From Rhodospirillales bacterium (lineage in GTDB: Bacteria; Pseudomonadota; Alphaproteobacteria; Acetobacterales; Acetobacteraceae), in assembly GCA_025351925.1 (NCBI GenBank), contig JANXVC010000049.1, forward strand, positions 1-35,499: 35,499 bases of DNA, read 5' to 3'. Every line of letters starts with the position of its first letter. The first letter of the stretch is position 1. The position numbers and the translations under genes are program-made. The notes below the pieces were generated by a model. That model was given only the letters and a program-made list of their open reading frames with translations. It searched no databases and had not been told where the DNA came from. Positions 1 to 35,499 of the stretch are shown in pieces.

Positions 1-361
1 GCCGGGCCACGTCATCGACCTCACCACGCGTTGCGCCGACGCAGGTCAGGTGCGCGGCGGGGGTCAGCTCGGTCTCGTTGACCAGCCGGGTGACCGTCGC
101 GTGGGTGCGGGCCTGCGTGGTACCGCCGGCGCCGTAGGTGACTGAAACGAAGCGCGGCGCCAAACGCTCAAGCCGGCGGACACACGTCCAGAGCTGTGCC
201 TCAAGCGCGTCATTCTTCGGCGGGAAGAACTCGAACGACAGCGCCGGTGCTGGCAAAGCAGCGGTACGTGCAGGCAGCGCAGCAAACCGTGGACCGGTCA
301 GCCAACGTTCCAGCGTGGCGGGCGCCTCGGCCTCGGGCGGGTGGACGGTGATCTGGTTCAT
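1..361 (-). CDS. metF: Methylenetetrahydrofolate reductase, N-terminal part (cut by left edge)
   Basis: Reading the minus strand from an ATG at 361 gives 120 codons that stay open to the window edge. The product is the start of 5,10-methylenetetrahydrofolate reductase, the FAD enzyme that makes 5-methyl-THF for methionine synthesis in the cytosol. Visible motifs are SFEFFPPK at residues 42-49 (its Glu is the catalytic Glu28 of E. coli MetF), then FVSVTYGAGGTT with a following RTHATV, and AHLTCVGATR near residue 110. E. coli has Cys-Ile-Asp where this protein has Cys-Val-Gly, so the folate-contacting Asp120 is replaced by Gly; I believe this is common in alphaproteobacteria but cannot check it here. 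The N-terminus carries about 40 residues before the first strand, longer than in E. coli. The Shine-Dalgarno is weak (AGCAGG). No SAM or SAH riboswitch was recognised in the 167-base gap upstream (362-528). Confidence 0.93.
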   Translation of the reverse strand, partial: MNQITVHPPEAEAPATLERWLTGPRFAALPARTAALPAPALSFEFFPPKNDALEAQLWTCVRRLERLAPRFVSVTYGAGGTTQARTHATVTRLVNETELTPAAHLTCVGATRGEVDDVAR

Positions 362-528
362 GGGCCTGCTATCCGGGTTGTGATCGTGGGTCGCGCGCTT
401 GCTAGGATGTAATAGACGAATGGCGCCACGCAACGCCATGCTTCGCTGCACGTTCGGCAGATCGATCCGTGGTAACACCTATTGCACACGGCCTGACCGA
501 CATCCCTTCAAGAGAGTAGAGCCCGCTC

Positions 529-1137
529 ATGCTGACACGTCGCGCCCTTCTGACCTATTCTATTGCCGCCACGGCGGTGTTCGCCTCGCGGCCCTGGACC
601 GCGGCCTGGGCACAGCCGGCGGGGGACGCCACCGGCTTCGTGGTGCAGCTCGGCAGCGCGCTGGTCGCCATCGTGAACGGCTCTGGCAATTATGAGGACA
701 AGAAGCGCCGCTTGGGTCCGTTGATCGAGGAGGCGGTGGACGTTGAGGGCATTGCCCGCTTCTGCCTCGGCCGCTACTGGCGCACCGCGACAGCGCCGCA
801 GCAACAGCAGTTCAGCCAACTTTTCCACGCGGTGTTGCTGAACAACATCACCGGCAAGCTCGGCCAGTTCCAGGGCGTGACGTTCAACCCGACCAGCACA
901 ACCCAACAGGAGGGCAATAGCTTCGTGGGGACTACGATCCGCCGGCCCAATCAGCAACCGAACAACGTGCAGTGGGTGGTGAGCCAGGCAACTGGGCGGC
1001 CGAAGATCATCGACGTCATCGCTGAGGGCATTAGCTTACGGGTCACCCAGCGCAGTGACTACGCCGCGTTCATCTCCCGCAACAACAACGATGTGAGCGC
1101 CTTGATCAACGCCATGCGTCAGCAGGCGGCGGCGTAG
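529..1137 (+). CDS. MlaC/Ttg2D-family (Tol_Tol_Ttg2) periplasmic lipid-binding protein
   Basis: A 202-residue exported protein. Residues 1-28 form a signal peptide with Arg-Arg at positions 4-5, a hydrophobic core and a cleavage site around AWA-QP, so it acts in the periplasm. The mature part has the helical MlaC/toluene-tolerance layout: an early helix ending in a conserved DVEGIARFCLGRYWR-type segment, QQQQFSQLFHAVLLNNI, and a C-terminal beta-rich part ending RSDYAAFISRNNNDVSALINAM. MlaC proteins carry phospholipids between the outer-membrane MlaA complex and the inner-membrane MlaFEDB ABC transporter; some relatives (HpnM) belong to hopanoid loci. None of the other mla or hpn genes is in the window, so this is an orphan and its partner is unknown. 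The last 32 bases overlap the convergent GNAT gene. Confidence 0.8.
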   Translation: MLTRRALLTYSIAATAVFASRPWTAAWAQPAGDATGFVVQLGSALVAIVNGSGNYEDKKRRLGPLIEEAVDVEGIARFCLGRYWRTATAPQQQQFSQLFHAVLLNNITGKLGQFQGVTFNPTSTTQQEGNSFVGTTIRRPNQQPNNVQWVVSQATGRPKIIDVIAEGISLRVTQRSDYAAFISRNNNDVSALINAMRQQAAA

Positions 1138-1636
1138 CCACACTCTCGAAAATTATCAGCTGACCGCCGTCGCGATCAAAGGTGCCGCAGGGCCGCATCC
1201 CGATCGCGCCGAGCAGGATGCGGGAGGCAAAGTTGCTGTCCCGCGCTACGGCGATAACCCGCTTCAGCCCGGTTTGGTAGTGCGCGAAGCGTAGCGCGGC
1301 CCCAGCGGCTTCTCGCCCCAGCCCATGTCCCCGCACCTCCGACCGGAAGGCAAAACGCAGCGCCATGCCGCGGCCATCCGGGCGGTCATGGATGCCGGTC
1401 AGGCCGATGGCGATACCTAACAGGTCGCGCACCAGCCACATTCCAACCCCGTGCGTCGGCCAAAATGCGACCTCCTGCGCCAGTTCGTCGGCGACCTGGC
1501 CGGGGCTGCGCACCCCGCCCAGCATGTGGCCATAGACCCGCGGATCGCCTTTCAGCTCGCGGAGGTCGGGCAGGTCCTGCCAGCCAACCGGCGACAGGAC
1601 GAGCCGGCCGGTCCGGACGTGCCAGGCCGGGTTCAC
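1106..1636 (-). CDS. GNAT family N-acetyltransferase (RimJ/RimL-like)
   Basis: A 176-residue protein opening with TGRLVLSPVGWQDLPDL, the usual start of RimJ/RimL-type acetyltransferases, followed by a central strand region (GIAIGLTGIHDRPDG) and the acetyl-CoA pyrophosphate-binding loop RSEVRGHGLGREAAGAAL around residues 93-110, matching R/Q-x-x-G-x-G/A. The C-terminal segment NFASRILLGAIGMRPCGT is the conserved last helix and strand of the fold. Family members transfer acetyl groups from acetyl-CoA to amino groups of proteins, antibiotics or small molecules; the substrate here cannot be told. It ends inside the 3' end of the convergent lipid-binding protein gene (32-base overlap) and lies 33 bases downstream of ettA on the same strand, so it may be read from the same transcript. 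Confidence 0.85.
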   Translation of the reverse strand: MNPAWHVRTGRLVLSPVGWQDLPDLRELKGDPRVYGHMLGGVRSPGQVADELAQEVAFWPTHGVGMWLVRDLLGIAIGLTGIHDRPDGRGMALRFAFRSEVRGHGLGREAAGAALRFAHYQTGLKRVIAVARDSNFASRILLGAIGMRPCGTFDRDGGQLIIFESVATPPPADAWR

Positions 1637-1669
1637 GACAAAGCCGCCCGGCGTGGCTCCCGACGTCGC

Positions 1670-3349
1670 TCAGCGCGCGAGCGGCCGGTACTTGATGCGG
1701 TGCGGCTCGGTGGCGTCGGCGCCGAGTCGACGTCGCTTATCCGCTTCATAGGCTTGGAAATTGCCCTCGAACCACTCGACGTGGCTGTCACCCTCGAAGG
1801 CCAGGATGTGCGTCGCCAGCCGGTCCAGGAACCAGCGGTCATGGCTGATGATGACGGCGCAGCCGGCGAACTCGGCCAGCGCCTCCTCCAGCGCCCGCAA
1901 CGTATCGACATCGAGGTCGTTGGTCGGCTCGTCCAGCAGAATGACGTTGCTCTCGGATTTCAGCATCTTCGCCAGATGCACCCGGTTGCGCTCGCCGCCC
2001 GACAGGATGCCGACCTTCTTCTGCTGGTCCGACCCTTTGAAGTTGAACGCGCCGACATAAGCGCGGGACGGCACGGCGCGCTTGCCCAGGTAGATCACGT
2101 CGGTCCCGCCGCTGATCTCCTCCCAAACCGACTTGCTGCCGTCCAGGCTGTCGCGCGACTGATCGACGTAGCCGAGCTTCACCGTATCGCCGACCTTGAG
2201 CTCCCCGGAGTCCGGATGCTCTGCCCCGGTGATCATGCGGAACAGCGTCGTCTTGCCGGCGCCGTTCGGGCCGATCACGCCGACGATGCCGCCGGGCGGC
2301 AGCTTGAAGTCGAGGTCGTCCATCAGCAGCCGGTTTCCATAGGCCTTGCGGACCTGCTCGGCCTCGATCACCAGACCGCCCAGCCGCGGACCCGGCGGAA
2401 TGACGATATCCGCCACGCCGGTCTGCATCTCCAGCGACTTCTGCTGCATTTCCTCATACTTGGCGATGCGGGCGCGGCTCTTGGTCTGCCGGGCGCGCGG
2501 GCTGCTCTGGATCCACTCCTCCTCGGCGGCCAGGGCGCGCTGACGTGAGCTCTCCTCTTTCTCTTCCTGCTGCAGCCGCTTCAGCTTCTGTGCCAGCCAC
2601 GACGAGTAGTTGCCCTCGAACGGGTAGCCGCGCCCGCGCTCGATCTCCAGGATCCAGTTGGTCACGTTGTCCAGGAAGTAGCGGTCGTGCGTGACGATCA
2701 TCACCGTTCCAGCGAAGTCGCGCAGCGTGCGCTCAAGCCAGGCGACGCTCTCGGCGTCAAGATGGTTGGTCGGCTCGTCCAGCAGCAGCAAATCCGGTTT
2801 CTCCAGCAGCAGCCGGCACAGCGCCACCCGGCGCCGCTCCCCGCCCGATAGCCGCGCCACGTTGGCGTCCGGCGGCGGGCAGCGCAGCGCGTCCAGCGCG
2901 ATCTCGATGCGGCGGTCTAGGTCCCAACCGTCCTCCGCGTCGATCTTCTCCTGCAGCTCCGCCTGCTCGGCCAGCAACGTTGTCATCTTGTCATCGTCCA
3001 TCGGCTCCGCGAATTCTTCCGAGATCGCGTTGAACCGCGCCAGGGCCGCGGTCAGCGGGCCGAACGCCAGCAGCACGTTCTCCGACACGCTTTTGCTGTC
3101 GTCGAGCCTCGGCTCCTGCTCCAGATAGCCGACGCGCACGCCCTCGGCGGCCCAGGCCTCGCCGCCATATTCGGTCTCGATCCCCGCCATGATCTTGAGC
3201 AGCGTCGATTTGCCGGCGCCGTTGATCCCCAGGATGCCGATCTTCACGCCGGGCAGAAACGACAGGGTGATGCCCTTGAACACCTCCCGCCCGCCGGGAA
3301 AGTTCTTGGTGACATCTTTCATAACGTAAACGTATTGGTAGCTGGCCAT
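1670..3349 (-). CDS. ettA: Energy-dependent translational throttle protein EttA (ABC-F)
   Basis: A 559-residue soluble protein with two ABC ATPase domains and no membrane segments; E. coli EttA is 555 residues. Domain 1: Walker [10 protein letters not shown] at 41-49, signature LSGGE at 167-171, Walker [13 protein letters not shown] at 187-198. Linker (PtIM) about 240-315, rich in charged residues with the ABC-F pattern [19 protein letters not shown]. Domain 2: Walker [10 protein letters not shown] at 360-368, signature LSGGE at 449-453, Walker B with DEPTNDLD at 473-480. EttA binds the ribosomal E site and gates entry into elongation according to the ADP/ATP ratio. The N-terminal [15 protein letters not shown] is typical of this subfamily. 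The ATG at 3349 is preceded by GGAG about 8 bases upstream. The CAT-anticodon tRNA ends 63 bases upstream on the same strand, so tRNA and ettA may be cotranscribed. Confidence 0.95.
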
Positions 3350-3412
3350 GGCGCAGGCTCCTGCAGGCGAGTTTGCCGAAGTGTTTAGAGTTGTGCGTGT
3401 CGGGGGACAAGT

Positions 3413-3489
3413 TGGTGCGCCCGGCAGGACTCGAACCTGCGACCAAGCCGTTATGAGCGGCCCGCTCTAACCAACTGAGCTACAGGCGC
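3413..3489 (-). tRNA. tRNA with CAT anticodon, probably tRNA-Ile2 (lysidine type)
   Basis: The minus strand folds as a complete 77-base cloverleaf with encoded CCA: acceptor GCGCCTG pairing with CGGGCGC, D arm GCTC/GAGC with loop AGTTGGTTA, anticodon stem GGCCG/CGGCT with loop CTCATAA, T arm GCAGG/CCTGC with loop TTCGAGT. The anticodon is CAT. Of the three CAT isotypes, the acceptor end excludes initiator tRNA (which has an unpaired first base and three G:C pairs at the anticodon stem base), and the TTGGTCGC variable region resembles E. coli tRNA-Ile2, where TilS converts C34 to lysidine to read AUA. Elongator Met remains possible. Confidence 0.93.
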
Positions 3490-3590
3490 CTCCGTCGCTC
3501 GGGCGTTCAATGCCGTCCGGCCCTCGCGTTGGCAAGCATAGCCTGCGCGGCTATGGTCCCGCCACCCAGAACAAGCGATGGAACCGCACG

Positions 3591-4112
3591 ATGGACATCT
3601 CCAAAATCCCGACCGGCAAGGACGCGCCGCACGACATCAATGTGGTGATCGAAATACCGCAGGGCAGCCAGGTGAAGTACGAGATCGACAAGGCCAGCGG
3701 CGCCATCTTCGTCGATCGCTTCCTGTTCACGCCGATGGCGTATCCGGCCGCCTACGGATTCATCCCGGGCACCCTCGCCGACGACGGCGATCCAGCCGAT
3801 GCGCTCGTGCTCGCGCCCGCCCCCATGGTGCCCGGCGCCGTGATCCGCTGCCGCCCGATCGGCATGCTGCAGATGGAGGATGAAAGCGGCCAGGACGAGA
3901 AGATCATTTGCGTCCCGCACGACAAGATGCACACGCAGTTCACCGACGTGCACGCAGTCGAGGACCTGCCCGCCATCACCCGCGCGTCGATCGAGCATTT
4001 CTTTACACGTTACAAGGACCTGGAGCCTGGCAAGTGGGTGAAGGTGACCGGCTGGGCCGGGCGCGAGGCAGCGGAAGAGGTCATCCGCAAATCGATCGCC
4101 GCGGCCAAGTAG
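3591..4112 (+). CDS. ppa: Inorganic pyrophosphatase (family I)
   Basis: Soluble Mg-dependent pyrophosphatase that hydrolyses PPi to two phosphates and so drives biosynthetic reactions forward. The protein from the ATG at 3591 is 173 residues, near the 175 of E. coli Ppa, and the active-site residues fall at the same numbers: Lys29 and Glu31 in QVKYEID, Arg43 in VDRFLFTP, Tyr51 and Tyr55, the signature DDGDPADAL with Asp65, Asp67 and Asp70, and Asp102-Glu-Lys104. An in-frame ATG at 3510 would add 27 residues with no family counterpart and would reach close to the tRNA; I rejected it. The gene is alone; its stop is 15 bases from the stop of the convergent desaturase-like gene, with no obvious terminator hairpin. 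Confidence 0.96.
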
Positions 4113-4127
4113 CAGCCCACCTCAAAA

Positions 4128-5093
4128 CTAGTGTCCCCGCTTGAGGCCTGCAGCCCGGCGGGGACCGGCCCAGCCCGCCATCCGGGCCATGCGCCGCAGC
4201 CCGGCCCATTGCTGCTGGAAGTAACTTCCAGTCGCCAACGCCTCCTCGGCCGACGGGTCGCCGGTGCGGACATAGGCGCGGGAGAAATCCGCCGTGCCGA
4301 ACAGCACGTCCCACCAGGGCAGGATCGCGCCGTAATTGGCGCTGCGCTGACCAGCGGCCAGAACGCTGTGATGCGACCGGTGGTATCGCGGCGAGACCAG
4401 CAGCCGCTCCCCCAGCCAGCCATAGGACAGCCGCGCATTGGCGTGCGACAGGCTCTCCAGGAACCGCAGCAGCAGCACCAGCAGCGGGAACTGCATAGGC
4501 GGGATGCCGATCAGCAGCGCCACGGCGGTGAACCAGACGAAGCCGATCAGGTCGTCAAGCACATGGTTGCGGTCATCGGACCAGAACGTCATCTGCCGCT
4601 GCGCATGATGCAACGAATGCAGCGCCCACCACCAGCCGAACATGTGCGATAGCCGGTGCCGCCAATACTCCGAGAGGTCGAGGATCACGGCATACAGAAA
4701 AAAGGTCAGCAAGTGATGACCAAGCAGCGCCGGGGCGAGCCGTTCCAGCGTCGGCGGGATCCAGCCGTGGTCGGACAGCCAGCCGTTCAGGCCCACCTGC
4801 AACTGATAGAACAGCACGAAGGTCACGAGCGGCAGCACGCCCACGCGGGACAGCACGGTGTAGAACACGTCAACCCAGACGGCTTTCTGGTCGGGCCAGC
4901 GCTCCACTGGCCGCCAGCGCTCGAGCGGCAGGCAGATCGCGAACGTCACCGCGACCTGCGCCAGGCCATAGCAGGCGAACAGCGCCCAGCCGAACGCGAT
5001 CTCCTCCCATTCCATCGCGCCGACCGCATACAGCGCCGGCAGCAGCAGGGTCTCGTGCAGCCAGCCGGCCGCGAGGCTGAACGGGTCCGTCAC
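4128..5093 (-). CDS. Sterol desaturase / fatty acid hydroxylase superfamily membrane protein
   Basis: A multi-pass membrane di-iron enzyme of 321 residues from a GTG start at 5093. The histidine clusters of the superfamily are present: HRLSH at 146-150, HSLHH at 159-163 and HRSHH at 238-242, with a further conserved SHANAR near 216-221. Hydrophobic helices occur around 15-55, 75-100, 122-140 and 183-212. Family members hydroxylate or desaturate lipids (sterols, fatty acids, carotenoids, alkylglycerols) using O2; the substrate here is unknown. The GTG overlaps the stop of the upstream propeller gene as GTGA, which points to translational coupling and decides the start over a longer ORF beginning at 5210, whose extra residues are encoded inside the upstream gene. 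The C-terminus is basic and hydrophilic. Confidence 0.85.
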   Translation of the reverse strand: MTDPFSLAAGWLHETLLLPALYAVGAMEWEEIAFGWALFACYGLAQVAVTFAICLPLERWRPVERWPDQKAVWVDVFYTVLSRVGVLPLVTFVLFYQLQVGLNGWLSDHGWIPPTLERLAPALLGHHLLTFFLYAVILDLSEYWRHRLSHMFGWWWALHSLHHAQRQMTFWSDDRNHVLDDLIGFVWFTAVALLIGIPPMQFPLLVLLLRFLESLSHANARLSYGWLGERLLVSPRYHRSHHSVLAAGQRSANYGAILPWWDVLFGTADFSRAYVRTGDPSAEEALATGSYFQQQWAGLRRMARMAGWAGPRRAAGLKRGH

Positions 5094-6031
5094 CGCTCGC
5101 CACCCGTGAGGAAGATGCCATGCGGCGAGCGGCCGACGGCCAGCGACTGGATCGCGCCGGTCGCCGGGTCGAGCACGGCGACCTTCTGGATGAAGCGCTG
5201 GGTGATCCAAAGCTTGCCGTCGAACGCGAAGTCGATGCAGTCGGGGCCGCCCGGCACGCGGTAGCTACGGATCAGCGCGTAGGTCTTGGCGTCCAGCGCC
5301 ACCGTAGTGCCGTCCACCCGGTTGTTGACCCACAACGTCTTGCCATCCGGCGACAGGAACAGCTGGTGCGCGCCGCGGCCGGTGTGGACGCGGGTCTCGA
5401 CCCGGCCATCGACGGGATCGACCACGGCAAAATGATCCGAGCCCATGTTGGCCACGAGCAGCTTGCCGTTGAGCCAAAGCACTCCGGCCGGCGTGGCGCC
5501 AACCTCGGCCGTCCAGTTCACTACCAGCCGCCGCAAATCAATCGCCGCCAGCCGGTTCGTACCCTGCAGCGTCACGTACGCCGTGCTGCTATCCGGCGCA
5601 TATGCCACATGGCTTGGCATGGAACTGAGCGGAAACCGCTTCGCCAGCGTCATGCTGGCTGCGTCATAGACATCGACCTGGTTGCGGGCCAGGCCAGTGA
5701 CCGTCAGCCACTTGCCGTCCGGACTGAACGCCAGGTGATAGGGATCGGCCATCGGCAGCCGGCGCTTGATCTCGCCGGTCCGCGGATCGAGGAACAGCAT
5801 CTCGTTCGCGCCGGCGTCCCCGACCAGCAGCTCCCGCCCATCCGGGCTCAGTGCGACATGGTGCGGCTCCCGCAGCACCGGCACGCGGCGCAGCTCGGTC
5901 CCGTGCGCCATATCGATCAGGCTGAGGCTCGCATCGCCCGAATTCAGCACGATGGCGATGCCGCCGGCCTGCGCTGTCCCCCAAGCGGCGCTGGTCAGCA
6001 GGACAAAAAGCGCCAAAACCAACCGCATCAT
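5090..6031 (-). CDS. Exported YVTN-type beta-propeller repeat protein
   Basis: A secreted protein of 313 residues. Residues 1-22 are a Sec signal peptide (MMRLVLALFVLLTSAAWG then AQA-GG). The mature part is built of about seven repeats of roughly 40 residues, each with a pattern like HHVALSPDGRELLVGD, YHLAFSPDGKWLTVTG, SHVAYAPDSSTAYVTL, HQLFLSPDGKTLWVNN, the signature of YVTN/NHL-like propellers that fold as a periplasmic disc. No catalytic residues or haem motifs are visible, so a binding or scaffold role is most likely. The start is the ATG pair at 6031/6028, preceded by GGAG; an upstream ATG at 6040 and the longest ORF start at 6106 lack a better ribosome site. It is coupled to the desaturase-like gene by a 4-base overlap, so the two products probably work together at the cell envelope. 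Confidence 0.85.
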   Translation of the reverse strand: MMRLVLALFVLLTSAAWGTAQAGGIAIVLNSGDASLSLIDMAHGTELRRVPVLREPHHVALSPDGRELLVGDAGANEMLFLDPRTGEIKRRLPMADPYHLAFSPDGKWLTVTGLARNQVDVYDAASMTLAKRFPLSSMPSHVAYAPDSSTAYVTLQGTNRLAAIDLRRLVVNWTAEVGATPAGVLWLNGKLLVANMGSDHFAVVDPVDGRVETRVHTGRGAHQLFLSPDGKTLWVNNRVDGTTVALDAKTYALIRSYRVPGGPDCIDFAFDGKLWITQRFIQKVAVLDPATGAIQSLAVGRSPHGIFLTGGER

Positions 6032-6283
6032 GGTCTCCATATCCAGCTCGCCCAACGTTGGCGTCTTACGCAAACTAGCACGGTTAACCCAATAAGGCCG
6101 CAACATATACCAAATCGAGCCGCTCCGTGCTCTTGGACAAGAGACACGCGGAAAGCGGCGATTTCATGTCATTTCCCATAAAGTTGCTATAACAAAACGC
6201 TTGCTGGATGTATCACGTGCGCTTGATCTCCGGGGGTCGCAGCATGCCTTGCTATCGCCTCGTCGTTTCGCGACGGTGCAGAC

Positions 6284-6667
6284 ATGTCAACCACGGGCGA
6301 ACTCCAACCCAGGGTTCTTGTTGTCGAAGACGAGTTCCTCATTCGCTTGACCCTTGTTGAGGCGCTGAGCGACGAGGGTTTTCTGGTGCTTGAGGCCGAA
6401 ACCGGGGATGCGGCGCTGCCCATCCTGCAATCCGACACCACAATCAGTCTATTGCTGACCGACATACAGCTTCCCGGCACACTCAACGGCCATGCATTGG
6501 CATCAAAGGCTCGGGAAAACCTGCCGTATCTGCCGATCATCTTCATGACGGGACGCCCGAGCACCGACGATGAGGCGGACGGCTCCGACCGTGACGTGTT
6601 CATCAGCAAGCCCTACACGCTGGCGAATATCTGCCAGGCGGCGAAGCGGCTGACGACCGCTGAGTAG
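6284..6667 (+). CDS. Single-domain response regulator (CheY-like receiver)
   Basis: A 127-residue protein that is only a receiver domain. Residues: acidic pair Glu15-Asp16 in VLVVEDEFLI, phosphoacceptor Asp60 in LLLTDIQLPG, conserved Thr89 in IIFMTGRP, and Lys109 in FISKPY. There is no output domain, so it must act by protein-protein contact, as a phosphate sink, or through a phosphorelay with a histidine kinase encoded elsewhere. The spacing VFISKPYTL and the acidic loop STDDEADGSDRD resemble receiver proteins linked to hybrid HWE/HisKA2-type kinases of alphaproteobacteria, but that is a guess. Upstream lies a 250-base divergent gap (6032-6283) that is more AT-rich than its surroundings and must carry the promoters of this gene and of the propeller gene; I could not assign boxes. 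Confidence 0.9.
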   Translation: MSTTGELQPRVLVVEDEFLIRLTLVEALSDEGFLVLEAETGDAALPILQSDTTISLLLTDIQLPGTLNGHALASKARENLPYLPIIFMTGRPSTDDEADGSDRDVFISKPYTLANICQAAKRLTTAE

Positions 6668-6732
6668 CGCGCCGGGCAAAGCGGATTGGCCTCATTGTTG
6701 CTAGGCACGGGGTAAACTTCTCGGGAACCGTG

Positions 6733-7998
6733 ATGAGCGCAACACTTCGACCGACCGCCGCCCTGCCTGTCGCCAGCGCGCGATGGGCGCAATTGGGTCT
6801 TGGCCTAATTTGCATGATGGCGATCTCCAGCCCGCAATACGTCTGGACCCTGTTCACCAAGCCGATCGGCGCCACGCTGGGGGCGACGGCTGCCAGCGTG
6901 CAGGTCACCTTCAGCATCCTGATCGTGCTGCAGACCTTCTTCAGCCCGTTGCAGGGCTGGCTGGTCGAGCGTTTCGGCCCGCGCTGGCTGATTGCCGCAG
7001 GGGCCGGGTTGACCGGGCTGAGCTGGGTCCTAGCCGCGACGACCAGCTCGCTGACCGGTCTTTATCTGACGTATGGCCTGCTGGGCGGACTGGGCACCGG
7101 AGTCGTCTATATCGGCGTCGTCGGACAGATGGTCGGCTGGTTCCCCGACCGGCGCGGCTTTGCGGCCGGCGTGGTCGCGGCCGGGTACGGCATGGGCGCC
7201 ATCCTGACGACCTTCCCCATTGCGGACAGCCTCGCCGCTAACGGCTACCAGGCGACTTTGGTCAGGTTCGGCCTCATCTTCGGCGCGGTTGGCGTGCTGG
7301 CAGCGCTCGGCCTGCGCGCGCCGCCGGCCGCCGTCGCCATGCAAACCGGGCCGGCGTCCAGCGTCCGCGACGTCGATACCGCGACCATGCTGCGCAGCCC
7401 GATCTTCTGGCTGATGTTCGCCATGATGTCGATGATGTCCACGTCCGGCCTGATGGTGACCTCGCAGATCGGCGCGATCGCCGGGGATTTCGGCATCACC
7501 AAGCTGATGGTGTGGGGCCTCGCCGCCCTGCCGCTCGCGCTCACCGTGGACCGCTTCTGCAACGGTCTGACCCGGCCGTTCTTCGGCTGGGTGTCCGACC
7601 GCATCGGGCGGGAAAACACCATGGTCATCGCCTTCGGGCTGGAAGGCCTGGCGATGGCGGGCTGGCTCGCGACCAGCGGCAACCCGCTGCTGTTCGTGCT
7701 GATGTCCGGCGTCGTGTTCTTCGGCTGGGGCGAGATCTTCTCGCTGTTCCCCTCGACCCTCACCGACACCTTCGGCGCCAAGCACGCCACCAAGAACTAC
7801 GGCTGTTTGTATATCGCCCAGGGGATCGGCGCGATCTTCGGCGGCCCCGTGGCGTCGCTGCTGCACGAAAGCACCGGAAGCTGGTCCATCGTGTTCGGCC
7901 TGGCGATCGGCGCCGACCTGCTGACGGCTGCGCTGGCGCTTGCAGTGCTGAAGCCGATGCGGGCTGCCTACCTGGCTCGGCCGGTGCCCCAGCGCTAA
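6733..7998 (+). CDS. MFS transporter, oxalate/formate antiporter (OFA) family
   Basis: A 421-residue inner-membrane transporter with about 12 hydrophobic helices. The start region (LGLGLICMMAISSPQYVWTL followed by FTKPIG) and the LVERFGPRWLIAAG loop after helix 2 are typical of the OFA family, which exchanges or imports small carboxylates. The second half contains TRPFFGWVSDRIGRE, with an Arg at about the place of OxlT Arg272. The helix-11 segment reads YGCLYIAQGIGAIFGG; OxlT-type proteins carry a substrate-binding Lys where this protein has Gln, so a substrate other than oxalate is likely (alignment from memory). An ATG at 6733 is preferred to the GTG directly before it. The stop overlaps the convergent amidase by 4 bases. 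The neighbouring GGT-amidase pair suggests the cargo could be an acid released by, or feeding into, those hydrolases. Confidence 0.85.
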   Translation: MSATLRPTAALPVASARWAQLGLGLICMMAISSPQYVWTLFTKPIGATLGATAASVQVTFSILIVLQTFFSPLQGWLVERFGPRWLIAAGAGLTGLSWVLAATTSSLTGLYLTYGLLGGLGTGVVYIGVVGQMVGWFPDRRGFAAGVVAAGYGMGAILTTFPIADSLAANGYQATLVRFGLIFGAVGVLAALGLRAPPAAVAMQTGPASSVRDVDTATMLRSPIFWLMFAMMSMMSTSGLMVTSQIGAIAGDFGITKLMVWGLAALPLALTVDRFCNGLTRPFFGWVSDRIGRENTMVIAFGLEGLAMAGWLATSGNPLLFVLMSGVVFFGWGEIFSLFPSTLTDTFGAKHATKNYGCLYIAQGIGAIFGGPVASLLHESTGSWSIVFGLAIGADLLTAALALAVLKPMRAAYLARPVPQR

Positions 7999-9398
7999 CC
8001 CAGCTGGACCACCGGAAACGGCACTGCCTGCTCCAGCACGCGGGCACCGCGCAGCACGAGGTCGTCCCGGTACATCGCCGCCGACAACTGCACGCTGCGC
8101 GGCAGGCCGGTGGCGCCGACGCCCAGCGGTACGCTGATCGCCGGCTGCCGGGTGAGGTTGAACAGGGCGGTCCAGGGCGCCCAGTCCCGCATGAGCGCCT
8201 GCGACGGCTCGGTCGTGAGCGCGTCGGCCAACGGCGGCGGGCCGGGCACCGTGGGGCACAGCACGAGGTCGAATCGGCGGTGGAACCGTGCCATGAGGTG
8301 CGCGGCCTGGACCCGCAACGCCTCGGTCTGCATGAGCGCCGTTGCCGAAAGGCCTGCCTGCTCGGCTGCGACGTGTTGGATGCCGGCGTCGAGCAGGGCG
8401 CGCTGCTCTGCCGGCATTGCCTCGACCAACGACGCGAGCGCTGCGCCCCAGACCCGGCCAAAGCCCGCGCTGATATCTGGCAAACCAGGGTCCTCGTCGT
8501 CGATCTCGGCCCCGGCATCGGCCAGGACCGCGGCGGCGTGCTCCACGGCAGCGACGCCGTCAGCGTCCACCGGCGCGTCGAACCCAGGGCGGCGCAACAC
8601 CGAGACGCGCAGCCCCGCCACTCCCCGGTCGATGCCGCCCCGCCAGTCGCGGGGATCGTCCGGCAGGCTGAACGGGTCGCGGCCGTCGAAGCGCGCCAAA
8701 GCGGACAGCATCAGCGCGGCGTCCCGCACGGTACGGGTGATCGGCCCCGCCACGGCAACAGCGCCGAAAGCGCCGATCGGCCATTGCGGCACGCGCCCGA
8801 ATGTCGGCTTCAGCCCCACCACGCCGCACCAGGCAGCCGGGATCCGGATGCTACCGCCCGCGTCGGTGCCCAGATGCAAAGGCCCAAAGCCCGCTGCCGC
8901 CGCCGCAGCCGCGCCGCACGATGACCCGCCCGGCGTGCGCGACACGTCGAACGGATTGCGGGTGATGCCGTGCAGCGGACAATCCCCGGGCGTCTTCCAG
9001 CCGAACTCCGTGGTTGTCGTCTTGCCCAGGATCACGGCACCGGCGACCTTCAGTCCCAGCGCGGCAGGCGCATCGTCCGTTACGGGGATCGGCGACGTCG
9101 TGCGGCTGCCCCGCCGCGTCGGGAAACCCGCGAGGTCCACGAGGTCCTTCACCGTGCAGGGCACGCCGTCCAGCGCACCCAACGGCCGGCCGGCGTGCCA
9201 ACGCTGCGCGCTCTCGCCGGCGGCCTGCAGCGCACGCGGATTCATGACGGCGAAGGCATTCAGCGAGGGGTTATGCCGGGCGATGCGCTCGATCACCGCT
9301 TGAAGCGCCTCAACCGGGCTCAGCCGGCCGCTGGCATAATGCGCCAGCAGCGCCTCCGCCGACATCAAAGCGGGGTCGGTCATACGAGAGTCGGTCAT
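7995..9398 (-). CDS. Amidase signature family hydrolase
   Basis: A 467-residue cytosolic amidase from the ATG at 9398. The Ser-cisSer-Lys triad is visible: Lys84 in CTVKDLVD, cis-Ser159 in TPGGSSCG, and nucleophile Ser183 in GTDAGGSIRIPA. The usual GGSSGG loop reads GGSSCG here, a Cys in place of the second-last Gly. Family members hydrolyse carboxylic amides (including aryl amides, acylamino acids and Glu-tRNA amide sites); there are no gatB/gatC genes near, so GatA is unlikely. The ATG overlaps the stop of the gamma-glutamyltranspeptidase gene as ATGA, which indicates translational coupling and fixes the start over the longer ORF from 9422. Its pairing with GGT suggests sequential breakdown of a gamma-glutamylated or amidated compound. 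The 3' end overlaps the MFS gene by 4 bases. Confidence 0.9.
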   Translation of the reverse strand: MTDSRMTDPALMSAEALLAHYASGRLSPVEALQAVIERIARHNPSLNAFAVMNPRALQAAGESAQRWHAGRPLGALDGVPCTVKDLVDLAGFPTRRGSRTTSPIPVTDDAPAALGLKVAGAVILGKTTTTEFGWKTPGDCPLHGITRNPFDVSRTPGGSSCGAAAAAAAGFGPLHLGTDAGGSIRIPAAWCGVVGLKPTFGRVPQWPIGAFGAVAVAGPITRTVRDAALMLSALARFDGRDPFSLPDDPRDWRGGIDRGVAGLRVSVLRRPGFDAPVDADGVAAVEHAAAVLADAGAEIDDEDPGLPDISAGFGRVWGAALASLVEAMPAEQRALLDAGIQHVAAEQAGLSATALMQTEALRVQAAHLMARFHRRFDLVLCPTVPGPPPLADALTTEPSQALMRDWAPWTALFNLTRQPAISVPLGVGATGLPRSVQLSAAMYRDDLVLRGARVLEQAVPFPVVQLG

Positions 9399-10963
9399 GC
9401 CTGGGCGACCGCGGCGGACCACGGGGATAGCGCGTCGCTGATCCCGGTGCGCTGGCCGTCGCGGTCCTGGATCAGGTTCGGGCAGGCGAAGTTGACTGGC
9501 AGCACCGCGTGCTCGACCACCTCAGTCGGGCCATCCTCCCACAGCGCCGCCAGCACGTCCTCAGGCAGCCGCTGGTCGGCGTGTACCGTCTCCGCGTCCG
9601 ACACGTCGATACGCGGATAGTGCGCCGCGACCTGCGGGTCCATGCCGAAACCATCAATGAACGCCAGCATCTGCACGACGGCTGCGAGAATGCGACGCCC
9701 GCCGGACGCTCCAGCCGCCAGCACTGGACGCTCGCCGTCGCGCAGGATCACTGGGCACATGTTGGTCAGCGGGCGCTTGCCAGGGCTGACCGAGTTTGCC
9801 TGGCCGGGCCGCGGATCGAACCACATAACGCCGTTATTCATCAAAATCCCGGAGCCCGGCAGCACCACCCGGCTGCCCATGGACGACAGCAGGGTCGTCG
9901 TCATGGAGACCATCGTGCCGGCAGCGTCGCATACCGTGAGGTGCGTGGTGCAGCTCTCGGCCGCTTTCGGCTCGGCGTCGCCCAGGCCCGACAGGCGCTC
10001 GGCATAAGCGGCCCTCATCGCGCGGGCCAGGGCCACGAACCACGCGGCGTCCGGCGCGGTGCCCACGGGCGGCGCCATGTTCTGCAGCACCAGCGCCAGG
10101 GTCGGCCCGGCGGTCAGCCCGCCAGCGAGCTGCAAGGTCCGGCCCCGCCATGCCGCCTCCTCGCAGGGTAGCACCCGCGCCTCGCACCGGCGCAGGTCGT
10201 CCACGTCCAGCACGCCGCCCATCGCGGCGACGTCGGCGGCGACGCTGGCCGCCACGTCGCCCTCATACAGGTCGCGCAGCCCGGCATGAGCCAGGCGCTC
10301 CAGCGTGTCCGCCAGCCGGCCGAGCTGAAAGAAGCCAGGGTTGCCCTGATACGGCGGCACCGGCGGCAGGCCGTCCGGCAGGTAGATACGGGCGCTCTCG
10401 GGATAGCGCCGCAGCACCGCGGCGGCGTTGGCGACCTTGAGCGTGGTGAACCAATCCTGCGGCAGGCCGCGACGGGCCAGCGCGATCGCCGGCGCCATCA
10501 GCTCGCGGAGCGGCATGGTGCCGAACCGGCCCTGCATATGCGCATAGCCCGCGACCGCGGACGGCACGACGAATGAGAGCGGGCCGTGGATGTTGGCGTC
10601 GCCCTCCACCTCGGGCCAGGTGAACAGGTCCGCCTTGGTGCGGCCGGTCAGCTTGAAGTGCGCGGGATCGAGCCGGCCCGGCGCGCGCGGCCCAAAATCC
10701 ACGACCTCGGCCCGCTTTTGCCCGGCGCGATGCAGCAAGGCGAAGCCAGTGCCGCCCAGGCCGCTGTTCCACGGCTCGACTGCCGCCAGCGCCAGCGCTG
10801 TCGCCACCGCCGCATCGACCGCGTTGCCGCCCGCGTCTAGTACCGCGACACCCGCCAGCGCTGCGTCCCGGGACTGCGATACCACCATGCCGCGCCGGCC
10901 GGTCGCCGCCGATTTTTGTACTTCCCAGTGTTGGGTCAGGTGTGGCGGCGGCACATCAGTCAT
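9395..10963 (-). CDS. ggt: Gamma-glutamyltranspeptidase-family protein
   Basis: A 522-residue N-terminal-nucleophile hydrolase. It carries the family landmarks SQSRDAALAGVAVLDAGGNAVDAAVA near the N-terminus, a GLGGTGFALL turn, and the maturation site SCTTHLTVCDAAG in which Thr339 would be the autocleavage residue and catalytic nucleophile, then GSGILMNNGVMWFDPRPG and GKRPLTNMCP, close to the oxyanion and substrate loops. Typical GGTs cleave gamma-glutamyl bonds of glutathione or related amides. Unlike E. coli Ggt there is no signal peptide, so it probably works in the cytosol, and the residue following the catalytic loop is GSGI-L-MNN rather than the usual LNNxMDDF, so substrate choice may differ. 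The ATG at 10963 has GGAG 6 bases upstream. It is translationally coupled to the amidase downstream (ATGA). Confidence 0.88.
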   Translation of the reverse strand: MTDVPPPHLTQHWEVQKSAATGRRGMVVSQSRDAALAGVAVLDAGGNAVDAAVATALALAAVEPWNSGLGGTGFALLHRAGQKRAEVVDFGPRAPGRLDPAHFKLTGRTKADLFTWPEVEGDANIHGPLSFVVPSAVAGYAHMQGRFGTMPLRELMAPAIALARRGLPQDWFTTLKVANAAAVLRRYPESARIYLPDGLPPVPPYQGNPGFFQLGRLADTLERLAHAGLRDLYEGDVAASVAADVAAMGGVLDVDDLRRCEARVLPCEEAAWRGRTLQLAGGLTAGPTLALVLQNMAPPVGTAPDAAWFVALARAMRAAYAERLSGLGDAEPKAAESCTTHLTVCDAAGTMVSMTTTLLSSMGSRVVLPGSGILMNNGVMWFDPRPGQANSVSPGKRPLTNMCPVILRDGERPVLAAGASGGRRILAAVVQMLAFIDGFGMDPQVAAHYPRIDVSDAETVHADQRLPEDVLAALWEDGPTEVVEHAVLPVNFACPNLIQDRDGQRTGISDALSPWSAAVAQA

Positions 10964-11089
10964 GCGGTTCTCCGGGCTGCCATCCATGCTAAACCCAACC
11001 GGCCCTTCACAACCAGCTGTCCGGTTGACACAGAAGTGTCGCTGGACGTTCTTGTCCTACCAGTATCAGCCGGCGCCATCACGTCCGAA

Positions 11090-11101
11090 AGGATCGATCC
11101 T
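11090..11101. promoter_or_regulatory. 12-base perfect palindrome over the ribosome binding site of the glycosyltransferase gene
   Basis: AGGATCGATCCT at 11090-11101 is its own reverse complement and contains the AGGA of the Shine-Dalgarno that serves the ATG at 11104. It could fold as a 4-base stem with a TCGA loop or act as a protein site; with this length a chance occurrence is possible. Confidence 0.3.
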
Positions 11102-11103
11102 GT

Positions 11104-11850
11104 ATGACCAGCCGCCCCCGCGTCAGCTTTGTCGTCCCTGCCTTCAATGAGGAGCGTCTGCTGCCGGCGTGCCTGGCCGCGATCCAGGCGGAGATCGACC
11201 GCAGCGGATGCCATGCCGAGATCGTGGTGGTGAACAACGCCAGCACGGACGATACCGGCCGCATCGCCGCTGCGACGCCAGGGGTGATTGTGGTCGATCA
11301 GCCGATCAAGGGGCTGGTGCAGGCCCGCAGCGCCGGGTTCGCTGCGGCGACGGGGGAGCTGATCGCCAACATCGACGCCGACACGCTGGTACCGCCGGGC
11401 TGGCTCGACCGCGTGCTGGCGGAGTTCGCCCGCAGCCCGCGGCTGGTGGTGCTCAGCGGACCCTATGACTATTACGACGTGCCCATCCATATCCGCGCCG
11501 CCGCCCGGGTGTTTTATGCCGTAGGGTTCGCCACCTACGTATTCAACAAGCGCGTGCTCGGCGTCGGATCGATGGTGCAGGGGGGCAACTTCGTCCTGGT
11601 AAGGGACGCGCTGGCCGGCATCGGCGGCTTCAGCGATCGGTTTACCTTTTACGGCGAAGATACCGACATCGCGAGCCGCATGAGCCGCGTTGGGGACGTG
11701 AAATTCACCTATGCGCTCACCGCCAAATCGTCCGGACGCCGCCTGCAGGGGGACGGGCTGATCATGACCGGCCTGCGCTACAGCGCGAACTATCTTTGGG
11801 CGACGTACTTCAGGAAGCCGTTCACCACCGCCTGGAACGACTACCGCTGA
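11104..11850 (+). CDS. Family 2 glycosyltransferase
   Basis: A 248-residue GT-A fold glycosyltransferase. The N-terminal VSFVVPAFNEERLLPACLAA is the standard GT2 opening, VVVNNASTDDTG at 42-52 is the nucleotide-binding loop, and the metal-binding DxD motif is DAD at 91-93. The later part has GSMVQGGNFVLVRDALAGIGGF and FYGEDTDIASRMSRVG, the ED-type catalytic-base region. No transmembrane segment is clear, so it is peripheral at the inner face of the membrane. GT2 enzymes transfer sugars from UDP- or GDP-sugars or dolichyl/undecaprenyl carriers; donor and acceptor cannot be inferred. No other polysaccharide genes surround it, so it is isolated. A TTGACA hexamer at 11025-11030 could be a -35 box but no good -10 lies 17 bases on. 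Confidence 0.88.
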   Translation: MTSRPRVSFVVPAFNEERLLPACLAAIQAEIDRSGCHAEIVVVNNASTDDTGRIAAATPGVIVVDQPIKGLVQARSAGFAAATGELIANIDADTLVPPGWLDRVLAEFARSPRLVVLSGPYDYYDVPIHIRAAARVFYAVGFATYVFNKRVLGVGSMVQGGNFVLVRDALAGIGGFSDRFTFYGEDTDIASRMSRVGDVKFTYALTAKSSGRRLQGDGLIMTGLRYSANYLWATYFRKPFTTAWNDYR

Positions 11851-11899
11851 TCATGCGCCTCGCGTCGCTGGTTCGCATGGGGGTGACAGGAGCTAGCCT

Positions 11900-12787
11900 A
11901 TGATCGGAGTCGATTGGGGCACTACCAGTTTCCGTGCCTACCGCCTGCGCGGGCGCACGGTGCTGGACCGGTTGGCCCTGCCGCTCGGCATCCTGAGCGT
12001 GACCGAGGGCCGGTTCGAGCAGGCGCTGCAGGATGCCGTGGCGCCCTGGCTCGCTGACGGCGAGCGGCGCATCCTGATGTCCGGCATGATCGGCAGCCGC
12101 CAGGGCTGGATCGAGGCGCCGTACCTGCCCTGCCCTGCTGCCACCGCCGACCTGGCCGGTGCGCTGATTCGCGTCCCGTTCGACACGGCGGAGCTGCTGC
12201 TGGTGCCCGGCCTGACCGCGACCGATCCTGCCGGCGTGCCCGAGGTCATGCGCGGCGAGGAGGTGCAGATTTTCGGCGCGCTCGACTCGGCCAGTGCGGA
12301 CACAACGGTCTGCCTGCCGGGCAGCCACTCGAAATGGGCGCATGTCGCCAGTGGCAGTATCGAGAGCTTCAGTACGCATCTGACCGGGGAGGCTTTTGCC
12401 GCGCTGCGCAGCCACACGATCCTGGGCCGGCTGATGCAGGCGGACGCGCCGCCCGACGCCGACGCATTTCATCGTGGCGTGCTGCGCTCGGCCGCCCCCG
12501 GCGGGCTGCTGCACCATCTGTTCGGCGTCCGCACCCTGGGCCTTTTCGCCCAACTGCCGGAGGCCGCGTCGGCCTCCTATCTGTCGGGCCTGCTGATCGG
12601 CCACGAGGTCCACGCTGCCGCCGCCGGGTCGAATGTCCTGCTGATTGGCGCCGGCGCGCTATGCGAGCTGTATGGCCAGGCGATCGCCCTATGCGGCGGC
12701 AGCGCCACGCTGGCGAAGGCCGACGCGGCGGCGCAAGGTCTGGCGCTGATCGGAGAACAAGCCGCATGGACGTCCAGAAGCTCCTGA
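11900..12787 (+). CDS. dgoK: 2-dehydro-3-deoxygalactonokinase
   Basis: A 295-residue sugar-acid kinase of the ASKHA fold that phosphorylates 2-keto-3-deoxygalactonate at C6. The phosphate-1 loop is IGVDWGTTSFRAYRL at 2-16. Family-typical blocks follow: MSGMIGSRQGWIEAPYLPCP, VPGLT, PEVMRGEEVQIFG, VCLPGSHSKWAHV, and STHLTGEAFAALRSHTILG. The length matches DgoK. It starts at ATG 11900, 50 bases after the glycosyltransferase, with a modest ACAGGAGC ribosome site. The next gene begins 22 bases before its stop, so the two are surely cotranscribed. Together they form the De Ley-Doudoroff lower branch of galactonate catabolism. A dehydratase (dgoD) or galactose/galactonate dehydrogenase of the enolase family is absent from the window. 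Confidence 0.94.
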   Translation: MIGVDWGTTSFRAYRLRGRTVLDRLALPLGILSVTEGRFEQALQDAVAPWLADGERRILMSGMIGSRQGWIEAPYLPCPAATADLAGALIRVPFDTAELLLVPGLTATDPAGVPEVMRGEEVQIFGALDSASADTTVCLPGSHSKWAHVASGSIESFSTHLTGEAFAALRSHTILGRLMQADAPPDADAFHRGVLRSAAPGGLLHHLFGVRTLGLFAQLPEAASASYLSGLLIGHEVHAAAAGSNVLLIGAGALCELYGQAIALCGGSATLAKADAAAQGLALIGEQAAWTSRSS

Positions 12788-13389
12788 CCGCCTGCCCCCT
12801 GGTCGCTATCCTGCGCGGCATTCGGCCGGATGAGGTCGAGGCCGTGGGCGACGCCCTGGTCGCGGCGGGTCTGCGCATCATTGAGGTGCCGCTGAACTCG
12901 CCCGACCCGTTCGACAGCATCGCCCGCCTGGCGCGGCGGGTCGGTGACAGCGTGCTGATCGGCGCAGGCACGGTGATGCGTCCTGCCGACGTGGACCGCG
13001 TCGCCGACGCCGGCGGCCGGCTGATCGTGACGCCGCACGCCGATCCGGCCCTGGTCCGCGCCGCCAAGGCGCACGGCATGGTCGCCATGCCCGGCTTCTT
13101 CACGCCGGCCGAGGCGTTTGCCCTGCTCGACGCGGGCGCAGACGCGCTGAAGCTGTTCCCGGCGGAGGGCGGCAATCCGGCGATGCTGCGGGCGCTCCGG
13201 GCGGTGCTGCCGATAGGCACGATGGTGCTGCCAGTGGGCGGCATGGACGCGGGCTCGATGGGCGCTTGGCGGAACGCTGGCGCTACCGGGTTCGGCATCG
13301 GCTCCGCTATCTACCGGCCCGGCGATACCGCCACCACCGTCGCTGCCAAGGCCTCGACGTTGCTGGCCGCACTATCAAAGGTGGGGTGA
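12766..13389 (+). CDS. dgoA: 2-dehydro-3-deoxy-6-phosphogalactonate aldolase
   Basis: A 207-residue class I aldolase of the KDPG/KDPGal family that splits the phosphorylated keto-deoxy acid into pyruvate and glyceraldehyde 3-phosphate. Motifs: LVAILRGIRPDE (Arg17), IIEVPLNSP with catalytic Glu40, LIGAGTVM, and the Schiff-base Lys129 in ADALKLFPAE; the E. coli KDPGal aldolase has Glu37 and Lys126. The MxxPVGGM and GFGIGSAIYRPG phosphate-binding loops are present near the C-terminus. The ATG at 12766 overlaps the kinase gene by 22 bases and has GGAG 10 bases upstream. A longer ORF in the same frame starting at 12334 would be entirely antisense-free read-through of the kinase gene in another frame and is not credible as protein. 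Confidence 0.94.
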   Translation: MDVQKLLTACPLVAILRGIRPDEVEAVGDALVAAGLRIIEVPLNSPDPFDSIARLARRVGDSVLIGAGTVMRPADVDRVADAGGRLIVTPHADPALVRAAKAHGMVAMPGFFTPAEAFALLDAGADALKLFPAEGGNPAMLRALRAVLPIGTMVLPVGGMDAGSMGAWRNAGATGFGIGSAIYRPGDTATTVAAKASTLLAALSKVG

Positions 13390-13475
13390 TCCGCGCGGCT
13401 TGCTGACCACGCTAGCAACGGTCACACTCCCGCTTGACTGTCCGGACCGCCGCAGGGCGCCACCGGCAGCGATCC

Positions 13476-13483
13476 AGGGGAGG
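13476..13483 (+). promoter_or_regulatory. Strong Shine-Dalgarno that fixes a TTG start
   Basis: AGGGGAGG at 13476-13483 sits 5 bases before TTG at 13489. No ATG or GTG in the correct frame is available nearby upstream, and downstream ones would remove the first strand of the ATPase. This makes TTG the likely start of the following gene. Confidence 0.7.
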
Positions 13484-13488
13484 CGTGC

Positions 13489-14589
<1,101 letters not shown>

Positions 14590-14602
14590 AGGAGTTGGGA
14601 CT

Positions 14603-15379
14603 ATGATGCAGGACCTGACCGGCCGCGTCGTTTGGATCACCGGCGCTGGGACCGGGATCGGCCGCGCTATGGCGCTGGCGTTTGCCGAGGCTGGATGTCG
14701 CCTCGCGCTGACCGGCCGGTCGCGGGAGACGCTGGCGGAGACGCATCGCCTGGTCGAGGCGGCTGGGGGCCAATCCATGCTGGCGCTCGCAGATGTCGCA
14801 GATGCGCATCAGGTCACCCGCGCGCATTTGGAGGTCGTGGCGGCCCTGGGCGACGTGCAAATCCTCGTTAACAATGCCGGAACGAATGCCCGCAAGCGGC
14901 ACTGGCCGGACCTGTCGGCCGCCGACATGTCGGCCGTCATGGACGTAAACGTGAAGGGCCCGTTCCAATGCTCGCTTGCGGTGCTGCCGTCGATGCGGGA
15001 CCAGGGCGGCGGGCTGCTGATCCACGTCGCCTCGGTCGCCGGGACCGGCATCTTCACGGTGTCGGGGCCAAGCTACACCGCGTCGAAGCACGCCGCCCGC
15101 GCCATGTCGGCCACGATCAACGCCGAGGAGGGCATCCACGGCATCCGCAGCGTCTGCATCAACCCCGGCGAGGTCGCGACGCCGATCCTCGACACCCGCC
15201 CGAAGCCGCCCAGCGCCGAGGAGCGCGCCATCATGATCCAGCCCGAGGACATCGCCGCCGCCGCCGTATTCGCCGCCCGGATGCCGCCGCGCACCTGTAT
15301 GGCCGAGATGACGATCAATCCAACGGACAACCAGTTCTACCGAGCGGCCGCACAGGCGATCGCGGCGATGCCACGCTGA
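14603..15379 (+). CDS. SDR family NAD(P)-dependent oxidoreductase
   Basis: A 258-residue classical short-chain dehydrogenase. The cofactor loop TGAGTGIG is at 13-20, NNAG at 90-93, catalytic Ser144 in HVASVAG, and Tyr158-x3-Lys162 in SYTASKHAA. The residue at the end of strand 2 is TGRSRETL, with Arg after Gly, which favours NADP(H) over NAD(H). Family members reduce carbonyls or oxidise alcohols; a sugar or keto-acid is likely from the neighbours, but the exact substrate is unknown. Either of two adjacent ATGs (14603, 14606) could start it; AAGGAG at 14589-14594, overlapping the stop of the ATPase gene, is well placed. The last base of its stop is the first base of the next ATG (TGATG), so the two dehydrogenases are coupled. 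Confidence 0.92.
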   Translation: MMQDLTGRVVWITGAGTGIGRAMALAFAEAGCRLALTGRSRETLAETHRLVEAAGGQSMLALADVADAHQVTRAHLEVVAALGDVQILVNNAGTNARKRHWPDLSAADMSAVMDVNVKGPFQCSLAVLPSMRDQGGGLLIHVASVAGTGIFTVSGPSYTASKHAARAMSATINAEEGIHGIRSVCINPGEVATPILDTRPKPPSAEERAIMIQPEDIAAAAVFAARMPPRTCMAEMTINPTDNQFYRAAAQAIAAMPR

Positions 15380-16473
15380 TGGACGCGTTGCCGACGACGA
15401 CGGTTGACGCCGATACGCTGCGGAGCTTCATCGCCGAGATCTTCGTCGCGGCCGGATGCGACGCGGAGGAGGCCGGACGGATCGGCCATCATCTGGTGTC
15501 CGCCAACCTCGCGGGCCATGACAGCCACGGCGTGATCCGGGTGCCGCGCTATGTGCGGTGGCTCGCGGACGGCAAGGTCCGCGCCGGCCAGACGCCGACG
15601 GTGGTGACCGAGAGCGCGACCCACGCGGTGGTGGACGGCAATCTGGGCTTCGGCCAGACGATCGGGCCGCTTGCCGTCGATATGGGAATCGCGAAGGCCC
15701 AGGCGGCGGGGCTTGCTGTGGTGGCGCTGCGCAACTCCGGCCACATCGGCCGCGTGGGCGACTGGGCGGAGCGTGCGGCGGCCGCCGGGCTGGTCTCGAT
15801 TCACTTCGTGAACGTCGGCATGGGTGAGCTCGTGGCGCCGTTCGGCGGGGTGGACCGGCGGTTCGGCACCAATCCGTTCTGCATCGGCGTGCCGCAGCCG
15901 GGCGCGCCGCCGTTGCTGCTGGACTTCGCGACCAGCATGGTGGCCGAGGGCAAGGTGCTGGTCGCCAGCAACGGCGGCAAGCCCATTCCGCACGATGCGC
16001 TGATTGGCCCTGACGGCGCGCTGTCCAGCGACCCGCGCACGCTCTACGGTCCCATCGAGAACACCAGCGTACGCGACCCCGGCAACGGTGAGGGCGCGTT
16101 GCGGGCTTTCGGCGATCACAAGGGCTCCGGCATCGCCTTCATGTGCGAAATCCTGGCGGGCTGCCTGGCGGGCAGTCCGACTGCCGGGCCAAATCCCGGA
16201 GCAAAACGGGGCGGCATCGTGAACGGCATGCTGTCGATCTACCTCGACCCGCAGCACTTCGGGGCCGCCGGGTTCGCCGAAACTGCTCGAGGCTTTGCCG
16301 AGTACATCAAGGCGTCTCGCCCCGCCAGCCCGGGCGGTGAGGTCTTGGTGCCCGGCGATGCCGAGAGCCGCACCCGGACCGCCCGGCTACGCGACGGCGT
16401 GCCGCTACAGGTCGAGACCTGGGCCGCGATCCAGGCAACCGGGGCTAAGCTGGGACTCTCACCGCCGGGTTAG
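15379..16473 (+). CDS. Malate/L-lactate (Ldh2) family NAD(P)-dependent dehydrogenase
   Basis: A 364-residue member of the Ldh_2 family (relatives: ureidoglycolate, sulfolactate, hydroxycarboxylate and 2,3-diketo-L-gulonate dehydrogenases), which are not related to classical malate dehydrogenase. Landmarks: NLAGHDSHGVIRVPRY at the N-terminal domain with the catalytic His pair, VVALRNSGHIGRVGDWAERA, FGTNPFCIGVP, LLLDFATSMVAEGKV, and FGDHKGSGIAFMCEILAG. The family works as a cytosolic homodimer with NAD(P)H. It starts at ATG 15379 sharing a base with the SDR stop. A longer ORF from 14968 in this frame lies over the SDR gene and is not real. The 3' end overlaps the convergent FAD oxidoreductase by 29 bases. 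A 2-hydroxy acid substrate is likely, the exact one unknown. Confidence 0.92.
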   Translation: MDALPTTTVDADTLRSFIAEIFVAAGCDAEEAGRIGHHLVSANLAGHDSHGVIRVPRYVRWLADGKVRAGQTPTVVTESATHAVVDGNLGFGQTIGPLAVDMGIAKAQAAGLAVVALRNSGHIGRVGDWAERAAAAGLVSIHFVNVGMGELVAPFGGVDRRFGTNPFCIGVPQPGAPPLLLDFATSMVAEGKVLVASNGGKPIPHDALIGPDGALSSDPRTLYGPIENTSVRDPGNGEGALRAFGDHKGSGIAFMCEILAGCLAGSPTAGPNPGAKRGGIVNGMLSIYLDPQHFGAAGFAETARGFAEYIKASRPASPGGEVLVPGDAESRTRTARLRDGVPLQVETWAAIQATGAKLGLSPPG

Positions 16474-17584
16474 CCTTGGCGAAGCGGCGCGGATCGATGG
16501 CAGACAAGATGGCGCCGGCAGGGCCTGGGTCGCGCCCGGCGATCACGTCGGCCACCAGCTTCCCGGCCGCCGGCGAGGTCTGGATGCCATAGCCGCCCTG
16601 CCCCACGCACCAAAAGAATCCCTCATCGGCGCCGCTCCAGCCGAACGCCAGGCTGCGGTCGGGGGTGAAGGTGCGCAGGCCCGCCCAGCTATGCTCGATG
16701 CGCCGCACCTCGATGTCCAGCGCCTGCTGCATGCGGTCGATGGCGATGGCGACATCCAGCTCGTCCGGTGCCACGTCATGCGCGTGCATATCGGTCTCGT
16801 CGGCCGGGCTGACCATCAGCTTGGTGCGGGCCTCGGTGCGAATATACCAGGTGTGGTCCACGTCTTGTACCAACGGCCAACGGGTCACCTGCCAAGGCAC
16901 CGGGTCGATAACGACTCCGGTGCGGCGCTTGGGCACGAGGCCGAGCGGCGCGACGCCGGCCTGTTCCGCGACTTGATCGCCCCAGGCACCGGCAGCGTTG
17001 ACCACGACCGGGGCGGTGAAAATGTCGCCCCCATCGGTCTGCACATGCCACAGCCCGGCCTGCCGCTCGATCCGGCCGGTGCGGCTGCGCAGTGCCAGAG
17101 CGCCATCGCGGGTGCGCACCAGGCGCAAGAAGCCCTGATGCAGGGCCGCAACGTCCATGTCGAACGCGTCATCCTCGATCGCTGCCTGAACGGCGTAGCC
17201 CGGCCGCAATGCCGGTATCAGCACCGTAACCTCGGCGAGCGATGCCTCGCGCAGCCCGGTCCCCTCAGCGAGCAGGCGGCCGAGGTGGTCGCGCTGCTCC
17301 GGCGGGGCCAGGAACACCACGGGGCGCTGCGCCAGGATCGGGGCGTCGGTGAACCCCTCGGGCGGATGCTCGAAGAATTGCCGCGAGAGGCCGGTCAGCG
17401 TCCGCACGTCTGGCGGTCCGTAGTTCTGAATCCAGATGGCGGCGGAGCGACCGGTGCTGTGATAGCCGGCGGCCTCCTCGGCCTCGATCAGCGCGACCCG
17501 GCGGTCGGCCGAGAGATGGGCAGCGACGGTCGCCCCCGCGATCCCAGCACCGATGACGATGGCGTCGAAAGCATGCGTGTCCAT
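16445..17584 (-). CDS. FAD-dependent oxidoreductase, D-arginine dehydrogenase (DauA)-like
   Basis: A 379-residue DAO-family flavoprotein. The dinucleotide loop IGAGIAGATVAAHLS begins at residue 11, followed by an Glu-ended strand (VALIEAE) and the stretch AGYHSTGRSAAIW with the FAD-contacting residues. The segments PPEGFTDAP, TVLIPALR, VVVNAAGAWGD, PLGLVPKRRTGVV, AHDVAPDELDVAI, SWAGLRTFTPDRS and FFWCVGQGGYGIQTSPAAGK follow the order of Pseudomonas DauA, as remembered. DauA oxidises a broad range of D-amino acids to 2-keto acids and passes electrons to quinones or other acceptors rather than O2. Neighbour genes are a TRAP transporter 51 bases upstream on the same strand, so an imported D-amino acid or related acid is a fair guess. 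It overlaps the convergent Ldh2 gene by 29 bases. No strong ribosome site precedes the ATG. Confidence 0.88.
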   Translation of the reverse strand: MDTHAFDAIVIGAGIAGATVAAHLSADRRVALIEAEEAAGYHSTGRSAAIWIQNYGPPDVRTLTGLSRQFFEHPPEGFTDAPILAQRPVVFLAPPEQRDHLGRLLAEGTGLREASLAEVTVLIPALRPGYAVQAAIEDDAFDMDVAALHQGFLRLVRTRDGALALRSRTGRIERQAGLWHVQTDGGDIFTAPVVVNAAGAWGDQVAEQAGVAPLGLVPKRRTGVVIDPVPWQVTRWPLVQDVDHTWYIRTEARTKLMVSPADETDMHAHDVAPDELDVAIAIDRMQQALDIEVRRIEHSWAGLRTFTPDRSLAFGWSGADEGFFWCVGQGGYGIQTSPAAGKLVADVIAGRDPGPAGAILSAIDPRRFAKANPAVRVPA

Positions 17585-17635
17585 GCCTACAACATCGGCG
17601 GACGGGGCCGCTGGCGCAAGCGGCCTAGAATGGTG

Positions 17636-18982
17636 CTATTTGGAATATACCAGGTTTGGCAGCCACATGGCGATGCCTGGCACGGCCGACAGGATCACCA
17701 CCGCGACGGCCATAATTGCCACAAACGGCAGCGTGCCCCAGATAATTGGCCCCAGGCCGATATCGGGCGCGATCCGGTTGATGACGAAAATGTTAAGACC
17801 CACCGGCGGGTGGATTAGCCCCATTTCCATAACCACGGCCATCACCACCCCGAACCAGATCAAATCAAAACCGCTCTCACGCAGTGGCGGCAGAATGATC
17901 GGTGCGGTCATTAGAATGATCGACACCGGCGGCAGGAAAAACCCAAGAACCACGACCAGCAATAGAATTGCCAACAGCAGCAGCCATTTTGATAATTGCA
18001 GGCCGACGATCCACCCCGCCGCCGCCTGACTGATGTGCAGGTAGCTCATGACATAGCTATACAGCAGGCTCATGCCGATGATCATGAGCAGCATGCCGCT
18101 TTCGCCCAAGGTTCCCATGAAGATCGGTTTCAGATCCCGGAAGTGGTAAGCGCTGTAGATGACGGCAATCAGCAACAGCGCCAGCACGGCGCCGAGCCCC
18201 GCCGTCTCGCTGGGCGTGGCGATGCCGCCATACAGCGCCACCATCACTCCTGTCAGCAAAATCAGGAACGGCAGCACCCGCGGCAGAGCAACCAGCTTAT
18301 CCTTGAGCGTGTAGGTGTCCTGACGCAGGATCTCGCTGCGGACTGCGCCGCCCGCTGCATCGGCGGTCGCCCGGCTGAATTCCTGCTTCCAGTGCACGAC
18401 CGCGTAGGTGGCGAACAGCCCGACCAGCAGGATACCGGGCCCGATGCCCGCCAGGAACAGCCGTCCCAGCGATTGCTCAGCGGCAACGGCGTAAAGAATA
18501 AGCACGATCGATGGCGGCAGCAGGATGCCGAGCGTGCCGCCCGCCGCCACCAGCCCGGCCGCAAAGCCGGGCGAGTAGCCGCGGCGGCGCATCTCAGGGA
18601 TGCCGGAACTGCCGATGGCGCTGCAGGTCGCCGGGCTGCTGCCCGCCATGGCCGCAAACAGCCCGCAGGCCAGCACGACCGCAACGCCCAATCCGCCGGG
18701 CACCCGGTGCAGCCAAGTGTGCAGCGCGTCGTATAAATCCTTGCCGGCCCGGGACTTGCCGATCGCCGCGCCCTTCAAAATGAACAGCGGGATGGTCAGC
18801 AGGGTAATGCTGGCCAGCTCCTCATAGACGTTCTGCGCGACGGTATCGAGCGACGCCGCCGGCATGAACGCGACCATGAACACCGTCGCGACCCCGCCAA
18901 GCGCGAACGCGATCGGCATGCCGGAAAACAGCGCAGCCAAGGTCGCGCCGCCATACATCAGCCCGATCTGCAGGGTGGACAT
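17636..18982 (-). CDS. dctM: TRAP transporter large permease (DctM)
   Basis: A 448-residue inner-membrane protein with about 12 to 14 hydrophobic helices. DctM landmarks are SGMPIAFALGG near residue 20, IPLFILKGAAIGKS, GSSPATCSAIGSSGIPEM, GYSPGFAAGLVAAGGTLG, LLPPSIVLILYAVAAEQS, and in the second half LPPVSIILMTAPIILPPL and GLIHPPVGLNIFVIN. DctM carries the sodium-coupled transport path of tripartite ATP-independent periplasmic transporters. An insert at about residues 210-235 (EFSRATADAAGGAVRSEIL) is hydrophilic and marks the middle cytoplasmic loop. The ATG has GAGGG 6 bases upstream, overlapping the stop of dctQ 9 bases back. It ends the dctPQM operon, with the FAD oxidoreductase next in line. 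Confidence 0.95.
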   Translation of the reverse strand: MSTLQIGLMYGGATLAALFSGMPIAFALGGVATVFMVAFMPAASLDTVAQNVYEELASITLLTIPLFILKGAAIGKSRAGKDLYDALHTWLHRVPGGLGVAVVLACGLFAAMAGSSPATCSAIGSSGIPEMRRRGYSPGFAAGLVAAGGTLGILLPPSIVLILYAVAAEQSLGRLFLAGIGPGILLVGLFATYAVVHWKQEFSRATADAAGGAVRSEILRQDTYTLKDKLVALPRVLPFLILLTGVMVALYGGIATPSETAGLGAVLALLLIAVIYSAYHFRDLKPIFMGTLGESGMLLMIIGMSLLYSYVMSYLHISQAAAGWIVGLQLSKWLLLLAILLLVVVLGFFLPPVSIILMTAPIILPPLRESGFDLIWFGVVMAVVMEMGLIHPPVGLNIFVINRIAPDIGLGPIIWGTLPFVAIMAVAVVILSAVPGIAMWLPNLVYSK

Positions 18983-18991
18983 AGTGCGCCC

Positions 18992-19576
18992 TCAGGGCTG
19001 GACGGGCGCGAGGTGCGCGGGCTGGGTATCTCCGTGTCGGCTGCCAAGCACCTGCAGCAACAACTGTAGCGAAAGCAGAATCATGCCGACCGCCATGCAG
19101 CCGTAGGGGATCCATAGCGGCGGTCCCCAGGCGGATGGCGTAGTCTGCCCGTCCTCCAGCGCCTCCAGCAGCAACGTCACACTTTTCCAGGCGAAGAACG
19201 CCACGAACAGGAAACTCAGCAGGTCCGCCAGCACCCGGCGCACGTGGTCGATGCCAGGCGGCAGGATGTGGGTGAGCGCGTCGATCGCGACATGGCCGCG
19301 CCGGGCCTGAATCCAGGCAGCGGAGGCGAAGGTCGCGCCGATCAGCAGAAAGGTGCTCAGCTCGTCCTGCCAATCGCTCGGGATGCTAAAGAAATAACGC
19401 CCCGCGACCTCCCAGGTCAGCACGATGCCGGCGCTGGCGATCGCGAGCGACGACAATACCGCCATGACGCTGTTCAGCGCGTCCAGCACGCTTTGCACTC
19501 CGCCGAGCAGCCCGAGCCGCGGGACGTCCGCCGTCGGGATGGCGCCCGAGGCGGCGTCGATGCCGTGACCGCTCAA
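18992..19576 (-). CDS. dctQ: TRAP transporter small permease (DctQ)
   Basis: A protein of about 194 residues with four hydrophobic helices: ALNSVMAVLSSLAIASAGIV, LSTFLLIGATFASAAWI, LADLLSFLFVAFFAWKSV, and IPYGCMAVGMILLSLQLLL. Conserved DctQ elements are WEVAGRYFF, WQDELSTFLL, RRGHVAIDAL and a WxPPLWIPYG stretch before the last helix. It pairs with DctM to form the membrane part of the transporter. The start is the least sure point: a TTG at 19576 overlaps the dctP stop as TTGA, giving a normal DctQ length; the longest ORF, from 19669, would extend 31 residues into dctP and is not credible. GTG codons further in (for example before QSVLDALNS) remain alternatives. Confidence 0.88.
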   Translation of the reverse strand: MSGHGIDAASGAIPTADVPRLGLLGGVQSVLDALNSVMAVLSSLAIASAGIVLTWEVAGRYFFSIPSDWQDELSTFLLIGATFASAAWIQARRGHVAIDALTHILPPGIDHVRRVLADLLSFLFVAFFAWKSVTLLLEALEDGQTTPSAWGPPLWIPYGCMAVGMILLSLQLLLQVLGSRHGDTQPAHLAPVQP

Positions 19577-20592
19577 GCAACGGCCTCGGCGAGCTTCAGC
19601 AGCCCGGCGCAGGCGGCGTTGCGGGCGGCGAAGTCCTTCCACGCCGTCTCCTGGGCCACTGCTTTCCACTTCCCGATTGCCGCTGCGTCCATGTCCCGCG
19701 CGGTGATGCCGGCCTTGAGGAACACGCTCGCCAGGGCCTCGTCGTCGGCCTTCGCCGCCTGTAGGCCGAACGCCTCCATCTCGGCGCCGACTTCGGTCAC
19801 TGCGGCCTGATGCGCCGCTGGCAGGCTGTCGAAGATCTGCTTCGAGATCAGCAGCGGCTCCAGCATGAACCAGAAACTGCCGGTGCGCCCGGTGGTCACC
19901 GCCTTGCTGATCTCCTCGAGCCGGAACGAGATCAGGCTCGTGGACGACGTCACCGCCGCATCCAGCGAGCCCGTCTGCATCGCTGCGTAAATCTCGTTGC
20001 TAGGGACCGAGCTGATGATCCCGCCCGCCGCCTTCAGCATGAGGTCCATCTCACGCGAGCCGCCGCGGACCTTCAGGCCCTTCACGTCGTCCGGCTGAAC
20101 TACCGGCGTGCTGCGGGACGCGGTGCCGCCGGCCTGCCAGAGCCAGGTGACGATCTTGACGCCGCGCTTGTCCAGCACGCTCTCCAATTCCTGCCCGATC
20201 GGCTGGCGCTTCCAGGCGAGGCCCTGCTCATAAGACGTGACCAGGCAGGGCATCAATCCGACATTGACCTCGGGCACCTCTCCCCCGGCATAGGCCAGCG
20301 GGTACAGCGTCATATCCAGCGCGCCACGTCGCATCGCGGAGAACTGCGCCACGGTCTTCATCAGCGACGAGCCCGGGTAGATCTCAAATGCCAGTTCGCC
20401 ATTGGTGCGCTTCTGCACCTCTGCGGCGAAGCGGCGCACCAAGCGGTCGCGGAAGTCGCCCTGGTCCACCGTGCCGCCGGGGAACTGATGGCTGATCTTC
20501 AACGTGCGGACAGCGGCGCGGGCGCCATTAGCGCGCAGAAGCGTAGGGGCGGCCAGCACGGCGCCTAATGTAGCCCGGCGGGTGATCGACAT
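19573..20592 (-). CDS. dctP: TRAP transporter substrate-binding protein (DctP)
   Basis: A 339-residue periplasmic binding protein. The N-terminus MSITRRATLGAVLAAP and a cleavage site after ARA form a signal peptide with a twin-arginine look (TRRATLG), so Tat export is possible. The mature part begins VRTLKISHQFPGGTVDQG, the usual first strand, and contains GLKVRGGSREM with the conserved Arg that pairs with the ligand carboxylate, then SLDAAVTSSTSLIS and the C-terminal helical region. It binds an organic acid and hands it to DctQM. Of two consecutive ATGs (20595, 20592) the second has the better spacing, with GGAGG five bases upstream. The operon runs dctP-dctQ-dctM with short overlaps. Ligand identity is unknown; the sugar-acid genes and DauA-like enzyme nearby suggest a keto-, hydroxy- or amino acid. 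Confidence 0.93.
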   Translation of the reverse strand: MSITRRATLGAVLAAPTLLRANGARAAVRTLKISHQFPGGTVDQGDFRDRLVRRFAAEVQKRTNGELAFEIYPGSSLMKTVAQFSAMRRGALDMTLYPLAYAGGEVPEVNVGLMPCLVTSYEQGLAWKRQPIGQELESVLDKRGVKIVTWLWQAGGTASRSTPVVQPDDVKGLKVRGGSREMDLMLKAAGGIISSVPSNEIYAAMQTGSLDAAVTSSTSLISFRLEEISKAVTTGRTGSFWFMLEPLLISKQIFDSLPAAHQAAVTEVGAEMEAFGLQAAKADDEALASVFLKAGITARDMDAAAIGKWKAVAQETAWKDFAARNAACAGLLKLAEAVA

Positions 20593-20705
20593 CATTTCCT
20601 CCGCAATTTCAATGGGGATTTTTCATTGACGGATACGCTGGGCCGCTGTCGGATGCAAGATGGCTGCGAGCCGGCGGACGCCGTTGAAGCCGCAACGGAG
20701 ACGAT

Positions 20706-21191
20706 ATGACCGACCGCGAGTATCCAACACGCCCACTAGTCGGCATCGGCGTCGTCTTGCTGAGACCCGCGACCGCAACCGCTCCCTGGGCCGTTTTGCT
20801 GGTGCGTCGTGGTAAACCGCCGGCGATGGGTCAATGGAGCATACCCGGCGGGGCTCAGGAACTTGGTGAGACTGCAGAACACGCAGCCCGGCGTGAGTTG
20901 ACAGAAGAGACTGGACTGGTCGCCGGGCCGCTAACCCTAGCAGCGAATGTGGATAGCATCCACTACGACGCTGAGAGCCGCGTGCAATACCACTATACCA
21001 TCCTGGATTTTGCCGGATATTGGCAGATGGGGGCTCCCGCCCCGGGGGGCGACGTCACCGATGCGGTGTTCGCTCCACTTGAGGACCTGGCCCGCTACGA
21101 CCTCTGGAGTGAGGCACACCGCGTCATTGGCCTGGCCCGCCGGGTGCTCAGCTCCGCTTGCGACGCGACGGAGACGCCCGGCCAAAATTGA
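20706..21191 (+). CDS. Nudix hydrolase
   Basis: A 161-residue Nudix protein. The complete Nudix box, G-x5-E-x7-REUxEExGU, lies at 49-71 (GAQELGETAEHAARREL then TEETGL), so the metal-binding and catalytic glutamates are present. It resembles the small MutT/ADP-ribose-pyrophosphatase-like family that hydrolyses nucleoside diphosphate linked compounds; the segments GIGVVLLR, LLVRRGKPP and WSIPGGAQE are typical. The real substrate cannot be told. The start ATG at 20706 has a GGAG five bases upstream. The 110-base divergent gap to dctP holds the promoters for both directions; I could not assign them. The 3' end overlaps the convergent small membrane protein gene by 44 bases. Confidence 0.93.
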   Translation: MTDREYPTRPLVGIGVVLLRPATATAPWAVLLVRRGKPPAMGQWSIPGGAQELGETAEHAARRELTEETGLVAGPLTLAANVDSIHYDAESRVQYHYTILDFAGYWQMGAPAPGGDVTDAVFAPLEDLARYDLWSEAHRVIGLARRVLSSACDATETPGQN

Positions 21192-21440
21192 GCGACGCGG
21201 CGGCACCAGCGCAGATCAGGCCGATCCCCGCCGGGATCAGCCACAGCGGCCGCAACAGGAACGGTAGCTCCAACCAATTCCAGCCCCAGCTCGGACTCTG
21301 CTTCTGCATCCATGTCAGCCAGCCACTATCCATCAGCATCAAACCCTGTCCCAGGGTCATACCGAACGGTGTAAGCGCCGCAATGGCGACCGCAGTGACC
21401 AGAAACAGCGCGGCAAAAGTCGCGAGGATGCGTGATGCGA

Positions 21441-21444
<4 letters not shown>
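21148..21444 (-). CDS. Small two-helix membrane protein coupled to msrP
   Basis: A 98-residue protein with two hydrophobic helices: ILATFAALFLVTAVAIAAL at about 5-23, and PLWLIPAGIGLICAGAAASL at about 66-85. Between them is a Trp-rich stretch (SGWLTWMQKQSPSWGWNWLE) that would sit outside the inner membrane. The C-terminus is basic (SPSRRKRS). I do not recognise the family. It starts with ATG overlapping the msrP stop as ATGA, so it is translationally coupled to MsrP. In many proteobacteria the gene in that position is msrQ, the haem-containing membrane partner of about 200 residues; this protein has two helices rather than six and no pair of histidines for haem. Its 3' end overlaps the convergent Nudix gene by 44 bases. 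A real gene is likely because of the coupling and codon pattern. Confidence 0.7.
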
Positions 21445-22367
<923 letters not shown>

Positions 22368-22510
22368 GATAGCATCCTCCGGAATATGGCCTGTCCTATA
22401 GCCCGCCGGCCAGTCACGTCACCCATCGGTCCCTGGAGATAGGCAACCCGATATGTTGATTTTACATGATCGATCTGCAAGGGCCTCGTTAAGCCCATAT
22501 GCCTACCGGT

Positions 22511-22527
22511 TCGACGGAGGCCGTCGA
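22511..22527. terminator. Perfect 7-base stem-loop just downstream of tRNA-Lys
   Basis: TCGACGG-AGG-CCGTCGA at 22511-22527 is a perfect 7-base stem with a three-base loop. On the minus strand it begins 15 bases after the encoded CCA of tRNA-Lys. No run of T follows, so it may be a 3' processing or pausing signal rather than a classical terminator. Confidence 0.35.
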
Positions 22528-22542
22528 TAGATCTTGATGCGA

Positions 22543-22618
22543 TGGTGGGCCCGGTGGGACTCGAACCCACGACCACAAGATTAAAAGTCCCGTGCTCTAC
22601 CAGCTGAGCTACAGGCCC
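22543..22618 (-). tRNA. tRNA-Lys (TTT anticodon)
   Basis: A complete 76-base cloverleaf with encoded CCA on the minus strand: acceptor GGGCCTG pairing with CGGGCCC (one T:G pair), D arm GCTC/GAGC with loop AGCTGGTA, anticodon loop CTTTTAA giving anticodon TTT, variable GTGGTC region, and T arm GTGGG/CCCAC with loop TTCGAGT. Anticodon and overall sequence are typical of bacterial tRNA-Lys. It sits between the exported cyclophilin gene and msrP, all on the minus strand. Confidence 0.96.
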
Positions 22619-22663
22619 ATACCGCAACCGTGACCGGCAAATGCAGGTCACGGCGCATCCCTA

Positions 22664-23236
22664 TTACGACTTTGCGTCGGCCGCTACCTGCACCCGGACA
22701 ATCTTGTCCGGATTGGAGACCGTGCCCCCGCCGCCGCTACCGCGCTTGATCTTGTCGATGAACTCCATGCCCTGCACGACTTGGCCCCAAATCGTATATT
22801 GGCCATCTAAATGCGGTGCCGGGGCGAACATGATATAGAACTGGCTGTTCGCGCTGTTAGGGTCGCCGGTCCGAGCGGCGCCGACGGTGCCGCGCAGGAA
22901 ATGTGCGTCGCGGCTGAACTCGGCGGGCAGGTTGCCCATGTCGCTGCCGCCGGTGCCGGTGCCGGTCGGGTCGCCACCCTGGGCCATGAAGCCCTCGATC
23001 ACCCGGTGAAACACCGTGCCGTCATAAAATCCCTTGCGCGCCAGAGCCTTGACCCGCTCGACGTGCTTTGGCGCCAGGTCCGGGCGTAGGCGGATAACCA
23101 CACGGCCGTCTTTCAGATCCATATACAGCGTGTTCTCGGGGTCCAGGGCTGGCTGTTGGGCCAGAACTTCTTCAGACATCAGTGTTCCGATCGCGATTGT
23201 TGCAAGCAAATGCCGGCGACGCATGCCGAGTTTCAT
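22664..23236 (-). CDS. Peptidyl-prolyl cis-trans isomerase, cyclophilin type, exported
   Basis: A 190-residue protein. Residues 1-27 form a signal peptide (MRRRHLLATIAIGTL then SEEVLAQQ), so it acts in the periplasm or at the envelope. The cyclophilin core runs from about 35: GRVVIRLRPDLAPKHVERVK, GFYDGTVFHRVIEGFMAQGG (with the catalytic Arg in FHRVI), DPTGTGTGG, PAEFSRDAHFLRGTVGAAR, NSANSQFYIMFAPAPHLDG, and IWGQVVQGMEFIDKI. It speeds proline isomerisation during folding. The glycine-rich GSGGGGTVSNPDKIV near the C-terminus replaces the usual last loop. It follows coaD on the same strand with 19 bases between them, as part of the gyrA-coaD-ppi gene order seen in related bacteria. Confidence 0.93.
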   Translation of the reverse strand: MKLGMRRRHLLATIAIGTLMSEEVLAQQPALDPENTLYMDLKDGRVVIRLRPDLAPKHVERVKALARKGFYDGTVFHRVIEGFMAQGGDPTGTGTGGSDMGNLPAEFSRDAHFLRGTVGAARTGDPNSANSQFYIMFAPAPHLDGQYTIWGQVVQGMEFIDKIKRGSGGGGTVSNPDKIVRVQVAADAKS

Positions 23237-23255
23237 GGCGCTCTCCCATTAGTGG

Positions 23256-23775
23256 TCACGCTGCTGGACGCACCCGCGCCAGCGTCCGCTCCAGCGTCAG
23301 CGCCGGCACAAAGCTGGATACGTCGCCGCCCAGGCGCGCGATCTCCTTTACGAAGCGGGACGAGATGAACTGATGGCGCTCGCTGGCCATGAGAAACACC
23401 GTCTCCACCTCGTGGTCCAGGCGGTAGTTCATCCCCGCCATTTGGAACTCGTAGTCGAAATCCGACACGGCCCGTAGCCCCCGGATGATCACGCCCGCGT
23501 TGGCATTGCGGGCGAGCTCGATCAGCAGGCAGTTGAAGCTCACCACCTCGATCTCGGTGCCGGTCCGCGCGGCGATGGCGTCGGTCTCGGCGCGCACCAG
23601 CTCGACGCGCTCCTCCAACGGAAACAGCGGCGACTTGCCGACGTTCTCCGCCACGCCGACAACCAGGCGATGCACCACCCGGGCAGCGCGGGCGATGATG
23701 TCGGTGTGGCCGTTGGTCACGGGGTCGAAAGTGCCGGGGTAGATGCCGACGTGACGGACCGGACCGATATGCGAC

Positions 23776-23783
<8 letters not shown>
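23256..23783 (-). CDS. coaD: Pantetheine-phosphate adenylyltransferase
   Basis: A 175-residue cytosolic enzyme of CoA synthesis that joins ATP and 4'-phosphopantetheine to give dephospho-CoA. The nucleotidyltransferase loop [20 protein letters not shown] has its HxGH-type TNGH at 23-26; later segments are [20 protein letters not shown] (substrate loop with Arg), [25 protein letters not shown] (the ISSxxVKE motif that contacts ATP), and GDVSSFVP. E. coli CoaD is 159 residues; the excess is at both ends. The ATG at 23783 lies inside the last codons of gyrA (8-base overlap), so the two are translationally linked. The longest ORF start at 23819 would lie further into gyrA and was rejected. Confidence 0.95.
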
Positions 23784-26601
<2,818 letters not shown>

Positions 26602-26631
26602 AACAACAAAAAGTTGAGAGACGTGGACTGC

Positions 26632-26690
26632 TTATATAGGCCCTAGCGGCAATAGCGTTTGCGGTTTTTTTTCAGCTAATATGGCGCCGT
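26632..26690 (-). promoter_or_regulatory. Candidate gyrA promoter region
   Basis: This AT-rich patch in the 129-base gap between gyrA and the PIN toxin gene holds TATATA at 26633-26638 (minus-strand reading CCTATATAAG) and a run of eight A on the minus strand near 26665-26672. The -10 would put transcription about 25 bases before the GTG start. No good -35 hexamer is present 17 bases upstream, so the assignment rests only on the -10 and base composition. Confidence 0.35.
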
Positions 26691-26730
26691 TCAGCCTACC
26701 CCCGACTCTCGGGAACTGCGTGGAGTCGCG

Positions 26731-27291
26731 TCACCAATATGTCAGCCCGGCTTCGGTCGTGCCGGGCATATCCAGGCTAACAGCCGACGGACTTCGCCCG
26801 GCTGCTTCGATCTTTGTCCAGATGTCCTGCGCCGAAGGAATCAGAGCTTTCCTCTCAAGACCGAGCAGCAAACTCCACGTTGAAACGACGTGGACATTCA
26901 ACGGCAACACGAACCTGCTTTTCCGGACATCGCTGTCTTCGTAAAGCAGCAGCATGGGCGCGTCTGAGTCGCCAGTGACCTCGTCGAGCCGATTAATAAG
27001 TTCCGCGATTGCCGCCTCGCCCTGGCCAGGCTGTCTAATCTCTCCGCCAGCGCGCCGCGACGCCGCTGCCTGGCCGACAGCGGTGACGAATTCGTGGACT
27101 ACATTTGCATAGTCCCGCATGAAGCGCTCGATACGCGAAGCATCGGCAAATCTCTTATCCCTCGTGACCTCGTATTTAACCTGGTCCACGACATAGATCG
27201 GATATCCGAGCGTTAGCAGTACTTCCAAATGGTCGGCCTTTGCGAGACTGATAAGCGGTCCTGCATCCGGAATGACCAGGACGACAGTCAA
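26731..27291 (-). CDS. PIN-domain toxin (DUF3368-like) of a type II toxin-antitoxin pair
   Basis: A 186-residue protein with PIN nuclease features. The N-terminal strand and helix VLVIPDAGPLISLAKADHLE carries the first conserved Asp in the DAGPLI form typical of DUF3368 proteins; further acidic residues are Glu in VKYEVTRD, Glu in QGEAAIAELI, and Glu-Asp-x-Asp in LLLYEDSDVRKS. PIN toxins cut RNA (often tRNA or mRNA) using a metal-bound acidic cluster. The protein is longer than usual for DUF3368 because of an insert around 70-90 and a C-terminal tail. The TTG start at 27291 overlaps the stop of the upstream antitoxin gene as TTGA. GC content and codon use look lower than in gyrA and ssb on either side, suggesting acquisition. 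Confidence 0.8.
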   Translation of the reverse strand: MTVVLVIPDAGPLISLAKADHLEVLLTLGYPIYVVDQVKYEVTRDKRFADASRIERFMRDYANVVHEFVTAVGQAAASRRAGGEIRQPGQGEAAIAELINRLDEVTGDSDAPMLLLYEDSDVRKSRFVLPLNVHVVSTWSLLLGLERKALIPSAQDIWTKIEAAGRSPSAVSLDMPGTTEAGLTYW

Positions 27292-27566
27292 CGGGCACCG
27301 GCCCCCAGAAATGCAACAAGAATGTCGGCCATCCTTTCTGCCTCGGCGTCATCGACCCGCGGCAGCGGCAGCTTGCGCGCGGCCATACGGTCCAACAGTT
27401 CGCTATAACCAATCCCGAGCCGCCGCATCGCCTGCGTCCGGCTAATGTCGCCATTTGAGAACAAGAGGACAAAGTCCGACACTGCCGCTCCGACCGTCGT
27501 GCGGTCATACCCTGCCAAGTCTACACTGACAGCGTATTCCAGAATCATGTTCCTAGGCTTAGGCAT
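27288..27566 (-). CDS. UPF0175-like antitoxin of the PIN pair
   Basis: A 92-residue protein upstream of the PIN gene in the usual antitoxin-first order. Its C-terminal half, ISRTQAMRRLGIGYSELLDR then MAARKLPLPRVDDAEA, has the helix-turn-helix-like layout of UPF0175 antitoxins, in which an alpha-helical segment precedes a short strand and an acidic tail that binds the toxin. The N-terminal half is a strand-rich segment (LEYAVSVDLAGYDRTTVGAA). UPF0175 proteins commonly accompany DUF3368 PIN toxins. The gene lies 20 bases downstream of the ssb stop on the same strand and so could be read with ssb as well as from its own promoter. The assignment rests on this pairing and the pattern; no closer homologue is recalled. 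Confidence 0.7.
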   Translation of the reverse strand: MPKPRNMILEYAVSVDLAGYDRTTVGAAVSDFVLLFSNGDISRTQAMRRLGIGYSELLDRMAARKLPLPRVDDAEAERMADILVAFLGAGAR

Positions 27567-27586
27567 GTTGAGACTCCTCGGCTTGC

Positions 27587-28078
27587 CTAGAACGGAATCT
27601 CGTCATCAAGATCACCGCCCTTGTTCGGCTCCCAGGACGGGCTGCTACTGCCGGACTTCGCCGGCGCTGCCGCGCGTTCGCGGGGCTGGTAGCCGCCGGA
27701 ACCACCACCGGCGCCGCCCTCCTCGCCGCGTCCGCTCAGGAACGTCAGCACGCCGCCGAAGCGGGGCACGACAACCTCGGTCGTGTATTTGTCGTTGCCG
27801 GTCTGATCCTGCCACTTGCGCGTCTCGATGCGGCCCTCGATGTAAACGCTCGCGCCCTTCTTCAGGTATTTCTCGGCATTTTCAGCCAGCTTTTCGTCCT
27901 TGATGACAACGTTGTGCCACTCGGTCTTCTCCTTGCGTTCCCCGGACGCGCGGTCGTTCCAGGTCTCGCTGGTGGCAAGGGTCATGTTGACCACCTTGCC
28001 GCCATTCTGAAAGCTGCGAACCTCCGGATCCTTACCCAGCCGGCCCACTAAGATTACCTTGTTGACGCTGCCCGCCAT
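27587..28078 (-). CDS. ssb: Single-stranded DNA-binding protein
   Basis: A 163-residue SSB. The OB fold occupies about 1-112: [55 protein letters not shown] and [17 protein letters not shown]. The following 40 residues are a flexible Gly/Pro/Ser-rich linker. The C-terminus ends DDEIPF, the acidic tip that recruits repair and replication proteins (E. coli DDDIPF). Functions as a homotetramer on single-stranded DNA. It is divergent from uvrA, with a 164-base gap that carries a LexA operator close to uvrA. A UPF0175/PIN pair follows immediately on the same strand and gyrA after that. Confidence 0.97.
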
Positions 28079-28211
28079 ATTTCGTCACCTTCTATCGTCC
28101 GGACTCGCACTGGCTCGCAACTATACCCTGTCTGCCCCGGACGAACCAGGGTGACAGCCGCCAGACAAGGCGGAAGGGTTTCCAATACCACTCCGTAATG
28201 CCATATGGGGT

Positions 28212-28226
28212 GAACGATACCAGAAC
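28212..28226 (+). promoter_or_regulatory. LexA operator (SOS box) of uvrA
   Basis: GAAC at 28212-28215, seven bases GATACCA, and GAAC at 28223-28226 give an exact match to the alphaproteobacterial LexA site, GTTC-N7-GTTC in the opposite orientation. It ends 16 bases before the uvrA start codon, where a bound repressor would block transcription or early elongation. The same gap contains the divergent ssb promoter, so ssb might respond too. Confidence 0.85.
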
Positions 28227-28242
28227 ACCAGGAAATTACTGC

Positions 28243-31098
28243 ATGGCCGGCTCCATCCGCGTGCGCGGCGCGCGCGAGCATAATCTCAAGAATATCGACG
28301 TCGATATTCCGCGCGATAGCCTGACGGTCATCACGGGCCTGTCGGGCTCCGGCAAGTCGTCGCTAGCATTCGACACCATCTACGCCGAGGGCCAGCGCCG
28401 CTATGTCGAGAGCCTGTCGGCCTATGCCCGGCAGTTCCTCGAACTCATGGGCAAGCCCGACGTGGACAGCATCGAGGGCCTATCCCCCGCGATCTCCATC
28501 GAGCAGAAAACCACTAGCCGCAACCCGCGCAGCACTGTCGGCACCGTCACCGAAATTCATGATTATATGCGCCTGCTGTGGGCCAGAGTGGGCGTGCCAT
28601 ACTCGCCGACAACCGGCGAGCCGATCGAGGCGCAGACCGTCAGCCAGATGGTTGATCGCGTCGCCGCCATGCCGGAGGGCACCCGGCTGCTGCTGCTGGC
28701 GCCCGTGGTGCGGGACCGCAAGGGCGAATACCGTAAGGAGTTGGCGGACCTGCAGCGCAAGGGGTTTACCCGCGTCAAGGTGGATGGCAAGCTGTTTGAG
28801 ATCGGCGAGGTGCCGGCGCTCAACCGCAAAACCAAGCACGAGATCGACGCCGTCGTGGACCGTGTCGTCGTGCGAGACGGCATCCAGACCCGGCTCGCCG
28901 ACAGTTTTGAAACGGCACTCAGCCTCGCTGACGGTGTGGTTTATGCTGAAGACGCTGATAGTGGCGCCAGGACCGTGTTCAGCAGCCGGTTTGCCTGCCC
29001 AGTCAGCGGGTTCACCATAGAAGAAATCGAGCCGCGGCTGTTCAGCTTCAACAGCCCGCACGGCGCCTGCCCAGCATGCGACGGCCTGGGCCTGGAGCGC
29101 TTCTTCGACCCAAGCCTGGTCATCCCCGATGAACGCATCAGCCTGGCCGAGGGCGCCGTTGCCCCCTGGAGCGGCGCGCAGAGCCCGTATTACGACCAGA
29201 CGCTCGCCAGCATCGCCAAGCACTTTAAGGTCAGCACCCGCACGCCGTGGCACGAGCTGCCGGACCGGGTCCGCGCGGTGATCCTGGTGGGTTCCGACGA
29301 CGAGCCGATCGACTTCGCCTACAAGGACGGCGTGCGGGCCTACGTGGTGAATAAGCCGTTCGAGGGCGTGCTGCGCAACCTGCAGCGCCGCTGGCAGGAG
29401 ACCGACAGCGCCTGGGTGCGGGAAGAGATGAGCCGCTTCCAGGCCGACAAACCCTGCGCGGTCTGCCACGGCGCGCGGCTCAAGCCCGAGGCGCTGGCAG
29501 TGAAGATCGCCGGCTTCAACCTCGCTCAGGCCGCCGACCTGCCGATCCGCCGGGCGCTGGCCTGGTTCCAGGACGCCGGCGACACGCTGACGCTGCAACG
29601 CCAGGAGATCGCCCGGCGCATCCTGCGAGAAATCGTTGAACGGCTGCAGTTCCTGGTCGATGTCGGCCTCGACTACCTGACCCTCGCCCGCGGCAGCACC
29701 ACGCTGTCCGGCGGCGAGAGCCAGCGCATTCGGCTCGCGAGCCAGATCGGCTCCGGCCTCACCGGCGTGCTGTATGTGCTGGACGAGCCGAGCATCGGCC
29801 TGCATCAGCGCGACAATGAGCGGCTGCTCGGCACGCTGCGCCGGCTGAAGTCGATCGGCAACACCGTGCTGGTCGTGGAGCACGACGAGGACGCAATCCG
29901 CGCCGCCGACCACCTGATCGACATGGGGCCGGCCGCCGGGCTGCTGGGCGGCCACATCATCGCCCAGGGCACGCCGGACGAGGTCGCGGCCAACCCGGAC
30001 AGCGTCACCGGCGCCTACCTGTCGGGCCGTCGCAGCATCCCGATCCCTGCCCGGCGCCCGATCGACCCAGCCCGCATGATCCGTGTCGTAGGCGCCCGCG
30101 GCAACAACCTCAAATCCGTCACGGCCGACTTCCCGCTCGGCACCTTTACCTGCGTGACCGGCGTGTCCGGCGGCGGCAAATCGACGCTGGTGGTCGATAC
30201 GCTGTATAAAGCCGCCAGCCGTCGGTTGATGGGATCGGGCGAGGCGCCCGCGCTGCACGACCGGGTCGAGGGGCTGGGACACCTCGACAAGATCATCGAC
30301 ATCGACCAGTCGCCGATCGGCCGCGCCCCGCGGTCCAACCCGGCCACCTACACCGACCTGTTCGCGCCGATCCGCGACTGGTTCGCCGAGCTGCCGGAAA
30401 GCCGGGCGCGCGGCTACAAGTCCGGCCGGTTCAGCTTCAACGTCAAAGGCGGCCGCTGCGAGGCCTGCCAGGGTGACGGGCTGATCAAAATCGAAATGCA
30501 CTTCCTGCCGGACGTGTTCGTGACGTGCGACACCTGCAAGGGCGCCCGCTACAACCGCGAGACGTTAGAAATAAAATTCCGCGGCAAGTCGGTGGCCGAC
30601 GTGCTCGATATGACGGTGGATGAGGCCGTGCCGTTCTTCAGCGCGGTCAACCGCATCCACGACCGGCTCAGCATCCTGCAGAAGGTCGGCCTCGGCTACA
30701 TCAGCCTGGGGCAGCAGTCCACGACCCTGTCGGGCGGTGAGGCGCAACGGATAAAACTCGCCAAGGAGCTCGCCCGGCGCGGCACCGGGCGCACGCTGTA
30801 TATCCTCGACGAGCCCACGACCGGACTGCACTTCGAGGACGTGCGCAAGCTGCTGGAGGTGCTGCACGCGCTGGTCGAGCAGGGCAACACCATCGTCGTG
30901 ATCGAGCATAATCTGGAGGTCATCAAGACCGCCGACTGGGTGCTGGACTTGGGCCCTGAAGGCGGCGAGGGCGGCGGGCGCGTGGTGGCGGAGGGCACGC
31001 CCGAGGACGTCGCTGCCAACGAGGCCAGCCACACCGGGCATTTCCTCCATCAACTGCTGCCGCGGGCGACACAGCGCAAGCTGCGCAAGACGGCCTGA
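28243..31098 (+). CDS. uvrA: Excinuclease ABC subunit UvrA
   Basis: A 951-residue ATPase that finds bulky DNA lesions and loads UvrB in nucleotide excision repair. First Walker [10 protein letters not shown] at 32-40, second near [17 protein letters not shown]; signatures [19 protein letters not shown] and [15 protein letters not shown] with Walker B sequences [17 protein letters not shown] and [15 protein letters not shown]. The C-terminal zinc finger is intact (CEACQGDGL and [10 protein letters not shown]). The first zinc module reads [17 protein letters not shown] then CPACDGLG, lacking one of the four cysteines of E. coli UvrA. The ATG at 28243 follows AGGA by 9 bases and lies 16 bases past the LexA operator; a longer ORF from 28198 would place the operator inside the coding region and is rejected. 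The stop is 4 bases before the next gene. Confidence 0.97.
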
Positions 31099-31102
31099 GG
31101 GG

Positions 31103-32218
31103 GTGGCGGAGCCACAGGTTCGCTCGGGCCACATCGTTGCCCTGCGCCTGTTCGACATCGCCCACGCGATCGACCTGCGTAAAGTCGAGGAGATCTGGGC
31201 GCGCTACGCGGGCACCGCGAGCAGCCGCAGCCGGCTGAGCGCCACCCCCGCCAAGGCCGTTGCGTTCGGAGTGCCGCCGGTCGCGCTGTCCTTTGACCCG
31301 ATCCCGCTGCAGCTCGGCACGATCGCCGTGACCGCGGCCGTGACGGTGCGCATCTACGATTTCGGCGTGGTCGCGCTGGCTCTGCGCGTCGCGACGGTCG
31401 ATATGAGCTGGCCGGAGTACACGGCGCTGCTGAATGCGATGGACACCCATGTCGGCGATGGCGGCGACGGCCGGCTGTGGGACGGCCTGCTGGCCCGGGT
31501 TCGCACTTTGCTGGCCGAGGCGCTGGTGCGGCCTACGGGTTCGGCGATTGAGGAGGACTACCTAATCGGCACCGTGCACGCGTTCAGCGAGCAGCTGACC
31601 GCGCCCGCGCTGCAGGACCGCGTGGACCTGGTGCCGCTGCTGTCCGGCGAGCAGCGCACCCTGTCCGATGGCGCCCGGCGCGACCTGCTGCGCCACAGCT
31701 ACTCTTATTACACCGACGACCTGGTCGTGGTGACCTGGGATCGCGCCTTCATCTACGAACCCCGCGGTGATTCGGACGTGGCGGACGTGCTGGAGGTCGC
31801 CAACGCCCAGCTTCTGGAGATGCGCTACTACGACGAACTGCTGGATGACGAGCTGCCGCGCATGTACGGTCTGGTGCAGACCACGCGCCGCACCGTCAAC
31901 ATCCTGCTGCCCCGCCGCTTCGCCGACCTCGCCCGGCGGCTCTATACGTTGGTCGCCGAGGTGACCGAGCTGACCGAGAAGGTCGATAACGCGCTGCAGG
32001 TCACCGAGGACGTCTATCTCGCCCGCATCTATACCTCGGCGCTGGATCTGTTCCGCGTTCGCACTGTCAGCGCCGCGGTGAACCGCAAGCTCGCGATCAT
32101 CCGCGACACCTATACAGCGCTGTATGACGAGGCGAGCAGCAGCCGGGCCGGGCTGATGGAGCTGCTGATCATCGTGCTGATCGCGGTCGAGATCGTGCTG
32201 GCGCTGGTCCGGCCATAG
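31103..32218 (+). CDS. RMD1/YagE (DUF155) family membrane-anchored protein
   Basis: A 371-residue protein of the RMD1/Sif2/YagE family, whose eukaryotic members are mitochondrial inner-membrane proteins. The recognisable parts are an N-terminal strand region (HIVALRLFDIAHAIDL), the core DDLVVVTWDRAFIYEP with LEVANAQLLEMRYYDELLD, a long C-terminal helical segment with heptads (LYTLVAEVTELTEKVDNALQ), and one C-terminal membrane helix (LMELLIIVLIAVEIVLALV). The body most likely faces the cytosol with a tail anchor. Function in bacteria is not known. The GTG at 31103 is 4 bases after the uvrA stop with GAGGGG just upstream, so it is read with uvrA and would then be under LexA control. It is followed by a 108-base gap and clpS. 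Confidence 0.8.
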   Translation: MAEPQVRSGHIVALRLFDIAHAIDLRKVEEIWARYAGTASSRSRLSATPAKAVAFGVPPVALSFDPIPLQLGTIAVTAAVTVRIYDFGVVALALRVATVDMSWPEYTALLNAMDTHVGDGGDGRLWDGLLARVRTLLAEALVRPTGSAIEEDYLIGTVHAFSEQLTAPALQDRVDLVPLLSGEQRTLSDGARRDLLRHSYSYYTDDLVVVTWDRAFIYEPRGDSDVADVLEVANAQLLEMRYYDELLDDELPRMYGLVQTTRRTVNILLPRRFADLARRLYTLVAEVTELTEKVDNALQVTEDVYLARIYTSALDLFRVRTVSAAVNRKLAIIRDTYTALYDEASSSRAGLMELLIIVLIAVEIVLALVRP

Positions 32219-32326
32219 GGCGTCCGGCAGTGTTGCGGCCCTCCCGCACGATGGCTATATGGCGCCATGCCCACGCGGCGGGCTTTGCGCATGCAGGCCT
32301 GGCCGCCCTCTGGAGGAGCCTCGCCA

Positions 32327-32638
32327 ATGACTGACGTCGTTACCACTCCAGGCACCAAGATCCAGCTCGAGGTCAAGGTCGAGCGGCCGAAGCTGCACAA
32401 AGTCATTCTGGTCAACGACGATTTCACGCCGCGTGAGTTCGTCGTCAGGGTTTTGAAGGGCGAGTTCCGGGTGACCGAGGAGCAGGCCCAGCGGGTGATG
32501 ATGACCGCGCATCAGCGCGGCGTCTGCGTCGTGTCGGTCTATACCAAGGACGTGGCGGAGGCCAAGGCAACCAACGCGACTGACGCGGGCCGTGCCAAGG
32601 GCTATCCGCTGCTGTTCACGACTGAACCCGAAGAGTAG
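32327..32638 (+). CDS. clpS: ATP-dependent Clp protease adaptor ClpS
   Basis: A 103-residue adaptor that binds N-degron substrates (Leu, Phe, Trp, Tyr at the N-terminus) and delivers them to ClpA for ClpP. Core segments are KVILVNDDFTPREFVVRVL (the Asn-Asp-Asp substrate pocket), EEQAQRVMMTAHQRGVCVVS, and VYTKDVAEAKATNATDAGRA. The N-terminal 25 residues are the flexible ClpA-engaging extension. clpA is not downstream here, unlike many genomes. The ATG at 32327 has GGAGGA about 9 bases upstream; the longer ORF starting at 32267 has no support. Its stop is 22 bases from that of the convergent gene, with no visible terminator. Confidence 0.95.
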   Translation: MTDVVTTPGTKIQLEVKVERPKLHKVILVNDDFTPREFVVRVLKGEFRVTEEQAQRVMMTAHQRGVCVVSVYTKDVAEAKATNATDAGRAKGYPLLFTTEPEE

Positions 32639-32660
32639 CCCACCTGTCTGACTTGAAGCG

Positions 32661-33449
32661 TTAGACACGGCCCCGCATCGCAGCGGTCGTCACTGCGACG
32701 CGATCGGCCAGGCCGCGCTCCGGGCTACCGCGGTGCATCAGGTCCTGCCGGGCCAGCACGGCTGGCAGTGCTGCGGCGATGGCATGCTTTGGCAGAGGCC
32801 CCAACCGTCCAATCCTGAGCCATTCGGAAGCGATCGCAGCGACATGCGTCCGGATTGGACCCGAGGCGACGCGCCCCGGATCGGCGATGACGTCCGCCAC
32901 GCCGAGGCCATGCAGCGCCAGGACGTCTTCCGGCAGCATACAGCGGGACTGCCGCACGAGTGCTGGGACACTACGCAGAATGCCGGTCACGCCGTATGCC
33001 GCACCAAGGTCACGCAACGCGTCGAGCGCCAGACCAGCGGCGCCGAGCGCGCGTCCAGCCGCCACCGCCACCCCGCCGGCGGTCGCCTGCACATACTCGC
33101 GGAACGCAGCCTCCGTCGCGACCGGCTCCGCCTCGGCCTCCCGCCCGTCGATCATAACCAGCAGGTCCGCGGCATCCAGCCGGCCCGCGTCCAGCGCCTC
33201 CCCGAGCGGCCCGGCGACCTCATGCCGCCGCCGGGCGCCCTCCGCCACCTCGCGCCACCACTGCAGGCGGATCAGCGCCAGCATCGGGTTGGACACAACC
33301 TCGCGCGCCCGGGCCAGCTCGTGGTTCACGGCATAGAGGACAAACAGCGTCTCCCGTCGCTCGGGTGGCGCGAACAGGGCGGTGAGGAAGCGGTCGGGGT
33401 CGTGGCGGCGGACGATCTCGGCGCAAGCGGACAAAGATTGGGACGGCAT
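32661..33449 (-). CDS. Squalene/phytoene synthase-fold protein, NDUFAF6-like and probably non-catalytic
   Basis: A 262-residue all-alpha protein of the squalene/phytoene synthase family. Segments are RFLTALFAPPERRETLFVLY, AVNHELARAREVVSNPMLAL, IRLQWWREVAEGARRR and LRDLGAAYGVTGILRSVPAL. The two Asp-rich Mg-binding motifs of true synthases (DxxxD) are missing: the first is HELARARE and the second is RSVPAL instead of RDVxED. This matches the mitochondrial complex I assembly factor NDUFAF6 and its alphaproteobacterial relatives, where no prenyl transfer is known, so a role in respiratory complex assembly or lipid binding is a fair inference. In related genomes this gene tends to lie near yajC-secDF; here sodB lies between it and yajC and secDF is absent. 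Confidence 0.8.
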   Translation of the reverse strand: MPSQSLSACAEIVRRHDPDRFLTALFAPPERRETLFVLYAVNHELARAREVVSNPMLALIRLQWWREVAEGARRRHEVAGPLGEALDAGRLDAADLLVMIDGREAEAEPVATEAAFREYVQATAGGVAVAAGRALGAAGLALDALRDLGAAYGVTGILRSVPALVRQSRCMLPEDVLALHGLGVADVIADPGRVASGPIRTHVAAIASEWLRIGRLGPLPKHAIAAALPAVLARQDLMHRGSPERGLADRVAVTTAAMRGRV

Positions 33450-33524
33450 GCGGCGCAGGTGGCCCCAACCGTCACGCCGCGCAACCTTGACGCGCCAGGC
33501 GCCGCGCGATCAATCTGCGCCGCG

Positions 33525-33575
33525 TCACCAAGAGGGCCATTTCACCAAAAGGCCCGCTTCACTAAAAGGATAAAC
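33525..33575 (+). repeat. Three 17-base direct repeats in the sodB leader
   Basis: Three degenerate units of 17 bases start at 33525, 33542 and 33559, each beginning TCACCAA or TCACTAA and continuing with AGAGGG, AAGGCC or AAGGAT. The third unit supplies the AAAAGGA Shine-Dalgarno of sodB. They could be a duplicated ribosome site, a regulator site or drift. Confidence 0.6.
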
Positions 33576-33577
33576 CG

Positions 33578-34180
33578 ATGGCATTCGAACTTCCCGCCCT
33601 CCCCTACTCGCACAGCGCCCTCGCCGAGCGCGGCATGTGCCAGGAGACGATGGAGCTGCACCACGACAAGCACCACCAGGCCTATGTCACGGCGCTGAAT
33701 GGCTTTGTCGAGAAGAACCCGGCGCTCGCTGGCAAGTCGCTGGAAGAGATCATCCACATGAGCCACGGCAACACCGACATGGCGCCGGTGTTCAACAACG
33801 CTGGCCAGCATTGGAACCACATCATGTTCTGGCAGAACATGTCGCCCACCGGCGGCGGCATGCCGGGCGCGGTGGAGTCCAAGATCACCGCCGACTTCGG
33901 CAGCGTGCAGGCGTTCAAGGACGCGTTCAAGGCCGCCGCGGTCGGACAGTTCGGCTCCGGCTGGGCCTGGCTGGTGCTGGGCACCGACGGTAAGCTGAAG
34001 GTCACGAAGACGCCGAACGGTTCCAACCCGCTCGCGACCAACGAGGGCAAGGCGCTGCTGGGCTGCGACGTGTGGGAGCACAGCTACTACCTGGACTTCC
34101 GCAACCGTCGTCCGGACTACGTAACCAACTGGCTGGACAAGCTCGCCAACTATGAGTTCGCTGCCAGCCAGATGGGCTGA
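33578..34180 (+). CDS. sodB: Superoxide dismutase, iron type
   Basis: A 200-residue superoxide dismutase. Metal ligands are His in ETMELHHDKHHQAYV, His in FNNAGQHWNHIMFW, and Asp and His in CDVWEHSYYLDF. The Gln in AGQHWNH is at the position that marks iron rather than manganese enzymes (Mn forms have Gly there); cambialistic use is possible. Other landmarks: FGSGWAWLVL and YVTNWLDKLANYEFA. It lacks a signal peptide, so it works in the cytosol, dismutating superoxide. The ATG at 33578 is preceded by AAAAGGA in the third of three 17-base direct repeats. It is convergent with yajC, with a hairpin between them, and divergent from the NDUFAF6-like gene. Confidence 0.96.
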   Translation: MAFELPALPYSHSALAERGMCQETMELHHDKHHQAYVTALNGFVEKNPALAGKSLEEIIHMSHGNTDMAPVFNNAGQHWNHIMFWQNMSPTGGGMPGAVESKITADFGSVQAFKDAFKAAAVGQFGSGWAWLVLGTDGKLKVTKTPNGSNPLATNEGKALLGCDVWEHSYYLDFRNRRPDYVTNWLDKLANYEFAASQMG

Positions 34181-34188
34181 TCGACGGG

Positions 34189-34216
34189 TTCCCTCCCTCG
34201 CGTGCCGGGGGAGGAA
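34189..34216. terminator. Candidate bidirectional terminator between sodB and yajC
   Basis: TTCC-C-TCCC at 34189-34197 can pair with GGGAGGAA at 34209-34216 (8 pairs with one bulged C and an 11-base loop). The stem lies between the convergent stops of sodB and yajC. No T run follows on either strand, so the assignment is tentative. Confidence 0.4.
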
Positions 34217-34222
34217 GCGCGT

Positions 34223-34558
34223 TCAGCTGGCCTTGGCGTCGTTCGCCGCGACCGGCTTCAGCACCGTCGTGATGGTGTCGCGGATGACGGTCACGCGGAC
34301 ATTCGGCGCGATATCGACCTCGACCTCGTCGCTGCCGTCCTTTACCCGCTGCACCGTCGCCAGGATGCCGCCGGCGGTCACCACGCGGTCGCCGCGGCGG
34401 AGCGCCAGTAACATGGCCTTCATCTGCTTGGCCCGAGTCTGCTGCGGGCGGATCAGCAGGAAGTAGAATACGCCGAAGATCAGCACCAGCGGCAGGAACT
34501 GGGTCGCGCCGCCCAGCAAGCCGGCAACGTCTTGGGCGTAGGCGGGAGTGATCAGCAT
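34223..34558 (-). CDS. yajC: Preprotein translocase subunit YajC
   Basis: A 111-residue protein of the Sec accessory complex. The single transmembrane helix is FLPLVLIFGVFYFLLIRPQQ at about 21-40, ending in the conserved FLLIRPQQ; then a cytosolic domain with RRGDRVVTAGGILATVQRV and the beta strand VEVDIAPNVRVTVIRDTI. YajC forms a complex with SecDF and helps protein export. The ATG at 34558 (MLITPAYAQ) follows AGGA by about six bases; the ORF start at 34609 adds 17 residues with no family match. Downstream secD is not present: the next gene is convergent sodB. It is divergent from a DUF815 ATPase, an arrangement I recall from other alphaproteobacteria. Confidence 0.95.
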   Translation of the reverse strand: MLITPAYAQDVAGLLGGATQFLPLVLIFGVFYFLLIRPQQTRAKQMKAMLLALRRGDRVVTAGGILATVQRVKDGSDEVEVDIAPNVRVTVIRDTITTVLKPVAANDAKAS

Positions 34559-34638
34559 TTTTGTCCTGGGTTGCCGTTGTTGCGCCGGGACCATAGTTTG
34601 AGGCCCCATTACGTCAAGCCATCACGCTAGGACCTCCG

Positions 34639-35499
34639 TTGGATACAGCCTTGCTCACCCGCATCGCCGACGCGCTCGACCGTCTGGCGCCGCCGCCGCC
34701 GCGTGCGCCGGACCTTTCGGACGCCGACGCGTTCGTCTGGCACCCGGCCCCTGGACATTTGGCGTCGGGGCATTTGGCGCCGGTGCCGCGGGTCTCCCGG
34801 GTCGAGATCGGCCTATTACAGAGCATCGAGCGGCAGAAGCGGCTGCTGCTCGACAACACGATGCGCTTCGCCCGCGGCCTGCCGGCGAACAATGCCATGC
34901 TGTGGGGCGCCCGCGGCATGGGCAAGTCGTCGCTGGTCAAGGCCGCGCACGCCGCCGCCAACCAGGATACGCCGGGCATCCTGGCGCTGATAGAAATCCA
35001 CCGGGAAGACATCCGCACCTTGCCCGACCTGCTGAACCTGCTGCGCGGCCGGCCGCGGCGCTGTTTGATCCTGTGCGACGACCTATCGTTCGAGCGCGAG
35101 GATGCCGACTACAAGGCGCTGAAGTCCGTGCTGGACGGCGGCATCGAGGGCCGACCGGCCAACGTGCTGTTCTATGCCACCAGCAACCGCCGGCATCTGA
35201 TGCCGCGCGACATGATCGACAACGAACGCTCGACGGCGATCAACCCAGGCGAGGCCATCGAGGAGAAGGTCTCGCTGTCCGACCGCTTCGGGCTGTGGAT
35301 CGGCTTCCACGGCTGCGACCAGGACACTTTCTTCGCCATGATCGAGGGCTACGCCGGGGCGTTCGACCTGCCCATCGGTCCCGAGGCGCTGCACGCGCAG
35401 GCCGTGGAATGGTCGATGACGCGCGGCGGCCGGTCGGGCCGGGTGGCGTGGCAGTTCGTGCAGGATCTGGCCGGGCGGCTCGGCGTGACCACGGATCGC
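34639..35499 (+). CDS. DUF815 family AAA-type ATPase (cut by right edge)
   Basis: 287 codons from TTG at 34639, open at the window end. Landmarks: Walker A GARGMGKSS at 90-98, Walker B RCLILCDDLSF with a following EREDADYKALKSVLDG, sensor-1 like YATSNRRHLMPRDMIDN, and DRFGLWIGFH near 250. DUF815 proteins are small AAA-like ATPases of unknown role, common in alphaproteobacteria and Gram-positives. The TTG has AGGA six bases upstream, which supports it. Residues 38-48 contain a short tandem repeat (GHLAS, GHLAP) from a 15-base duplication of CATTTGGCG. The usual family length is close to 290 residues, so few are missing at the C-terminus. Confidence 0.9.
   Translation, partial: MDTALLTRIADALDRLAPPPPRAPDLSDADAFVWHPAPGHLASGHLAPVPRVSRVEIGLLQSIERQKRLLLDNTMRFARGLPANNAMLWGARGMGKSSLVKAAHAAANQDTPGILALIEIHREDIRTLPDLLNLLRGRPRRCLILCDDLSFEREDADYKALKSVLDGGIEGRPANVLFYATSNRRHLMPRDMIDNERSTAINPGEAIEEKVSLSDRFGLWIGFHGCDQDTFFAMIEGYAGAFDLPIGPEALHAQAVEWSMTRGGRSGRVAWQFVQDLAGRLGVTTDR

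Follow-up and report, generated by a model that had tools for sequence, protein, structure and literature searches.

A GGT-fold hydrolase, an amidase and an OFA-family carrier at one Acetobacteraceae locus: a possible uptake-and-hydrolysis unit for short half-amides

The hpxWXYZ / ggt-atzG-atzE-atzH cluster of Enterobacteriaceae includes HpxX, which is an AtzE homolog. In three papers the cluster is proposed for amide catabolism (PMC6219798, PMC3560190, PMC5270733), and the last of these gives the result of Hicks and Ealick 2016 on HpxW, an oxamate amidohydrolase. For the transporter OxlT, PMC10070484 reports that R272 and K355 are both needed and that the K355Q variant is non-functional for oxalate. 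PMC8062742 describes the E. coli gamma-glutamyltranspeptidase (GGT) variant R114L as without detectable activity and the variant D433N as abolished in transpeptidation with 82% of hydrolysis remaining; it also notes that R114 is missing in extremophile GGTs and that YwrD is intracellular and has no assigned role.

The window, by which we mean the whole 35,499-nucleotide stretch of DNA that was analysed, comes from an assembly that is 97.7% complete. It contains genes for a GGT-fold enzyme and an amidase on the minus strand that converge with a gene for an OFA-family carrier on the plus strand:

6730..7998, plus strand: OFA-family MFS carrier, Q/F type (K355 substituted), 422 aa; TIGR04259
7995..7998, both strands converging: 4-base overlap of the stop codons, OFA TAA / amidase TAG
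7995..9398, minus strand: amidase-signature hydrolase, 467 aa; PF01425
9395..9398, minus strand: ATGA overlap of GGT stop and amidase start, the amidase ATG lying inside the GGT stop codon
9395..10963, minus strand: GGT-fold (Ntn-hydrolase) enzyme, ATG start, 522 aa; PF01019

The GGT start was set at 10963 because relatives align from the Met at this position; a longer start at 10987 also exists. Both overlaps, which had been described in a sequence-only reading of this DNA, are present as claimed and recur exactly in a second genome of the same genus (G017), while in G163 a 5-base gap separates the OFA and amidase genes instead.

The carrier passes the oxalate/formate MFS antiporter model TIGR04259 with 428.6 bits (cut-off 335) and scores 190.6 bits against OxlT (8hpj). 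Alignment with OxlT places the two residues that clamp the carboxylates:

7573..7575, plus strand: Arg282, equivalent to OxlT Arg272 (carboxylate clamp), kept
7819..7821, plus strand: Gln364, equivalent to OxlT Lys355 (second carboxylate clamp), replaced

The Arg272 equivalent is an Arg in all 58 other carriers. Position 355 is Gln in 11 of 11 distinct carrier orthologs with 56-87% identity, and among 31 carriers in this identity range it is Gln (27) or Phe (4), which we call the Q/F type, whereas it is Lys (K type) in 26 carriers with 43-48% identity to the window's; the window's own carrier stands outside the 31, and L288, whose 355 site was not read, is in neither class.

The two types differ in their gene neighbourhoods. 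A search by tblastn with five GGT queries found a GGT-family neighbour at 12 of 31 Q/F-type loci versus 0 of 26 K-type loci (Fisher p = 0.0002, a test that ignores phylogeny, with a K-type sample from Acetobacteraceae and Azospirillaceae only and three of the twelve positives being near-identical Paraburkholderia records). Some K-type loci have short flanks; restricted to loci flanked by 3 kb or more on each side, the count was 11 of 27 versus 0 of 16 (p = 0.003, phylogeny again ignored). Eleven of the twelve neighbours are of the HpxW (oxamate amidohydrolase) type, with at least 53% identity to the GGT-family proteins of L258 and L266, whose best match is HpxW itself (5hft; 358+266 and 359+264 bits, respectively). 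The HpxW-type gene was found in same-strand, convergent and divergent order relative to the carrier gene, which suggests that the link was kept through rearrangement. The order is GntR-hpxW-oxlT in P. largidicola and amidase-GGT-oxlT on pBN1, where the amidase is non-orthologous and 34% identical to the window's. The positives at L258, L266, L277 and L278 have Phe, not Gln, at position 355. The window's own GGT-fold enzyme was rejected as an HpxW ortholog: it is 26-29% identical to the L258 and L266 proteins, its pocket string is GTTLGWTNGGR versus CTSYRSHTGGD in the HpxW type, and it scores 44 bits against 5hft_A and 27.3 bits against 5hft_B versus 170.6 bits against B. licheniformis GGT (4y23).

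We tentatively favour, at somewhat under even probability, an explanation in which these genes make up a small unit for taking up and hydrolysing a short half-amide. Such an acid carries one free carboxylate and one amide, and oxamate or something closely related is the likeliest candidate. In this reading the carrier grips one carboxylate by the kept Arg but has Gln where OxlT has the Lys that holds the second carboxylate of oxalate, so that a substrate with one carboxylate beside a neutral polar group should suit it best. Oxamate may enter through it and the product oxalate leave, an exchange modelled on OxlT. In the cell, the GGT-fold Ntn hydrolase, the amidase or both would split the amide into ammonia and the dicarboxylate, and the ATGA overlap would couple translation of the two. 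The association elsewhere suggests that Q/F-type carriers are carriers of oxamate or half-amides and that the window holds a version in which another GGT subfamily and an amidase stand in for HpxW. The family-level pairing of GGT-fold enzyme and amidase, the replaced gamma-glutamate pocket and the lack of an oxalyl-CoA decarboxylase over cut-off, all detailed below, also speak for the half-amide unit. Several observations count against a half-amide unit: besides the non-HpxW enzyme in the window and the low identity of the pBN1 amidase, 19 of the 31 Q/F-type carriers are without any GGT neighbour found, and two lie beside genes for aromatic acids, namely annotated catechol/beta-ketoadipate genes (L275) and protocatechuate 3,4-dioxygenase beta subunit domains (L135), so aromatic monocarboxylates are possible substrates of this carrier type. 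The restriction of the trio to one genus, and one genome of that genus that is without the carrier at the locus, also count against it and are taken up under the first alternative.

A strong rival, which we consider possible, is that the carrier is a bystander: the GGT-fold enzyme and the amidase would work across the family as a pair that scavenges imported amides or peptides, and the carrier would serve another monocarboxylate and adjoin them in one genus. The pair is associated at the level of the family. Both orthologs occur in 106 genomes, one only in 23 and 23, and neither in 97; where both occur they lie within 10 kb of each other in 46 of 106 genomes, from 19 genera, and direct coupling is rare (5 genomes). 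Of the 249 genomes, 133 gave a match to the amidase and the typed list holds 129, as it omits the fragment-only genomes G018, G098, G108 and G206 and second matches below 54% identity but keeps the fragments of G163 and G171. No OFA gene was found at any of the 80 GGT loci of the collection scan, and among the 249 genomes it shares a contig with the GGT or amidase gene in only 3, all of the window's genus. Thus a conserved orthologous trio outside the genus, which the sequence-only reading had proposed to look for, was rejected, whereas its GGT-amidase part holds at family level. Within the genus, one of four genomes (G108) is without the carrier at the locus, an apparent deletion. The carrier list comprises 15 genomes and omits G094, which has two fragments (61 and 65%) and gave no match to GGT or amidase.

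At other loci the pair, or the GGT without the amidase, has other partners. In G154 the pair, with a 10-base gap, belongs to a run of same-strand genes that also holds a RidA-family gene plus TctA, TctB and TctC (L112) of a tripartite tricarboxylate transporter; as another carboxylate carrier beside the pair, this counts for the half-amide unit. Distant members of the GGT subfamily at 8 plasmid loci adjoin ABC importer, M20, M81 or polysaccharide-deacetylase genes; the transporter in G154 and in these relatives belongs to another family than OFA. At class level, 40 GGT loci were fetched and the GGT was recognised in 37; counting same-strand runs only, OFA occurred in 0 of 37, no single partner stood out, the GGT stood alone in 10, and most others lay beside genes unlabelled by the reference set. 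The labelled partners were a Dpp-type ATPase (3), a Dpp-type substrate-binding protein (3), a deacetylase (2) and, once each, amidase, M20, M81, TctA, TctC and Dpp permease. Against a bystander carrier stand the exact double overlap kept in G017 and the linkage of the same carrier type to GGT-family genes, of the different HpxW type, in several other lineages and orientations. The refuting condition set in the sequence-only reading, no conserved association of the three genes, thus has a mixed outcome.

An improbable alternative is a pathway of cyclic amide or pyrimidine type, in which a PuuE-like or imidase-like polysaccharide deacetylase would open a ring and the GGT-fold enzyme and amidase would cleave the linear amide. 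Roseomonas-type genomes cluster the pair with a RutA-model protein (TIGR03612, 597.6 bits, cut-off 498.3), with a polysaccharide-deacetylase-family protein weakly like the allantoinase PuuE (89.9 bits, cut-off 424.6) and with FAA-hydrolase and M20 genes, and a 74% homolog of the deacetylase is encoded on another contig of the window's genome. However, RutA had no match in this genome at E 1e-70, the window locus has no deacetylase gene, and the deacetylase appears in only the 2 of 37 runs outside the family given above.

Gamma-glutamyl amide catabolism by a true cytosolic gamma-glutamyl enzyme, as the sequence-only reading had it, is very unlikely. The fold and the catalytic Thr speak for it, and IpuF is a GGT-family enzyme for gamma-glutamyl amides. 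The window's enzyme passes PF01019 (294 bits, cut-off 27) and falls under the equivalog cut-off of TIGR00066 (244.7 versus 357.85). Its AlphaFold model (pLDDT 83.1, pTM 0.89) superposes on B. licheniformis GGT 4y23 with VIA Z 48.8 (rmsd 3.1, 486 aligned) and on E. coli GGT 2e0w_B with VIA Z 45.8 (rmsd 2.2, 442 aligned). Two positions were read by alignment with the E. coli enzyme:

9947..9949, minus strand: Thr339, equivalent to the catalytic/autoprocessing Thr391 of E. coli GGT
9821..9823, minus strand: Trp381, aligned with E. coli Asp433, in the subfamily signature NNG..WFDP

Neither residue varies among the 80 orthologs or in a wider alignment of 29 sequences. In all 80 orthologs E. coli R114 is replaced by Gly, N411 by Leu, Q430 by Gly and S463 by Asn, so with Trp for D433 the whole gamma-glutamate-binding set R114, N411, Q430 and D433 is absent, and a gamma-glutamyl substrate is unlikely and was rejected on these pocket residues. 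The E. coli R114L and D433N results above bear the same way, with the reservation of the hydrolysis that D433N retains, and the E. coli lid-loop stretch is a gap in the window's enzyme. This subfamily, present in 129 of 249 family genomes and 43 of 289 class genomes sampled, is annotated as gamma-glutamyltransferase but, judged by its residues, is not expected to bind gamma-glutamate in the manner of the E. coli enzyme. What remains of the catabolic module first proposed is two probably cytosolic hydrolases with a carrier, acting on an amide compound. The proposed lack of a signal peptide in the GGT agrees with a crude scan of hydrophobicity, taken as the mean Kyte-Doolittle value over 12 residues within the first 45 aa, in which the window's GGT reached 1.72 and none of the close relatives showed a clear signal peptide: among 79 orthologs with a start codon, from the 80 loci, 1 went above 2.0 when read from the start that was chosen and 0 when read from the longest start available.

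The amidase passes PF01425 (292.3 bits, cut-off 27) and scores 503 against PRK06169 (cut-off 506). K84, S159, S160 and S183, which we take to form the Ser-cisSer-Lys motif of the amidase signature, are invariant in 25 of 25 sequences. The Cys of its GGSSCG loop lies at a variable position (Ser 21, Cys 2, Ala 1, Gly 1), and at the GSGILMNN stretch of the GGT 29 sequences show 12 or more different forms; the view that these loops are unusual was therefore dropped. Amidase loci away from the GGT had no common partner in the 6 neighbourhoods analysed of 18 fetched.

Oxalate feeding through an ordinary oxalate:formate antiporter is hardly credible as the carrier's role and was rejected, since, although the carrier passes TIGR04259, its Lys355 equivalent is replaced and the window's genome has no oxalyl-CoA decarboxylase (Oxc) over cut-off (best 235 versus 739.4). 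From this gene content, growth of the organism on oxalate appears unlikely. A class-wide search found Oxc over cut-off in 11 of 289 genomes, the window's not among them; in G528 a Q/F-type carrier gene and an Oxc gene are both on one contig (C1), approximately 2 Mb apart.

Returning to the half-amide unit, a broader version, which we consider doubtful as a whole, takes Q/F-type OFA carriers for a class of oxamate (half-amide) transporters that has so far gone unrecognised. They might exchange incoming oxamate for outgoing oxalate, which would gain nitrogen and charge separation and discard carbon. On this view, a GGT subfamily with another pocket, acting with a coupled amidase, would have taken the place of HpxW in this Acetobacteraceae genus. 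A carrier group labelled oxalate/formate antiporter is without the oxalate lysine of OxlT, and the labels would be wrong if oxamate or half-amides are carried; oxamate and purine-nitrogen metabolism would then gain candidate genes for the uptake step. The analysis also outlines a widespread GGT subfamily. A search of open-licence literature found nothing joining oxamate with transport by OxlT or the oxalate/formate antiporter, nothing by title on oxamate uptake by a major facilitator with purine, and nothing on a cyclic imide plus half-amidase or on GGT plus amidase in Acetobacteraceae.

Compared with known systems, the carrier resembles OxlT (8hpj/8hpk) in family and in the pocket residues Q34, Y35, Y124, Y150, N268, R272 and W324, and differs in K355 to Q, Y328 to F and W352 to Y and in the missing oxc. 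The GGT-fold enzyme shares with the E. coli and Bacillus gamma-glutamyltranspeptidases the fold, the autoprocessing/catalytic Thr and the GG motif, but not the glutamate-binding residues, the E. coli lid loop or a clear signal peptide. Its model also superposes on 2nlz_A (VIA Z 40.5) and 2i3o_B (VIA Z 42.1), presumably YwrD / cephalosporin-acylase-like GGT relatives, from which its signature differs (NNG..WFDP and PL[TC]N). With hpxWXYZ / ggt-atzG-atzE-atzH the locus has in common that genes of the GGT and amidase-signature families adjoin; in contrast to that cluster, the GGT has another pocket than HpxW, the amidase reaches only 210.2 bits on the AtzE model PRK09201 (cut-off 461), no gene lies between the two, and an OFA carrier is added.

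The three genes studied and the genes that flank them are as follows.

Genes of the trio and its surroundings
6284-6667, response-regulator gene, flanking the trio
6730..7998, plus strand, OFA-family carrier gene (ORF; family confirmed by Pfam and NCBIfam)
9398..7995, minus strand, amidase gene (ORF; family confirmed by Pfam and NCBIfam)
10963..9395, minus strand, GGT-family gene (ORF; family confirmed by Pfam and NCBIfam)
11104-11850, glycosyltransferase gene, divergent from the GGT gene, flanking the trio
11900-12787, DGOK gene, flanking the trio

The sequence-only reading had described an ATGA overlap of the GGT and amidase genes and a 4-base overlap with the OFA carrier; both are present, the first on the minus strand and the second where the plus-strand carrier gene converges on the amidase gene. 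The GGT also has no clear signal peptide; a crude scan detected no signal-like stretch in 78 of 79 relatives. The GGT scored below the TIGR00066 equivalog cut-off, the amidase fell narrowly under that of PRK06169 (503 vs 506), and the carrier exceeded that of TIGR04259 (428.6 vs 335). In G017, a genome of the same genus, the glycosyltransferase gene is missing from the matching spot and the DGOK gene adjoins the GGT gene.

Judged by its aligned pocket residues, the window GGT is unlikely to be a gamma-glutamyl enzyme. GGT structures were the best matches of its predicted model (pLDDT 83.1), and Thr391, Thr409 and the GG pair, counted on an alignment with E. coli GGT, are conserved in all 80 relatives. 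The same 80 carry R114 to G, N411 to L, Q430 to G, D433 to W and S463 to N substitutions. In excerpts from a review (PMC8062742), E. coli GGT R114L has no detectable activity, and D433N loses transpeptidation, keeps 82% of hydrolysis and gains cephalosporin acylase activity. A wider alignment of 29 sequences, including eight plasmid relatives at 38-48% identity, showed the L, G, W and N to be constant (29/29), with G (25) or N (4) at position 114; C338-T339, NNG..WFDP and GGR are common to the window GGT and these relatives.

At the family level the GGT and amidase are loosely linked. Among the 80 closest GGT loci, the records that bear a name are mostly Acetobacteraceae (Lichenibacterium accounts for two); 24 of the 80 have an amidase ortholog (at least 63% identity) inside the fetched stretch. 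Each gene occurs in 129 of 249 family genomes (for the amidase by curated list; 133 by E-value alone); uncorrected for phylogeny, 106 genomes have both, 23 and 23 one alone, and 97 neither. The two share a contig in 51 of the 106 and lie within 10 kb in 46, spanning 19 genera; in 42 of the 46, the amidase lies downstream of the GGT and is read from the same strand. Direct coupling (gap below 120 bases) was found in five genomes of three genera; a distant pair on a Thioclava plasmid overlaps by 1 base, and in G154 RidA, TctC, TctB and TctA genes form one run with the pair.

Further gene neighbours were seen at other GGT loci. At the Roseomonas-type loci L052, L076, L143 and L144, the GGT clusters with a RutA-type protein (above the TIGR03612 cut-off in L076) and, except in L143, an amidase; genes for M20, TctC, an FAA hydrolase and a PuuE-like deacetylase, and an upstream GntR regulator, are variously added, possibly an undescribed ring-amide pathway. 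Rhizobiales plasmids (L127, L128, L130, L133) hold deacetylase-GGT pairs near ABC importer genes, with a 4-base overlap in three of four. The window's own genome has a second, fragmented deacetylase-family copy with an in-frame TAG (G000:C312:7669-8306, L154) and an intact homolog (74%) on contig C111. On an Aminobacter plasmid (L126), a GGT gene at 48% identity shares 1 base with an LLM-class oxidoreductase gene, and genes for an ABC importer, N-formylglutamate deformylase and flavin reductase come next. The 5.37-Mb Klebsiella pneumoniae 'plasmid' (H37, CP125156.1) is probably a mislabelled chromosome.

The OFA carrier is a neighbour of the pair at the genus level. Its ortholog was found at none of the 80 GGT loci; 15 family genomes have one at 56% identity or more and one further genome has fragments, and only three genomes, which belong to a single genus (the window genome, G017 and G163), have it on a contig with GGT or amidase. 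G017 retains both overlaps, and in G163 the contig ends within the amidase. In the same-genus genome G108 (73% complete), the response regulator comes next after the amidase and the carrier is missing from the interval. The spacer of about 90 bases retains a 14-base string that G017 and G163 carry ahead of the carrier start, and from which the window carrier's leader has diverged; this remnant points to loss of the carrier from G108 by deletion.

The window carrier shares Q34, Y35, Y124, Y150, N268, R272 and W324 with OxlT but differs at K355 (Q), Y328 (F) and W352 (Y). Excerpts from PMC10070484 describe the two carboxylates of oxalate as held by R272 and K355, and the K355Q mutant as non-functional. 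Gln355 is present in all 11 distinct orthologs, K355 is retained in an own-genome paralog, and no oxalyl-CoA decarboxylase scored above cut-off in that genome. We compared 58 further carriers, 31 with Gln or Phe at 355 (Q/F-type), 26 with Lys (K-type) and one unresolved; a midpoint-rooted tree separates the K-type from the Q/F-type, the unresolved carrier falling among the latter. A GGT-family gene lay in the fetched stretch of 12 of 31 Q/F-type and 0 of 26 K-type carriers (p = 0.0002), the 12 representing fewer independent events because three of the Paraburkholderia records are almost the same. Among carriers flanked by at least 3 kb on each side, the counts were 11/27 and 0/16 (p = 0.003). 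The positives come from a small number of lineages: the window's genus, four genomes of a single genus (g321), G164, G802 and Burkholderiales plasmids. Eleven of the 12 GGTs are of the type of HpxW, an oxamate amidohydrolase, and the remaining one, in G017, is window-type. The carrier lies 105 to 2767 bases from the HpxW-type gene, in all three orientations. Annotated orders are amidase-GGT-oxlT on Paraburkholderia pBN1 and GntR-hpxW-oxlT on a P. largidicola plasmid; the GGTs at these loci are HpxW-type. Another type of GGT-family gene (PF01019, 359.9 bits) occurs in G164 (L140:1790-3565, 2.4 kb from a Q-type carrier) and in the window's own genome (G000:C362:26678-28345), at 72% identity.

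HpxW converts oxamate to oxalate and ammonium (excerpts, PMC5270733). Oxamate, with one carboxylate and one amide, would fit a carrier that keeps a single carboxylate clamp and has Gln in place of the second, and the genes adjoining the carrier would fit its hydrolysis, the amide being cleaved by the window-type GGT and/or the amidase. We infer an oxamate-type substrate for the window carrier and hydrolases. An HpxW ortholog seems to be missing from the own genome (5.92 Mb, 547 contigs, 97.7% complete), whose PF01019 genes match HpxW-type proteins at 35% at best. It is nearly as likely that the carrier is a bystander next to the GGT-amidase pair. Aromatic acids are also possible carrier substrates, because catechol or protocatechuate genes adjoin two Q-type carriers (L135, L275); protocatechuate dioxygenase (Pfam) or annotated catechol genes likewise adjoin the GGT-amidase pairs L109 and L110. 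The pairing of GGT with amidase itself has a published parallel in the Enterobacteriaceae ggt-atzG-atzE-atzH genes, as described in excerpts from PMC6219798.
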